Both the position numbers and the translations under genes were made by a program. 64,000 nucleotides of DNA from Aquabacterium sp. (GTDB taxonomy: Bacteria > Pseudomonadota > Gammaproteobacteria > Burkholderiales > Burkholderiaceae_C): positions 186,001 through 250,000 of the forward strand of contig JAHFQM010000007.1 of NCBI GenBank assembly GCA_023266355.1. The letters are read 5' to 3'. Positions 1 through 64,000 of this stretch are shown piece after piece. Positions within the stretch are counted from its first letter, which is position 1. The number at the start of each line of letters is the position of its first letter. The notes under the pieces are model-generated. The model was not told the DNA's origin and did not search any database. It worked only from the letters and a program-made list of their open reading frames with translations.

Positions 1-1
1 C

Positions 2-121
2 GTGTTCGGCCAATGCACAGGCAAGGCGCTGGGGACCGGCGCTGGCAAGGCACAGGGCACGGGTGCCGGCATCGGCGCGCTGGCTGGCGAGCAGGCGATG
101 GCGCGCATGGCGCAGCGCTGA
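2..121 (+). CDS. 3' end of a glycine-zipper-like protein (partial)
   Basis: The reading frame enters from the left edge and stops with TGA at 119-121, so only the last 39 residues are seen. The tail is rich in alternating Gly and Ala (GTGAGKAQGTGAGIGALAG) and ends in a short polar stretch. That pattern resembles the glycine-zipper segments of small exported or lipoprotein-like membrane proteins. A hairpin and T-run follow it, which supports a real gene end. The N-terminus is outside the window, so the family is a guess from composition alone. Confidence 0.4.
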   Translation: MFGQCTGKALGTGAGKAQGTGAGIGALAGEQAMARMAQR

Positions 122-168
122 AGCCTGGGTCGCTCCCTTGCCGCTCCCTGGGCGCTGAGGGGCACGCG

Positions 169-238
169 CCACCGGGCCTGGGTCGCCCGCCCGGTGGCAA
201 ACTGCGGAGGGTCCGTCATGCGTGGCGGGCCCTTTTTT
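169..238 (+). terminator. Double hairpin ending in a T-run
   Basis: Two hairpins follow the stop at 121. The first is a perfect 9-bp stem (CCACCGGGC at 169-177 with GCCCGGTGG at 189-197). The second pairs 209-215 with 226-232, allowing one G-T pair, and is followed by six T at 233-238. The second has the form of a Rho-independent terminator for the gene ending at 121. Confidence 0.65.
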
Positions 239-288
239 CATGTGGGCTGCTGACAGGCCGCATGTGGCGCGGGCAAACGGGGGATGGC

Positions 289-1734
289 ATGGCGGCAGGT
301 GGCACGGTGGGTCGAGCGGGCAAGGGATGGGCGGTGGCGCTTGCCGCGGCTTTGTCGTGGACGTGTGCTGTGGCGCCAAGCTCGGCCTCGGCCGCAGAGC
401 ACGTGCACTGCGAGGTGCGCTACGCCAGCCAGACCTGGCAGGTGGACGCCCGCCCCACGGACGAGCCTTTGCGCGTGCCGAGCGTGGACATCGGCCAGCG
501 CTTCGCCTTCAAGGCCGTGGCACGCGGCACACCAGGGCACACATCCGACCGCATCACGCAAGTCAGCCTCTACGCCTACGACCTCGAAGCCGAGGGCGCG
601 CCGGCGCTGGTCCACCAGCAGCGCCTGTCGCCCCCGTTCGCCACGGGCACGCAGGTGCCGGCCTTGACGGGCTGGCAGCACGTGCATTCCAGCGTGCTGG
701 GCCGCGAGCTGGTCTATGGCTGTGCCTTGCGCCAGGACGATGGCGCGGCGGCCGTGCCAAGCCAGCCGCCAACCCAAGCGCAGACTCAAGCACACATCCC
801 AGCACCCCCGCAGCCGGCGCAGATGCCGGACGCTTCCAGCCCCGATGCCAGCCCCGCCGTGCGCCTCGTCTTCCTGGGCGATGTGATGCTGGCCGACGGG
901 CCGGGCCGCCTGATCGCGCGCGGTGGCGACCCCTTCGCGCCGGTGGCTGCGCGGCTGAAGCAGGCCGATGTGCGCATCGCCAACCTGGAGTGCGTGGTGG
1001 CCAGCACGGGCAAGGCCTTCGACAAGCCCTGGACCTTCCTCGCCCACCCGCGCGTGCTGGGCGTGCTCAAGCGGCACGTCGATGTGGTGTCCGTGGCCAA
1101 CAACCACTCGGGCGATTTCGGCCGCGCGGCCTTCGCCGAGATGCTGCAGCGCCTGCACGCCGCCGGCCTGCCGCACATCGGCGGTGGCCGCGACCTGGCC
1201 TCGGCACACGCGCCGCACCTCATCGTGCGCGACGGCCTCAAGATCGCGCTGCTGGGCTACGACGAGTTCTTCCCGCGCCACTTCGAGGCCGGCCACGACC
1301 ATCCCGGCGTGGCCTGGAGCGAAGACGAGCAGGTGGTCGATGACATCCGCCGCGCGCGCAGCGTGCACGGCGCCGACATCGTCATCCCCTTCATGCATTG
1401 GGGCCAGGAGCACGAACCCCTGGCCAACGCCCGCCAGCGCCAGCTCGCGCGGCTGATGATCGACGCGGGCGCCGATGCCGTGGTCGGCACGCACCCGCAC
1501 GTGGTGCAGGACACCGAGACCTACCGCGGCAAACCCATCGTCTACAGCCTGGGCAACTTCGTCTTCGACGGCTTCAGCAGCCTGGACAACCGCACCGGCT
1601 GGATGCTGTTCATGACCGTGGGCCGCGAGGGCGTGCGCCAGTGGCACACCGAGGCCGTGCGCACCGATGTGGACGGCACGCCCTGGCCGGTGCCGCTGCC
1701 ACCCGGCGCGTCTGCCGCTGCGGTGCGGCGTTGA
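289..1734 (+). CDS. CapA/PgsA-family metallophosphatase-like protein
   Basis: Predicted exported protein of 481 residues. An N-terminal signal peptide with an Ala-rich core and an ASA-A type cleavage site (about residues 10-35) leads into an unassigned domain of about 120 residues. A Pro/Gln-rich linker follows, then a PGA_cap (CapA) metallophosphatase domain from about residue 195. Its blocks are visible: LGDVMLAD, ANLECVV, VANNHSGDFG, FMHWGQEH, GTHPHVVQ and YSLGNFVFDG. CapA-like proteins take part in poly-glutamate capsule synthesis or export in some bacteria, but most proteobacterial members have no proven substrate. Start 289 was chosen because it gives the signal peptide and has a G-rich stretch just upstream; ATG 262 is an in-frame alternative. 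No capB/capC partner is nearby, so a polyglutamate role is unsupported. Confidence 0.8.
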   Translation: MAAGGTVGRAGKGWAVALAAALSWTCAVAPSSASAAEHVHCEVRYASQTWQVDARPTDEPLRVPSVDIGQRFAFKAVARGTPGHTSDRITQVSLYAYDLEAEGAPALVHQQRLSPPFATGTQVPALTGWQHVHSSVLGRELVYGCALRQDDGAAAVPSQPPTQAQTQAHIPAPPQPAQMPDASSPDASPAVRLVFLGDVMLADGPGRLIARGGDPFAPVAARLKQADVRIANLECVVASTGKAFDKPWTFLAHPRVLGVLKRHVDVVSVANNHSGDFGRAAFAEMLQRLHAAGLPHIGGGRDLASAHAPHLIVRDGLKIALLGYDEFFPRHFEAGHDHPGVAWSEDEQVVDDIRRARSVHGADIVIPFMHWGQEHEPLANARQRQLARLMIDAGADAVVGTHPHVVQDTETYRGKPIVYSLGNFVFDGFSSLDNRTGWMLFMTVGREGVRQWHTEAVRTDVDGTPWPVPLPPGASAAAVRR

Positions 1735-2420
1735 GCCACGCGCTGCACCCACCGAGCCGTGCGCAAGCCGTTCTGTGCGGGCCGCCGCCCGCTGTGAGTG
1801 GCGTGTCAGGCCGGTGAGCCTGGCGCGCAAGTCAATCTGAGCCAGCCGCCGCCTGTTTGGCGTCGTGCGCCGCTGCTTGGGGGCGGCGCGCAAGGCGCGT
1901 GCGTGTGATCGGTCCAAGCTCGCAACCCGACCGGCGGACCAGATTCGGCGGCGCGCCACCCGCAGTGGGTGGCGCGCGGGTCACAACGGGCGGCGCATGG
2001 CCCGGGATGGGTGGCGCACCGCTCTGAGGCGCCCAAAGCCGAAGCCCGCAAGGCAAAGCGCGAGAGAGCGAACCCGGCGCACGAGGCTTGGCAGCGGAAA
2101 CCTGGCGTTGTGACCTTGGGTGGAGAGGACGACGGGGCCAAGCGCGGGGCCGTGAGGCACTTTGGTGCGGTTCAGGGCTGGAGCAGCCGAGCAATTGGCA
2201 CGCCGAGCGCGGTTGACCTGATGTTCGAGGCCTGAGTGCCGGGTTACGTTGATATTCCCGCACCAATCAGAAGGTTATTGGGCTGCCGACATTTCAATAT
2301 GGGTCATGCCCGCCGAAAGATATTCAGCACCCATGCATGACACGCAACTGTCATTCGTGCGTGTGAGACTGCCCTTCATAAATGCGCAGCTCAATGCGCA
2401 AATCAATCAGGGGCCGGAAA
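1735..2420 (+). other. Gene-poor spacer, GC-rich then AT-richer
   Basis: No convincing gene in about 690 bases. The left part (to about 2240) is GC-rich and carries three near copies of GGGTGGCGC between about 1965 and 2022. Short open frames occur on both strands, but none has a ribosome binding site or recognisable residues. From about 2240 the base composition becomes clearly AT-richer. This continues into the next gene and marks the left edge of the YD-protein island. No inverted ends or target duplications were recognised. Confidence 0.5.
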
Positions 2421-5400
2421 ATGCGATTCAACCTATCGATCAGGCGATGCTTGGTCATGTGCGCCGCTTTGTTTGTCAATGCTGCTTTGGCGCAGCAATA
2501 TGACGTATGCCGAATTGGTTCGGCCGTCAACGTTGATGCGGACGTTTGTGACCAGGCTGGTCTGAAGGGAGGTGGGTATTGCATCTCCAAAAACCCTCAG
2601 CAAGCCGTGCAAAGGTATGAGAATTTGTACAACGAATGGCTTGCGTTGATCAATGCGTCAACGCAGGGTGCCGCGCCGCAAATACAGGGGTCCATCACTG
2701 GCATGACAGGCAGCAGCACAGACAAGGAAAAGCACGTTCAAACGGATTTGTTTGGCTTTCAGAAGCAATTTCAAAATCCAGTGATTGTTGGCGCAGGGCA
2801 GTCTGATGTGCCGGTGTGGTTTGCTGAGGAATCACGGGCAGCATGTCAAAAATGCATGCCGGGGTACAAGAAGTCAAAAGCTTCTACGGAAACGTCGCTG
2901 GTTTGTGAGCCTACGTTTTATGATCGTTGTGAGATTTCTGAGCCATATAAAAAATATGAATCGAATATTTATTATCCAGATGAGAATGGCGATGCTTACT
3001 GCCCGAGTCTTGGTAAGGGCTGTAAGGTTTTTTATGTTGAGAATCAGCCGGATAGCCGCCCTGATGTTGCAGCTTTCTTTGTAAAATTCAGAACTGAATT
3101 TAATGCGAGAAAGAAGCAAATCCGGGATGAAATAATCTCAAATTGCTTTGCCGATGCGAGCTTGTTTAGAACGCATATTGATATATCATCTGATGATATA
3201 GAATTTTACGGATTTACTATCGATGGCGGGGTGAGGTCGGAGTATTTCAAATCAAGCATCGAGATTTGGGTATCCAAATTTGGGGCATATATTTATCCAC
3301 CTACTCTGGTGTGTAACAGGGAGATAATCAGAGATCCGGTGGTAATGCCTATTTCTTTTAATTTAGGCATCAGAAGCCCTGTGGAAGTAGCCTGCAAAAT
3401 GTGCGCCGAAGGCCACATCAAGTCTGCATCATCCACAGACGATGAACTCATCTGCGAGCCCGTTTCCGCCGAGGAGCCTCCTGAGCAAGACTGTCAATCC
3501 AGCCCAGGCTTTGGCAAACCCATCTATCCCCTGGATGGGTCTGAGCGCTTCACCCAAAACCTCGACTTGAAACTGGGGCGCAGATCACTCTACCTGGCCT
3601 ACAACAGCCTGCGCGCGCAGCCGGTTCAGTTCAACGGTGCAGTATCTCAAGCGTCTTACATGGGGGCTGGCTGGAGTGTGAACCTGCCAAAGTCTGCCTA
3701 CCTCGCAGCAAGCAATCTGTACCTTGAAACAAATCAGGGTGGGTTTGTCAATTTCTACGCTGCCGATGGGGGTGTCTGGGGCAGCAATGCCAGGCATTTG
3801 AGTGCAAAAAATGCCTCGGATGGGCAGATCCTCATCAGCAACATCGCCAACAACAGCATTGCCGTTTACTCGCCTTCGGGGCAGTTTTTGAGCGAAGTCA
3901 GCGCCAGCGGCGAAAAGCTTTCAGCGCAATACAATTCAGCGAACGTGTCCAGGCAAGGGCAACCTCTGCCTTCTTCCTTTTCGGATGATTACGGCAGAAC
4001 CATTGCGTTGACCTACGTCGATTCTGAATTATCGGGCTTGCTTGAAAAAATCACCGCACCTGATGGCCACGAGACTGCCCTTCAATACGGCGTTGACGAT
4101 TCGGTGCGAAAAATCATCTGGCCAGATGGCGGTTTCATTGATTTTCGCTACCAGGCAGTGTCAAGAAGCAAACCCAGCCTGTTGACATCTGTGGTCGATG
4201 AAAGCGGATCCGTCTACGCATCCATTTCCTATGACGGAGACGGCAATGCCATCGGTTCAAAATATGCTGGCTTGTCAACTGGATATTCAACTGCATACGC
4301 CACACCACCCTCTCGGGCAATGCGCACGCTGCAAACCCAGAGGGCCGGGCAGCAGGTCACACGTCGGATTGTGGAAGCCTCCGCACCGACGGGCGTGCGA
4401 GTGACGCAGCCAAACGGTGCGGTGGTTGAACTCACAAGCGTCGTGCAAGGCGGCGGCGGCACCCCCGCCAGCGTGCTTCTTTCGTCCATGTCACAACCTG
4501 CCGGTGCCGGCTGTACAGCAGCCAGCAGCGCTTTCACCTACGACGCCAATGGCAACAAGGCCAGCGAGGACGACTTCAACGGCCACCGGACCTGTTACGT
4601 CAGCACGACGGCTGCCAATGGTGCGGCCAACCTGGAGAAAGTTCGCGTCGAAGGCCTGAGCGGCGGCAGCGGTGGCAGCGACTGCGCAACCGTCACCCCC
4701 GATGGCTCGGCCCTGCCCACCGGCAGCCGCAAGGTCAGCACCCAGTGGCACCCCGACTGGGCGTTCAAGACCAAGCAGGCCGAACCCAACAAACGCACCA
4801 CCTGGGTCTACAACGGCCAGCCCGACCCCTTCAACGGAGGCACACCGGTCAGCTGCACCAGTCCCACGTACGGCGCCACCAGCGTGGCCGCCTTGCCCGA
4901 TGGCAAACCCATCGTGGTGCTGTGCAAGCGCGTGGAGCAAGCCACCACCGACGCAACGGGTGCATTGGGCTTTTCCGCCACCGTGGGCCACGGCGTGAGC
5001 GGCAACACCACGCCCGACACCCGCACCTGGACCTACACCTACAACCAGTACGGTCAGGTGCTGAGCGAAGACGGCCCCCGCACCGACGTGGCCGACACCA
5101 CCACCTACACGTACTGGCCTGACACCAGCTTCACCGGTGCCGACCCCCACGCCGTGGGCCACACCATGGGAGATCTCCAGGCGATCACCAACGCCCTGGG
5201 CCAAGTCACCACCTACAGCCAGTACGACAAGGCCGGCCGTTTGCTGGCCATGAGCGATGCCAATGGCCTGAGCACCACCTACACCTACTCACCCCGCGGT
5301 TTCCTCACCAGCCGCAGCCTCAGCGCGAGCGGCGCTGCGACCCGCACCGCCACTTATCACTACGACCCACGTGGCTTGCTGGACGAAGTCGGCCTGCCGG

Positions 5401-7985
5401 GCGGCGTGGTCAGCACCAGTGCAGGCCAGGCAGGGGCTACCACTGGCCGCCGTTACACCTTCCAGTACGACGATGCCCACCGTCTCATCGGCATGCGCAG
5501 CGCCAGCGGTGAAAGCGTCAGCTATGCCCTGGACAACAGCGGCAACACCACCCGCGAGGAATGGAAGAACGCTGACGGCAGCACTGCACAACTCATCCGC
5601 CGCGAGTTTGACAACCTCAACCGCCTGTGGAAAAACATCCGTCAGATCAACGGGCAAGACGCCATCACCGAACTTGGTTATGACGCCCGGGGCAACCTCA
5701 CAAGCACCCAGCGTCCGGCTGTGGCCGCGTATGGCGACACTGTCTCGCCCACCGACGTGCGCCGCTACAACGCGCTGGATCAACTCACCCGCATCGAGGA
5801 CGCTCTGAACGGCAGCACCAAGCCCACGACCCTCGTACCCAAGGCCAACGATGCTCTTCAGGCGCTGAATGCGCCCAACGGTGCGGGCTGGACCTACCAG
5901 CGCGACGGCTTCGGTCAGGTGCTGCTGGAAGTCAGCGATGCCGGCACCATCACCCAAACCTACGACACCGCTGGCAACCTCACTCAACGCAGCGACACGC
6001 GCGGCATCACCCAGACCCAGCAGTTCGATGCCCTCAACCGCCTCACCGCCATCCAGTACGCAGGCACGGGCGCCGATGCCAGCCTGAACCAAAGCTGGCG
6101 CTGGGACAGCAGCCCCTCGGGTGCCCCCTTGATGTGCGCCAACGGCCAGGGCCGCCTGTGCCAGATCAGCACGGTCCTGGGCACACGCGCCCTGTCGTAC
6201 GACGCCTTCGGCAACATCACAGGCCAGGCGCAACGCTTTGCGGCCTTGGACAGCAACAGTGCGCAGCAGGTGGCGAGCCAATGGGGCTACGACGGCGAAG
6301 ACCGCCTGAGCGCTAGCGTCGGCGTGGGCAACCAGAGCGTGGCCCTGGGGCGCGATGCCGAAGGCCGTGCCAGCCAGGTGCTGGGCTTGCTCAACGGCCA
6401 GGCGGCCGTGGTGGTGAGCGAAACCACCTACCAGGCCACAGGCGAAGCCGACCGCAGCACCTTCGGCAACCAGCGTGTTTTCGACCGGGACTTCGACATG
6501 GGCTCAGGCCTGAGCAGTGGCAGCCGCAGCAAGCCAGCGGCCACCAGCACCAGCCTGACCACAAGCAGCAGCAGCAACGACGATGGCGATGTGCCCATCC
6601 CCGCATGGGCGCTGTTGAGTCTGGGGGCTGGCCTCATGGCCACGTTGCGCAAACGCGCCAAAGCGCTTCACGGCCCTCTGATGTTGGTTTGCCTGACCAT
6701 GTTCGGCGCCGCGGTCTTGCAGCCAACATCTGCGCAAGCACAAGCCGCTGCTTCCTCGACGGAGACCTTCACCCACGACGCACGAGGTAACGTGCAAGGC
6801 ATCACCCGGGATGGCAATGCGGCCACCTACCAGTACGACGTGCTCGACCGCCTCAAGGCAGAAACCGGCCCAGTCAACCAAAGCATCACCTACGACGCCA
6901 ACGGCAACCGCACCGGCGATGGCCGTAGCAGCTACACCGTCAAGGACGGCAGCAATCGCTTGCAAACCCGCACGGGGGCGACCGTGACCTACGACGCCGC
7001 GGGCAATGTGGTTCTGGAACTGGTGCGCCTCAACGGCAAGCTCATTGCGCGCAAACTGGTGTACGACGCGGCCAATCAACTGGCCAGCGTGCGCATCAAC
7101 AATGTGCTTGTGGCCAGCTATCTTTACGATCACCTGGGCCTGCGCGGTCAGAAAACCCTGGCCAACCCACCCGCCGGCACCCCGGCCATCACCCTGTACA
7201 TCCACGACCCCAACGGCCACCTGTTCCAGGAGATCGCGGGCTCAGGCCCGCGCGCAGGCCAGGCCCTGGTGACCTATGTGTGGAGGGATGAAACACCCGC
7301 CGCCGTCATCTTCCATGACACGGCCAGCAGCCAGCGCATCGTCTATTTGGAGGTGGATCACCTCAACACCCCGCGCAGGGGCACCGACAGCACGGGCAAG
7401 GTTGTGTGGACATGGACCAGCGACGCCTTCGGCAGCACCGCGCCCAACGAAGACCCGGACGGCGACGGCATCAAGACCACCATCAACCTGCGCTTTCCCG
7501 GGCAGTACTTTGATGCCGAGAGCGGCTTGCACTACAACTGGCATCGCTACTACGATCCGCAAGTGGGGCGGTACACGCAGCCTGATCCGATTGGGGCACA
7601 GGGGGGATTGAATCCATATGCATACGTGCAGGGAAATCCGATCAGCCACACAGATTCTGAAGGTTTGCAATCGGCGCCACGTATTGGCGCGCCACCGACC
7701 CTGTATCTGCCGCCAAGTGTGACGCCATCAACTCAGTCGAGAGTTGATGCTACGATGAAGATACTATCTGATTTGGAAAAGACAGGCGGGCAGTATATGG
7801 ATTTTCAAGCGTTCTTGAAAACACATTTCCCAAGCAGTGCGCCATGGTGTCGTACCGTGTGTCCAAATGGTGGCGGCAATGGGGGAGAGTGTAAGCCTCC
7901 GCCATTAGTCGGCGTGCCATCGGGAAGCAATCCAGGCTGCTATAAAGTCTGCGCTGCTGGCCCATTTGTGTCTCCGTCACCTTGA
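2421..7985 (+). CDS. Giant secreted YD-repeat (Rhs-type) protein with mid-molecule membrane hairpin
   Basis: Protein of 1,854 residues. ATG 2421 was chosen over the upstream in-frame ATGs because AGGGGCCGG precedes it and it begins a clean signal peptide ending ...NAALA before QQYDVC. Residues about 25-350 are Cys-containing and AT-rich, with two copies of a C-x2-C-x2-G-(Y/H)-x-K-S...C-E-P module (starts near nt 2839 and 3391). A DUF6531-like entry follows (GKPIYPLDGSERFTQNLDL). Many YD repeats of the form YDxxGNxTxxxD fill about 500-1370. At about 1385-1441 come two hydrophobic helices (see separate entry), then more YD repeats and an Rhs core ending in GLHYNWHRYYDPQVGRY-TQPDPIG and NPYAYVQGNPI. 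The last about 105 residues are unique, AT-richer and hold five Cys. Rhs-type proteins deliver polymorphic C-terminal toxins; the tail here matches no toxin I recognise. Confidence 0.85.
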   Translation: MRFNLSIRRCLVMCAALFVNAALAQQYDVCRIGSAVNVDADVCDQAGLKGGGYCISKNPQQAVQRYENLYNEWLALINASTQGAAPQIQGSITGMTGSSTDKEKHVQTDLFGFQKQFQNPVIVGAGQSDVPVWFAEESRAACQKCMPGYKKSKASTETSLVCEPTFYDRCEISEPYKKYESNIYYPDENGDAYCPSLGKGCKVFYVENQPDSRPDVAAFFVKFRTEFNARKKQIRDEIISNCFADASLFRTHIDISSDDIEFYGFTIDGGVRSEYFKSSIEIWVSKFGAYIYPPTLVCNREIIRDPVVMPISFNLGIRSPVEVACKMCAEGHIKSASSTDDELICEPVSAEEPPEQDCQSSPGFGKPIYPLDGSERFTQNLDLKLGRRSLYLAYNSLRAQPVQFNGAVSQASYMGAGWSVNLPKSAYLAASNLYLETNQGGFVNFYAADGGVWGSNARHLSAKNASDGQILISNIANNSIAVYSPSGQFLSEVSASGEKLSAQYNSANVSRQGQPLPSSFSDDYGRTIALTYVDSELSGLLEKITAPDGHETALQYGVDDSVRKIIWPDGGFIDFRYQAVSRSKPSLLTSVVDESGSVYASISYDGDGNAIGSKYAGLSTGYSTAYATPPSRAMRTLQTQRAGQQVTRRIVEASAPTGVRVTQPNGAVVELTSVVQGGGGTPASVLLSSMSQPAGAGCTAASSAFTYDANGNKASEDDFNGHRTCYVSTTAANGAANLEKVRVEGLSGGSGGSDCATVTPDGSALPTGSRKVSTQWHPDWAFKTKQAEPNKRTTWVYNGQPDPFNGGTPVSCTSPTYGATSVAALPDGKPIVVLCKRVEQATTDATGALGFSATVGHGVSGNTTPDTRTWTYTYNQYGQVLSEDGPRTDVADTTTYTYWPDTSFTGADPHAVGHTMGDLQAITNALGQVTTYSQYDKAGRLLAMSDANGLSTTYTYSPRGFLTSRSLSASGAATRTATYHYDPRGLLDEVGLPGGVVSTSAGQAGATTGRRYTFQYDDAHRLIGMRSASGESVSYALDNSGNTTREEWKNADGSTAQLIRREFDNLNRLWKNIRQINGQDAITELGYDARGNLTSTQRPAVAAYGDTVSPTDVRRYNALDQLTRIEDALNGSTKPTTLVPKANDALQALNAPNGAGWTYQRDGFGQVLLEVSDAGTITQTYDTAGNLTQRSDTRGITQTQQFDALNRLTAIQYAGTGADASLNQSWRWDSSPSGAPLMCANGQGRLCQISTVLGTRALSYDAFGNITGQAQRFAALDSNSAQQVASQWGYDGEDRLSASVGVGNQSVALGRDAEGRASQVLGLLNGQAAVVVSETTYQATGEADRSTFGNQRVFDRDFDMGSGLSSGSRSKPAATSTSLTTSSSSNDDGDVPIPAWALLSLGAGLMATLRKRAKALHGPLMLVCLTMFGAAVLQPTSAQAQAAASSTETFTHDARGNVQGITRDGNAATYQYDVLDRLKAETGPVNQSITYDANGNRTGDGRSSYTVKDGSNRLQTRTGATVTYDAAGNVVLELVRLNGKLIARKLVYDAANQLASVRINNVLVASYLYDHLGLRGQKTLANPPAGTPAITLYIHDPNGHLFQEIAGSGPRAGQALVTYVWRDETPAAVIFHDTASSQRIVYLEVDHLNTPRRGTDSTGKVVWTWTSDAFGSTAPNEDPDGDGIKTTINLRFPGQYFDAESGLHYNWHRYYDPQVGRYTQPDPIGAQGGLNPYAYVQGNPISHTDSEGLQSAPRIGAPPTLYLPPSVTPSTQSRVDATMKILSDLEKTGGQYMDFQAFLKTHFPSSAPWCRTVCPNGGGNGGECKPPPLVGVPSGSNPGCYKVCAAGPFVSPSP
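6576..6743 (+). other. Mid-protein sorting-signal-like helix followed by signal-peptide-like helix
   Basis: Inside the YD-repeat protein, a Ser/Thr/Asp-rich linker leads to VPIPAWALLSLGAG (from residue 1391), about 15 hydrophobic residues and then RKRAK. This is the motif, helix and basic-tail order of exosortase/IPTL-type C-terminal sorting signals. Six residues later a second hydrophobic run (about 1419-1436) ends in AQAQA, like a signal peptidase I site. The predicted topology is a cytoplasmic basic turn with both large halves outside. Processing is inferred. I recall a RefSeq naming class 'midcut-by-XrtH' for such an architecture but cannot verify it here. Confidence 0.6.
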
Positions 7986-8002
7986 TTTGATAGGGGGGAT
8001 TT

Positions 8003-8284
8003 ATGGCCGTGGAAAACGTTGTGCTCCTCACAATTGTGATTGCATTGGCAATTTTTGATGCTTATGTCAGCTGGTTGGTGCTGAGGGCGGCTTCTTTCTC
8101 GAGAAATCAGAAAATCGCTCAAATCACAATCGTCTACGTGTTTCCATTATTCGGTGGAATTTTGGTTTGGTCATTTATCAAGTCAGATGGTCAGGGTGCT
8201 AGGTTTGACCCTTCGGCGGTGATTGACCGAACTGAGAAGGGCGCAAACATTGCGGTTGACGTGACAAGTCACACAAATCATTAA
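8003..8284 (+). CDS. Small two-helix membrane protein, candidate immunity protein
   Basis: A 93-residue protein whose ATG lies 17 bp after the stop of the YD-repeat gene, behind AGGGGGG with a short 4-nt spacer. Two hydrophobic helices are visible: about residues 5-27 (VLLTIVIALAIFDAYVSWLVL) split by Asp, and about 40-58 (ITIVYVFPLFGGILVWSF). A charged cytoplasm-like tail follows. The D-x-x-x-x-W...P-L-x-G-x-I pattern recalls the PLDc_N helical pair, but the similarity is loose. Position, spacing and the same AT-rich composition as the YD-protein tail make it the natural immunity candidate for that tail. No function is proven; it could equally be a membrane anchor or an unrelated small protein. 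Confidence 0.6.
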   Translation: MAVENVVLLTIVIALAIFDAYVSWLVLRAASFSRNQKIAQITIVYVFPLFGGILVWSFIKSDGQGARFDPSAVIDRTEKGANIAVDVTSHTNH

Positions 8285-8338
8285 ATACAACGTTGTCTTT
8301 GAGTCGCATGGCCGGGTTCGCTCAGCGCAAACTCCAAC

Positions 8339-10078
8339 TCACTCGCGCCGGTTGCTGCGGGCAATCGAGCCCACAAGCCACAGGCTGCCCAGCAGCGCGG
8401 CGACGAAGCCCAGCAGGCCGAAGAGGGGCAAGCCCCACAGCGTGGGTCCGCCCTGCACCGTCATGACGATGGACGAGCCGACGATGAGCGCCGCCACCAC
8501 CAGGCCGACCACGAGGCGGTTCATGGCGGACTCCAGCAGGTGGCCCACGCGCGTCAGGTTGGCGATGTCGATGTGGATCTCCAGCCGGCCGCGGCGCGCG
8601 GCCTTGACGAGGCGGGAGAGGTCCTGCGGCAGCCCGCCCAGCAGGGACAGGGCCTCGTCCACCGAGCGCCAGCCGCGCTGCAGCAAGGCCTTGGGGGCGT
8701 AGCGCTTGCGCATGGCCGCCTTCAGCAGCGGCAGGGCCACATCGACCATGTTGAAGGCCGGGTCCAGCTCGCGGCCCATGCCTTCCAGGGTGACGAAGGC
8801 CTTGAACAGCAGCGACAGGTCGGGCGGCAGGCTGAGGTGGTGCAGGCGCAGGATGCCGACCATCTCCGACAGCATGGCCGGCAGCTTGATTTGCTGCAGC
8901 GTCAGGCCGTGGTACTGGTCCACGAAGGCTTCGAGGTCGCCGACCAGGCCGTCCTCGTCGGTGACGGCGTCCTGCGGGTCTTCACCGGCCCAGTCCAGCA
9001 TCACGTCGGCCACGGTGTGCGCGTCGCGCTGCACCAGGCCCAGCAGCAGGCGGATGAGCTGGTCGCGCCGGCGCGGGGTGAGGCGCCCGACCATGCCGAA
9101 ATCGATGAAGGCGATGCGGTCGCCCGGCAGGTAGAAGACGTTGCCGGCGTGCGGGTCGGCGTGGAAGAGGCCGTCTTCCACGATCATCTTCAGCACGGCG
9201 CTGGCGCCGCGTCGGGCCAGGCGCTGGCGGTCCAGGCCGGCGGCGGTGAGGGCCGCCATGTCGTGGCCTGACAGGCCTGCCACGAAGTCCTGCACGCAGA
9301 CGCGCTCGCGGGTCCAGGGCCAGTGGATGCGCGGGATGACGATGGGCGGCTCGGGCACCACGCCCTCGATGGGCGCGGGCGAATCGCCATCGCGGTAGTG
9401 CGTGAAATTGGCGGCGATGCGCTCGGCCTGGCGGCCTTCGGTGGACAGGTCCAGCTCGCGCCTCAGCGAGCGCGCGAACTGCTTGACCACCTCGCGCGGG
9501 CGGAAGGCGCGCAGCTCGGGGCTGTCGGCTTCGGCCATCTCGGCCAGGCGGGCCAGCCAGCGCAGGTCGGCGTCCACCAGGGGCACGATGCCCGGGCGGC
9601 GCACCTTGACGACCACCTCGGTGCCATCGGCCAGGCGCGCGCGGTGCACCTGCGCGATGGAGCCCGCGGCCAGGGGCTCGGGGTCGAAGTGCGCGAAGGC
9701 GGTTTCAGGCGGCGCGCCCAGGTCCTCGCAGAGCTGGGCGTGCACCTCGGCCCAGGCGCAAGCGGGGGCGTGGTCTTGCAGCTGGCTGAATTCGGCGATC
9801 CAGTCGGGCTCGAACTGGTCCACCCGGGTGGAGAGGATCTGGCCGAGCTTGACGAAGGTCGGGCCGAGGTCTTCCAGCGCGCGGCGCACGCGCTGCGGCG
9901 GGGGCATGTGGGCGTAGGCCTGGGCGTCGTCCCAGTGCAGGGCGTGGCCGGCCTTCTCCAGGGCATCGGCCAGGCCCATGCGCCGCACCAGGTCGCCAAA
10001 GCCATGGCGGATCAGCACGGACGCGATGGTCTCCAGTCGGCCCAGGTCGCGCACCGAGCTCAGGGCTTGCCACAGCAT
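8339..10078 (-). CDS. UbiB/ABC1 (AarF) atypical kinase
   Basis: A 579-residue member of the UbiB/ABC1 family, needed in other bacteria for ubiquinone synthesis. It shows the diagnostic KLGQ motif ([11 protein letters not shown]), an Ala-rich nucleotide loop (GSIAQVHRA), the invariant Lys in VVVKVRRPG, the catalytic HADPHAGN and the DFG metal site ([10 protein letters not shown]). Two membrane helices close the protein. The start has GGGAGG six bases upstream; a longer frame extends 5' but lacks family residues. It is the last gene of the catabolic operon, 46 bp after the enoyl-CoA hydratase stop. Proteins of this shape next to acyl-CoA genes are not always the genuine UbiB of ubiquinone synthesis, so no symbol is given. 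Confidence 0.88.
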
Positions 10079-10124
10079 GGCGCCTCCCTGGGGGGCTGGA
10101 TCGTCAGGGGCCTCATGGCGGCCC

Positions 10125-10901
10125 TCATTGCCAGGTCGGCGCGCGCTTTTCCAGGAAGGCGTTGACGCCTTCGCGCTGGTTGGCTCCGTTGAACAGCTCG
10201 ACGAAGGCTTCGCGCTCCTGCGCCAGCGCGGCCCCGCGGGGCACGCCGTTGCGCGCGGCGTGGATGAGCTGCTTGCAGGCACGCACGCTGTCGGGGCTTT
10301 GCTTGCCCACGCGTTGCGCGATCTCCAGCGCCTTGGCCAGGGCCAGGCCTTGGCCTGCTTCGCCCGGCACCACCTCTTCGACCAGGCCGATGCGCAGCGC
10401 CGTGGCGGCGTCCACGCGCTCACCGGTCAGCACCATGCGCTTGGCCCAGCCTTCGCCGACCAGCCAGGCCAGCGTCTGCGTGCCGGTGCCACCGGGCAGC
10501 AGGCCCACACCGGCTTCGGGCAAGGCCATCTGCGCGTGCGCTTCGGCGATGCGGATGTCGCAAGCCAGGGCGCACTCCAGGCCGCCACCCATGGCGTAGC
10601 CGTTCAGCGCGGCCACGGTGACCAGGGGCGTGTTGGCCAGCGTCTCGAAGGCCTGGCCGAAGGCGGAGATCATGTCCAGCGCGGCGGCCTTGTCGCCACT
10701 GGCGAAGGTGTGGAGGTCGGCGCCGGCGCTGAAGAACTTGGGGCCTTGGCCGGTGATGACCAGGGCGCGCACGGCGGGGTTGGCTTCGAGCTGGCGGACG
10801 GTGTCGCGCAGCTGCAGCAGGCCGTCGCGGCTGAAGGCGTTGGCGGGCGGGCGGTTCAGCGTGACAGTGGCCACGCTGCCATCGAGGCGCAGGTCGATCA
10901 T
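10125..10901 (-). CDS. Enoyl-CoA hydratase/isomerase family protein
   Basis: A 258-residue crotonase-fold protein. The oxyanion-hole blocks are visible: FSAGADLHTF for the first and NGYAMGGGLECALACDIR for the second. The second contains one expected catalytic Glu, and the other lies in MALPEAGVGLLPGGTGTQ. In this operon the expected reaction is hydration of methacrylyl-CoA or tiglyl-CoA between the acyl-CoA dehydrogenase and mmsB/SDR steps. It is too short for a typical 3-hydroxyisobutyryl-CoA hydrolase (about 350 residues). Start MIDLRLDG is preceded by GAGAGAC. It lies 41 bp after the mmsB stop. Confidence 0.88.
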   Translation of the reverse strand: MIDLRLDGSVATVTLNRPPANAFSRDGLLQLRDTVRQLEANPAVRALVITGQGPKFFSAGADLHTFASGDKAAALDMISAFGQAFETLANTPLVTVAALNGYAMGGGLECALACDIRIAEAHAQMALPEAGVGLLPGGTGTQTLAWLVGEGWAKRMVLTGERVDAATALRIGLVEEVVPGEAGQGLALAKALEIAQRVGKQSPDSVRACKQLIHAARNGVPRGAALAQEREAFVELFNGANQREGVNAFLEKRAPTWQ

Positions 10902-10942
10902 GGTCGGTCTCTCAAAATCAAGGGTGCGATGGGGTCGAAAGC

Positions 10943-11860
10943 TCAGGCGGGGCGCTGGCCCTGCAACAGCAAGATGATGGACGAAAAATCGAGCTGGCCG
11001 TGGCCCTGGCGGCTCCACAGCTCATAGAGCTGCAAGGCCTGCGCGCCCAGCGGCAGGGGCTGGTGCACCTGGCGGGCGGCGTCGTTGGCCAGGCCCAGGT
11101 CCTTGCGCATGAGGTCCACGCCGAAGCCGCCGCTGTAGCCGCGCGAGGCGGGCGCGTTCGGCAGCACGCCGGGGTAAGGGTTGTAGGTGTCGGCGCTCCA
11201 GCAGCGGCCCGAGGAGGTGTTGACGATGCCGGCCAGCACCTGCGGGTCGATGCCGAGTGCCGCGCCCAGGCTCATGGCCTCGGCCACGCCGATCATGGAG
11301 ATGGCCAGCAGGAGGTTGTTGCAGATCTTGGCGACCTGGCCCGTGCCGGTGGCGCCGCAGTGCACGATGTGCTGGCCCATGCCCTGCAGCACCGGCTGGA
11401 CCTGCGCGAACAGGTCGGGCGTGGCGCCCACCATGAAGGTCAGCGTGCCGGCGGCCGCGCCGCCCGTGCCGCCCGACACCGGCGCATCGGCCAGCGGGTT
11501 GCCTTGCGCCGCGGCCAGCTGGGCCAGGCGCTGCACGGTGGCCGGGTCGATGGTGCTGCAGTCGATGAGGGGCACGCCGCGCGGCACGCTGGAGAGGACA
11601 CCGCGGCTGGGGTCTTCGGGTGTGCCGCACAGCACCGCCTCGACGTGCTGCGGCGCGGGCAGCATGGTGATGACGCACTCGGCGTCGCGGGCGGCCTCGG
11701 CCGGCGAGGCGGCGGCATGCACCCGCTGCGCGTCCAGGCCCACCAGGCCCTGCACGGCCTCGGCGCTGAGGTCGAAGACGCGCAGGTGGTGGCCCGCCTG
11801 GACGAGGTTGCGGGCCATGGGGCCGCCCATGTGGCCCAGGCCGATGAAGGCGATGCGCAT
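10943..11860 (-). CDS. mmsB: 3-hydroxyisobutyrate dehydrogenase
   Basis: A 305-residue NAD-dependent beta-hydroxyacid dehydrogenase that oxidises 3-hydroxyisobutyrate to methylmalonate semialdehyde in valine breakdown. The N-terminal Rossmann motif GLGHMGGPMARNL opens the protein. The substrate motif DAPVSGGTGGAAAGTL and the catalytic-Lys segment GATGTGQVAKICNNLLL are in place. A Shine-Dalgarno AGGAGA sits six bases before ATG 11860. It lies directly downstream of mmsA (36 bp), the normal pairing, so its product feeds the next enzyme. Confidence 0.93.
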   Translation of the reverse strand: MRIAFIGLGHMGGPMARNLVQAGHHLRVFDLSAEAVQGLVGLDAQRVHAAASPAEAARDAECVITMLPAPQHVEAVLCGTPEDPSRGVLSSVPRGVPLIDCSTIDPATVQRLAQLAAAQGNPLADAPVSGGTGGAAAGTLTFMVGATPDLFAQVQPVLQGMGQHIVHCGATGTGQVAKICNNLLLAISMIGVAEAMSLGAALGIDPQVLAGIVNTSSGRCWSADTYNPYPGVLPNAPASRGYSGGFGVDLMRKDLGLANDAARQVHQPLPLGAQALQLYELWSRQGHGQLDFSSIILLLQGQRPA

Positions 11861-11896
11861 GGTGTCTCCTGGCGGTGTGCTTGAGCGGCGGGGCCG

Positions 11897-13435
11897 TCAG
11901 CGCAGGCTGATGGTGGTGTTGACGCCCGTGTTGATCGAGGCGTCGTCGAACCAGCGCGTCGTCACGGTCTTGGTCTGGGTGTAGAACTGCACGGCCTGCT
12001 TGCCGTAAGGGCCCAGGTCGCCCAGCTTGGAGCCGCGCGAACCGGTGAAGCTGAAGAAAGGCACGGGCACCGGGATGGGCACGTTGATGCCCACCTGGCC
12101 AACGTCGATCTCGCTTTGGAACTTGCGCGCCGCCGCACCGCTTTGCGTGAACAGGCCCACGCCATTGCCGAAGGGGTTGGCGTTGACCAGGGCGATGGCC
12201 TCGTCGAGCGTGTCCACGGCCATGCACACCAGCACCGGCCCGAAGATTTCCTGCGTGTAGACCTGCATGTGCGGCTGCACGCCGGCCAGCACGGTCGGGC
12301 CCACGAAGTTGCCTTGTGGGTAGCCGGCCACCTGCACGCCGCGGCCATCGAGCAGCAACTCGGCGCCCTCGGCCACGCCGCTGGCGATCAGCGCCTCGAT
12401 GCGGGCCTTGGCGCGCGGTGAAATCACCGGGCCCACGTCGGTGCCGGGCTCGGTGCCGGCGTTCACCTTCAGGGCCTGCGCCCGCTTCACGACCTCGGGC
12501 AACCAGTCGCGCGCCGCGCCCACGAACACGGCCACCGAGGTGGCCATGCAGCGCTGGCCGGCGGCCCCGAAAGCCGCGCCCACCAGGGCGTTGAGCGACT
12601 GCACGGGGTGCGCATCGGGGAGGATGACGGCGTGGTTCTTCGCGCCCATCATGCTTTGCGCGCGCTTGCCATGCTGGCTGGCCAGGTTGTAGACGTGGGT
12701 GCCCACGGCCGTCGAACCGACGAAGGACACGGCCACGATGTCGGGGTGGGTGCACAGCGCATCGACCACCTCCTTGCCGCCGTGCACGACGTTGAGCACA
12801 CCGGCCGGCACGCCGGCCTGCATGGCCAGGTCGACGAGCTCCATCGTGCTCATCGGGTCCTGCTCCGAGGGTTTGAGCACGAAGGTGTTGCCGCACACGA
12901 TGGCCATGGGGAACATCCACAGCGGGATCATCGCGGGGAAGTTGAAAGGCGTGATGCCTGCGCACACGCCGATGGGCTGGCGCAGGGTGCAGGTGTCCAC
13001 GCCGTTGGCCACGTTCTCGGCGAACTCGCCGAGCTGCAGCGTGCCCACCGCGCAGGCGTGCTCCACCACCTCCAGGCCACGGACGATGTCGCCCTCGGCG
13101 TCGGCCAGGGTCTTGCCTTGCTCCAGCGTCAGCACGTGGGCGATGCGGCCGAGGTGCTCGCGCAGCAGGGCCTGGAAGCGCAGCATGATGCGCATGCGCA
13201 CGGCCAGCGGCGTGGCCTTCCAGGTGACGAAGGCCTGGCGCGCGGCGGCCACCGCCGCATCGACCTCTTCCGGCGTGGCCATGGGCACCTGGGCCAGCAC
13301 CTCTTGCGTGGCCGGGTTGACGACGGGGCGCAGCTCGGTGCTGCGCGAATCAACGAACTCACCCTGGATCAGCAGGCGCACCGTGGGGTGGCTGACGGGC
13401 GAGTGGCTGCCGTAGAGGTGGGGTGTGGTGCTCAT
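11897..13435 (-). CDS. mmsA: CoA-acylating methylmalonate-semialdehyde dehydrogenase
   Basis: A 512-residue aldehyde dehydrogenase that turns methylmalonate semialdehyde plus CoA into propionyl-CoA, the last committed step of valine degradation. The ALDH Cys lies in [14 protein letters not shown]. The N-terminal half carries [19 protein letters not shown] and the cofactor segment [13 protein letters not shown], both typical of MmsA/IolA proteins. Start 13435 (MSTTPHLYG) has GGAAG just upstream; the frame extends further 5' but there overlaps the acyl-CoA dehydrogenase gene in another frame. It is followed by mmsB and preceded by the dehydrogenase. Confidence 0.93.
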
Positions 13436-13479
13436 GGGGACTTCCTTGGAACTGCCTCGTTGCGGGGAGGGCGCGGTGC

Positions 13480-14619
13480 TCAGAGCTGGCGCGCGATGAC
13501 GATCTTCTGGACCTCGCTCGTGCCTTCGTAGATCTGCGTGATGCGGGCGTCGCGGTAGTGGCGCTCCACGGCGTAGTCTTGCAGATAACCATTGCCGCCA
13601 TGCACCTGGATGGCCTTGGAGCACACCCACTCGGCGGCCTCGGAGGCCATCAGCTTGGCCTGCGAGGCCTCGGAGATGCAGGGCACGCCGGCCATGCGCA
13701 GGCGGGCGGCGTGGTGCACCATCAGGCGCGCGGCGTTCAGGCGCGTGTGCATGTCGGCGAGCATCTGCCCGATGGCCTGGTGCTCGGCGATGGGCTTGCC
13801 GAACTGCACCCGCTCGCGCGCATAGGCCCGTGCCGCGTCGAGCGCCGCCCGCGCGATGCCCACGGCCTGCGCGCCGATGCCGATGCGCCCGCCTTCGAGG
13901 TTGGACAGCGCGATCTTCAAACCCTCGCCGCGCTGGCCCAGCAAGTTGGCGGCCGGGATGCGCACGCCTTGCAGCGAGATGGCGCAGGTGTCCGACGCCC
14001 GGATGCCCATCTTGTGCTCTTCGCGCTCGACCACGAAGCCCGGCGTGTCGGTGGGCACGATGAAGGCCGACAGGCCCTTCTTGCCCAGGGCCGGGTCGGT
14101 CACGGCGAAGACGATGGCCATGCCCGCGCGCCGCCCGTTGGTGATGAACTGCTTGGCGCCGTCGAGCACCCATTGGTCGCCATCCAGCACCGCGCGCGTG
14201 CGCAGCGCATCGGCCTCGGAGCCGGCTTGCGGCTCGGTCAGGCAGAAGGCGCCGATGACCTCGCCCGAGGCCAGCCGCGGCAGCCACTGGGCCTTCTGCG
14301 CCTCGCTGCCAAAGCGCAGGATGGGCACGCAGCCCACCGAGTTGTGCACGCTCATCAGCGTGGCGCACGAGGCGCAGCCCGCGGCGATTTCCTCGATGGC
14401 CAATGCGTAGGCCAGGTCGTCGGTCTTGCTGCCGCCCCAGTCTTCGGGCACCAGCATGCCCAGCAGGCCGAGCTCGCCCATCTGGCGGACCACGGCGGGT
14501 GGCAGGGCGCCCTCGCGGTCCCATTGCGCGGCGTTCGGGGCCAGCACGGACTGGGCGAAATCGCGGGCGGCATCGCGCACCAGGCGCTGATCTTCGGTCA
14601 GCAAAACATCGTGGCTCAT
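13480..14619 (-). CDS. Acyl-CoA dehydrogenase, isobutyryl/2-methylbutyryl type
   Basis: A 379-residue FAD enzyme of the acyl-CoA dehydrogenase family. ACAD signatures are present: [19 protein letters not shown] in the middle domain, [31 protein letters not shown] and the C-terminal [17 protein letters not shown]. The last contains the Glu position used as base in the short-chain group. Its place between a thiolase and mmsA suggests isobutyryl-CoA and/or 2-methylbutyryl-CoA as substrate. The start lies only 7 bp past the thiolase stop, and GAGGAC in that junction is the probable ribosome site, which implies coupling. Confidence 0.9.
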
Positions 14620-14626
14620 GCGGTCC

Positions 14627-15814
14627 TCACAACAACTCGATGGCCATGGCCGTGGCCTCGCCACCACCGATGCACAAGGCTGCCACACCGCGCTTCAGAC
14701 CGCGTTGCTGCAGCGCATGCACCAGCGTGACGAGGATGCGCGCGCCCGTGGCACCGATGGGGTGGCCCACGGCGCAGGCGCCGCCGTGCACATTGACCTT
14801 GTCGTGGCCCAGGCCCAGCTCGCGCATGGCGATGAGCGTGACCACGGCGAAGGCCTCGTTGATTTCGTACAGGTCCACGTCGGCGTCCGACCAACCGGTC
14901 AGCGCGAACAGCTTCTCGATGGCGCCCACCGGGGCGGTGGTGAAGCGCGCCGGCGGCCCCGCGTGCGTGCTGTGGCCGACGATGCGCGCGATCGGTTGCC
15001 AGTCGCGCGAGCGGGCCGTGCTGTCGCGCGTCAGGACCAGGGCCGCGGCGCCGTCGGAGATCGACGCCGAGCTGGCCGCGGTCACGGTGCCGCCCTGGCC
15101 GTCTTTGGCGAATGCAGGCTTGAGCGTGGTGATCTTGTCGGGGCGGCACTGGCCGGGCGTTTCGTCGACCTGCAGCTCGCGCACATCTCCCTTGACGTGC
15201 ACCGTCACCGGCACGATCTCGTTGGCGAACAGGCCCTGCGCGACCGCCGCCTGCGCGCGTTGCACCGAGGCCAGGGCGTAGGCGTCCTGCTCGGCGCGGG
15301 TGAAGCCCATGTCTTGCGCGGTGGCCTCGGCGTGCACGCCCATCAACTGGCCGTCGTAGGCGTCCTGCAGGCCGTCGAGGAACATGTGGTCGAGCATCTG
15401 GCCGTGGCCCAGGCGCTGGCCGCCGCGCGCCGAGGGCAACAGGTAGGGTGCGCGGCTCATGGACTCCATGCCGCCGGCCACCAGCAGGCTGGCGCTGCCG
15501 GCCAGCAGCTGGTCGTGGGCCAGCATCACCGTCTTCATGCCGGAGCCGCACATCTTGGTCAGGGTGGTGGCGGGCACGTGGTCGGGCAGGCCCGCGGCCA
15601 ACAGGGCCTGGCGCGCCGGGGCCTGGCCCAGGCCGGCCATCAGGCAGCAGCCCATCAGCACCTCGTCGACCTCGCTGGCGTGCACGCCCGCCTTCAGGAT
15701 GGCGCCGCGGATGGCGGCCCCGCCCAGTTGCGGCGCGCTCACGCCCTGGAACTGCCCTTGGAAACTGCCGATGGCCGTGCGCTGTGCGGCCAGGATGACG
15801 ACGGGATCGTTCAT
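14627..15814 (-). CDS. Acetyl-CoA C-acyltransferase (thiolase)
   Basis: A 395-residue type II thiolase. The nucleophile is Cys89 in TKMCGSGMK, the second Cys lies in the C-terminal [10 protein letters not shown], and the His is in [16 protein letters not shown]. By context it would cleave 2-methylacetoacetyl-CoA from isoleucine to acetyl- and propionyl-CoA, although biosynthetic acetoacetyl-CoA thiolases look the same. Start MNDPVVIL was taken because it gives the usual N-terminus and lies 10 bp from the SDR stop. The reading frame extends 12 residues further upstream, into the SDR gene. Confidence 0.9.
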
Positions 15815-15824
15815 GCGTGCTTCC

Positions 15825-16625
15825 TCATTTGGCGGCCATGCGGATGCCACCGTCGATGCGGATCACCTCGCCATTGAGGTAGTCGTTGTCCACGATGCTG
15901 CGCACCAGCGCGGCGTATTCGGCGGGGCGGCCCAGGCGCGCCGGGTGGGGCACGCTGCGGCCCAGGCTGTCCTGCACCTCTTGCGGCAGGCCCAGCAGCA
16001 TGGGCGTCTCGAAGATGCCCGGGGCGATGGTCATGACGCGGATGCGGTCGCGCGCCAGCTCGCGCGCGGCGGGCAAGGTCATGGCCACCACGCCGCCCTT
16101 GGACGCGGCATAGGCGGCCTGGCCGATCTGGCCGTCGAAGGCCGCCACCGAGGCGGTGTTGACGATCACGCCCTGCGAGTCTTCGGGGTGGGCCTGCGAC
16201 TCGCCCGGTGCGCCGGAACCAGGCACGCCCGACGCCACCATCGCCGCCACCGCCAGCCGCATCATGTTGAAGGTGCCGATCAGGTTGACCTGGACGGTGC
16301 GGGCGAAGCTGTCCAGCCGGTGCGGGCCGTTCTTGCCGTGGATTTTTTCGGCCGGGCCGATGCCCGCGGCGTTGACCAGCACGTCCAGGCGGCCGAAGCG
16401 CTGCACGGCGGTGTCCACCGCGGCCTGGGCGCTGGCCTCGTCCGCCACATTGGTGGGCAGGTAGGCCACGCGATCGCTGTTCTGCGGGGTGACGAAGCCT
16501 TCGCGCGGTGGCGCCAGGTCGGCGATGAGGACGCGGGCACCGGCGTCCAGGGCCATGCGGGCGGTGGCCGCGCCCAGGCCGGAGCTGCCGCCGGTGATCA
16601 GGAAGACGCTGTCTGCGAGTTTCAT
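15825..16625 (-). CDS. SDR 3-hydroxyacyl-CoA dehydrogenase (type II/HSD10-like)
   Basis: A 266-residue short-chain dehydrogenase. The cofactor motif TGGSSGLGAATA, the NAAGIGPA segment and the catalytic Y-x3-K in AAYAASKGGV are visible. The C-terminal IAPGIFETPML and RIDGGIRMA are typical of type II 3-hydroxyacyl-CoA dehydrogenases. These oxidise 2-methyl-3-hydroxybutyryl-CoA in isoleucine degradation. An acidic residue after the second strand (IADLAPP) suggests NAD rather than NADP. It is the first gene of the operon, so any promoter should lie in 16626-16772. I see no strong -35/-10 pair there. Confidence 0.9.
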   Translation of the reverse strand: MKLADSVFLITGGSSGLGAATARMALDAGARVLIADLAPPREGFVTPQNSDRVAYLPTNVADEASAQAAVDTAVQRFGRLDVLVNAAGIGPAEKIHGKNGPHRLDSFARTVQVNLIGTFNMMRLAVAAMVASGVPGSGAPGESQAHPEDSQGVIVNTASVAAFDGQIGQAAYAASKGGVVAMTLPAARELARDRIRVMTIAPGIFETPMLLGLPQEVQDSLGRSVPHPARLGRPAEYAALVRSIVDNDYLNGEVIRIDGGIRMAAK

Positions 16626-16734
16626 GGGGGGCGGGGCGCGCAGGCCCGGGTCAGGATGGGATGAAACCATCTTGCCCCAAGGCCCACGACTTGCCCAGCG
16701 GGTCACCCAGAGGCTGCGTGAACTGTGTCTGCAG

Positions 16735-16762
16735 CCCCACGCGTCAGTTGCATGACGCGGGG
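16735..16762. terminator. Hairpin between rcnA-like gene and catabolic operon
   Basis: GCGTC/GACGC stem with flanking CCCC/GGGG and an 8-nt loop, located just past the stop of the RcnA-like gene. There is no T-run on either side, so an intrinsic terminator is doubtful. It may simply stabilise the mRNA end. Confidence 0.3.
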
Positions 16763-16772
16763 CGGCGGTCGG

Positions 16773-17636
16773 TCAGCCCAGGGCGTGCCAGCCCTGCCAG
16801 CCCACGTACAGCCCCACCAGCGTGATCAAGGCGCTGGAGATGTAGGGCGCGTTCTCGGTCAGGTGGCGCAGGCCCTGCCAGCGGGCGGACGCGTGCCGGC
16901 TCAGGTGGCGCACGCCCAGCGCCGCCACCACGCCCGAGGCCACCAGCGTCAGCGCCAGGCCGACGCTGAAACCCAGCACCAGGGTGGCGCCGAGTGCGAC
17001 CTGCTTGAGCTGCAGGCACAGCAGCAGCACGGTGATGGACGCCGGGCAGGGGATGAGCCCGCCGGTCAGGCCGAACACCACGATCTGGCCGGTCGTCACC
17101 TCGCGGCCGGCGAAGCGGCGCTGGATGTCCTCGGCGTGGGCGCGGGCGTGGGCATCGCTGGCGTCGTGGTCCAGGTGCAGGGGGGCGTGGTTGTGGTCGT
17201 GCGGATGCGCGTGGGCGTGCCCGTGTGGATGCGCGTGGCCGCCTGCCGCATGGCTGTGGCCGTTGCCGTGGGCATGGTCGTGATGGTGGTGCCCATGCTG
17301 CCCGCGCCACGTCCGCCAGGCCATCCACAGCGCCACGCCGATGATGATGGCGGCCGAGGCCAGCTGGAAGTAGGGCTCCGAGGCCTCGGCGTCCCAATGC
17401 TGGCCGAAGTACAGGCCGGCCAGCGCCACGGCCCAGACCACCGCGGTGTGCGACAGCGTGGCCGACAGGCCCAGCAGCACGGCCTGCGTCAGGGTGCCGC
17501 GGATGGCCACGATGAAGGCCGCCATCATCGTCTTGGAATGCCCGGGCTCCAGACCGTGCAGGGCGCCCAGCGCGATGGCGCTCGGCACGAACAGCCAGCC
17601 ATGGCCTTGTTGCAAGAGTGCGCTCAGTGAAGTCAC
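16773..17636 (-). CDS. rcnA: Nickel/cobalt efflux permease, RcnA type (NicO family)
   Basis: A 287-residue membrane protein that exports Ni2+ and Co2+. The family motif HGLEPGHSKTMMAAFIVAIRG stands near the N-terminus. A cytoplasmic loop of about 60 residues is packed with His (HGHHHHDHAHGNGHSH onward), and GGLIPCPASITVLLL opens the second half. Six or seven membrane helices are apparent. The start is GTG at 17636-17634, overlapping the TGA of the upstream UPF0016 gene by 4 bp (GTGA). AAAGGA lies 8 nt upstream, inside that gene. Transcription from the Mn2+ riboswitch promoter is therefore expected to continue into it. Confidence 0.92.
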   Translation of the reverse strand: MTSLSALLQQGHGWLFVPSAIALGALHGLEPGHSKTMMAAFIVAIRGTLTQAVLLGLSATLSHTAVVWAVALAGLYFGQHWDAEASEPYFQLASAAIIIGVALWMAWRTWRGQHGHHHHDHAHGNGHSHAAGGHAHPHGHAHAHPHDHNHAPLHLDHDASDAHARAHAEDIQRRFAGREVTTGQIVVFGLTGGLIPCPASITVLLLCLQLKQVALGATLVLGFSVGLALTLVASGVVAALGVRHLSRHASARWQGLRHLTENAPYISSALITLVGLYVGWQGWHALG

Positions 17637-18235
17637 AGCCCGAATCCTTTCCCGGCGCCCATCAGGGTGGCGGCGCCCAGCAAACCGAAGATGCCTGCGG
17701 CGATGCCGTGCACCAGGCGCATCGGGATTTTCGCCGCCAGCTTGTCGCCCACGAACACGGCGGGCACGTCAGCGATCATCATGCCCAGCGTGGTGCCGGC
17801 GATCACCCAGAGCGGGCCGGCCACATCGCTGCTGTAGTGCGCGGCCATGGCCACCGTGGCGAACTGCGTCTTGTCGCCCATCTCGGCCAGGAAGAAGGTC
17901 ACCACCGTGGCGCCGAACACACCAAAGCGTTGCACCACCTGGGCCTCGTCGTCCTCGATCTCGTCGGGGATCAGCGTCCACACCGCCATGCCGATGAAGG
18001 AGATGCCCAGCACCCAGCGCAGCACATCGGGGCTCACGGTCGCGGTGATCCAGCTGCCCAAGGCGCCGGCCAGACCGTGGTTGAGCACCGTGGCCACGAA
18101 GATGCCCGCGATGATGGGCAGGGGCTTCTTGAAGCGGGCGGCCAGCAGGAAGGCCAGCAACTGGGTTTTGTCGCCGATTTCGGCGAGCGCAACCACGCCG
18201 GTGGAGACGGTGAAGGATTCGAGGAAGGCTTGCAT
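17633..18235 (-). CDS. TMEM165/GDT1 (UPF0016) manganese exporter
   Basis: A 200-residue membrane protein with six predicted helices in two inverted halves. Each half carries the family's cation-binding motif E-x-G-D-K-T-Q: AEIGDKTQLLAF near residue 20 and AEMGDKTQFATV near residue 120. Bacterial members export Mn2+ and are often controlled by a yybP-ykoY riboswitch, as is the case here. The usual annotation is UPF0016; no gene name is certain for this organism. Its stop is shared with the start of the RcnA-like gene. The 5' leader from 18236 to about 18474 carries the riboswitch and expression platform. Confidence 0.92.
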   Translation of the reverse strand: MQAFLESFTVSTGVVALAEIGDKTQLLAFLLAARFKKPLPIIAGIFVATVLNHGLAGALGSWITATVSPDVLRWVLGISFIGMAVWTLIPDEIEDDEAQVVQRFGVFGATVVTFFLAEMGDKTQFATVAMAAHYSSDVAGPLWVIAGTTLGMMIADVPAVFVGDKLAAKIPMRLVHGIAAGIFGLLGAATLMGAGKGFGL

Positions 18236-18317
18236 GGTGCGTCACGTTCCGGCCAGGGCCAGACCAGGGCCGGAAAAAGACGGATGACCACGACGCTGCT
18301 CCGGCCCGGACGACAGC

Positions 18318-18475
18318 ATGGTGGTCAAAGGTCTTGCCAGGCCTCACACCGCGCATTGCAGTGCGGTGCGGTGAGGCTGCTGACGCCATGGCCTGCGGGC
18401 CAAGTGTGTTGACGTCAGCCATGTGCCGCGGCGCTCAGGCGCACACGGCGGGCAGCGGCTACTCCCCAGTGACGG
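18318..18475 (-). promoter_or_regulatory. yybP-ykoY manganese riboswitch
   Basis: On the minus strand the leader contains, in order, the conserved yybP-ykoY pieces: GGGGAGTAGCC (about 18467-18457), GGCTGACGTCAACAC (18420-18406), GGCCATGGCGTCAGC and CTGGCAAGACCTTTGACC (18340-18323), with a variable P4-like arm GCCTCAC/GTGAGGC. Downstream, GACCAC (18326-18321) can pair with GTGGTC before a T5 tract (18278-18274). GGGCCGGA/TCCGGCCC and CCGGCC/GGCCGG are alternative pairings of the same segment. This fits a terminator/antiterminator platform. By family, Mn2+ binding turns expression on. Confidence 0.9.
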
Positions 18476-18480
18476 GAGCG

Positions 18481-18486
18481 AGTATA
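18481..18486 (-). promoter_or_regulatory. -10 element upstream of the Mn2+ riboswitch
   Basis: TATACT on the minus strand, about 7 bp before the expected transcript start and about 15 bp before the aptamer's GGGGAG. No clear -35 is visible 17 bp upstream. Confidence 0.55.
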
Positions 18487-18597
18487 GCGCCAGGGGCCTG
18501 CGGCTGGCAGGTTTCATGCCCCGACAGCGCTGCTCGGGGCGGCACAGGTTTGCGCTGCCGCAAGTCCCTGCGCTCAGCGGCTTCCTAAGCTGGGGCC

Positions 18598-19500
18598 ATG
18601 CATCCCGAGCCGCCCGCATCGTCCGAACCGCCGCCTCACGCCGGCCGCCGCCAAGCCTGCTTGCGCGTGGCCGCGTGCGTGGGCTGGCTCGCCGCCGTGC
18701 CGCGCGGCTTGCACGCCGAGGGCAGCCCGCCGTGGCAGACCGAGGACGTGCGCCGGCAGGCCCGTGACCTGCTGCAGCGCTGGCACGCCGGGGCCTTCCT
18801 GGCCCTGGACGACGAAGCCCTCGTGCGCAGCTTCCGGGCCCTGTCGCCCGAGGTGCTGGCCACGGCGCTGGCGTTAGGCGCCAGCCAACACGAGGGCCTG
18901 GAGATCTGGATGAAGCGCCAGGAGCGCATCCACGGCCGCTGGAGCGACACGCCTTTCCTCAACCACATCAAGTACCGCCGCCAGCCCCGGCAGGTGTACA
19001 TGGCCTGGTTGCCTGGCGGCCCCAAAGCCGGCCAGGAGATCCTCTACGACGCGCGCCGGCGGCCCGACGCGATGTACGGCCACCTGGGCGGCGCCTTCAA
19101 CGTCATGTCGATCTGGACGGCGCTGGACGGCAGCCTGGCGCGCGACAACTCCAACCACAGCGTGTTGGACCTCAGCCCGCGCTTCATCGCCGATGTGGTC
19201 GCGGCCGAGTTGCAGCGCTACCGCGCCGAAGGCCGCAGCCCGCAGGCCGACAGCTTCGAGGTGCTGACGGTGGCCGGCCAGCGCTGCCTGGCCCTGGGCT
19301 GGACCCCGCCGTCCGGCCCGCCCGCCCACTACGCCGCGCGCACCCGCATCTGCCTGAACCTGCGCCAGCCCTGGGTGCTGCAGGTGGAGTCCTGGGACGC
19401 TGGGGGCGACATCCTGGAGCGCATCCTGTTCGACAAGATCGTGCCGGCCACGCTCACCGACGCCGACTTCGACCCGGGCAATGCCGCGTACCGTTTCTGA
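18598..19500 (+). CDS. DUF1571-like exported protein
   Basis: A 300-residue protein, probably exported: a basic N-terminus (RRQACLR) is followed by a short hydrophobic stretch VAACVGWLAAVPRGLHA. The central region WMKRQERIHGRWSDTPFLNHIKYRRQPRQVYMAWL-GGPKAGQEILYD, then HLGGAFNVMSIWTALDGSLARDNSNHSVLDLS, resembles the DUF1571 pattern. That family has no established role. The gene is divergent from the metal-exporter operon; any promoter must lie in 18487-18597. The start is the only ATG that leaves room for a signal sequence. Confidence 0.7.
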   Translation: MHPEPPASSEPPPHAGRRQACLRVAACVGWLAAVPRGLHAEGSPPWQTEDVRRQARDLLQRWHAGAFLALDDEALVRSFRALSPEVLATALALGASQHEGLEIWMKRQERIHGRWSDTPFLNHIKYRRQPRQVYMAWLPGGPKAGQEILYDARRRPDAMYGHLGGAFNVMSIWTALDGSLARDNSNHSVLDLSPRFIADVVAAELQRYRAEGRSPQADSFEVLTVAGQRCLALGWTPPSGPPAHYAARTRICLNLRQPWVLQVESWDAGGDILERILFDKIVPATLTDADFDPGNAAYRF

Positions 19501-19528
19501 GGGGGCGCACATCTGAGATCATGGGGCC

Positions 19529-21241
19529 ATGTCCCATGACGTTTCCCTGATCGCGATCATCGCCGTGGGCTTCGGCCTGGCCCTCATCCTGGGGTTTGCC
19601 GCCGCGCGCCTGCGCATGCCGCCCCTGGTCGGCTACCTGGTGGCCGGCATCGTCATCGGACCGGGCACGCCGGGCTTCGTGGCCGACATGCAGCTGGCCT
19701 CCCAGCTCGCCGAGATCGGGGTCATGCTGCTGATGTTCGGCGTCGGCCTGCACTTCTCGGTGGCCGACCTGCTGGCCGTGCGCCGAATCGCCATCCCTGG
19801 CGCCATCGTGCAGATCGCCGTGGCCGTGGCCATGGGCGCCAGCGTGGCCCACTGGTGGGGCTGGGCCCCGGGCGGTGCTTTGGTTTTCGGCCTGTGCCTG
19901 TCGGTGGCCAGCACGGTGGTGCTGCTCAAGGCGCTGGAGTCGCGCGGGCTGCTGGAGACGGCCAACGGCCGCATCGCGGTCGGCTGGCTGGTGGTCGAAG
20001 ACCTGGTCATGGTGCTGGTGTTGGTGCTGCTGCCGGTGTTCGCCAGCTTGCTGCAGGCGGGCGCGGGCGCGGGTTCGGCCACCGCCACCGCTGTCAACCT
20101 GTGGTCCACCGTGGCCTGGACGCTGGCCAAGGTCGCGGCCTTCATCGCCACCATGCTCGTGGTCGGGCGGCGCGTGTTCCCGCGCATGCTGTGGTGGGTG
20201 GCCAGCACCGGTTCGCGCGAGCTCTTCACGCTGTGCGTGGTGGCCGCCGCCGTGGGCGTGGCCTTCGGTGCGGCCAAGCTCTTCGACGTGTCCTTCGCGC
20301 TCGGTGCTTTCTTCGCCGGCATGATGATGCGCGAGTCCGAGTTCAGCCACCGCGCCGCCGACGAGTCCCTGCCCCTGCGCGACGCCTTCGCCGTGCTCTT
20401 CTTCGTCTCCGTGGGCATGCTGTTCGACCCGGCCGTGCTGTGGCAGTCGCCGGGCAAGCTGGCGGCCACCGTGGCCATCATCCTGGTTGGCAAAACCCTG
20501 GCCGCCATGGCCCTGGTGCTGCTGCTGCGCTACCCGCTCAACACCGCCATCACCGTGGGCGCGAGCCTGGCCCAGATCGGAGAGTTCTCCTTCATCCTCG
20601 CCGGGCTGGGCGTGGCCCTGAACCTGCTGCCCAAGGAAGGCCAGGACCTGATCCTGGCCGGCGCGCTGTTGTCGATCGCGCTCAACGCCGCCTTGTTCGC
20701 CGCCACCGGCCCTGTGCTGGTCTGGGCGCAGGCGCACTCCGCGCTGGCGCGCCGCCTGGCCCAGCGCGACGACCCCCTGGCCCAGTTGCCGGGGCACGTG
20801 GACCTCTCCCGCGTGCAGGACCTGGTCGTGCTGGTGGGCCATGGCAGCGTGGGCCGGCAGATCGCCGAGCAACTGCGCGCCGCGCAGGTTCACTGCATCG
20901 TGGCCGACGAGAACCGCGAGACCGTCGAGGCCCTGCGCCGCGCGCAAGTGCCCGCCGTGGCCGGCGACCTGATGGACCCCGCCACGCTCATCCAGGCCCA
21001 CATCGCCCGGGCCTCGGCCCTGCTGATCACCGTGCCCGACAGTCTGCTGATTCGGCACCTGACAGGCATCGCTCGGGAACTGAACCCTGAGGTCCGCGTG
21101 CTGGCGCATGGCGCCACCGAAGACGAGGCTGCGCTGCTGCGGGAGCAACTGGGCATCGAGGTCCGCTTGCCCGATCAGGCGCTGGCCGACAGCATGGGCG
21201 GGCAGGCCATCCACTGGTTGCGCCCCGAGCGGGGGCATTGA
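19529..21241 (+). CDS. ybaL: YbaL/Kef-type CPA2 cation:proton antiporter
   Basis: A 570-residue inner-membrane transporter. The first about 385 residues form about 12 helices with the CPA2 signatures GYLVAGIVIGPGTPGF, ASQLAEIGVMLLMFGVGLHFS and LGAFFAGMMMRESE. A cytosolic TrkA-N domain follows (about 425-545) with the nucleotide motif VLVGHGSVGRQIAEQL. Proteins of this type exchange K+ or Na+ for protons and respond to nucleotide or redox ligands; the cation here is unknown. No separate KefF/KefG ancillary gene is adjacent. Start 19529 lies 28 bp after the DUF1571-like gene. Confidence 0.88.
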   Translation: MSHDVSLIAIIAVGFGLALILGFAAARLRMPPLVGYLVAGIVIGPGTPGFVADMQLASQLAEIGVMLLMFGVGLHFSVADLLAVRRIAIPGAIVQIAVAVAMGASVAHWWGWAPGGALVFGLCLSVASTVVLLKALESRGLLETANGRIAVGWLVVEDLVMVLVLVLLPVFASLLQAGAGAGSATATAVNLWSTVAWTLAKVAAFIATMLVVGRRVFPRMLWWVASTGSRELFTLCVVAAAVGVAFGAAKLFDVSFALGAFFAGMMMRESEFSHRAADESLPLRDAFAVLFFVSVGMLFDPAVLWQSPGKLAATVAIILVGKTLAAMALVLLLRYPLNTAITVGASLAQIGEFSFILAGLGVALNLLPKEGQDLILAGALLSIALNAALFAATGPVLVWAQAHSALARRLAQRDDPLAQLPGHVDLSRVQDLVVLVGHGSVGRQIAEQLRAAQVHCIVADENRETVEALRRAQVPAVAGDLMDPATLIQAHIARASALLITVPDSLLIRHLTGIARELNPEVRVLAHGATEDEAALLREQLGIEVRLPDQALADSMGGQAIHWLRPERGH

Positions 21242-21246
21242 AGCAA

Positions 21247-21272
21247 GGAAGCCGGCGCAGTGGCCGGCTTCC
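21247..21272. terminator. Bidirectional terminator-like hairpin
   Basis: A perfect 10-bp inverted repeat, GGAAGCCGGC with GCCGGCTTCC around a 6-nt loop, sits between the convergent ybaL-like and monooxygenase genes. T-runs are short, so efficiency is uncertain. Confidence 0.6.
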
Positions 21273-21292
21273 TCAGGGGCGACAGCGGGAGA

Positions 21293-22780
21293 TCAGGCCG
21301 CCTTGCGCTGGGCCGAGGTGGCGCCCGCTGCGCTGGGCTTGCGGAAGGTCATCACGCCATCTTCCAGCTTGCCGTTGTGCAGCTGGTCCATGTCCATGGC
21401 GTAGTTCTGGTACAGCTTCCACGGTGCGCGGTCGGCGCCCTTGGGCAGGGTGTCGGCGGCGCGTGCCACGTAGCCCGAGGTCATGTCCAGCAGCGGCGCT
21501 TCCTTGACGTTGGGGTCATTGCGTTCGGCCACGGCGATGCGCGTGCCCGTCTTGTCCATGTGCTTGAGCAGGCGGCAGACGTACTCGGCGATCAGGTCGG
21601 CCTTCAGCGTCCACGAGGCGTTGGTGTAGCCCAGCGTGTTCGAGAAATTGGGGATGTCGTTGAACATCAGGCCCTTGTACGAGATGTGCTTGTTCATCTC
21701 GACGGCCTTGCCATCCACCGACATGGTCATGCCGCCGAACAGGCGCAGGTTCAGGCCGGTGGCCGTCACGATGATGTCGGCTTCCAGCGTCTGGCCCGAC
21801 TTCAGCAGGATGCCCTTGTCGGTGAAGCGGTCGATGTGGTCGGTCACCACCGAGGCCTTGCCCTTTTTCAGCACCTTGAACATGTCGCCATTGGGCACGG
21901 CGCACAGGCGCTGGTCCCAGGGGTTGTAGGGCGGCGTGAAGTGCTTCATGTCGAAGTTCGGGCCGACCTGCACCTTCACCTGCTTGAGCAGGAACTTGCG
22001 CACCGCGTTGGGGTACTTGCGCGACAGCTTGAAGATCAGCTGCGTGATGAAGTTGTTGCGCGCCCGGCTCATTTTGTAGACGGTCATCTCGGGCAGGAAC
22101 TTCAGCAGCAGGCGCACCATCGGGTCGAACTGCGGCACCGAGATCACGTAGCTGGGCGTGCGCTGCAGCATGGTCACGTGCTGGGCCTTGTCCGTCATCG
22201 ACGGGATCAGGGTGATGGCGGTGGCGCCGGAGCCGATCACGACCACGCGCTTGCCGCTGTAGTCGAGCTTCTCGGGCCAGAACTGCGGGTGGATGACCTG
22301 GCCCTTGAAGTCGTTGCGGCCGGGGAAGTCGGGCGTGAAGCCTTCTTCGTAGTTGTAGTAGCCGGAGCACATCATCAGCCAGTTGCAGCTGACCTGCTGC
22401 GTCTCGCCCGACTTCTTCTGCACGGTCAGCGTCCAGGCGGCGGTCTCGCTGTTCCAGTCTGCGGACACGACCTTGCTGTCGTAGCGGATGTGGCTGTCGA
22501 TGCCGTTCTCGCGCGAGGTTTCGCGGATGTAGTTGCGGATGCGGTCGCCGTCGGCGATGACCTGCGGCTCGGTCCAGGGCTTGAAGTTGTAGCCCAGGGT
22601 GTACATGTCCGAGTCGGAGCGGATGCCGGGGTAGCGGAACAGGTCCCAGGTGCCGCCGAGCGTGTCGCGGCCTTCCAGGATGGCAAAGGTCTTGCCGGGG
22701 CACTGGCTCTTGAGGTGGCGGGCGGCGCCAATGCCGGACAGGCCGGCGCCCACGATCACGACGTCAAAGTGTTCAGACAT
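21293..22780 (-). CDS. Flavin-containing monooxygenase (Baeyer-Villiger type)
   Basis: A 495-residue class B flavoprotein monooxygenase. The FAD Rossmann motif GAGLSGIGAA lies at residues 11-20. The Baeyer-Villiger/FMO fingerprint F-x-G-x3-H-x3-W-P is matched by FKGQVIHPQFWP. The NADPH site follows as VVVIGSGATAITL, and ATGLN is near the C-terminus. Such enzymes insert oxygen into ketones or oxidise N/S atoms using NADPH; the substrate cannot be told. MSEHFDVVIVG is taken as start because it places the FAD motif at the usual distance. It is a single gene, convergent with the ybaL-like gene. Confidence 0.9.
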   Translation of the reverse strand: MSEHFDVVIVGAGLSGIGAARHLKSQCPGKTFAILEGRDTLGGTWDLFRYPGIRSDSDMYTLGYNFKPWTEPQVIADGDRIRNYIRETSRENGIDSHIRYDSKVVSADWNSETAAWTLTVQKKSGETQQVSCNWLMMCSGYYNYEEGFTPDFPGRNDFKGQVIHPQFWPEKLDYSGKRVVVIGSGATAITLIPSMTDKAQHVTMLQRTPSYVISVPQFDPMVRLLLKFLPEMTVYKMSRARNNFITQLIFKLSRKYPNAVRKFLLKQVKVQVGPNFDMKHFTPPYNPWDQRLCAVPNGDMFKVLKKGKASVVTDHIDRFTDKGILLKSGQTLEADIIVTATGLNLRLFGGMTMSVDGKAVEMNKHISYKGLMFNDIPNFSNTLGYTNASWTLKADLIAEYVCRLLKHMDKTGTRIAVAERNDPNVKEAPLLDMTSGYVARAADTLPKGADRAPWKLYQNYAMDMDQLHNGKLEDGVMTFRKPSAAGATSAQRKAA

Positions 22781-22969
22781 GCGGCAACTCCAATGTGCTG
22801 GCCCGGGTGGGCCGGCAGGCGTGTCTCCGTGTGGCGCCTGCGGTTTGATGAGGGTCAATGGCTGCCGACTTTATATGTGAAAAGATGCGTTGTCAAATGA
22901 AGAAATACCCCATCTGGGTCATGGGCGCGTCAAGGTTCGGGGCGTTCTGTCATCGGCGCATCCCGACGG

Positions 22970-22992
22970 CACCCCGCGCTCGCGGGGGGTGT
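22970..22992. repeat. Strong hairpin upstream of gph
   Basis: CACCCCGCG and CGCGGGG(GG)TG form a very stable stem with a 2-nt apparent loop. It lies in the divergent 268-bp spacer between the monooxygenase and gph. No T-run follows; the role is unknown. Confidence 0.4.
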
Positions 22993-23048
22993 GAGCGCTT
23001 GGGCGAAAATCGGCGTCTTCGCACCCTGCCGGACACCCGCCAAGCCCC

Positions 23049-23780
23049 ATGAACGCCGACCGCCCTGCCCTGACGCCCGCCCACCCGCTGCGCGCAGCCA
23101 TCATCGACCTCGACGGCACCATGGTGGACACCCTCGGCGACTTCGTCGTTGTGCTGCAGCACACCTTGGCCGACATGGGTTGCAACCCCATCGAGATCGC
23201 GCGGGTGGCGCGCGGCTTCGTGTCGATGACGGTGGGCAAAGGCAGCGAGGACCTGCTGCGCCGCAGCCTGGCCCACGCCTGGGGCCTGCCCGATGACGCC
23301 GCCGAGGCCGTCGAGGCCGTGCCCGAGGCCTGGCGCCACTACGAGCGGCACTACCTGCGCCTCAATGGGCAACATGCCGATGTGTTCCCCGGTGTGGCCG
23401 AGGGCCTGGCGCAGCTGACGGCGCTGGGCGTGCCGCTGGCCTGTCTGACGAACAAGCCCACCGCCTTCGCAGAGCAACTGCTCACGGCCAAAGGGCTGCG
23501 CGCTCACTTCGCGCACGTGTTCGGTGGGGATGCCTTCGCGCGCAAAAAGCCCGACCCGCTGCCTCTGATCAAGACCTGCGAGACCCTGGGCGTGTCACCC
23601 CAGCACACGCTGATGGTGGGCGACTCAAGCAACGATGCCCAGGCCGCGCGCGCGGCCGGCTGCGAGGTGCTGCTGGTGCGCTATGGCTACAACCATGGCC
23701 ACCCCATCGAGGCGGTGCCGGCGCTGGCCCATGTGGACCGCCTGGACCAGGTGGACTGGGCCGGCTTGTTCAAGCGCTGA
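23049..23780 (+). CDS. gph: Phosphoglycolate phosphatase (HAD family)
   Basis: A 243-residue HAD hydrolase that removes phosphate from 2-phosphoglycolate. HAD motif I is DLDGTMVDT (the usual form is DLDGTLVDS), motif II is LTNKP, motif III is KKPDP and motif IV is GDSSNDAQAA. In Burkholderiales gph commonly stands just upstream of trpE, as here, although a minus-strand gene now lies between them. Its TGA (23778-23780) directly abuts the stop of that convergent gene, with no bases between. Confidence 0.9.
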   Translation: MNADRPALTPAHPLRAAIIDLDGTMVDTLGDFVVVLQHTLADMGCNPIEIARVARGFVSMTVGKGSEDLLRRSLAHAWGLPDDAAEAVEAVPEAWRHYERHYLRLNGQHADVFPGVAEGLAQLTALGVPLACLTNKPTAFAEQLLTAKGLRAHFAHVFGGDAFARKKPDPLPLIKTCETLGVSPQHTLMVGDSSNDAQAARAAGCEVLLVRYGYNHGHPIEAVPALAHVDRLDQVDWAGLFKR

Positions 23781-24425
23781 TCAGAGCAGGGCGTCCAGCA
23801 CGGGCGGTGCGCGGAAGTCCAGCAGGGCGTCTTTCAGGTCTTGCGTGGTCGGGTGGTTGCCCAGCCACACGCGCAGCACAGCGGGGAAGAAGGTGGCGTC
23901 TTCGATGGGCAGGCCCACCGGCGCGCCGTTGACGTAGAACATGGTGCCGCGCTTGGGCACGTACTCCACCGACAGCACGTCGTTGGCGTTCATGCGGCGG
24001 ATGCGCGAGAACTGCTCGCCCATGGTCCGGATCGCCGGGATCAAGCGGAAAAACTCTTCGCGTGAACTGTTGGACTCGATGCCCTTGGTGATGACCTTGC
24101 CGATTTCATCGACGCGCATGCCCTGCAGCATCACGAAGCGCAACTCCTTGGGGCCGTTCGTCGAGAAGATGACATCGGCCTTGGACGACTTCTGCGGCAC
24201 GTACAAGCCCACGGTGTAGAGCTTGGCCACGGCGCGGTAAGACACGCCTGTGCCGTTGAGCGTCAGCGGGGTGCCTTCGACCTTGATGGCCTGGGTGTAG
24301 TGCACGCCCACCGTGTCGGCGGACTGTGCGTGTGCGCCGGTGCTCAGGCCCAGGCTCAGGCCGGTGAGGCCGGCGGCGAAACACGCGCTTGCGACGCAGG
24401 CGCGCAGCTTCTGTGGGTGCAGCAT
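23781..24425 (-). CDS. Chalcone isomerase-like periplasmic protein
   Basis: A 214-residue protein with a signal peptide (CVASACFAAGLTGLSLGLSTGAHAQS) followed by a chalcone-isomerase-like fold. The pattern GTGVSYRAVAKLYTVGLYVPQKS near residue 60 and KELRFVMLQGMRVDEIGKVITKGIESN are typical of this bacterial family (Chalcone_3 type). Bacterial members lack plant flavonoid context and may bind fatty acids; the role is unknown. Start MLHPQKL was chosen for the signal peptide, with AGAGAC upstream; the frame extends 5' without family features. It is convergent with gph and divergent from the trp leader. Confidence 0.82.
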   Translation of the reverse strand: MLHPQKLRACVASACFAAGLTGLSLGLSTGAHAQSADTVGVHYTQAIKVEGTPLTLNGTGVSYRAVAKLYTVGLYVPQKSSKADVIFSTNGPKELRFVMLQGMRVDEIGKVITKGIESNSSREEFFRLIPAIRTMGEQFSRIRRMNANDVLSVEYVPKRGTMFYVNGAPVGLPIEDATFFPAVLRVWLGNHPTTQDLKDALLDFRAPPVLDALL

Positions 24426-24637
24426 GTTTGTCTCTGATGGGAAGTGACCAGTTCGTGAATTGTTGCCCGTGCAGCGTTGCACGCCATGTTCGTTTTCCCG
24501 GTGCTGAGGCACAACCCTCGGGGCATCCCGACGCTCATTCCAGGGGTGTGCTGGCGCACGATGGGGGCGAATTTCCGCCTGGCTGGGTGACTTGGCCAGG
24601 TCACATGTGCCAGCCCTCGCCCTGCTACACTGATTTC

Positions 24638-24703
24638 ATGTTCGTCCCACGCAAACAGACCCGAGGTGCGCACGACCGGGGAGCCTGGCCCTGGCGTCGC
24701 TGA
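24638..24703 (+). CDS. trpL: Putative trp leader peptide (two Trp codons)
   Basis: A 21-codon open frame ending ...GAWPWRR, with Trp codons at positions 17 and 19 around one Pro. It lies 166 bp before trpE and directly downstream of a TACACT -10-like hexamer (24626-24631). The transcript could therefore begin at or near its ATG. Right after the stop, three copies of a GATGCCTGC-like unit (24702-24735) and a GCCTC/GAGGC hairpin follow. In classical attenuation, stalling at Trp codons changes the downstream fold. No hairpin with a T-run is visible before trpE, so any control might act on translation instead. Confidence 0.6.
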   Translation: MFVPRKQTRGAHDRGAWPWRR

Positions 24704-24845
24704 TGCCTGCTTGATGCCTGCCTGGTGCCTCCCTGAGGCCCGCTTGAACGCGCCGCACACGCCGTGTCCCTGCACATGCCGTCGGCGACCTTGTCTGTTT
24801 CCATGCCAGTGCCGCGCACCCTGCCGCGCCTTGGCTGACGCACCT

Positions 24846-24861
24846 GGGGCACGGAGGCCCC
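24846..24861 (+). promoter_or_regulatory. Hairpin overlapping the trpE ribosome binding site
   Basis: GGGGC (24846-24850) and GCCCC (24857-24861) form a small stem whose loop and 3' arm hold the trpE Shine-Dalgarno GGAGG (24853-24857). Upstream GCCTCC (24728-24733) is complementary to GGAGGC, giving a second way to mask the site. Confidence 0.45.
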
Positions 24862-24868
24862 GCGAACC

Positions 24869-26356
<1,488 letters not shown>

Positions 26357-27742
26357 GCAGCCGCGCCCGCAGCACGGCCTGCGCGGGCACTTCCAGCCCG
26401 CGGTAGGTCAGCACGGCCAGGCCGAAGGTCAGCCCCAGGTAGCCCAGCAGCCAGGCCGGTGAGGCCAGCGGCAGGCGCTCGGGCTGACCGCCGCTCAGGT
26501 TGGCCACCAGCAGCTGCAGCGGGAAGTGCAGCAGGTAGCTGGCGTAGGTCGTGTTGCCCAGCGTGGCGATGAAGCCTGACACCGATGGCGACGCGGGCCG
26601 CACCCAGCGCAGCAAGAGCAGCATGGCCAGCGGCGCCAGCAGGGCCGTGTAGAACATGGGGCGCAGCAGGCCCAGGGCCGTCACCGCCGTGCCAGCGGCC
26701 AGCAGCGCCACCGCCCCCACCGCCAAGGCCCGCTGCAGGCCCAGGCCCAGCCGCTGCACCGCCTCGTGCGCCAGGTGGGTGAGCGCACCCAGGTAAAAGA
26801 AAAACACGCACAGCACGATGGGGTGTTCGGTGCGCTTGCTGGCGTACACCGCGCCGGCCAGGCCGATCAGGCCCAGCACCTGCCACCAGCGCGTCAGCCC
26901 CAGGCGGCACAGCGCGAAGAACAGGCCATAGACCAGCACCTCGATGGACACGCTCCAGATCGGGCCATTGAACGACCACTCCGAGCGTCCTGGCCAGTCG
27001 CTGGCCAGCAGCAGCTGCAGGGCGAAGTGCGCCCAATCGTTGAACTGGTAGACGTAGTCCGCGCCCTGCTGTTGCCGGTACCACCAGGCCATGGCCGCCA
27101 CCGCCAGCAGCGTGGCGATGTGCAGCGGGTAGAGCCGCGAAAACCGCAGCACCGCGAAGCGCCAGGCCGAGACCTCGCCGCGCTGCACCGGCTGCGCGTA
27201 CTTCCAGAAGAAGATGAAGCCCGACAGCGCCCAGAACACCTGCACGCCCAGCCAGCCGGCCTCGTAAAACGGCTTGAGGAGGCCGTAGAGCGGCTGCGCC
27301 GTCACGCTGAAACCCTGGTGCGCCGCACCCACCACGTAGAAGTGGTTGTAGTGCCACAGCAGCACCGAGATGGCGCAGGCAAAGCGCAGCAATTCCAGGC
27401 CCAGCAGGGACTTGTCGTGGGTGTGCTTGGAGGGGGCGGGCAGCGTGGCAGGGGCTGACATAGAATGGTCATCATGCAGCAAGCACAGGTCATGTCCATC
27501 CTCGTTCTGAAGGATTTCCGCTGGTGGCGGTGACGCCAGCCATGACCACCTGACCCTGCGCGCCGGCCCCCCACCGTGCGGCCGCCCCAGACAAGGGTCC
27601 CGACCGGGGAAGGCCACAGACGCCGCGGATGCACGCCCAGCTGCACGCCAGCCAGCCCGCACCCAGCGAACGTCCGGCCCCGCCTGAGGGGATGGTACAA
27701 AGCCACCCCGTGAACCCATCCTGAGATGCGAGGATTGCGGCC

Positions 27743-28327
27743 ATGCTGCTGATGATCGACAACTACGACAGCTTCACCTTCAACCTCGTCCAGTACTTCT
27801 GCGAACTGGGCGAAGAGGTCAAGGTGGTGCGCAACGACGAAATCACGCTCGACGAGATCGCGGCGCTCAAGGCCGACCGCCTCGTGCTGTCACCCGGGCC
27901 GTGTTCGCCCGCCGAAGCCGGCGTGTGCGTGCCTGCGCTGCAGCGCTTTGCCGGCCAGCTGCCCATCCTGGGCGTGTGCCTGGGCCACCAGAGCATCGGT
28001 GCGGCGCTCGGCGGCAAGGTGGTGCGCGCGGCCGAGCAGATGCACGGCAAGACCAGCGTCATCACCACCGACGAGCAGGGCGTCTTCGCCGGCCTGCCCC
28101 GGCAGTTCACCGTGATCCGCTACCACTCGTTGGCCATTGAGCGGGCCTCCCTGCCCGACTGCCTGCACATCTCGGCCACCACCGAAGACGGCGAGATCAT
28201 GGGCGTGCGCCACACCGCTTCTTTGACCGATGCGAACTTCGCGCCGCTGGAAGGCGTGCAGTTCCACCCCGAGTCCATCCTGACCGAGCACGGCCATGCC
28301 ATGCTGGCCAACTTCCTGAAGATGTGA
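27743..28327 (+). CDS. trpG: Anthranilate synthase component II, glutamine amidotransferase
   Basis: A 194-residue class I amidotransferase that supplies ammonia to TrpE. The opening [13 protein letters not shown] is diagnostic. The catalytic Cys79 lies in LGVCLGHQ, and the His-Glu pair in [14 protein letters not shown]. It may also serve p-aminobenzoate synthesis in organisms with one such subunit. Spacing to trpD is 10 bp. The 281-bp region upstream (27462-27742) must hold a separate promoter if trpGDC is not read through from trpE; no clear -35/-10 pair was found. Confidence 0.96.
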
Positions 28328-28337
28328 GGCGCGTGCC

Positions 28338-29381
28338 ATGAGCCAGATCACCGACCAGCAGGCGCTGCAGCGCGTCATCGAGCACCGCGAGATCTTCCAC
28401 GACGAGATGCTGGGCCTGATGCGCCGCATCATGACGGGCGAGATGTCGCCCGTGGTCATGGCAGGGCTCATCACCGGCTTGCGCGTCAAGAAGGAAACCG
28501 TGGGCGAGGTCACCGCCGCGGCCCAGGTCATGCGCGAATTCGCCACGCCCGTGCACATCGCCGACAAGGCCCGCCTGGTGGACCTCTGCGGCACCGGTGG
28601 CGACGGCGCCCACACCTTCAACATCAGCACCACGGCCATGTTCGTGGCGGCCGCAGCGGGCGCGCGCGTGGCCAAGCACGGCGGGCGTTCGGTGTCCTCC
28701 AGCACGGGCAGCGCCGATGTGCTCGAAGCCCTGGGCGTGGGCATCAACCTGCAGCCGGCCAACGTGGCGAAAGCCCTGGCCGACACCGGCATCGGCTTCA
28801 TGTTCGCACCCAACCACCACGGCGCCATGAAGCACGCCGCGCCCATCCGCAAGGAGCTGGGCGTGCGCACGCTGTTCAACATCCTGGGGCCGCTGACCAA
28901 CCCGGCGGGTGCGCCCAACCAGCTCATGGGCGTCTTCCATCCCGACCTGGTCGGCATCATGGCGCGCGTGTTGCAGCGCCTGGGCTCGCACCACGTGCTG
29001 GTCGTGCACGGCAGCGATGGCCTCGACGAGATCACCCTGGCCGGTGACACCCTGGTCGCCGAGCTGAAAGACGGCGAGGTGCGCGAGTACCGCATCCACC
29101 CGAGCCAGTTCGGCATCGCCGAGCACGACGGCTCCATGCTCAAGGCGCAGAGCCGCGAGATGTCGCAAGCCATCCTGCAGCGCGTGCTGGCCAACGAACC
29201 CGGTCCGGCGCGCGACATCGTGCTGATGAACGCAGGCGCCGCCCTGTATGCCGCCGACGTCGCCGACAGCCTGGCCGATGGCATCGAGCGTGCCCGCGAG
29301 GCCCTGGCCAGTGGCCGGGCCGCGCAGAAGCTCGAACAGTTCGTGCAGGCCACACAGCGCCTGGCTGCGACGCAACCCTGA
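28338..29381 (+). CDS. trpD: Anthranilate phosphoribosyltransferase
   Basis: A 347-residue enzyme that joins anthranilate to PRPP. The PRPP loop [17 protein letters not shown] and the [22 protein letters not shown] block are present, as is the [18 protein letters not shown] motif. It lies 10 bp after trpG and 9 bp before trpC, so the three form one transcription unit. Confidence 0.97.
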
Positions 29382-29390
29382 GGCTCAGAC

Positions 29391-30191
29391 ATGTCCGACA
29401 TCCTGCAAAAAATCGTTGCCGTCAAACACGAAGAGATCGCCCTGGCGCTGCAAACCCGTTCGCTCGCCGAGGTGCGTGCCCAGGCCGAGCAGCGCAACCG
29501 CGATCTGAACGATGTGCGCGATTTCGTCGGTGCCCTGCGCGCCAAGGTGGCCGCTGGCCAGGCCGCCGTCATCGCCGAGGTCAAGAAGGCCAGCCCCAGC
29601 AAGGGCGTGCTGCGCGAGCACTTCGTGCCGGCCGACATCGCCGCGAGCTACGCGCAACACGGTGCCGCTTGCCTGAGCGTGCTGACCGACGAGCGCTTCT
29701 TCCAGGGCGCACAAGCCTACCTGCAGCAGGCCCGCGAAGCCTGCGCCCTGCCGGTGCTGCGCAAGGACTTCATGGTCGATGCCTTCCAGGTCTACGACGC
29801 GCGGGCCATGGGCGCCGACTGCATCTTGCTGATCGCGGCCTGCCTGGACGATGCCCAGATGCGCGACCTCGAAGCCCTGGCCTTGGAGCTGGGCATGGCC
29901 GTGCTGGTCGAGGTGCACGATGGCGAAGAGCTCGACCGTGCCTTGAAGCTCAAGACGCCGCTGGTCGGCATCAACAACCGCAACCTGCGCACTTTCGAGG
30001 TCACGCTGGACACCACGCTGGGCCTGCTGCCGCGCGTGCCGGCCGATCGCCTGTTGGTGACCGAATCCGGCATCTTGGGCCGTGCCGACGTGCAGCGCAT
30101 GCGCGATGCCGACGTGCACGCCTTCCTGGTCGGCGAGGCCTTCATGCGCCAGCCCGACCCGGGTGTGGCACTGGCCGGGCTGTTCGCCTGA
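29391..30191 (+). CDS. trpC: Indole-3-glycerol phosphate synthase
   Basis: A 266-residue TIM-barrel enzyme that closes the indole ring. Active-site motifs [39 protein letters not shown] and [12 protein letters not shown] are intact. It stands alone and is not fused to trpF; trpF and trpBA are outside the window. The next gene, ung, starts 17 bp downstream and is probably co-transcribed. Confidence 0.97.
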
Positions 30192-30208
30192 GCGGCGGAG
30201 GCCATGGC

Positions 30209-31003
30209 GTGAGCCAGGAGGCTTTCGAGTTCGGGGCGGTGGGGGCAGCGCCCGTGCCGGCCTTGTCTCGCCCGTTGGACGCGCTGTTCGACGCCGTGCC
30301 CGCCGATTGGCGGCCGCTGACCGATGCCTTCCGTGCCTCGGCCGCAGGTCGCGCTTTGATCGACCGCGTGGACGCGGCCCGCCTGGCCGGCGCCGTCATC
30401 TACCCGGACGATGTCTTTGCCGCGCTGCGCCTGACGCGGCGCGCCGAGGTACGGGTGCTCATCCTGGGGCAGGACCCGTACCACGGGCCGGGGCAGGCGC
30501 ACGGCCTGGCGTTTTCGGTGCGGCCGGGTGTGCCCATCCCGCCCAGCTTGCGCAACATCCGCAAGGAGCTCCAGCGTGATCCCGATGTGGGCCTGGGCGC
30601 TGGGCTGACCTTGCCCGCCCACGGTTGCCTGCAGGCCTGGGCCCAGCGCGGCGTGCTGCTGCTCAACACCGTGCTGACGGTGGAGGCCGGCCAGGCCGCC
30701 AGCCATGCGGCGTGGGGTTGGGAGGCGCTGACCGACGCCCTGGTGGGCGCCGTGGCGGCCGATGCCGCGCCCAAGGTGGCGATGCTGTGGGGCGCGCACG
30801 CGCAGCGCAAGGCCGCGTTGATGCAGCAGGCGCGCCAGGCCTCGGGTGCGCCGATGGCCGACCTGTTGCTGCTGCAGAGCAACCACCCCTCGCCGCTGTC
30901 GGCCACGCGCGGGCCCGTGCCCTTCGTGGGCAATGGCCATTTCGGGCTGGCCCGGGCCTTCTGGGCGCAACGCGGTGTGACGCTGGACTGGGCGCTGGAC
31001 TGA
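30209..31003 (+). CDS. ung: Uracil-DNA glycosylase, family 1
   Basis: A 264-residue repair enzyme that removes uracil from DNA. Catalytic Asp89 lies in ILGQDPYHGPGQAHGLAFSV. The other family blocks are LLLNTVLTVEAGQAASHAAWGWE and the C-terminal SNHPSPLSATRG with the catalytic His. The start is GTG 30209, behind GGCGGAGG with 7-nt spacing. The ATG at 30204 is out of frame and ends after two codons. The N-terminus is about 40 residues longer than in E. coli Ung. Its stop is 3 bp from that of the convergent outer-membrane gene. Confidence 0.95.
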   Translation: MSQEAFEFGAVGAAPVPALSRPLDALFDAVPADWRPLTDAFRASAAGRALIDRVDAARLAGAVIYPDDVFAALRLTRRAEVRVLILGQDPYHGPGQAHGLAFSVRPGVPIPPSLRNIRKELQRDPDVGLGAGLTLPAHGCLQAWAQRGVLLLNTVLTVEAGQAASHAAWGWEALTDALVGAVAADAAPKVAMLWGAHAQRKAALMQQARQASGAPMADLLLLQSNHPSPLSATRGPVPFVGNGHFGLARAFWAQRGVTLDWALD

Positions 31004-31006
31004 GCG

Positions 31007-31681
31007 TCAGTCGAAGTACCAGACGCTCATCACGCCGAGGTGGTTGGCTTCGAATTTTTCTTCCAGTGTCAGCGCGCCTTTGTCCAGCAGAATTTGCGGC
31101 GCGTTCTTGACGCGGTAAGACTCGACCACATAGCGTGCCTTCAGCCCCCAGCCAGGTGTGAGCGCGTATTCAGCCTCCAGGATCAAGCCGATGTTGGATT
31201 TGAAGTGCGCCGTGCCGGTGCAACTGGCGCCGGAGCATGTCGTGTTGTCGAGCTTGAAGACCGGGCGGGTGGCCTTGCGAACGCCGAAGCCGATGCGCGT
31301 GCGGTCGGTGGCGTGCCACAGCAGGGTGGCTTCGATAGGCATGCGGCGGAAGCGGATCTTTTCGCCCTCGATGCCATTGACCTGGTCGTTGTGATACGCC
31401 CCTGCCAGCTGCAGCGTCAGGGGCAACTCGCCCAGCCGGCGGCTGAAGCCGAAGCGCAGGTCGATGCCGCCGCCGGAGCTGACGTCTTCTCGGTAGGTGG
31501 GGCCGCTGCCACCCTGGGGCACCAGGTTGACCTTCAGCAGGGTGTCTCCGCCCGACGTGAAGCCCAGGCCCACAAAGGGCCGCCAGCTGTTGCGCGAACT
31601 GGCGGTGTCGAAACCATCGGCCCAGCAGGAGGCCGCGGCCAGCGACAAAGCGCACGCGACCATGGCACGGAAGTGGCGCAT
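31007..31681 (-). CDS. Outer-membrane beta-barrel protein
   Basis: A 224-residue protein with signal peptide MRHFRAMVACALSLAAASCWA. A series of alternating strands follows: FVGLGFTSGGDTLLKVNL, IDLRFGFSRR, LTLQLAGAYH, IEATLLWHATDRTRIGFGV, SNIGLILEAEY, WGLKARYVVESY and LGVMSVWYFD. The aromatic C-terminal strand and eight or so amphipathic strands suggest a small barrel. Two Cys in TTCSGASCTGT may form a loop disulphide. AGGGAA precedes the start. Ligand and role are unknown; a resemblance to OmpW-type barrels is only general. Confidence 0.75.
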   Translation of the reverse strand: MRHFRAMVACALSLAAASCWADGFDTASSRNSWRPFVGLGFTSGGDTLLKVNLVPQGGSGPTYREDVSSGGGIDLRFGFSRRLGELPLTLQLAGAYHNDQVNGIEGEKIRFRRMPIEATLLWHATDRTRIGFGVRKATRPVFKLDNTTCSGASCTGTAHFKSNIGLILEAEYALTPGWGLKARYVVESYRVKNAPQILLDKGALTLEEKFEANHLGVMSVWYFD

Positions 31682-32024
31682 GGAAATTCCCTGAGATGTT
31701 TTGATGCCGGGATTGTGCCGCAGCAGGGCCTGATTGCAAATCAGTGTTCAGGGTGTGTTTTCCGTGCATCAGGCAATGGATTCCGTCGCCCCTGAAGTCA
31801 CGCATTGCACACCCATTCGGGGGTGCAGCAAGCCGGCGAAATTTGCCAAAATCCACACACTGATTTCCGCCAGACGCCATTTGGTCAACGGCTTGACTTG
31901 ATTTCAGCGTTGAAGATGCACGAGCATGTGCAAAGCAGTGGGTGCCATGTCCGCCATGTGCCCTCTTCGACCCTTGTTGGCCGCCTGGCGTGCCAGTGCC
32001 CGTTCCGTCTGAAACCCTGTCCCC
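31682..32024. other. Divergent spacer upstream of the exopolysaccharide cluster
   Basis: About 340 bp between the outward-facing barrel gene and the first exopolysaccharide gene. It is somewhat AT-richer than its neighbours (for example near 31838-31920) and has TTGACT at 31903, but no matching -10. It should carry promoters in both directions; I cannot place them securely and see no small gene. Confidence 0.4.
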
Positions 32025-32975
32025 ATGGCACACACCACCACCGCCCCAGGCCCCGCACGCTGCACCACACTGGGCGTGGTGATCGTCAATTACCAGACGT
32101 ATGACCTGACCATGCGCTGCGTGGCGTCGCTGCTGGCGCAGGGCATTGCCGAGCCGGCGCACATCGTGGTGGTGGACAACGATTCCCCCGACGCCTCCGG
32201 GCTGCGCTTGCAGGCCGACCTGCCCGCGGGCGTGGTCACGCTGCTGTCCGGGCGCAATGGGGGGTTTGGCGCCGGGGTGAACCTCGGCGTGGACGCGCTG
32301 GGCACCGACCTTGTCCTCATTTTGAATCCGGACACCTATTTCGAATCCAACCGGATGGACGTGATCCATCGGATGTTCCACGATGCTCCGAAAATGGGCG
32401 TGGCCGGGCTGAAACTCGTGAATCCGGATGGCAGCTTGCAATATTCGGCGCGCAGGTTTTATTCCCTGCCCGATATCCTGGCGCGCCGCACCATGCTGGG
32501 GAAACTGGGCCCCTTGCGCCGCCTGGAGCGCTCGCACCTGCTGACGCGCAGCTGGCGCCAGCACGCGCACAGGCCGTTTTTCGAGGCGGACTGGGTGATG
32601 GGCACGGGCTTCGTGGTGCGCCGCAGCGCCTTCGAGCAGGTGGGCCGCATGGACGAAGGTTATTTCCTCTACTTCGAGGAGGTGGACCTTTGCGCCCGCA
32701 TGTGGATCGAGGGCTGGCAGGTGGTGGCCGTGCCCCAGGTGGCGCTGGTCCATGACCACCAGCGCAGCAGCGCCGCGGGCATCATGTCCTTCGCGGGCAA
32801 GACCCACCTGCGCAGCATGGCCCGCTTCTTCGCCAAGTTCGGTGTGCCTTGGTGGTCTCGGCCGTCGCGGGCCCGCATGGCCGCCGCCCTGGCGCGCTGG
32901 CAGGCTGCGCAGCAGGGTGGAGCCGGTGCTGCGGCCGCGGGCGCGCCTGTGACCGAGCCGCAACACGGGGGCTGA
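32025..32975 (+). CDS. Glycosyltransferase family 2 (rhamnosyltransferase-like)
   Basis: A 316-residue inverting GT-A glycosyltransferase. It opens with LGVVIVNYQTYDLTMRCVASLLAQ; the nucleotide-sugar segment IVVVDNDSPDASG and the metal-site region LVLILNPDTYF follow. ADWVMGTGFVVRRSAFEQVGRMDEGYFLYFEEVDLCARM is the WbbL-type acceptor segment. It probably adds one sugar to the lipid-linked repeat unit on the cytoplasmic face. It is the first gene of the exopolysaccharide cluster, 123 bp before the Wza-like gene. Confidence 0.9.
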   Translation: MAHTTTAPGPARCTTLGVVIVNYQTYDLTMRCVASLLAQGIAEPAHIVVVDNDSPDASGLRLQADLPAGVVTLLSGRNGGFGAGVNLGVDALGTDLVLILNPDTYFESNRMDVIHRMFHDAPKMGVAGLKLVNPDGSLQYSARRFYSLPDILARRTMLGKLGPLRRLERSHLLTRSWRQHAHRPFFEADWVMGTGFVVRRSAFEQVGRMDEGYFLYFEEVDLCARMWIEGWQVVAVPQVALVHDHQRSSAAGIMSFAGKTHLRSMARFFAKFGVPWWSRPSRARMAAALARWQAAQQGGAGAAAAGAPVTEPQHGG

Positions 32976-33098
32976 GCCAAGCCCTCGCCTCCGCCATCGC
33001 CTGCCGTGTGACATGGGCCCCCCGTATCATCGGCGGGCGCCGCGCCGGGCAGATCACCCGGTCCGGCCGTGCCTTGCGGCCCTCCTCCTGCTCTCGCC

Positions 33099-33875
33099 AT
33101 GAACAAGACCCTTGCCCCCCTGCTGGCCAGCTTCCTTGCCATGCTCGCCCTGACGGCGTGCGTGCCGCCGGGCGTGCTGCAGGCGCCCCAAGGCTTCGAC
33201 ATCGCGCCCCACATGGTCACGCCGGCGCAGCTGGCGGCCCTGCCCAAGGTGCCCACGCGCATCCGGGCGGGCGACACCCTGCGCATCGTCCGGGACGCCC
33301 AGGACTCGGCCAGCCTGGACCTGCGCAACCTCGTCGATGACAGCCAGACCCTGAACTACGTGGTGCGCGCCGATGGCACCATCGCCTTCCGCTACGCCGG
33401 TCGCATCGAGGCCGCGGGCAAGACGCCGGAAGAACTGGCCGAGGCCTTGCGCGGCAAGCTGTCGGTGTATTACCGCGAGCCGGGCGTGACGGTCAACATC
33501 ACGACCTCGCCGAGCAGCAAGGTGGTGATCGGTGGGGCCGTGCGCACGCCGCTGACGGTGGACCTCTACGCCGTCTCCAACCTGGAGCAGGCCCTGTTCG
33601 CCGCCGGCGGCCTGTTGCCTGCGGCCGATCCGGCCCGCTTGGCCCTGTTGCGCCTGGACGAGCAAGACCGCTACCGCGTGCACTTCATCGATTTCTCCAA
33701 CGTGCTCCAGCCCGAAGTCGGCGGGCGCACGGCCATCGCCCTGCAGCGCGGTGACATCGTCTTCGTGCCCAAGTCCAACGCGGGGGCTTCGGCCGATGGC
33801 GTGGACCTCTACTTCAACCAGTTGTTGCCGTTCTCGCGCGCCTTGGGCGTGAACGCCACGGCCAACGTCAACTGA
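33099..33875 (+). CDS. Polysaccharide export lipoprotein (Wza/OPX family)
   Basis: A 258-residue outer-membrane export protein. The signal peptide ends in lipobox LTAC with Cys21. The polysaccharide export domain runs RIRAGDTLRIV through LNYVVRADGTIAFRYAGRIEAAGKTPEELAEALRGKL. One SLBB-like region follows (KVVIGGAVRTPLTVDLYAVSNLEQALFAAGG). It would form the outer-membrane exit with the Wzc-like protein encoded 24 bp downstream. ATG 33099 is used because it gives a proper lipoprotein signal, although no strong Shine-Dalgarno is seen. Confidence 0.9.
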   Translation: MNKTLAPLLASFLAMLALTACVPPGVLQAPQGFDIAPHMVTPAQLAALPKVPTRIRAGDTLRIVRDAQDSASLDLRNLVDDSQTLNYVVRADGTIAFRYAGRIEAAGKTPEELAEALRGKLSVYYREPGVTVNITTSPSSKVVIGGAVRTPLTVDLYAVSNLEQALFAAGGLLPAADPARLALLRLDEQDRYRVHFIDFSNVLQPEVGGRTAIALQRGDIVFVPKSNAGASADGVDLYFNQLLPFSRALGVNATANVN

Positions 33876-33899
33876 GCCCCGGGGCCGCTGCCGCACACC

Positions 33900-35876
33900 A
33901 TGATCGACATCCGCTCCCTGCGCGACCTGGTCCGCCTGTTCTACATCTTCCGCCGCGAGTTCTGGCTGGCCTTCGCTGGCGTGGCCGTGCTGGCCGTGGC
34001 CGGCGCCTTCCTGCTGCCGCCGAAGTACATGTCGGACGCGCGCCTGCTGGTCAAGCCGGGCCGCGAGAACATGACCGCGCCCATCGAGGCCGCCGACCGC
34101 CAGGCCATCTACCCGCAAAGCACCACGCGCGACCCCATCCTCGACGAAGAGAAGATGCTCACCGGCCGCCCGGTGCTGATGCAGGTGGCGCGCCTGTACC
34201 TGGCCGAGATGTCGGCCGAACCCAAGCGCGAAGGCTTCGTGGGCAAGCTCAAGGATGCGTTCGGCAGCGTGCGCCAGGCCGTGGGTGGGGCGGTGGGCAA
34301 GGCTTTCGCTGCCATCGGCCTGGCCGAGGTGCAAAGCGAGGAAGAGGCCATCGCCGAGAAGCTGGCGGCGCGCTTTGCCGTCACGCACGGGCCGGGCTCC
34401 AACGTGATGGAGCTGAGCTTCACCTGGGGTGACCCGGTGGTGGCGCAGCGGGTGCTGAAAAGCTGGATCCGCGTCTACCTCGACGAGCGCACGACGGTGC
34501 TGGGCCGCAAGACCCTGGTGACGTTTTACGAAGCCAAGGTGCGCGATTCCGATCAGCAGATCGAGTCGGCCAAGAGCCTGCTGCGCACCCGCCTGGTCAG
34601 CATCGACGGCACCAGCGCCCAGGAGCGCCTGGACGCCCTGACCAAGCGCCTCAACGACCTCAGCACGCGCCGCGCTGAAATCGCCGCCGAGCGCACCGCC
34701 CTGCTCAACGGCATCGGCTACGCCAACCAGCAGGTGGGCAGCCTGGCCAAGGAGACGGTGTCCGAGCGCGAGCTGGGCAACAGCCCGACCTTCCAGGCCC
34801 TGAGCACGCAGCTGGCCGACCTCAAGCGCCAGCGCGCCGATGCCCTGCGCATCTTCAAGGACACGGCGCCCACCATCGTGGCGCTCAATGAAAGCATCGC
34901 CACGCTGGAGGCCCAACTCAAGACGGAAGACCGCGTGCTGCAGCGCTCCGAGCGCCGCACGCCCAACGAGCTCAACACCGTGATGGCGCGCAACCAGCTG
35001 GAAAAATCCATGCGCCTGCGCGAGCTGGATGCGCTGCACACCGCGTTCGACAAGGAAGCCACGCAGCTGGAGACCGTGCGCCGCAAGGTGCTGGAGACCG
35101 AGCCCGAACTGGCCCGCCTGGAGCAGGCCCTGTCGGTGGCCGAGAAGAGCCGTGCGCTCTACCTCGACAGCCTGGAGAAGGCGCGCATCGACCAGGCCCT
35201 GGACGACAACCGCATCAACAACATCGCCCAGATCCAGGAAGCGTCGCTCAACCCCAGCCGCAGCTCGCCCAAGAGCCTGCTGCTGCTGATCCTGGCCTTG
35301 CCGGCGGGCGGCCTCGTCGGCCTGGCGGTGGTCTACCTGTGCGCCATGTTCGACCAGCGCATCCACGACGGCGGTCGCTTCGAAGAGCGCTTCGGCGTGC
35401 CACTGTGGTCGGCCGTCAAGGACATCGACGGCAGCGGCCCCGACAACGATTTCCACGCCAGCCTCTACCGCATCTACGGCACCTTGCCGCTGGAGCGCAT
35501 CCAGCGCGAAGGCCTGGTGCTGGGCCTGAGTTCGGCGCGCAGTGGCGAAGGGGTGAGCTTCCTGATCGAGCGCCTGCAGACCTTGCTGCAAGCCCAGGGG
35601 CTGGCGGTGCGTGTCAACGCCCAGCCGGCCGTGGCCGCGCCGGGCGAGGTCGTGCTGCTGGAGGCTTCGGGCCTGCACAGCAACCGCGACGCCTTCGTGC
35701 GCCTGAGCCAGGCCCACCTCATCGTGCTGGTGGTCGAGGCCCGCGCCAGCACCGTGCCGGTGGTGGAGAACGCCTTGGGTGTGTTGCGCACGGCCTTCCG
35801 CAAGGTCGATGGCGTCATCCTCAACCGCCGCCGCTTCGAGGTCCCGCCTCACGTGCTGCGCTGGCTCCAGCGCTGA
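33900..35876 (+). CDS. Wzc/GumC-type chain-length protein with degenerate ATP site
   Basis: A 658-residue inner-membrane protein. The Wzz domain starts at residue 1 with a first helix (FWLAFAGVAVLAVAGAFLL). A long periplasmic coiled-coil region lies at about 215-440, followed by a Pro-rich second helix (SPKSLLLLILALPAGGLVGLAVVYL). The C-terminal domain aligns in outline with BY-kinases, but the P-loop region (residues about 542-555) reads SSARSGEGVSF. The Lys of GEGKS/T is missing, and no Tyr cluster ends the protein. It probably sets chain length and gates export without kinase activity. Confidence 0.88.
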   Translation: MIDIRSLRDLVRLFYIFRREFWLAFAGVAVLAVAGAFLLPPKYMSDARLLVKPGRENMTAPIEAADRQAIYPQSTTRDPILDEEKMLTGRPVLMQVARLYLAEMSAEPKREGFVGKLKDAFGSVRQAVGGAVGKAFAAIGLAEVQSEEEAIAEKLAARFAVTHGPGSNVMELSFTWGDPVVAQRVLKSWIRVYLDERTTVLGRKTLVTFYEAKVRDSDQQIESAKSLLRTRLVSIDGTSAQERLDALTKRLNDLSTRRAEIAAERTALLNGIGYANQQVGSLAKETVSERELGNSPTFQALSTQLADLKRQRADALRIFKDTAPTIVALNESIATLEAQLKTEDRVLQRSERRTPNELNTVMARNQLEKSMRLRELDALHTAFDKEATQLETVRRKVLETEPELARLEQALSVAEKSRALYLDSLEKARIDQALDDNRINNIAQIQEASLNPSRSSPKSLLLLILALPAGGLVGLAVVYLCAMFDQRIHDGGRFEERFGVPLWSAVKDIDGSGPDNDFHASLYRIYGTLPLERIQREGLVLGLSSARSGEGVSFLIERLQTLLQAQGLAVRVNAQPAVAAPGEVVLLEASGLHSNRDAFVRLSQAHLIVLVVEARASTVPVVENALGVLRTAFRKVDGVILNRRRFEVPPHVLRWLQR

Positions 35877-35885
35877 AAGACCCGC

Positions 35886-37157
35886 ATGCGCCTGGCCCTG
35901 CTGTCGCCCCTGCCGCCCGAGCAAACGGGCATCGCCGATTACGCGGCGCACTGCCGCGCGGCCCTCAACCAGGCGGGCGTGGACGTGCTCACGCCCTTGC
36001 AAGGCCAGCGCCCGATCACGTCCCTGGCCACGGCCAAGGCCTGGGTGGCCGAGCGCGACTGGCGCCGCATCGACGTGGTCCACGCCGAGCTGGGCGGTGG
36101 CCGCCACTCCGAATTCCTGACCTTGTGCGCGCTGGCCTCCCTGCCCAACCGGCCGGCGCTGTCGGTCACGGTGCACGACCCTGAGCGCCTGATCTGGAAG
36201 CCCGTCAACGGCCTGTGGCGCGCGGTGAACGCGTCGCCGTTGCTGCCGCGTGCGGCCAAGCAGGCCGTGGCGCTGCTGTCTGACCCCGTCACGCTGATGA
36301 GCGAGCGCGCCCTGGCCCGCAAGCTCGATGGCGTCGTGGCCTTGACGCAAACCGGTGCCGACCGCCTGGCCAAGCGCATGAAGCTGGCGCCAGGGCGCGT
36401 CAGCGTCATCCCCCACGGCGTGCTGACCTTGCCGCAGCGTCCCTTGCCCGACCTGCACGATGCGCTGGGCGAGGTCGCCATCAAGGTGCTGTACTTCGGC
36501 TTCATCTACAGCGGCAAGGGCATCGAGGACCTGATCGACGCGGTGGGCCGCTTGCGCAACGAGGCGCCCGAAGTCGCCGGTCGCATCCAGGTGACGATCG
36601 CCGGTGGCACGGCGCCCGACATCGCTTTCGGCGGCCAGGGCAGCTACCTCGACCAGCTGCGCGAGCGTGCCGCCAAGCGCGGCCTGGCCGGCCAGGTGAA
36701 GTGGGAGCTGGACATCGACGAGCACGACATCGCCGACCTCATCCAGCGCCACCACGTGATGGTGCTGCCCTACCGCGAGTCGGCCAAGCTGGCGCTGCTG
36801 GGCCAGATGCGTGGCACCAGCGGGGCCCTGGCCTGGGCGATCGGCTGCGGTCGCGGTGCCATCACCTCGGACGCCCGCGCCTTCGCCGAAGAGATCAGCC
36901 ACGGCAATGGCGCGGCCTACCGCCAGGGCGATGTGCCGGCGCTGGCCATGCGCTTGCGCGAGGTCGTCGAGCAGCCCGAGCTGCTGCTGCAATGGGCCAA
37001 GCAGGCCAGCTTGCTGGCCCAGGCGCGGGCCTGGCCCACCACGGGCCAGCGTTTCCTGGGCCATTTCCAGCGCGTGGTGGCGCGTGCCGAGCAGGTGCGG
37101 GGCGCGCGCGCCCAGGTGGGCGGCGATTCGGGTTGGGCGCGCAAGGAGTCCCTGTGA
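35886..37157 (+). CDS. Glycosyltransferase family 4-like
   Basis: A 423-residue GT-B glycosyltransferase. The opening MRLALLSPLPPEQTGIADYA is typical of GT4 mannosyl/glucosyltransferases. The nucleotide-sugar domain begins with KVLYFGFIYSGKGIEDLIDAV and contains HVMVLPYRES and GAAYRQGDVPALAMRL. The donor and acceptor are unknown. It follows the Wzc-like gene by 9 bp and overlaps the next start by 4 bp (GTGA), with AAGGAG for that gene inside its last codons. Confidence 0.87.
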   Translation: MRLALLSPLPPEQTGIADYAAHCRAALNQAGVDVLTPLQGQRPITSLATAKAWVAERDWRRIDVVHAELGGGRHSEFLTLCALASLPNRPALSVTVHDPERLIWKPVNGLWRAVNASPLLPRAAKQAVALLSDPVTLMSERALARKLDGVVALTQTGADRLAKRMKLAPGRVSVIPHGVLTLPQRPLPDLHDALGEVAIKVLYFGFIYSGKGIEDLIDAVGRLRNEAPEVAGRIQVTIAGGTAPDIAFGGQGSYLDQLRERAAKRGLAGQVKWELDIDEHDIADLIQRHHVMVLPYRESAKLALLGQMRGTSGALAWAIGCGRGAITSDARAFAEEISHGNGAAYRQGDVPALAMRLREVVEQPELLLQWAKQASLLAQARAWPTTGQRFLGHFQRVVARAEQVRGARAQVGGDSGWARKESL

Positions 37158-38602
37158 GCGAGCCCAGCGGCGCGCGCGAGCGCCAGCGCGTGCGGCCTGC
37201 GCGTCGCCGTGCCCTGCGGCGCTTGACCGTGGCCGCAGGGGCCATCGGTGCGGTGGTGGCGGTCGGTGGCGTGACCCCGGTGCGCGCCTGGTCGCTGCTG
37301 AAACGCACGCCCAAGGCCCTGGCCCCGGTGCCGATGAAGCCGGTGGTGTGGGCCGATTTCCTCGGCGTCAACGCGCAACTGCAGTGGTTCTCGCCCGAGA
37401 TCGCGCAGCAGCAGGTCAAGCACCTGCAGGCGCTCGGCCTGAGCTGGGTGCGCCTGGCCTTGCACTGGATGCTGCTGGAGCCTGAACCCGGCCAGCACAA
37501 GCTCGAAGGCACCGACCGCATGATGGCGCTGGTCCGGCAGGCTGGCCTGCACAGCATCGTTTACGTGGTGGGTTCGCCGCGCTTTGCCAGCTCGGCGCCG
37601 GCCGGTGCGCCCTATGCCGACAAGTACCCGCCGTCCGACCCGCAGGTCTATGCGCAGCGCATGGTGGCATTGGCGCAGCGCTACCCCATGGTCGACGTCT
37701 GGCAGGTCTGGAACGAGCCCAACATCCCGGCGTTCTGGCAGCCCCGCATCGACCCCGAAGGCTATGCCCGCCTGCTGCAGCCCGCGGTGGCGGCCTTGCG
37801 CAAGGCCGTGCCGAACAAGCCCATCGCCATGGCCGGCATGGCCTACCACAGCGAGATGGCCGGTCGCGGCGGGCTGATGCTCGACGCCATGGGCAAGCTC
37901 GGCGCCTACAAGCTCAAGCTCATCGCCTGCTACCACCCCTACACGGCCGAGCCGGAAGGTGCGGAAGACGGCGCACGCGACTTCCTCACCCACACGCCCT
38001 TCGTCAACAAGGGCTTGCGCGCCTACGGTGTGCAGCAGATCTGGGCCACCGAGTGGGGCTGGTCGAGCTACGACGGCCCCAAGGAAGAGCAGCCCATCGT
38101 CGGCGAGGCCGGTCAGGCCGGGCACACGCTCAAGCGCCTGGCGCTGATGGCCACGCAGGACTTCGACCGCATCTTCCTGTTCACCCTGGCCGACCTCGAC
38201 GCCCGTGCCGGCGTGCGCGACCGCCGCTACGGCCTGCTGCGCGAAGACGGCAGCCCGAAGCCCGTGTACCACGCGCTGCAGCGCTTCCTGGCCGTGTGCG
38301 GGCCGCGCCTGGCGCCTGGTGCGCCGGTGCGTGTGGCCGGCAGCGACGGCCGCGCAGGCAGTGCCGCAGACGAGCTGCCCGAAGGCCTGGTCAGCATCGC
38401 CTGGCAGCGCGCCGATGGCCAGCGCCTGTGGATGGCCTGGGCCCATGCGCCCATGACCGTGAGCCTGCCGGGCCTGAACCTGGGGCAGGGCAAGGCGGTG
38501 TGGCACCAGCCGGTGGCGAGCACCCAGCGCGAAGTGCGCGCCGAGGCCGGTCAGCCCCTGCGCCTGGACGTGGGCACCGAGTTGCAGATCCTGGTCTGGT
38601 GA
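37154..38602 (+). CDS. PslG-like glycoside hydrolase (GH39-type fold)
   Basis: A 482-residue glycosidase. The N-terminus has RRRALRRLTVAAGAIGAVVAVG, a Tat-like or anchor signal. The TIM barrel carries the acid/base Glu188 in QVWNEPNIPAFW and the nucleophile Glu300 in IWATEWGWSSYDG, the clan A arrangement. PslG in Pseudomonas is an endoglycosidase within an exopolysaccharide operon, so a role in trimming or releasing the polymer in the periplasm is likely by analogy. The GTG start overlaps the previous TGA and has AAGGAG at 7-nt spacing. Confidence 0.85.
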   Translation: MSEPSGARERQRVRPARRRALRRLTVAAGAIGAVVAVGGVTPVRAWSLLKRTPKALAPVPMKPVVWADFLGVNAQLQWFSPEIAQQQVKHLQALGLSWVRLALHWMLLEPEPGQHKLEGTDRMMALVRQAGLHSIVYVVGSPRFASSAPAGAPYADKYPPSDPQVYAQRMVALAQRYPMVDVWQVWNEPNIPAFWQPRIDPEGYARLLQPAVAALRKAVPNKPIAMAGMAYHSEMAGRGGLMLDAMGKLGAYKLKLIACYHPYTAEPEGAEDGARDFLTHTPFVNKGLRAYGVQQIWATEWGWSSYDGPKEEQPIVGEAGQAGHTLKRLALMATQDFDRIFLFTLADLDARAGVRDRRYGLLREDGSPKPVYHALQRFLAVCGPRLAPGAPVRVAGSDGRAGSAADELPEGLVSIAWQRADGQRLWMAWAHAPMTVSLPGLNLGQGKAVWHQPVASTQREVRAEAGQPLRLDVGTELQILVW

Positions 38603-38612
38603 GGCGCGGACG

Positions 38613-39872
38613 ATGCCCGACACCCCCCTGCCGCCGCAACGCATCCTCTGGACGATGCCCTACCTGCCCTGGCCCATCACCAGCGGCGGCAAGGCGCGTC
38701 AGTACCACCTGCTGCGCTGCATGGCCGAGCGCGGCCACCGCATCACGCTGTTGGTGCAGTCCAAAACCCCGGCCGATGCCGCCGTGCACGCGGCCCTCAA
38801 GCCGTTGGTCGATGAGCTCATCGTGCTGCCGCGCAGGCCGCTCAAGCACCCGCTCACGCTGTGGCACGCGGCCTGCTCGCGCCTGCCCCTGCTGACCAGC
38901 ATCAATGGCTTCGCGCCCGAGCTCAGTGCGCGCTTCGAGGCCTTGCTTCAAAGCCGCCGCTGGGACATCGTCCAGATCGAGCACAGCTACGGCCTGCAGC
39001 CCTTCCTGGCGGCGCTGCAGCGCCACCGCCAACCCTTCCTGCTGGTCGAGCACAACGTCGAGTCCGAGCTGGGCGCGGCCACCTACGGCCGCTGGCCGGT
39101 GCTCGCCAGGCCGCTGGCCTGGTACGACCAATGGCGCGCCCGCCGCTGGGAGCACCATGCCCTGGCCCAGGCCGATGTCGTCGTGGCCGTGACCGACAAC
39201 GACGCGTGCAAGCTCGCGACCATCGGCGGGCGGCCCACCTGCGTCGTCAGCAACGGCGTGGACACCCGCGGTTTCGCCGATGTGCAGCCCGATGCCACCG
39301 GCCAGCGCGTGCTGTTCGTGGGCAATTACGAGTACGCGCCCAACGTCGATGCGGTCGAGTGGGCCCTCGGCGAGGTCTGGCCGCGCCTGTGGGCCCTGCG
39401 TCCCGAGGCCCGCTTCGTGGTGTGCGGCCACGCCATGCCCGATGCCTGGCGCCAACGCTGGCCCGATGCGCGCATCGAGTGGCGCGGCTATGTGCCCAGC
39501 CTGCCCGAGGTGCAATCGCAATCGGCCGTGTTCATGGCGCCGCTGCGCAGCGGCGGGGGCTCCAAGCTCAAGGTGCTCGAAGCCTTGGCGGCGGGCTTGC
39601 CGGTGGTCAGCACGCGCGAGGGCCTGTCCGGCCTGGACGTGCAAGATGGCGTGCAGGCCCGCGTGGCCGACACCGCCGAAGCCATGGCGCAGGCCACGGC
39701 CGAGCTGCTGGCCCAGCCTGAGCGCGCGAAGGCCTTGGGGCAGGCCGCGCGTCAGCACGTGGGTGCCCGCTTTGACTGGCGTGCCGCGGCCAGCCAGCTG
39801 GAAGCGGCCTATGCCGTCCATGGCGCAGCCCATGCAAGCGCCCGCGGTGCGCTCAGCGGAGGCCGCGCATGA
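38613..39872 (+). CDS. Glycosyltransferase family 4
   Basis: A 419-residue GT-B enzyme. N-terminal RILWTMPYLPWPITSGGKARQYHLL and WDIVQIEHSYGLQP build the acceptor domain. VLFVGNYEYAPNVDAVEW, VFMAPLRSGGGSKLKVLEALAAGLPVVST and DFDWR-like FDWRAAA form the donor domain, with the E-x7-E-like segment altered to KLKVLEALA. The pattern resembles sugar transferases seen in PEP-CTERM/EpsH exopolysaccharide loci. It ends with an ATGA overlap onto the next glycosyltransferase. Confidence 0.88.
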   Translation: MPDTPLPPQRILWTMPYLPWPITSGGKARQYHLLRCMAERGHRITLLVQSKTPADAAVHAALKPLVDELIVLPRRPLKHPLTLWHAACSRLPLLTSINGFAPELSARFEALLQSRRWDIVQIEHSYGLQPFLAALQRHRQPFLLVEHNVESELGAATYGRWPVLARPLAWYDQWRARRWEHHALAQADVVVAVTDNDACKLATIGGRPTCVVSNGVDTRGFADVQPDATGQRVLFVGNYEYAPNVDAVEWALGEVWPRLWALRPEARFVVCGHAMPDAWRQRWPDARIEWRGYVPSLPEVQSQSAVFMAPLRSGGGSKLKVLEALAAGLPVVSTREGLSGLDVQDGVQARVADTAEAMAQATAELLAQPERAKALGQAARQHVGARFDWRAAASQLEAAYAVHGAAHASARGALSGGRA

Positions 39873-40978
39873 AGGTCGGGCTGGACTTCCGCGCCGTCAC
39901 GGCCGCGCCGCAATCGGGCGTGGCCCGCCAGACCCTGGCCCTGCACGAGTGCGTGCGCCAGCGTGCCGACACGCAGGCCCTGGCCTTCACCGCCGCGCCG
40001 GCCGACCACCCGCACCGCAGCAAGGCCGTCTGCCCCGTGTTCGCCAGCCCGGTGGATGGCCTGCACCGGCCGGCCGAGCGCTGGCGCTTCGAGCGGCACT
40101 TCCTGCCCGAAGCGATCACCGTGCACGGCATCGATGCTTACGTGGCCACGGTCAACATGGGCCTGCCCATCGGGCTGACGCCGAGGCAGCGCGAGCGCAC
40201 CCGCTGGGTGCTGCACCTGCACGACGTCTTCCAGCTCACGCAGCGCAACCGGCACGGTTCGGCCTGGCGCGAGAAGGCCTACCGCCTCATCGACCGCCTG
40301 AGCATCGGCCACGCCGTGCGCCTGGCCGACGCCATCTGGGTGCCCTCCGACCACACGGCGCAATCGGTGCTCGACATCTTCCCGCAGGCCGCCAGCCGCA
40401 TCCGCGTCCTGCCCAATGCCGTGCCTTGCGAGGCCTGGCGTTGCATGCAGCACGAGGTGTTCGCGCCGCCGCGCTACTGGCTGGTGGTGGGCGTGCGCGA
40501 GCTGCGCAAGAACGTGCCCTGGTTCGTGGCCGCCTGGGCGCAGGCCCGGCGCCACTGGCCCGAGCTCATCCCCGAGCTGGTGCTGATCGGCCACCCCGAC
40601 GATGTGCCCGATGCCCCGCAGGGCGTGCGTTTCGTCCACAGCATCCAGGACGCCCAGCTCGCCAGCTGGTACCGCCAGGCCGAGCGCCTGTGGCACCCCT
40701 CGGTGGCCGAAGGCTTCGGCCTGCCGGTGGTGGAGGCCGCGGCCTGCGGCACCCCCGTGGCATCGGCCCGTGGTTCGGCGCTCGACGAAGTCACCCCACC
40801 GGGCTCGCCCCGCTTCGATCCCCGCGACACCGAGGCCTTGGTGGCCCTGATGCACGACCTGGCCCAACAGCGCCGCGGTCCGACCGATGCGCCCGAGCGC
40901 CTGCAGCAATGGGCCCGGCGCTTTGATTTGGCTGCGCACGCCCAACGCGTGGACGCCTTGCTCCAGGAGCTCTCGTGA
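39869..40978 (+). CDS. Glycosyltransferase family 4
   Basis: A 369-residue GT-B glycosyltransferase with MKVGLDFRAVTAAPQSGVARQ at the start, a common opening in mannosyltransferase-like GT4 proteins. The donor domain contains YWLVVGVRELRKNVPWFV and WHPSVAEGFGLPVVEAAACGTPVA with the E-x7-E motif. Both ends overlap neighbouring genes by 4 bp (ATGA and GTGA), so translation is probably coupled through the cluster. Confidence 0.89.
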   Translation: MKVGLDFRAVTAAPQSGVARQTLALHECVRQRADTQALAFTAAPADHPHRSKAVCPVFASPVDGLHRPAERWRFERHFLPEAITVHGIDAYVATVNMGLPIGLTPRQRERTRWVLHLHDVFQLTQRNRHGSAWREKAYRLIDRLSIGHAVRLADAIWVPSDHTAQSVLDIFPQAASRIRVLPNAVPCEAWRCMQHEVFAPPRYWLVVGVRELRKNVPWFVAAWAQARRHWPELIPELVLIGHPDDVPDAPQGVRFVHSIQDAQLASWYRQAERLWHPSVAEGFGLPVVEAAACGTPVASARGSALDEVTPPGSPRFDPRDTEALVALMHDLAQQRRGPTDAPERLQQWARRFDLAAHAQRVDALLQELS

Positions 40979-42378
40979 GCGCCCTGGCCTCGTCCGCCCT
41001 GCGCTGGATGCCCCTGCTGGCAGGCCTGCTGTTCGGCGCCCTGTTCATGCTCGGCGGCCTGCCCGTGCTCGTGCTGGGCCTGGTGGCCGTGCTGGTGCTG
41101 GTCAGCGTGTTGGCCAAACCCTTGCGGGGCTTGCTGGCGTTTTGCGTCGTGGCCCCCTTCATCCCCTGGACGACGGTCACGCTCGGCATCCGCATGACGG
41201 TGTCGGAAGCCCTGCTGGCGCTGACCTGGGCCGGCGTGGCCTGGCAGTGGTTGATGGGGCGCCTGCCGCCCTTGCAGCGCGGCCCCACCGAGCGCATGGT
41301 GGGCTGGCTCATCCTGTGGTCCTTGGTGCCGCTGGTGGTGGGGCAGCTGACGGTGCACGGTGTGGAAGGCAATGGCCCGGTCAACTGGGTGCGCTGGTTG
41401 CTCAACCTGTCCACGCTCTTCCTGGTGCCCCTGCTCACGCCGCAGCCCGAACAGCGTCGCCAGATGATGGACTGCCTGCTCGTTGGCTTCGCGGCCATGC
41501 TGGCGCTGTCCCTGTTCTACTTCATGCGCACGCCCGATGCCCGCGTGATGATCCCGGTGCTGGCCAGCCTCAAGTACGCCCACCCCGAAGCCATCCAGGA
41601 CATCTTCTCGGCCAACTACACCCGCATGGCCTCGCCCTGGGTGCACCCCAACTCCACCGGCGGAGCGCTCCTGCTGGGCGTGCCGCTGGCTTTCTTCTAC
41701 GGCATCACGCAAGTCGGTTGGCGCCGGTGGCTGGGCATGGCGGTGACGCTGGCGGGTGCGGCCGGCATCGTGTTCAGTGGCTCGCGCGGCGCCCTGCTGT
41801 GCATGGGCGCGCTGGTGGTCTGGCTGGCCTGGCGGCGCGCGCCCGGTGCGGGCCGCACCTTGCTCATCGGCACCGCGCTGTCGGCCGTGATGCTGGTGGC
41901 CTACCCGCCCGCGCAAGAGCGCCTGCTGTCGCTGTTCCAGGGCTCGAAAGACGCCAGCACCAGCGTGCGTTTCGACGAGTACCGCAACTTCCACCGCGCC
42001 GTCGAACGCTACCCCCTGGGCCTGGGCTTCAAGGTGGACCCACCGCCGCCTGGCACCGACCTGTTCGGCATCTCCAACCTCTGGCTCAACTACATGTACA
42101 AGCTGGGCGCGCCGGCCATGCTGCTGTTCATCGCCGTGACGGTGGCCTGGTGGCGCGAGGTGCGCCAGTTGGGCAACCTGGCCCACATGAACACCGACAG
42201 TGCCTTGCGCGTGGGCAGCGTGGGCGCCATGCTGGCGGCCCTGCTCACCGGTTTCATCGATCACTACTTCAGCTTCACCCAAGTGTTGCTGGCCTTGTTC
42301 TGGCTCACGATGGCCATCAGCCTTCAGCAGTCCAGGCCCTTGCCGCCGCCACCAGCGCCTCCGCGACCGAACCCATGA
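40975..42378 (+). CDS. Wzy-like polysaccharide polymerase (O-antigen ligase family)
   Basis: A 467-residue membrane protein with about eleven helices. A large periplasmic loop (about residues 185-230 and 310-370) contains the conserved-type segments WVHPNSTGGALLLGVPLAFFYG and VRFDEYRNFHRAVERYPLGLGF, and FSGSRGALLC follows the first. These match Wzy_C/O-antigen polymerases, which join lipid-linked repeats at the outer face of the inner membrane. The start is GTG, sharing GTGA with the previous stop. The end shares ATGA with the acyltransferase. Confidence 0.85.
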   Translation: MSALASSALRWMPLLAGLLFGALFMLGGLPVLVLGLVAVLVLVSVLAKPLRGLLAFCVVAPFIPWTTVTLGIRMTVSEALLALTWAGVAWQWLMGRLPPLQRGPTERMVGWLILWSLVPLVVGQLTVHGVEGNGPVNWVRWLLNLSTLFLVPLLTPQPEQRRQMMDCLLVGFAAMLALSLFYFMRTPDARVMIPVLASLKYAHPEAIQDIFSANYTRMASPWVHPNSTGGALLLGVPLAFFYGITQVGWRRWLGMAVTLAGAAGIVFSGSRGALLCMGALVVWLAWRRAPGAGRTLLIGTALSAVMLVAYPPAQERLLSLFQGSKDASTSVRFDEYRNFHRAVERYPLGLGFKVDPPPPGTDLFGISNLWLNYMYKLGAPAMLLFIAVTVAWWREVRQLGNLAHMNTDSALRVGSVGAMLAALLTGFIDHYFSFTQVLLALFWLTMAISLQQSRPLPPPPAPPRPNP

Positions 42379-43199
42379 AACACCGCATCCTCCACAGCGT
42401 CAACCTGCGCGACCACCTGGCCGACTACGCGCCCAAGCTGGGCGTCGCCCTGCCCGAGCTCACCACCGCCTTCGATTGGATGTGCGCCCACAACGTCGCC
42501 TTCGAAGAGGTCGGCCGCGGTGGCGTCACCAACAGCTACATCGCCTACGTCAACATCGAGCCGCGCATCGAACACCCGCTGGCGCGCCGCTTCTATGCCT
42601 TGCTGCGCGACGAGATCCCCGCCGGCTTCGTGCCGCTGTACGGCATCAACTGGCCCACGCTGGTGGACCGCTGGCGCCGCGCCTGGGAGCAGGTCTACAA
42701 CATGCTGATCAACAAGATCCCCAGCCACAACGTGCGCCTGGCCTGGCTGCGCATCGGCGGCGCCAAGATCGGCAAGGGCTCGACGGTCTGGCGCAACACC
42801 GAGGTCATCGGCGTCGAGGGTTTGCAGATCGGCGAAGACTCCTGCGTGGGCTGGCACTGCCAGCTCGATGCGCGTGCGGGCCTGCGCATCGGCAACCACG
42901 TCACCATCGCCTCGCACAGCATCGTCATCGCCGGCGGCCACGACCTCAACGCCCCCGAGTTCTGGGCCTTCGGCGCACCCATCGCCATCGAGGACTACGC
43001 CTGGATCACCACCCGCGTCATCCTCCTGCCCGGCGCCCACATCGGCGAAGGTGCGGTGGTGGCGGCCAACACCGTGGTGGCCAAGCCGGTCGAGCCCTAC
43101 ACCATCGTCGGCGGCCAGGGCGCCAAGGTGCTGGGCCAGCGCGTGCGCGGCCTGAACTACAAGGTGGGCGGCAAGGGGCTGTTCACCTTGCTGCACTGA
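42375..43199 (+). CDS. Left-handed beta-helix acyltransferase
   Basis: A 274-residue protein with an unassigned N-terminal helical part of about 110 residues. A hexapeptide-repeat acyltransferase domain follows, from LRIGGAKIGKGSTVWRNTEVIGVEGLQIGEDSCVGWHC to GAHIGEGAVVAANTVVAKPVEPYTIVGG. The catalytic-type His is in IVIAGGHDLNAP, as in WcaF/NodL acetyltransferases. It probably O-acetylates a sugar of the exopolysaccharide. The ATG overlaps the Wzy-like stop. Confidence 0.87.
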   Translation: MKHRILHSVNLRDHLADYAPKLGVALPELTTAFDWMCAHNVAFEEVGRGGVTNSYIAYVNIEPRIEHPLARRFYALLRDEIPAGFVPLYGINWPTLVDRWRRAWEQVYNMLINKIPSHNVRLAWLRIGGAKIGKGSTVWRNTEVIGVEGLQIGEDSCVGWHCQLDARAGLRIGNHVTIASHSIVIAGGHDLNAPEFWAFGAPIAIEDYAWITTRVILLPGAHIGEGAVVAANTVVAKPVEPYTIVGGQGAKVLGQRVRGLNYKVGGKGLFTLLH

Positions 43200-43214
43200 G
43201 GCGCGGGGCTGTCC

Positions 43215-44636
43215 ATGCTCGGCGCTGCATCGCTCCTCACGCTGGTCACCCTGGGCGGCCTCGTGGCCGGCTTTGCGCGCGAATGGCTGCTCGTGGCCAG
43301 TTGGGGCGCCAGCGCGCGCACCGACGCCTATGTCATCGCGATGTTCCTGCCCGAAGCCGTGCGCGCCATGCTGGCCGCGGGCGTCTTCACCTCGTCGGCA
43401 CTGGCCCTGTGGCAAGGCCGGAATGCGGCCCAGCAGCGCACCTGGTTCGGCCAGGTCAACACGGCCTTGTGCTGCGCCAGTGTGCTGATGTCGCTCGTGT
43501 TCGCCATTGGCGCGCCGTGGTGGGTGCACCTGATGGCCCCGGGCCTGGCGCCTGCGCACCAGGAAGTCACCCAGCACAGCCTGGCCATCCTCGCCTGGTG
43601 CTTGCCGGGCATCGTGCTGCAGGCCTGGTGGGCCGTGCCGCGCCATGCCGGCGGCCACTTCCTGCTCGCGGGCGCCGCCTCCCTGGCCTACAACCTGCCG
43701 GCCCTGGCCTACCTTGCCTGGCAGCGCGATGCCGCCGAGCCGCAAGCCCTGTCTTGGGCCTTCGTGGCGGGCAGCCTGGCCTCGGCCCTGTTGCTGCTGC
43801 CATCGGCCTGGCGCGTGGGCCTGCGCTGGCACCGCCTGGGCGACAGCTTCCAGGCCTTGCGCACGTGGGGTTTGCAACTTGGCCCCTTGCTGGGCAGCGC
43901 CGTGGCGGGCCAGGGCATCACCTTGCTGGAGCGCGTCGTGGCCTCCTACCTCGGCGAGGGCGTGGTCACCGGGGTCAACCTCGCACGCAAGCTGATGAAC
44001 CTGCCGCTGATCGCCCTGCAGAGCCTCAACCAGGTCCTGCTCAGCCTCATGAGCCGCCGCCAGGGCGAGCGCCTGGCCCTGCTGCGCGGCGGTCTGGCGG
44101 CGGTCACGCTGGTCAGCCTGCCTGCGGCACTGGGCCTGATGCTCAGCGCACCCGCGCTCATCACCTTGCTCTTCCCCAAAGTCCATGGCACCGAGGCCCT
44201 GGTGACCTTGCTGGCCGGCTACGCCGCCATCCTCGTGCTGGCGGGCTGGAACACCTTGCTGGCCCGCTACCACTACGCCGAGGGCGACACCCGAGGCCCC
44301 ATGCTGGCCGAGCTGCGCGGCAGCCTGTTGCAAGCCCTGAGCCTGCCTTTGCTGGCCTGGTGGTGCGGCCCCCTGGGCATCGTCTGGGCCTTGATGCTGG
44401 GCACCCTGCTCACGGGTTGGCAACTGCTGCAAGTGCCGGCCTTGCAACACGCCCTGGCCTCGATGCGGCTGGGCGCGCAAGCCGGTGTGGGTGCGCTGGT
44501 GCTGGCCGCATCGTGGTGGGTGTTGCGCCCGAGCCTGTCGCCGCAGCCTGTGTGGTTGCTGGCCGAGGCGGCGGCCGTGGGGGCGATCAGCATGCTGATG
44601 CTGGCCGTCTGGCTGAGGCCGTGGCGTTTGCGCTGA
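43215..44636 (+). CDS. MurJ/MviN-family flippase
   Basis: A 473-residue membrane protein of the MOP superfamily with about 13-14 helices. MviN-type residues occur in the first half: LGGLVAGFAREWLLVASWGASARTDAYVIAMFLPEAVRAMLAAGVFTSSALALW. Within this cluster it stands where a Wzx flippase would be expected, so it probably moves the lipid-linked repeat across the inner membrane. The housekeeping lipid II MurJ is expected elsewhere; I cannot exclude that this one has that role. It is the last gene of the cluster. Confidence 0.85.
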   Translation: MLGAASLLTLVTLGGLVAGFAREWLLVASWGASARTDAYVIAMFLPEAVRAMLAAGVFTSSALALWQGRNAAQQRTWFGQVNTALCCASVLMSLVFAIGAPWWVHLMAPGLAPAHQEVTQHSLAILAWCLPGIVLQAWWAVPRHAGGHFLLAGAASLAYNLPALAYLAWQRDAAEPQALSWAFVAGSLASALLLLPSAWRVGLRWHRLGDSFQALRTWGLQLGPLLGSAVAGQGITLLERVVASYLGEGVVTGVNLARKLMNLPLIALQSLNQVLLSLMSRRQGERLALLRGGLAAVTLVSLPAALGLMLSAPALITLLFPKVHGTEALVTLLAGYAAILVLAGWNTLLARYHYAEGDTRGPMLAELRGSLLQALSLPLLAWWCGPLGIVWALMLGTLLTGWQLLQVPALQHALASMRLGAQAGVGALVLAASWWVLRPSLSPQPVWLLAEAAAVGAISMLMLAVWLRPWRLR

Positions 44637-44671
44637 ACGCCGAAGTCTTGTCGCGTGATTGCAAACAACAG

Positions 44672-44700
44672 TTTGCGAAAGCTTGCAAAGCTGTGATAAA
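44672..44700 (+). promoter_or_regulatory. Sigma-70-type promoter for the tRNA genes
   Basis: TTGCGA at 44672-44677 and GATAAA at 44695-44700, 17 bp apart and in a locally AT-rich stretch. Transcription would start about 10 bp before tRNA-Tyr. Confidence 0.6.
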
Positions 44701-44716
44701 GTCTAGGGCTTGCCTT

Positions 44717-44802
44717 GGAGGGGTGCCCGAGTGGCTAAAGGGGGCAGACTGTAAATCTGTTGGCTTACGCCTACACTGGTTCGAATCCAGTCTCCTCCAC
44801 CA
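44717..44802 (+). tRNA. tRNA-Tyr (GTA)
   Basis: An 86-nt cloverleaf with encoded CCA. The acceptor stem GGAGGGG pairs with CTCCTCC (one G-T). The anticodon GTA is at 44751-44753, the T arm is CTGGTTCGAATCCAG, and a long class II variable arm is present, as expected for Tyr. Confidence 0.95.
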
Positions 44803-44907
44803 GGCAAACCCGCTCAAATTTGTTTTTGGCGGGATGCAGACGAAGCGCAAAGTGCTCACCCTCATGGGTGCATCCGCGGTTTGTCGGCGGTGCTGAATGG
44901 CTCCCGG

Positions 44908-44981
44908 GCGGGAGTAGTTCAATGGTAGAACCTTAGCCTTCCAAGCTAATGACACGGGTTCGATTCCCGTTTCCCGCTCCA
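44908..44981 (+). tRNA. tRNA-Gly (TCC)
   Basis: A 74-nt cloverleaf with encoded CCA. The acceptor GCGGGAG pairs with TTCCCGC, the anticodon stem TTAGC/GCTAA encloses TCC at 44940-44942, and the T arm is CGGGTTCGATTCCCG. Confidence 0.95.
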
Positions 44982-44995
44982 CAGGTCAAGGTTCT

Positions 44996-45018
44996 GTCAC
45001 ATGTGACGTGATACCATC
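44996..45018 (+). promoter_or_regulatory. Palindrome and -10 upstream of tRNA-Thr-tuf
   Basis: GTCACATGTGAC (44996-45007) is a perfect 12-bp palindrome. It is followed directly by GTGATACCATCGCGGTCTT, whose ATACCAT can serve as a -10. No good -35 is present; TCAAGG (44985-44990) is a weak candidate. Confidence 0.45.
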
Positions 45019-45052
45019 GCGGTCTTCGCTGAAGCGGAGGTTGTGTCAAATG

Positions 45053-45093
45053 TCAACACGGGCTTGGGTTTTCCGAGTCCAGCCCCGTGTTGA
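45053..45093 (+). repeat. Hairpin immediately 5' of tRNA-Thr
   Basis: TCAACACGGG (45053-45062) and CCCGTGTTGA (45084-45093) are perfect 10-bp inverted repeats ending one base before the tRNA. The stem would sit in the precursor transcript and might guide 5' processing or pausing. Confidence 0.55.
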
Positions 45094-45094
45094 T

Positions 45095-45169
45095 GCCCAT
45101 GTGGCTCAGTGGTAGAGCACCCCCTTGGTAAGGGGGAGGTCGGCAGTTCGATCCTGCCCATGGGCACCA
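45095..45169 (+). tRNA. tRNA-Thr (GGT)
   Basis: A 75-nt cloverleaf with encoded CCA. The acceptor GCCCATG pairs with CATGGGC, the anticodon GGT is at 45127-45129 inside a C/G-rich stem, and the T arm is GGCAGTTCGATCCTGCC. Confidence 0.95.
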
Positions 45170-45232
45170 CACCCTTTCTCGCGCTTTCAGTTTCTTTTTT
45201 GGCTCACTTCTGCATCGCTAGGAGCGATAGAC

Positions 45233-46423
<1,191 letters not shown>

Positions 46424-46449
46424 AATCAACGCTTCAGTTTCTGGCCAGT

Positions 46450-46525
46450 AGGGGTATAGCTCAATTGGCAGAGCGTCGGTCTCCAAAACCGAAGGTTGTA
46501 GGTTCGATTCCTACTGCCCCTGCCA
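46450..46525 (+). tRNA. tRNA-Trp (CCA)
   Basis: A 76-nt cloverleaf with encoded CCA. The acceptor AGGGGTA pairs with TGCCCCT (one T-G), the anticodon CCA is at 46483-46485, and the T arm is GTAGGTTCGATTCCTAC. Confidence 0.95.
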
Positions 46526-46557
46526 AAAGCTGAGCCCCCACACCGCTGTCGCACAGC

Positions 46558-46593
46558 AGCCCGCAAGCTCTCCATGAGTTGGCGGGCTTTATT
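46558..46593 (+). terminator. Weak terminator between tRNA-Trp and secE
   Basis: AGCCCGC (46558-46564) pairs with GCGGGCT (46582-46588), followed by TTATT. The T-run is interrupted, so partial read-through into secE-nusG is likely. Confidence 0.5.
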
Positions 46594-46625
46594 GCCTCAC
46601 TCCACCGCCCTCAAGTTTGACGCCC

Positions 46626-47009
46626 ATGGCCACCTCGGACATCGACACCGTTTCCACCAGCGCCGACAAGGCCAAGCTGGCTGCCACTGGCCTGCTCGTG
46701 GTGGGTGGTGTGGCCGCGTTCTACCTCCTGGGCAAGCAGGACCTCTGGCTGCGCGTCCTGGTCCTGCTGGTCCTGCTGGCGGGTGCTGTTGGCGTCTTCC
46801 TGACGTCCATCCAGGGCAAGGAGCTGGTGGCGTTCGGTCAGGACTCGGTCAAAGAGCTGAAGAAGGTCGTCTGGCCCACCCGCCCGGAGGCCACGCAAAT
46901 GACCTTGTACGTTTTCGCCTTCGTGGTGATCATGGCCTTGTTCCTGTGGCTGACCGACAAGGCGCTGGAGTGGGTGATTTACGACCTGGTCCTGGGTTGG
47001 AAGCACTGA
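46626..47009 (+). CDS. secE: Preprotein translocase subunit SecE
   Basis: A 127-residue inner-membrane subunit of the SecYEG translocon, in the three-helix form known from E. coli. Two N-terminal helices (AATGLLVVGGVAAFYLLG and RVLVLLVLLAGAVGVFLTS) precede the conserved amphipathic segment VKELKKVVWPTRPEATQMT. The last helix is VFAFVVIMALFLWLTD. ATG 46626 is preferred to an upstream TTG at 46617. It lies 39 bp before nusG. Confidence 0.96.
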   Translation: MATSDIDTVSTSADKAKLAATGLLVVGGVAAFYLLGKQDLWLRVLVLLVLLAGAVGVFLTSIQGKELVAFGQDSVKELKKVVWPTRPEATQMTLYVFAFVVIMALFLWLTDKALEWVIYDLVLGWKH

Positions 47010-47048
47010 TTTCCCCTGCGCAGCGCACACACACCACGAGGTTGACAC

Positions 47049-47621
47049 ATGACTGACGTCCAAGCCGCTCCTTCCGCCACGCCGGCCAACTCGCTGCGCT
47101 GGTACGTGGTGCATGCCTACTCCGGCATGGAGAAGGCCGTTGAGCGCAACCTGCGCGAGCGCATCGACCGCGCCGGCATGCAAGAACAATTCGGTCGCAT
47201 CCTGGTGCCCACCGAAGAAGTGGTCGAAGTCAAGAACGGCAAGAAGTCTGTCACCGAGCGCCGCTTCTTCCCTGGCTACGTGCTGGTGGAAATGCTGATG
47301 TCGGACGACACCTGGCACCTGGTGAAGAACACTTCCAAGGTCACCGGTTTCGTGGGTGGCGCCAAAAACCGCCCAGCGCCCATCTCGGAAGACGAGGTCA
47401 TGAAGATCGTCAACCAGATGAAGGAAGGCATCGAGAAGCCGCGGCCCAAGGTCGAGTGGGAAAACGGCGAAGTGGTCCGCGTCAAGGAAGGCCCTTTCAC
47501 CGACTTCAACGGCTCCATCGAAGACGTCAACTACGAAAAGTCCAAGCTGCGCGTGTCGGTCACCATTTTTGGTCGCGCCACGCCGGTCGAGCTGGATTTC
47601 GGCCAGGTCGAAAAAATCTGA
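47049..47621 (+). CDS. nusG: Transcription termination/antitermination factor NusG
   Basis: A 190-residue RNA polymerase-binding factor that links transcription with Rho or the ribosome. The NGN domain begins [20 protein letters not shown] and includes [12 protein letters not shown]. The KOW domain near the C-terminus reads [37 protein letters not shown]. It follows secE in the standard order and ends at a strong terminator, which separates it from the rplK transcript. Confidence 0.98.
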
Positions 47622-47656
47622 CGATCGCAGGCCAGCGGGCCTGCATCGGCCGCATG

Positions 47657-47677
47657 AAGCCCCTTCGGGGGCTTTTT
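47657..47677 (+). terminator. Rho-independent terminator after nusG
   Basis: AAGCCCC-TTCG-GGGGCTT with a stable tetraloop followed by a TTTTT run. It ends the tuf-secE-nusG unit 36 bp after the stop. Confidence 0.9.
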
Positions 47678-47691
47678 CATTGCGCAAACAC

Positions 47692-47721
47692 TTGCCAACT
47701 GCGGTCGCGGCGATTTAGAAT
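47692..47721 (+). promoter_or_regulatory. Promoter of the rplK operon
   Basis: TTGCCA (47692-47697), 18 bp, then TAGAAT (47716-47721). The transcript would begin near 47728 in CGCGGTCTTTCC, giving a leader of about 220 nt before rplK. No obvious L1-binding structure was identified in the leader. Confidence 0.7.
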
Positions 47722-47950
47722 CGCGGTCTTTCCTCCTCGGTGGGGAGGTTGCACCATGGCATGTCGCACTCCGGCGAGCCCTGTGGCGCCAACACCGACG
47801 CACCAGCCGTGAGCGAGATCGCGGCATGAGGAGCCTGGCGGCAGCCCGCGCGACGCTTCAAGCACAGGCTTGGGGGCCGAGCGGGGTCGCGAACCAGGCG
47901 TTTGCACTCGACCACACTGGCAGGCCGCTGGCGTGGTTCCAGGAGAAACT

Positions 47951-48382
47951 ATGGCCAAGAAGATCATCGGCTTCATCAAGCTGCAAATCCCGGCCGGCAA
48001 GGCGAACCCTTCGCCCCCGGTGGGTCCCGCGCTGGGTCAGCGCGGTTTGAACATCATGGAGTTCTGCAAGGCGTTCAACGCCCAGACCCAAGGTGTCGAG
48101 CCCGGTCTGAAGCTGCCCGTCGTCATCACGGCGTTCGCAGACAAGTCCTTCACCTTCATCATCAAGACGCCGCCCGCGACCGTCCTGCTGAAGAAGGCTG
48201 CCAAGATCGACAAGGGTTCGCCCCGTCCGCAAGCTGACAAGGTTGGCAAGCTGACCCGCGCCCAGATCGAAGAGATCGCCAAGACCAAGCAGAAGGACCT
48301 GACCGCCGCCGATCTGGACGCTGCTGTCCGCACGATCGCTGGTTCCGCCCGTTCCATGGGCATCATCGTGGAAGGTGTCTGA
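47951..48382 (+). CDS. rplK: 50S ribosomal protein L11
   Basis: A 143-residue protein of the GTPase-associated centre. The N-terminal [43 protein letters not shown] and the C-terminal rRNA-binding segment [12 protein letters not shown] are standard. ATG 47951 has AGGAGA at good spacing; the frame runs further 5' but without family residues. rplA begins 1 bp after its stop. Confidence 0.99.
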
Positions 48383-48383
48383 C

Positions 48384-49082
48384 ATGTCGAAGCTGACCAA
48401 ACGCCAAAAGGCCTTCGCTGACAAGGTCGATACCACCAAGCTGTACGGTTTCGACGAAGCCCTCACCCTGATCAAGGCCGCTGCCGTTGCCAAGTTCGAT
48501 GAGTCCATCGACGTGGCCGTGCAACTGGGCGTGGACGCCAAGAAGTCTGACCAAGTCGTGCGTGGCGCCGTCGTGATGCCCAACGGCACCGGCAAGACCA
48601 AGCGCGTCGCCGTGTTCGCCCAAGGCGCCAAGGCTGACGAAGCCCGCGCCGCTGGCGCCGACGTCGTCGGCATGGAAGACCTGGCCGAACAGGTCAAGGC
48701 TGGCAACATCAACTTCGACGTGGTCATCGCCTCGCCGGACACGATGCGCATCGTCGGTACCCTGGGTACCGTGCTGGGTCCTCGCGGCCTGATGCCCAAC
48801 CCCAAGGTCGGCACCGTGACCCCGGACGTCGCCACCGCCGTCAAGAACGCCAAGGCTGGCCAGGTCCAGTTCCGCGTTGACAAGGCTGGCATCGTCCACG
48901 GCACCATCGGCCGCCGTTCGTTCGACGACGACAAGCTCAAGGGCAACCTGGCTGCGCTGCTCGACGCCCTGACCAAGCTGAAGCCCGCTTCCAGCAAGGG
49001 TGTGTACCTGCGCAAAGTCGCCGTGTCCTCGACCATGGGTCTGGGCGTGCGCGTCGATGTGAACAGCATCACCGTCGGCTGA
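48384..49082 (+). CDS. rplA: 50S ribosomal protein L1
   Basis: A 232-residue protein of the L1 stalk, often the autoregulator of the rplK-rplA mRNA. Typical segments are [45 protein letters not shown] and [24 protein letters not shown]. Start 48384 (MSKLTKRQ) has GGAAGGTG upstream within the rplK end. A GTG codon 9 bp further 5' overlaps rplK and is less likely. Confidence 0.98.
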
Positions 49083-49182
49083 TCCCCTGGGTCGCACATG
49101 ACATCGTCGGTGGCGCCCCTGTGGCGTCGCTGACCAGGCACCGCGCGAGTCTGGCGCGGAGGGCCTGACACAAATTGGTGGG

Positions 49183-49285
49183 CTGGCGCCCGGTGGCATG
49201 CCACTGAGCGCCAGGCTATCAAAGACCGTAGGCGTCGAAGCACGCGCTTGTTCAGGCGTGCCCAGGCTTAATCCCCCAGCCTACG
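49183..49285 (+). promoter_or_regulatory. Structured rplJ (L10) leader
   Basis: The 350-bp rplA-rplJ gap is highly structured. CTGGCGC (49183-49189) pairs with GCGCCAG (49208-49214) around GTGGC/GCCAC. Downstream, CGTAGGC (49227-49233) pairs with GCCTACG (49279-49285), enclosing CACGC/GCGTG and GGCTTAATCCCC. The second element resembles the L10-binding leader commonly seen before rplJ, which allows translational feedback by the L10-L7/L12 complex. Assignment rests on position and fold. Confidence 0.65.
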
Positions 49286-49432
49286 CAGATGGCGTACCCG
49301 CTGTTGAAGGTTTCCGCGTCGTTGTCATGACGGTGTGGGTTCCGAGGCAGAAGGTCGCTGCAACCGGGTGTGCCCGGAGGTCACCGCACCTCGTGGTGCT
49401 TTGGCCAAAAGGCATGTTTTAAGGAGTAGACC

Positions 49433-49978
49433 TTGAGTCTCAATCGCAACGAGAAAGAAGCCGTGATCGCGGAAGTGGCTGCCCAAGCGGGCAAGTCGCA
49501 AACGCTGGCACTGGCTGAGTACCGCGGTCTCACCGTGGCTCAACTGGACGCGCTGCGCAAGACCGCCCGTGCACAAGGTGTGTATCTTCACGTGCTGAAG
49601 AACACCCTGGCACGCCGCGCTGTTGCTGGCACGCCGTTTGAAGTCGCGGCCGAGAGCATGAGCGGCCCGCTGATCTATGGCTTCTCTGAAGATGCCGTGG
49701 CAGCTGCCAAGGTGATCGCTGACTTTGCCAAGGGCAATGACAAGCTGGTCATCAAGGCTGGCGCTTACGCCGGCAAGGCCCTGGACGCCAATGGCGTCAA
49801 GGCCCTGGCCTCGATCCCGAGCAAGGAAGTGCTGCTGGCCCAGATCTGTGGCCTGCTGCAATCGCCGATCTCGGGTCTGGCACGCGTGCTGGCCGCTGTG
49901 GGCGAACAAAAGGGTGGTGGCGCAGCCGCCCCCGCCGAAGCTGCAGAAGCTCCGGCCGAAGAAGCCCCGGCCGCTTGA
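49433..49978 (+). CDS. rplJ: 50S ribosomal protein L10
   Basis: A 181-residue stalk-base protein that anchors L7/L12. It begins [42 protein letters not shown] and ends in an Ala/Pro/Glu-rich tail. The initiation codon is TTG at 49433, fixed by AAGGAG at 49421-49426 and by the family N-terminus. A rare start codon suits a gene under translational feedback. It is slightly longer than the common 165-175 residues because of the tail. Confidence 0.97.
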
Positions 49979-50040
49979 AGCGCTGGCCAACCGCCCGCTT
50001 CGTACTGAATCAACCTTTTACCGATATTTAGGAACCCAAA

Positions 50041-50418
50041 ATGGCATTCGATAAAGACGCATTCCTGACCGCCCTGGACAGCATGTCCGTGATGGAACTC
50101 TCCGAGCTGGTCAAGGCCATCGAAGAGAAGTTCGGCGTGTCCGCAGCCGCCATGGCCGCTCCCGCTGCTGGTGGCGCTGGTGGCGCTGCTGCTGCTGTTG
50201 AAGAGAAGACCGAATTCAACGTCGTCCTGACCGGCGCTGGCGCCAACAAGGTCGGCGTCATCAAGGCCGTGCGCGAAATCACCGGTCTGGGTCTGAAGGA
50301 AGCCAAGGACCTGGTCGACGGCGCCCCCAAGAACGTCAAGGAAGCCGTTGCCAAGGCCGACGCCGAAGCCGCTCTGAAGAAGCTGGTCGAAGCTGGCGCC
50401 ACCGCCGAAATCAAGTAA
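50041..50418 (+). CDS. rplL: 50S ribosomal protein L7/L12
   Basis: A 125-residue stalk protein that recruits translation factors. The N-terminal dimerisation helix region ([26 protein letters not shown]), the Ala/Gly-rich hinge and the C-terminal domain ([43 protein letters not shown]) are all present. It follows rplJ by 62 bp and is followed by two hairpins before rpoB. Confidence 0.99.
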
Positions 50419-50426
50419 TTTGGCTG

Positions 50427-50515
50427 GATCGCTTGCTTCGGCGAGCGATCTTTCCCAGATCACTGGTGCAAGACAGCTGCTCCCTGCTGGGGGCAGCTTT
50501 CGGCTTTTCAGGGTG
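50427..50515 (+). terminator. Tandem hairpins between rplL and rpoB
   Basis: The first hairpin, GATCGCTTGC-TTCG-GCGAGCGATC (50427-50450, one mismatch), is followed by TTTCCC. The second pairs AGCTGCTCCC with GGGGGCAGCT (50475-50498) and is followed by TTTCGGCTTTT. They may terminate or attenuate rplJL transcription and set the rplL/rpoB ratio. Confidence 0.65.
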
Positions 50516-50534
50516 CAAAATCCCTGAGAGCACC

Positions 50535-50573
50535 CGAAAAGCCCCCCGTGGTAGTACACTGGAGGGCTTTTCG
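50535..50573 (+). promoter_or_regulatory. Inverted repeat enclosing a -10-like site upstream of rpoB
   Basis: CGAAAAGCCC (50535-50544) and GGGCTTTTCG (50564-50573) are perfect 10-bp inverted repeats. The loop contains TACACT (50555-50560), a -10 candidate, and the right arm would be the start of the transcript. No good -35 lies 16-18 bp upstream. A leader of about 250 nt without a gene follows up to rpoB. Confidence 0.5.
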
Positions 50574-50821
50574 AGTGTTCTCTGAACCGACTGCGGAGAA
50601 CTGGTTTGGTCGAGCCCGAATGCGTATGTGTGAATTTCAGCGAATTCACTGCGCACGGGTTGTCTGCCAGCGGTTGGTAGTGGCCAACCACCAAGCCTCG
50701 GGTGCAATGCCCGAATGGCCAGTCGCCGAACAATCGGTCACGTTCCAGGCCCCATCCTCGGCCAGGACGGGGCCTGAATTCGAAGCGGATCACCCCGTCG
50801 GGTGTCCGAAACGGAGAGTTT

Positions 50822-54949
<4,128 letters not shown>

Positions 54950-54968
54950 TTAGGAATAGGAGAGCCCC

Positions 54969-57900
54969 ATGAAAGGTTTGCTGGACCTGTTCAAGCAATT
55001 CACGCCCGATGAGCATTTCGATGCCATCAAGATTGGCCTGGCTTCGCCGGAGAAAATCCGCAGCTGGTCCTTCGGCGAAGTGAAGAAGCCTGAGACGATC
55101 AACTACCGCACGTTCAAGCCCGAACGCGACGGCCTGTTCTGCGCCAAGATCTTCGGCCCGATCAAGGACTACGAGTGCCTGTGCGGTAAGTACAAGCGCT
55201 TGAAGCACCGCGGTGTCATCTGTGAGAAGTGCGGCGTCGAAGTGACCCAGACCAAGGTCCGTCGCGACCGCATGGGCCACATCGAACTGGCTGCGCCTTG
55301 CGCGCACATCTGGTTCCTGAAGTCGCTGCCTTCGCGTCTGGGCCTCGTGCTCGACATGACGCTGCGCGACATCGAGCGCGTGCTGTACTTCGAAGCGTAC
55401 GTGGTGGTGGATTCGGGCATGACCCCGCTGAAGAAATTCAGCATCATGTCCGAGGACGACTACGACGCCAAGCGCATCGAATTCGGTGACGAGTTCGTCG
55501 CGCTGATGGGCGCCGAAGGCATCCAGAAGTTGTTGGCCGAGATGGACCTCGACGTCGAGATCGACAAGCTCCGCAACGACATGACGGGCTCGGAGCTCAA
55601 GATCAAGAAGAACTCCAAGCGCCTGAAGCTGATGGAGGCCTTCAAGAAGTCGGGCATCAAGCCCAACTGGATGGTGCTGGAAGTCCTGCCCGTGCTGCCG
55701 CCGGACCTGCGTCCGCTGGTGCCGTTGGACGGTGGCCGCTTCGCGACCTCCGACCTGAACGACCTGTACCGCCGCGTCATCAACCGCAACAACCGTCTGG
55801 CCCGCCTGCTGGAGTTGAAGGCCCCTGAGATCATCGTGCGCAACGAAAAGCGCATGCTGCAGGAAGCCGTGGACTCGCTGCTGGACAACGGTCGCCGCGG
55901 CAAGGCCATGACGGGCGCCAACAAGCGCGCCCTGAAGTCGCTGGCCGACATGATCAAGGGCAAGTCGGGTCGCTTCCGCCAGAACCTGCTGGGCAAGCGC
56001 GTCGACTACTCCGGTCGTTCCGTGATCACCGTGGGCCCGACCCTCAAGCTGCACCAGTGCGGTCTGCCCAAGCTGATGGCGCTGGAGCTGTTCAAGCCCT
56101 TCATCTTCTCGCGCCTCGAAGCCATGGGCATCGCGACGACGATCAAGGCCGCCAAGAAGGAAGTCGAATCCGGCACCCCCGTGGTCTGGGACATCCTGGA
56201 AGAGGTCATCAAGGAGCACCCGGTTCTGCTGAACCGCGCTCCCACGCTGCACCGTCTGGGCATCCAGGCTTTCGAGCCCGTGCTGATCGAAGGCAAGGCC
56301 ATCCAGCTGCACCCGTTGGTCTGCGCCGCCTTCAACGCCGACTTCGACGGTGACCAGATGGCCGTCCACGTGCCGCTGTCGATCGAAGCCCAGATGGAAG
56401 CCCGCACGCTGATGCTGGCCTCCAACAACGTGCTGTTCCCTGCCAACGGCGAGCCCTCCATCGTCCCGTCGCAAGACGTGGTGCTGGGCCTGTACTACGC
56501 CACCCGCGAGCGCATCAACGGCCGCGGCGAAGGCATGATCTTTGCCGACATCCCGGAACTCCAGCGCGCGCTGGACAACAACGTCGTCGAGATCACCGCC
56601 AAGATCAACATCCGCCTGACGGAGTACACCAAGGACAAGGCCACGGGCGAGTTCACGCCCGAGACCAAGCTGGTGGAAACCACGGTGGGTCGCGCGCTGC
56701 TGTCCGAGATCCTGCCCAAGGGCCTGCCTTTTGCGAACATCAACAAGGCGCTCAAGAAGAAGGAAATCTCGCGACTGATCAACACCTCGTTCCGCAAGTG
56801 CGGTCTGAAGGAAACCGTGGTGCTGGCCGACAAGCTGCTGCAAAACGGCTTCCGTCTGGCCACGCGCGCCGGCATCTCCATCGGCATCGATGACATGCTG
56901 GTGCCCAAGCAGAAGTACGAGCTGATCGAGCGCGCCGAGAAGGAAGTCAAGGAAATCGAGCAGCAGTACGTCTCCGGTCTGGTGACCGCTGGCGAGCGCT
57001 ACAACAAGGTGGTGGACATCTGGGGCAAGACCGGCGACGAAGTCGGCAAGGTCATGATGTCGCAGCTCTCCAAGCAAAAGACCATCGACCGCCACGGCAA
57101 CGAAGTCGATCAAGAATCGTTCAACTCGATTTACATGATGGCCGACTCTGGTGCCCGCGGTAGCGCGGCGCAGATCCGCCAGCTGGCCGGCATGCGCGGC
57201 CTGATGGCCAAGCCTGACGGCTCCATCATCGAGACCCCCATCACGGCGAACTTCCGTGAAGGTCTGAACGTGTTGCAGTACTTCATCTCCACCCACGGTG
57301 CCCGTAAGGGTCTGGCGGACACGGCGTTGAAGACCGCGAACTCGGGCTACCTGACCCGCCGTCTGGTGGACGTGACGCAAGACTTGGTGGTCACCACCGT
57401 CGATTGCGGCACCGACCAAGGCATCAACACCCGCGCCCTGGTCGAAGGTGGTGAAGTCATCGAATCGCTGCGCGACCGCATCCTGGGCCGCGTGCCTGCG
57501 ACCGACGTGCTGCACCCCGAAACCCAACAGGTGCTGATCGTTGCTGGCACCATGCTGGACGAGGACGTGCTGGACGAGCTGGAAGCCGCTGGCGTGGACG
57601 AAGTCAAGGTCCGCACCCCGCTGACCTGCGCCACCCGCTTCGGTCTGTGCGCCAAGTGCTATGGCCGTGACCTGGGCCGTGGTGGCCTGGTGAACTCCGG
57701 TGAAGCTGTCGGCGTGATCGCCGCACAGTCCATCGGTGAACCCGGCACCCAGCTGACGATGCGCACCTTCCACATCGGTGGTGCCGCCTCGCGCGCTGCC
57801 ATCGCTTCGAGCGTGGAAGCCAAGTCGGACGGCATCATCGGCTTCAACGCCACGATGCGCTACGTCACGAACGGCAAGGGCGACCTGGTGGTGATTTCGC

Positions 57901-59219
57901 GTTCCGGCGAAATCGTCATCTCCGACCAGCACGGCCGTGAGCGTGAGCGTCACAAGGTGCCGTACGGCGCGCAGCTCAACATCAAGATCGACCAGACCGT
58001 CAAGGCTGGCCTGGTCCTGGCGACCTGGGACCCGCTGACCCGCCCCATCATCACCGAGTTCGGTGGCAAGGCCCGTTTCGAGAACGTCGAAGAAGGCGTG
58101 ACCGTGGCCAAGCAGGTGGACGAAGTCACCGGCCTGTCCACGCTGGTCGTGATCGACCCGAAGCGCCGTGGCACCGCCAAGGTGATCCGTCCGGGCGTCA
58201 AGCTGCTGGACGCGTCTGGCAGCGAGGTCAAGATCCCTGGCACCGACCACGCCGTGATGATCGGCTTCCCGATCGGCTCGCTGGTTCAGATCCGCGACGG
58301 CCAGGACCTGTCTCCTGGTGAAGTGCTGGCCCGCATCCCCATCGAAGGTCAGAAGACCCGCGACATCACCGGCGGTCTGCCGCGTGTGGCCGAGCTGTTC
58401 GAAGCCCGTTCCCCCAAGGACAAGGGCACCCTGGCCGAGATGACGGGCACCGTCTCCTTCGGCAAGGAAACGAAGGGCAAGGTTCGCCTGCAGATCACCG
58501 ATCCGGAAGGCGGCATCCACGAGGAACTCGTGCTCAAGGAAAAGAACATCCTGGTGCACGAAGGCCAGGTGGTCAACAAGGGCGAGTCCATCGTGGACGG
58601 TCCGGCCGATCCGCAGGACATCCTGCGCCTGCTGGGCATCGAAGAGCTGGCCCGTTACATCGTCGACGAAGTGCAGGACGTCTACCGTCTGCAGGGCGTG
58701 AAGATCAACGACAAGCACATCCAGGTGATCGTTCGCCAGATGCTGCGCCGCGTCCAGATCGTCAACCCGGGCGACACGCACTACATCGCCGGTGAACAGG
58801 TCGAGCGCTCCGAGCTGCTGGACACCAACGACCGCATGCGCGCTGCCGACAAGCTGATCGCCACGCACAGCGATGTGCTGCTGGGCATCACCAAGGCTTC
58901 GCTGTCCACCGATTCCTTCATCTCGGCCGCTTCCTTCCAGGAAACGACCCGCGTGCTCACCGAGGCTGCCATCATGGGCAAGCGCGACGAGCTGCGTGGC
59001 CTGAAGGAAAACGTGATCGTGGGTCGCCTGATTCCCGCCGGTACCGGCATGGCCTTCCACCAGGCTCGCAAGGCCAAGGAAGAGATGGACGACACCGAGC
59101 GTCGCGCCATCGCCATGCAGGAAGCCCAGGAGCGTGCTGCGCTGGAGCTGGCTGCGCTGGACGATGCTGCCGATGTGGCCGATGCCGCACCTGCAGAAGG
59201 TGGCGCCACCGCCGAGTGA
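54969..59219 (+). CDS. rpoC: RNA polymerase subunit beta'
   Basis: A 1,416-residue catalytic subunit. The N-terminal zinc site is [25 protein letters not shown]. The active-site Mg2+ motif NADFDGDQM places Asp458, Asp460 and Asp462. The second Cys cluster [19 protein letters not shown] and the trigger-loop region [25 protein letters not shown] are intact. The C-terminal tail is Ala/Asp-rich. TAGGAATAGGAG precedes the start. The gene ends at two hairpins that close the rpoBC unit. Confidence 0.99.
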
Positions 59220-59228
59220 TGTGCTTCA

Positions 59229-59284
59229 CGCCGGCCTTCGGGCTGGCGGTGCATCGCAGAAAGGGCCCTTCGGGGCCCTTTTTC
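59229..59284 (+). terminator. rpoBC terminator
   Basis: CGCCGGCC-TTCG-GGCTGGCG (59229-59248) is followed by AAAGGGCCC-TTCG-GGGCCCTTT with T-run (59260-59284). The second is a strong Rho-independent terminator just after rpoC. Confidence 0.92.
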
Positions 59285-59306
59285 GTGGGCGCTTGTTCTC
59301 AGCAGC

Positions 59307-59624
59307 TCACTCGGTCGATGGCCGTTCGGGCGGAGGCCAATTGAGCAGTTCTGCCAGGCGGGTCACGATCCAATGCGCCTCGTCGGACGACACGCCGGCT
59401 TCCGGCTGCAAGAGTCCTTGCAGGCAGCGCCCGAGCACGTCCTGCGCATCGGCGCCGATGTCCACATGGACGCCGCGGCAGTGCTCGGTGAGGTGCTGGG
59501 CCAGGTCTTCGCACAGCTCGCACCGGGCTGCCACATCGCGCAGGGGCAGGGTCCAGCGTCCCCGGGCATCACGGTACAGCGCCTGGAAAGACGGTGGCAC
59601 GAAGGTCTGGTTGTCGTCGCTCAC
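59307..59624 (-). CDS. Conserved hypothetical protein, small acidic
   Basis: A 105-residue soluble protein. The sequence PPSFQALYRD, RDVAARCELCEDLAQHLTEHC, GADAQDVLGRCLQGLLQPEAGVSSDEAHWIVTRLAELLNWP matches my recollection of a small Burkholderiales family that databases name loosely as 'ATPase with chaperone activity', although no nucleotide motif is visible. Starting at GTG 59624, it shares GTGA with the stop of the upstream glycosyltransferase, so translation is probably coupled. The function is unknown. Confidence 0.7.
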   Translation of the reverse strand: MSDDNQTFVPPSFQALYRDARGRWTLPLRDVAARCELCEDLAQHLTEHCRGVHVDIGADAQDVLGRCLQGLLQPEAGVSSDEAHWIVTRLAELLNWPPPERPSTE

Positions 59625-61228
59625 CGCGGCGTGCTCGCGGCGGGGATGGGCGCCTGGGCGGGGGATGCGCGCGTCACCAGGGCGAAACCGCGCGATTCGG
59701 CCACGGTGCGCAACGGGAAGGCTTCTGCTGCTGCGGTGTTCTGGGCGGGCAGGCGGTCTGCTCGCGCCAGGGAGAGTGCGCCTGCCGATGGCCCGCCCGG
59801 AGGTGTGGGCGCCCCCAAGTAGAAAGCAAAACTGGGTTGGCGCGTCTGCCATTGCGTCACGGGCTGCCCTGTGGCCTTGCGTGCTTCCAGCGCCAGGTCT
59901 CGCACGGGGCCTTGCAAGGCCTCGGCCCACCACGGCAACACGGCCAGCACCACCCAGAAGGCGCCCAGCAAGGCGCCCACCACGGCCTTGTCGGCCAGGC
60001 AGCCTTTGGGCCAGCACCACACCAGCAACCACAGCGCGCCCACGGTGGCCAGCAGCCACCATGCGGGTCCGGGCGCGGCCGTGCTCAACAGCGTGTGGTA
60101 CAGCGGGTCCGAGGTGCGCTCGGCCAGCCAGCCGGCCATGTGTTGACTCGCGGACAGCAGCCCGAACAGCAGCAGCTGGGACGCCGCCAGCGCCAGGCCC
60201 AGGGCGCGCGAGCGCAGCTCTGACAAGGCCTGCGCACACAGCAGCATCAGCGGCGTCAATCCGTAAAGCAGGTAGTGCGGCAACTTGGTGTTCGACAGCG
60301 AGAAAAACAGCAGCGCGAAGCCCGACCAGCACAGCAGGAAGCGCGTCACCGGTGTGCGCCAGGCCTTGCCGAGGCGCCCGCCCACGCCGACCAGCAGTGG
60401 CGTCCAGGGCAGCATCAGCAAAGGCGCCACCAACAGCGTGTAAAACGGGCTGCCGCCGTGGCCTTCCTTGGCCTGCATGAAGCGGTTGACGTTGTGCTGC
60501 AGGATGAAGCCGTCAATGAACGCCATGCCATGGCGGTGCAGCGCGTACGCGTACCAGGGCACCGCCGTCAACAGCAGGATGGCCCAGGCCAGCGGGTCGC
60601 CCAGCACCTCGCGCAGGCGGCGCAATTGCCCGCAACTCAGCAGGTACAAGATCACGGTCATGCCCGGCACCAAGCACGCCACCGGCCCCTTGGTCAGCAG
60701 GCCCAGTCCCATCCAGAAGAAGGCGCGGCGCAGCGGGCCCTTCTCGCGGCTGTCCAGGTGGCGCCAGAGGTCCAGACAGGCCCAGCACATCAGCGCATTG
60801 AGCAGCGCGTCGGCCGTGGCCGCCCGCCCGATCAGCATCACCCCCAGGCTGGTCGCCACGATGCCGACGGCCGCGCGCTCCACCTGTGAGCCCAGCCAGC
60901 CTTCGGCAAAGCGCAAGGCGGCCAGGCACCACATCAGGGCCGCCACCGCCGAAGGCAGGCGGGCAGCGAACTCGTTGACGCCGAACAGCGCCATGCTGGC
61001 GGCCTGGAACCAATAGATGAGGATGGGCTTGTCGAAGCGGTCCGCGCCGTTGAGCGTGGTGTGTCCCCAGTCGCCACTGGCCAGCATCTCGCGCGACGCT
61101 TCCGAGAACGCACCTTCATCGACGTCGATCAAGGGCGCCAGCCCCAGGCCGGCCAGCCACAGGGTCAACAGCAGGGCCAGCCAGAGCCAGGGAGGCACGC
61201 GGCCCAGGACGTTGCGGGTCGGGATCAT
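59621..61228 (-). CDS. ArnT-like GT39/GT83 membrane glycosyltransferase
   Basis: A 535-residue integral membrane GT-C glycosyltransferase with about 11-12 helices. The first periplasmic loop carries the catalytic acidic pattern PLIDVDEGAFSEASREMLASGDW, and FDKPILIYWFQAASMALFG follows. LLTKGPVACLVPG is also typical of the ArnT/PMT-like group. Such enzymes move sugars (for example aminoarabinose) from undecaprenyl phosphate to lipid A or other acceptors outside the cell membrane. The upstream PAP2 gene, 12 bp away, would recycle or trim lipid phosphates. The acceptor is unknown here. Confidence 0.87.
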   Translation of the reverse strand: MIPTRNVLGRVPPWLWLALLLTLWLAGLGLAPLIDVDEGAFSEASREMLASGDWGHTTLNGADRFDKPILIYWFQAASMALFGVNEFAARLPSAVAALMWCLAALRFAEGWLGSQVERAAVGIVATSLGVMLIGRAATADALLNALMCWACLDLWRHLDSREKGPLRRAFFWMGLGLLTKGPVACLVPGMTVILYLLSCGQLRRLREVLGDPLAWAILLLTAVPWYAYALHRHGMAFIDGFILQHNVNRFMQAKEGHGGSPFYTLLVAPLLMLPWTPLLVGVGGRLGKAWRTPVTRFLLCWSGFALLFFSLSNTKLPHYLLYGLTPLMLLCAQALSELRSRALGLALAASQLLLFGLLSASQHMAGWLAERTSDPLYHTLLSTAAPGPAWWLLATVGALWLLVWCWPKGCLADKAVVGALLGAFWVVLAVLPWWAEALQGPVRDLALEARKATGQPVTQWQTRQPSFAFYLGAPTPPGGPSAGALSLARADRLPAQNTAAAEAFPLRTVAESRGFALVTRASPAQAPIPAASTPR

Positions 61229-61240
61229 GTGGGGTCCGGG

Positions 61241-62092
61241 TCAGGAAAGAGAGTTGGACGCGTGTGCGGCAGGCGGGATGCGGCCCCAGCGCCAGGCGCC
61301 CAGCAGGCCGAGTGCCACAACCGCCATGCACCAGGCCAGCGGCAGGGGGGTGCCCAGGTCCAGCAGGCAGAGCAAGACCGCCAGCACAGGCAGGGCGCCA
61401 GCCACCCAGGGGCGCACGGACGCGCGCGACAAGCCGAGCGCCAGGCGCTGCGTCACACCGAGTTGCCAAACCACGGGCGCGAGGATCAGGCCCAGGCCCG
61501 CGCCCGCCAGCACGTCGCTGGGCCAATGCGCACCCACCACCACGCGCGACAGGCCCTGCAGCCCAGCCAGCAGCCACCAGCCTGCGCACACGGCCCAAGT
61601 CAGGGGGCGCGCAGCGCTGCGCAGCGACAAGGTCATCAGGCCTGCCACCGTGAAGGCGGTGGTGGTGTGCCCGGACGGCATCGACCCTTTGCGCAGGTGC
61701 TCGCCGATCACATGGAAGACCGGGTGATCCGGCCCGAACACCGCCAGGGGGCGGTCCACCTGCAGCGTCCGCTTGATCGCGTGCACGACCAGCCCGCCCA
61801 GCACCATGGCCACCAACAAGGCGGCCACGCGTCGCGGCTCCTCGGCGCTCAGGCTGCTCACCAGCAGGAGGCTGCAAATGCCCAGTGCCGACCAGGTCAA
61901 CAGGGACCAGGTCGTGGGCCAGCCGCCCAGCGCCATCTGCAAAGCCAGGGCCCAGGCGCGGTCAAGGGCTTGCCCCGACAGGGCCAGTCCGGCGATCAGC
62001 AGCAGCCCACCCAAGGCCATGCGCGTCGCTGGCGCCCGCCAGGCGGCCAAAGTCTGGCCAGGCAGGTGAGGGGGGCGCTGAGACAACCGCAT
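61241..62092 (-). CDS. PAP2-family membrane phosphatase
   Basis: A 283-residue membrane phosphatase. The three-part catalytic signature is complete: K-x6-R-P in KRTLQVDRP, PSGH in SMPSGHTTTAF, and S-R-x5-H-x3-D in SRVVVGAHWPSDV. About six helices are seen, plus a C-terminal pair beyond the domain. Likely substrates are undecaprenyl pyrophosphate or lipid A phosphates. The start MRLSQRPP has no strong ribosome site; a TACAAT -10-like hexamer lies just 5', so a nearly leaderless transcript is possible. First gene of a three-gene unit. Confidence 0.87.
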   Translation of the reverse strand: MRLSQRPPHLPGQTLAAWRAPATRMALGGLLLIAGLALSGQALDRAWALALQMALGGWPTTWSLLTWSALGICSLLLVSSLSAEEPRRVAALLVAMVLGGLVVHAIKRTLQVDRPLAVFGPDHPVFHVIGEHLRKGSMPSGHTTTAFTVAGLMTLSLRSAARPLTWAVCAGWWLLAGLQGLSRVVVGAHWPSDVLAGAGLGLILAPVVWQLGVTQRLALGLSRASVRPWVAGALPVLAVLLCLLDLGTPLPLAWCMAVVALGLLGAWRWGRIPPAAHASNSLS

Positions 62093-62178
62093 GGACGGCG
62101 ATTGTAGTGGTCCGCACCGAAAGGCCTGTACCAAGGCGGTTGTCACACATTGGTCCATGGCATGCGATCCGTTACAAG

Positions 62179-62214
62179 GGTTTTCACCTAAGACTGGTGG
62201 TTTTCCCTTAGACT
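62179..62214. repeat. Tandem direct repeat in a divergent promoter region
   Basis: GGTTTTCACCTAAGACT (62179-62195) and GGTTTTCCCTTAGACT (62199-62214) repeat with a 20-bp period, close to two helical turns. They lie just upstream of the small membrane protein gene and about 90 bp before the divergent PAP2 gene. A regulator-binding site is possible. Confidence 0.45.
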
Positions 62215-62251
62215 TCTTCCCATGTCATGCAAACCGTTGAAGGAGTGCACC

Positions 62252-62518
62252 ATGGCCCAATCGTTCTCCCCCGTCCATTCCGTGAACCTCCAGCTGGCCC
62301 AGGCTGGCGACGAGCGCCGTCAACTGCGGCTGGAAAAACTCGGCGTCATCGCCGGCTTCCTCTTGGGGCTGCCCCTGGCCCTCACCGCCGTGCACGACCT
62401 GTTGGCCGATGCGCCCGAGGCCGTGTCTGCGCTGGCCGTCGTCGTTGTGGTGGCCGCCACCACGCGTTTTGGCCTGCTGGCCGCCTCGGCCGCGGCGCGT
62501 CGCCTGGCCGCTCGCTGA
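62252..62518 (+). CDS. Small membrane protein of unknown function
   Basis: An 88-residue protein. ATG 62252 was chosen because AGGAG stands eight bases upstream; an earlier in-frame ATG at 62222 lacks one. A polar N-terminal half (VNLQLAQAGDERRQLRLEKLG) is followed by two hydrophobic helices, VIAGFLLGLPLALTAVHDLL and AVSALAVVVVVAATTRFGLLAA, and a basic tail ARRLAAR. I recognise no family. It has its own terminator, which indicates an independent transcript. Confidence 0.65.
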   Translation: MAQSFSPVHSVNLQLAQAGDERRQLRLEKLGVIAGFLLGLPLALTAVHDLLADAPEAVSALAVVVVVAATTRFGLLAASAAARRLAAR

Positions 62519-62574
62519 AACCTGGCGCCGTGCGGTTGCTGCACGGTCGGCATCGCAGGCGAGTTGCCTGAATC

Positions 62575-62603
62575 AAAAAAGGATCCCGAGGGATCCTTTT
62601 TTT
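62575..62603. terminator. Bidirectional Rho-independent terminator
   Basis: AAAAAAGGATCC / GGATCCTTTTTTT form a stem with A- and T-runs on both sides. It serves the small membrane gene on the plus strand and the convergent PEP-CTERM gene on the minus strand. Confidence 0.92.
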
Positions 62604-62637
62604 GTGGGCGTGGGGCGCTGAGGCCCCCGTGCCGTGC

Positions 62638-63270
62638 TCAGGCGGCGCGGCGGCGCGCCACCAAGCCGATGCCAGCAAGGCCCAGTGCCATCAGGGCGTA
62701 GCTGCCGGGCTCCGGCACAGCGACGGTCGCGTTCAGGCCGCCGAGGCGGAAGTCCGAGGAACCCAATGCCTGCAGCTTGAAGGTCGTGCCGGTGGCGCCG
62801 GTCGTGCTGAACGCCGACAGCAGCAGGCCGCTGTCGTTGTTCGTACCGAAGCTGAACGATTTGGTCGGCGAGCTGAAGGTCGCGCTCTCGGTGCCGATGC
62901 CGAACAAGCCGTTGGACCAGCCGGACAGGCTCACGCTGGAGATGTTGACGGCCTGGTTGAACGTCAAAGTCAGGTACTCGCCCGAACTGCTGTTGCTGCC
63001 GTTGATGTCGCCGCTGGCGAACAGGCCGCCGGTCGTGGCGCCGAGGCCCGTGAAATTGCTGGTGACCTGGATCTGCTTGCCCGCCGCGTCGAAGGCGCGC
63101 ACGATCAGCTGCAGGTTGCCGCTGATGTAGCTCGGTGCGTTGCTGACGGTGTCGATCAGCGAGCCGCCTGCGACGTAGAAATTGAAATTGTTGACCGGGG
63201 TCGTGGCGTGTGCCGCGATCGGCAGTGAGGCGCTGAGGGCCAGCGCGATGGCATGTTTGGCGAGGGACAC
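62638..63270 (-). CDS. PEP-CTERM sorting-domain protein
   Basis: A 210-residue exported protein. The signal peptide (LAKHAIALALSASLPIAAHA) leads to a Ser/Thr/Asn/Gly-rich beta domain (SYISGNLQLIVRAFDAAGKQIQ, GEYLTLTFNQAVNISSVSLSGW). The end VPEPGSYALMALGLAGIGLVARRRAA is a textbook PEP-CTERM signal: motif, helix, Arg cluster. Such proteins are cut by exosortase (EpsH/XrtA) and go to the surface or extracellular matrix; no exosortase is in the window. GTG 63270 is used because AAGGAG lies five bases upstream and the signal peptide begins there. Confidence 0.88.
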   Translation of the reverse strand: MSLAKHAIALALSASLPIAAHATTPVNNFNFYVAGGSLIDTVSNAPSYISGNLQLIVRAFDAAGKQIQVTSNFTGLGATTGGLFASGDINGSNSSSGEYLTLTFNQAVNISSVSLSGWSNGLFGIGTESATFSSPTKSFSFGTNNDSGLLLSAFSTTGATGTTFKLQALGSSDFRLGGLNATVAVPEPGSYALMALGLAGIGLVARRRAA

Positions 63271-63465
63271 GGGTGCTCCTTGTTCCTGAGGTTTGTGTGG
63301 AGGCGCCTGAGGCGCCGCCTGATGTGAAATCTTGTCGGTTTTCTGGACTGATTGACCAACTTTAACGTTGGACAGCCTACCGGGCATCACCGCGAACACG
63401 CGGGCGGGAAAACCATCGGTGCCTTGTGTGCGAGGGGCGCTTCTGCGTCTGCATGGGGCGCTGGC

Positions 63466-63494
63466 TTGCGCTCATGCGGTCAGGTGGCTACAAT
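63466..63494 (+). promoter_or_regulatory. Promoter of the rpsL (str) operon
   Basis: TTGCGC (63466-63471), 17 bp, TACAAT (63489-63494). The predicted leader to rpsL is about 220 nt and begins near GGAAGGCTTTTCGG, almost the same as the sequence after the -10-like site of rpoB. I see no gene in the leader. Confidence 0.75.
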
Positions 63495-63723
63495 GGAAGG
63501 CTTTTCGGCTTTCGCTGGGCATTCCTGCGGACGTTGCGGATGTGCGGTTGCGTGGCTGGTGCCGCCAATGCGTGCCTTCCGCCGACGTGCTCAGGTGTCT
63601 CCTGTGAGGGCCGATTTGTGCTGGCGGCACAAGGACTTGCAAGCGTTCGTTCAAACGCCTGTGAGGCATCCGCAAGGGGCCTGGCCGCCAGTGAAATCAA
63701 CGGGAACCAACTGGAATCTATCC

Positions 63724-64000
63724 ATGCCAACCATCAACCAGCTCGTGCGCCACGGCCGTCAGGTCGAGGTCACGAAGTCCAAATCGCCTGCGATGCAGAA
63801 CTGCCCGCAGCGTCGCGGTGTCTGCACCCGCGTGTACACCACGACCCCCAAGAAGCCCAACTCGGCTTTGCGTAAGGTCGCCAAGGTGCGCCTGACCAAC
63901 GGTTTCGAAGTCATTTCGTACATCGGCGGTGAAGGCCACAACCTGCAAGAACACAGCGTCGTGCTCGTGCGCGGCGGCCGTGTGAAGGACTTGCCCGGTG
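63724..64000 (+). CDS. rpsL: 30S ribosomal protein S12 (5' part)
   Basis: The first 92 codons of S12 are present; the gene runs off the right edge. [13 protein letters not shown] opens it, and the decoding-site segment [16 protein letters not shown] contains the Lys at which streptomycin resistance arises, here wild type. GGRVKDLPG near the edge is also wild type. In the family rpsG, fusA and a tuf copy usually follow. Confidence 0.98.

What the first reader, a model, noticed from the sequence alone, without database searches (positions are those of the whole stretch)
6576..6743. One YD-repeat protein that looks built to be cut into two exported halves
Seen: residues about 1385-1414 have the order Ser/Thr linker, VPIPAW motif, hydrophobic helix, RKRAK. 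This is immediately followed by a second helix ending in AQAQA. Both flanking halves are YD-repeat sequence. Known: the first pattern marks exosortase-type C-terminal sorting signals, normally at a protein's end, and A-x-A after a helix is a signal peptidase I site. Inference: the chain makes a membrane hairpin, exosortase frees or anchors the N-terminal half, and signal peptidase frees the C-terminal half with the variable tail. It may also be an old in-frame fusion of two neighbouring genes, a sorted surface protein and a secreted Rhs protein. A mid-molecule sorting signal is unusual and gives a concrete processing model.
Basis: partly seen in the sequence, partly recalled or inferred. Interest (0 to 1): 0.8.

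Follow-up and report, generated by a model that had tools for sequence, protein, structure and literature searches.

The report
Rhs protein with mid-chain sorting signal
A very long bacterial surface protein carries, in its middle, a membrane sorting signal followed by a second export signal, and relatives suggest that two neighbouring exported proteins were fused in one gene yet kept the signals for being cut apart again.

Summary
The 1,867-aa YD/Rhs ORF (window 2382-7985, +) has at aa 1401-1427 a tripartite sorting signal (DGDVPIPAW, helix, RKRAK), then a basic loop and a signal-peptide-like helix ending PTSAQA. A profile made only from C-terminal tags of other proteins finds this internal segment at E=1.4e-11. 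It is 93-96% identical among three fused orthologues (dN/dS 0.02-0.10); helix 2 keeps little more than its signal-peptide character. Five Rhs proteins of one genome from another family carry the hairpin at the corresponding place. A second fused protein in this genome has split two-gene homologues elsewhere: one gene ends at the tag, the next begins with a signal peptide. Of 11 standalone tags in the genus, 8 lie 1.1-2.8 kb from an XrtH/XrtM-like exosortase gene; all 7 tag-bearing genomes, this one included, have that enzyme clade. Best reading: a two-protein precursor, cut by the exosortase at the tag and by signal peptidase I after AQA. Cleavage is not shown. An archaeal fusion protein with an internal tag cut by an archaeosortase (HVO_0405) is already known, so this is a new, evolutionarily conserved bacterial variant.

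The parts
2382..7985 (+). YD-repeat/Rhs ORF, 1,867 aa (1,854 aa from the ATG at 2421)
2421..2492 (+). N-terminal signal peptide, aa 14-37 (MRFNLSIRR...NAALA|QQ), by inspection
   Evidence: no signal-peptide predictor was available
4659..6491 (+). conserved N-side YD region, aa 760-1370
   Evidence: identity to the two orthologues 83-84% over aa 760-1290 and 93-96% over aa 1290-1370; to G647 proteins 42-46% over aa 760-1290 (rows A, B, C, E) but only 15% over aa 1290-1370
6495..6581 (+). Ser/Thr-rich variable linker, aa 1372-1400
   Evidence: 73-86% identity with gaps, dN/dS 0.24-0.88
6582..6662 (+). internal tripartite sorting signal DGDVPIPAWALLSLGAGLMATLRKRAK, aa 1401-1427
   Evidence: profile of C-terminal tags E=1.4e-11; dN/dS 0.02-0.10; 52% identity to G647 hairpins
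6663..6740 (+). basic loop and second helix, signal-peptide-like, ending ...QPTSAQA (proposed signal peptidase I site after aa 1453; alternative after aa 1455)
6741..7982 (+). proposed second product: C-side YD repeats, Rhs core, variable tail, aa 1454-1867
7422..7667 (+). Rhs core domain TIGR03696, aa 1681-1762
   Evidence: 90.3 bits, cut-off 32.5
7668..7982 (+). variable C-terminal tail, aa 1763-1867
   Evidence: 19-28% identity to the two orthologues over alignable parts of aa 1785-1860

Best explanation
The gene encodes a fused precursor of two exported YD/Rhs polypeptides. The N-terminal signal peptide starts export. The VPIPAW tag stops it in the membrane with RKRAK inside, and the next helix re-enters the membrane as a second signal peptide, so the chain makes a membrane hairpin with a short cytoplasmic loop. 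The XrtH/XrtM-like exosortase cuts at or beside the tag and sorts or anchors the N-half. Signal peptidase I cuts after AQA and releases the C-half with the Rhs core and variable tail. The arrangement arose by in-frame fusion of a tagged-protein gene with a following secreted Rhs gene. It was kept, either because equal amounts of two partners are useful or because both halves build one YD shell. Shown: anatomy, constraint, corresponding position in two bacterial families, fusion state in a sister case, enzyme co-occurrence. Inferred: topology, both cuts, which enzyme acts, fusion history of this particular gene, fate of the halves.
For: (1) A profile of nine C-terminal tags from outside this genome scores the internal segment at E=1.4e-11 and three other internal segments at 1.0e-12 to 1.3e-11. 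(2) Tag dN/dS 0.02-0.10 with pS 0.27-0.47; helix 2 is only 35-38% identical between window and either orthologue. (3) In G647, another family, five Rhs ORFs have the hairpin; the C-half is homologous in 5 of 5 (best E=5e-76) and the N-half in 4 of 5 (best E=3e-89), the N-side similarity ending 117 residues before the tag in the window and about 100 in G647_A; the tag is 52% identical, the 80 aa before it 15%, helix 2 11-17%. (4) 9 of 9 hairpins have a net-positive loop and an A-x-A after helix 2. (5) Split versus fused: L026 is one 3,249-aa ORF; G346, G647 and three loci of G408 have the first part as a gene ending at the tag and a separate next gene with a signal peptide, transglutaminase and Rhs repeats. 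(6) Of 42 genus genomes, 7 have the tag (E<=1e-5) and all 7 are among the 10 with the exosortase, Fisher p=4.4e-6. (7) 8 of 11 standalone tags in the genus lie 1.1-2.8 kb from such an exosortase gene.
Against: No cleavage, protein or expression data. None of the 4 fused genes of the genus lies near an enzyme gene. In this genome and G421 the only enzyme of the clade sits beside a protein with another tag (DGDVPTLPEW, IPTL type), not beside a VPLPxW tag, so that it serves VPIPAW is inferred. The 42 genomes are related and some are incomplete; four of the 7 tag-bearing genomes supplied rows of the profile. XrtB-like enzymes are present too and their co-occurrence was not tested. Constraint on the tag could serve a membrane hairpin without cutting. 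C-half relatives in G402 and G431 read through YD sequence without a hairpin, so it is not needed for every such protein. Outside the genus the hairpin was seen in one of 399 order-level genomes and in none of 399 family genomes outside this species with a two-row profile of unknown sensitivity. The structure model failed (mean pLDDT 35).
Confidence: 0.67

Rival explanations
1. The hairpin is a permanent membrane anchor: the protein stays whole and the two YD halves lie on the periplasmic side of one uncut two-helix anchor.
For: Topology is satisfied without cutting; loop net positive in 9 of 9 hairpins.
Against: Helix 1 is constrained as a specific tag sequence of the same kind as tags that end other proteins, 8 of 11 of them beside exosortase genes, while helix 2 changes freely but keeps A-x-A in 9 of 9. 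A simple anchor would need neither.
Confidence: 0.15
2. The second half is made separately by internal translation start inside the tag or loop, so it is two overlapping genes in one frame.
For: ATG codons exist in the hairpins of the window gene, L085, L092 and L026.
Against: None of the five G647 hairpins contains an ATG, and the ATGs of the window hairpin have at most a 3-base Shine-Dalgarno match. The ATGs nearest helix 2 would give a signal peptide without a basic n-region.
Confidence: 0.05
3. Fusion scar or assembly artefact: two genes joined by chance, the signals decaying.
For: For the C5 protein the fused state looks derived.
Against: Three independent assemblies of the genus (window gene) and five ORFs of another family carry it; the tag is under strong constraint. 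Haft 2006 (PMC1569441, passages) suggested that internal PEP-CTERM regions may be non-functional because they vary more; here the opposite holds.
Confidence: 0.03
4. The tag is real and cut, but by one of the XrtB-like exosortases, not by the XrtH/XrtM-like enzyme.
For: Three XrtB-like enzymes in this genome, two with EpsI-like genes next to them and one fused to an EpsI domain. The XrtH/XrtM-like enzyme of this genome has a neighbour with a different tag.
Against: The tag tracks the XrtH/XrtM-like clade in the genus and 8 of 11 standalone tags sit near it. PEP-type tags occur in genus genomes without it (G424, G405, G416, G418, G432). The distribution of XrtB was not tested.
Confidence: 0.1

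Closest known systems
HVO_0405 of Haloferax volcanii, ArtA (archaeosortase) substrate
   Same: Protein from a fusion of two genes, with a central cleavage site used by an enzyme of the exosortase/archaeosortase superfamily, shown by western blot (PMC7157517, passages; the original paper, Abdul Halim 2017, known to me only by its title in a reference list; not held).
   Different: Archaeal and described as strain-specific; here bacterial, Rhs/YD, found in several species and two families, with a second signal-peptide-like helix right after the tag. Whether HVO_0405 has such a helix I did not see.
MXAN_5598 of Myxococcus xanthus (internal MYXO-CTERM)
   Same: Adhesin region, internal tag, then a second domain; the authors suggest a gene fusion and processing of the N-part (PMC11980579, passages).
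   Different: Different tag (invariant Cys) and an unrelated CPBP-family protease.
PEP-CTERM / IPTL-CTERM sorting signals with exosortases
   Same: Motif, helix, basic cluster; exosortase with Cys, Arg, His.
   Different: PEP-CTERM regions sit near the extreme C-terminus (87% with fewer than ten further residues; PMC1569441, passages); this VP[IL]PxW tag matches no NCBIfam tag model over its cut-off.
Rhs polymorphic toxins and Tc toxin B/C shells
   Same: YD repeats, Rhs core, variable tail; best solved-structure matches are an Rhs family protein (7q97) and Tse5 (8cp6), with TcB-TcC fusions further down.
   Different: Apparently exported by a signal peptide, with a membrane hairpin inside the YD region.

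Membership tests
exosortase-type tripartite sorting signal | short motif, hydrophobic helix, basic cluster | tested here: met
   A2 profile E=1.4e-11
exosortase-type tripartite sorting signal | location at the extreme C-terminus | tested here: not met
   440 residues follow the tag; the tag class itself is C-terminal in the 11 standalone genus cases
exosortase-type tripartite sorting signal | exosortase in the same genome | tested here: met
exosortase-type tripartite sorting signal | cleavage at the motif | not testable with these tools
   needs protein data
IPTL-CTERM (TIGR04174) | score over 20.5 bits | tested here: not met
   window segment not listed even at E<=10, where 7 other places of this genome were, 4 of them over the cut-off
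exosortase superfamily (enzyme at C10, L011) | TIGR04178 signature over cut-off and conserved Cys, Arg, His | tested here: met
   37.3 bits against 23; all three residues in 16 of 17 aligned rows, row L105 being unrelated
XrtH (TIGR04177) | score over 86 bits | tested here: not met
   48.2 bits; three relatives 42-60 bits
XrtM (TIGR04300) | score over 125 bits | tested here: not met
   61.0 bits; three relatives 59-73 bits
Rhs/YD-repeat protein | YD repeats and Rhs-associated core over cut-off | tested here: met
   TIGR01643 105.5 bits, TIGR03696 90.3 bits
Sec signal peptide (helix 2) | basic n-region, hydrophobic core, A-x-A at -3/-1 | tested here: met
   by hydropathy and inspection in 9 of 9 hairpins; no trained predictor was available
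HVO_0405-like internal tag in a gene fusion | split homologues of the fused protein | tested here: inconclusive
   found for the sister protein L026; no split form of the window gene that bears a tag was found

The most novel reading that the evidence does not exclude
A conserved bacterial one-gene, two-exported-proteins architecture: a YD/Rhs shell is made as a precursor with a membrane hairpin and parted in the membrane by a so far unnamed exosortase clade and signal peptidase I. The tagged half would stay on the surface and the half with the variable tail would be free to assemble with it, as a covalent version of two-chain Rhs systems. The same exosortase clade runs operons of tagged surface proteins with secreted transglutaminase-Rhs partners.
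Probability: 0.5. Interest if true: 0.82.

Novelty: new variant of a known kind. Interest (0 to 1): 0.7.

Why it matters
Exosortase cleavage is hard to see because only about 25 residues are removed from the usual substrate. A substrate whose cleavage would give two large, separately detectable products makes a bacterial exosortase directly testable, as HVO_0405 did for ArtA. It also links an unassigned exosortase clade to secreted Rhs proteins and suggests how a YD shell could be built from two exported chains made in equal amounts.

Tried and rejected
Rejected as matches: the 136-aa segment search of 299 family genomes gave two places in this genome; its three other hits (G078, G197, G223) were unrelated sequence or ordinary YD repeats. 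Three truncated ones (L032, L040, L044) were not resolved. Of 11 read in frame, L030 and L033 have P-L-P-A-W tags at the C-terminus, L035 and L041 PEP-type tags, L042 a VAVPLW tail; L038 is another kind of fusion (see noticed); five looked like chance. L105 (G425) was dropped from the exosortase set because it lacks the Cys motif. In the order search two of 17 places were chance (L162, L164), 8 were at or near the C-terminus and 7 internal.

Led nowhere: plasmid searches for the hairpin (none; one Azoarcus record matching only the part after the hairpin,159 records, the 20 listed matching from residue 65-68 on, that is after the hairpin); AlphaFold model of aa 1180-1700 (mean pLDDT 35), not used; papers with 'midcut', 'XrtH', or 'exosortase' with 'midcut' or 'IPTL-CTERM' gave nothing relevant.

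Considered and rejected: internal start, fusion scar, artefact (see rivals).

Full report
What is there. The ORF at window 2382-7985 (+) encodes 1,867 aa. It has an N-terminal signal peptide by inspection, a Cys-rich variable N-terminal region, YD repeats, an Rhs core at aa 1681-1762 and a variable tail. At aa 1372-1453 lie a Ser/Thr linker, DGDVPIPAWALLSLGAGLMATLRKRAK, a short basic loop and a hydrophobic helix that ends QPTSAQA. Best 15-residue Kyte-Doolittle means are 1.66 for helix 1 and 2.24 for helix 2; the loop has four basic and no acidic residues.

Is it a sorting signal? NCBIfam models do not recognise it over their cut-offs. I therefore built a profile from nine tags that end other proteins: seven from the genus, one from a metagenome-assembled genome titled Pseudomonadota (L086), one from another genus of the family (G346) (alignment A2). 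None comes from this genome. Searched over 42 genomes of the genus, it gave 15 places at E<=1.1e-4. Seven are the C-terminal tags that were in the profile. Four are other C-terminal tags (G408:C75, C39, C106 and G429:C661). Four are internal: window E=1.4e-11, a second protein of this genome (C5) 1.0e-12, G421 5.2e-12 and G399 1.3e-11. Of the next seven places I read six, all ordinary PEP-type C-terminal tags; the seventh (G408:C12) was not read.

Conservation. The genus search with a 528-aa query around the hairpin found it in three of 42 genomes: this one, G399 and G421. The three other hits (G402 and two in G431, 40-44% identity) cover only the part after the hairpin; there the YD sequence runs on upstream without a hairpin, in a gene that begins with its own signal peptide about 400 residues earlier. 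G399 matches Aquabacterium commune DSM 11901 (L085: same 1,719-aa frame and segment), so the genus is taken to be Aquabacterium. Between the three orthologues the tag is 93-96% identical with dN/dS 0.02-0.10, and its pS (0.27-0.47) is about as high as that of the YD regions, so recent gene conversion does not explain it. Helix 2 with its loop is 35-38% identical between the window and either orthologue, and 84% between the other two. This is what one expects of a specific signal followed by a signal peptide, where mainly composition matters.

The same thing in another family. A profile of four fused hairpins (A3) searched over 399 genomes of the order found, besides this genome, one genome with fused hairpins: G647, of another family, with five Rhs ORFs. 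The C-half of the window protein is homologous to all five (best E=5e-76) and the N-half to four (best E=3e-89); the fifth, G647_D, is N-truncated. The N-side similarity ends 117 residues before the tag in the window and about 100 before it in G647_A; the C-side similarity begins about 12 residues after AQA. So the hairpin sits at the corresponding place. The tag is 52% identical (14 of 27), while the 80 residues before it are 15% identical and the loop and helix 2 are 11-17% identical. All nine hairpins (four of the genus, five of G647) have a net-positive loop and A-x-A after helix 2. The five G647 copies are close to each other in sequence, so they are not five independent cases.

Origin by fusion. 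A second protein of this genome (L026:3843-13592, minus strand, 3,249 aa) has a squalene-cyclase-like region and a He_PIG domain, then the same hairpin, then a transglutaminase domain, DUF6531 and Rhs repeats. In G346 (other genus), G647 (other family) and at three loci of G408 (same genus), the first part is a gene of its own that ends within a few residues of the tag's basic cluster, and the next gene begins with a signal peptide and carries transglutaminase, DUF6531 and Rhs repeats. So the split state is the wider one and fusion looks derived here, with both signals kept. For the window gene I found no split form that bears the tag. YD gene pairs in which the second gene has its own signal peptide but the first has no tag exist in G099 (three pairs), G174 and G402; in G395 only the first gene was read.

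The enzyme. This genome has three XrtB-like exosortases, two over the XrtB cut-off, and a short one at C10 with NGCEG, NQLR and LHG motifs, scoring 61.0 bits for XrtM and 48.2 for XrtH, below both cut-offs but over the superfamily cut-off. Homologues with Cys, Arg and His were found in 10 of 42 genus genomes, 16 genes; an eleventh genome's hit, L105, lacks the Cys motif and was dropped. All 7 genomes with the tag at E<=1e-5 are among these 10 (Fisher p=4.4e-6; four of the 7 supplied rows of A2). With profile A1, made only from this genome's two segments, 6 of 6 at E<=1e-4 (p=4.0e-5; this genome included). The genomes are related, so these p-values are too optimistic. Of 11 standalone tags in the genus at E<=1.1e-4, 8 lie 1.1-2.8 kb from such an enzyme gene. 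Seven of these share one layout: enzyme, a membrane protein, tagged protein (cyclase-like or leucine-rich repeats), then secreted partners; Rhs repeats were confirmed in 7 of 7 and a transglutaminase domain in 6 of 7. Of the 16 enzyme genes, 8 are these, 4 (this genome, G399:C4, G421, G429) lie beside a protein with a DGDVPTLPEW tag of IPTL type, and 4 showed no tag in the flanks I scanned (G408:C86, G409, G423, G368). None of the four fused genes of the genus has the enzyme nearby. So in this genome the only enzyme of the clade has another kind of tagged neighbour; that it also serves VPIPAW rests on the shared DGDVP start, the co-occurrence and its relatives.

How it most likely works. Sec export starts at the N-terminus, the tag helix stops with its basic cluster inside, and helix 2 starts a second export. 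The exosortase acts at the tag and signal peptidase I after AQA. Anatomy, constraint, co-occurrence and the split/fused states of the sister protein are shown; topology, both cuts and the fate of the products are inferred.

What is known. PEP-CTERM regions lie near the C-terminus virtually without exception, and the authors thought internal ones may be non-functional because they vary more (PMC1569441, passages). Here the internal tag is the best kept part of its neighbourhood. An internal MYXO-CTERM in a possible gene fusion is discussed for MXAN_5598 (PMC11980579, passages and reference list). Central cleavage of the fusion protein HVO_0405 depends on ArtA and on lipid enzymes (PMC7157517, passages). 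So the idea of an internal tag in a fusion protein is not new. I found no report of it for a bacterial exosortase or for Rhs proteins in the searches; I read the listings only (20 of 21, 25 of 32 and 15 of 16 papers shown), and that library holds open-licence papers only.

Verdict. Observation confirmed; interpretation supported as far as sequence can take it; a new variant of a known kind, with a clear experimental test.

Noticed in passing
L087, L088, L089, L090, L091, L093, L094, L059, L174: Recurrent gene cluster: XrtH/XrtM-like exosortase, a membrane protein (the three examined had no NCBIfam match), a tagged cyclase-like or leucine-rich-repeat protein, then secreted proteins including transglutaminase and Rhs genes (in L174 the enzyme lies at the other end). 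One Rhs protein (L088:5562-10307) ends in a Tox-REase-7 domain.
   Followed up: partly
G000:C5, L026:3843-13592 (-): Second fused protein of the same genome with the same hairpin between a cyclase-like part and a transglutaminase-Rhs part.
   Followed up: yes
L067, L068, L070, L152: Adjacent YD gene pairs in which the first gene ends in mid-repeat without a tag and the second begins with its own signal peptide; possible two-chain secreted Rhs shells.
   Followed up: partly
window 2499-4181 and 7668-7982: The N-terminal ~600 aa and the C-terminal tail are both variable among the three orthologues (18-31% identity over alignable parts), the YD regions between are 67-96% identical.
   Followed up: partly
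window 8003-8284 (+): Small 93-aa membrane-protein-like ORF directly after the Rhs gene, no Pfam match; could be a partner of the variable tail.
   Followed up: partly
L171:5841-8561, L172:10007-11794: In G647 two extra Rhs ORFs that lack the N-terminal part but keep the hairpin lie downstream of full-length copies, as if modules were displaced or duplicated.
   Followed up: no
L002:1471-3102 (+): An XrtB-like exosortase fused to an EpsI-like domain in one ORF.
   Followed up: no
L038 (G027:C81:2330-2512, minus strand): A different fusion by inspection: a polytopic membrane protein runs in frame into a signal-peptide-like helix ending GEAQA and an exported-looking repeat protein.
   Followed up: no
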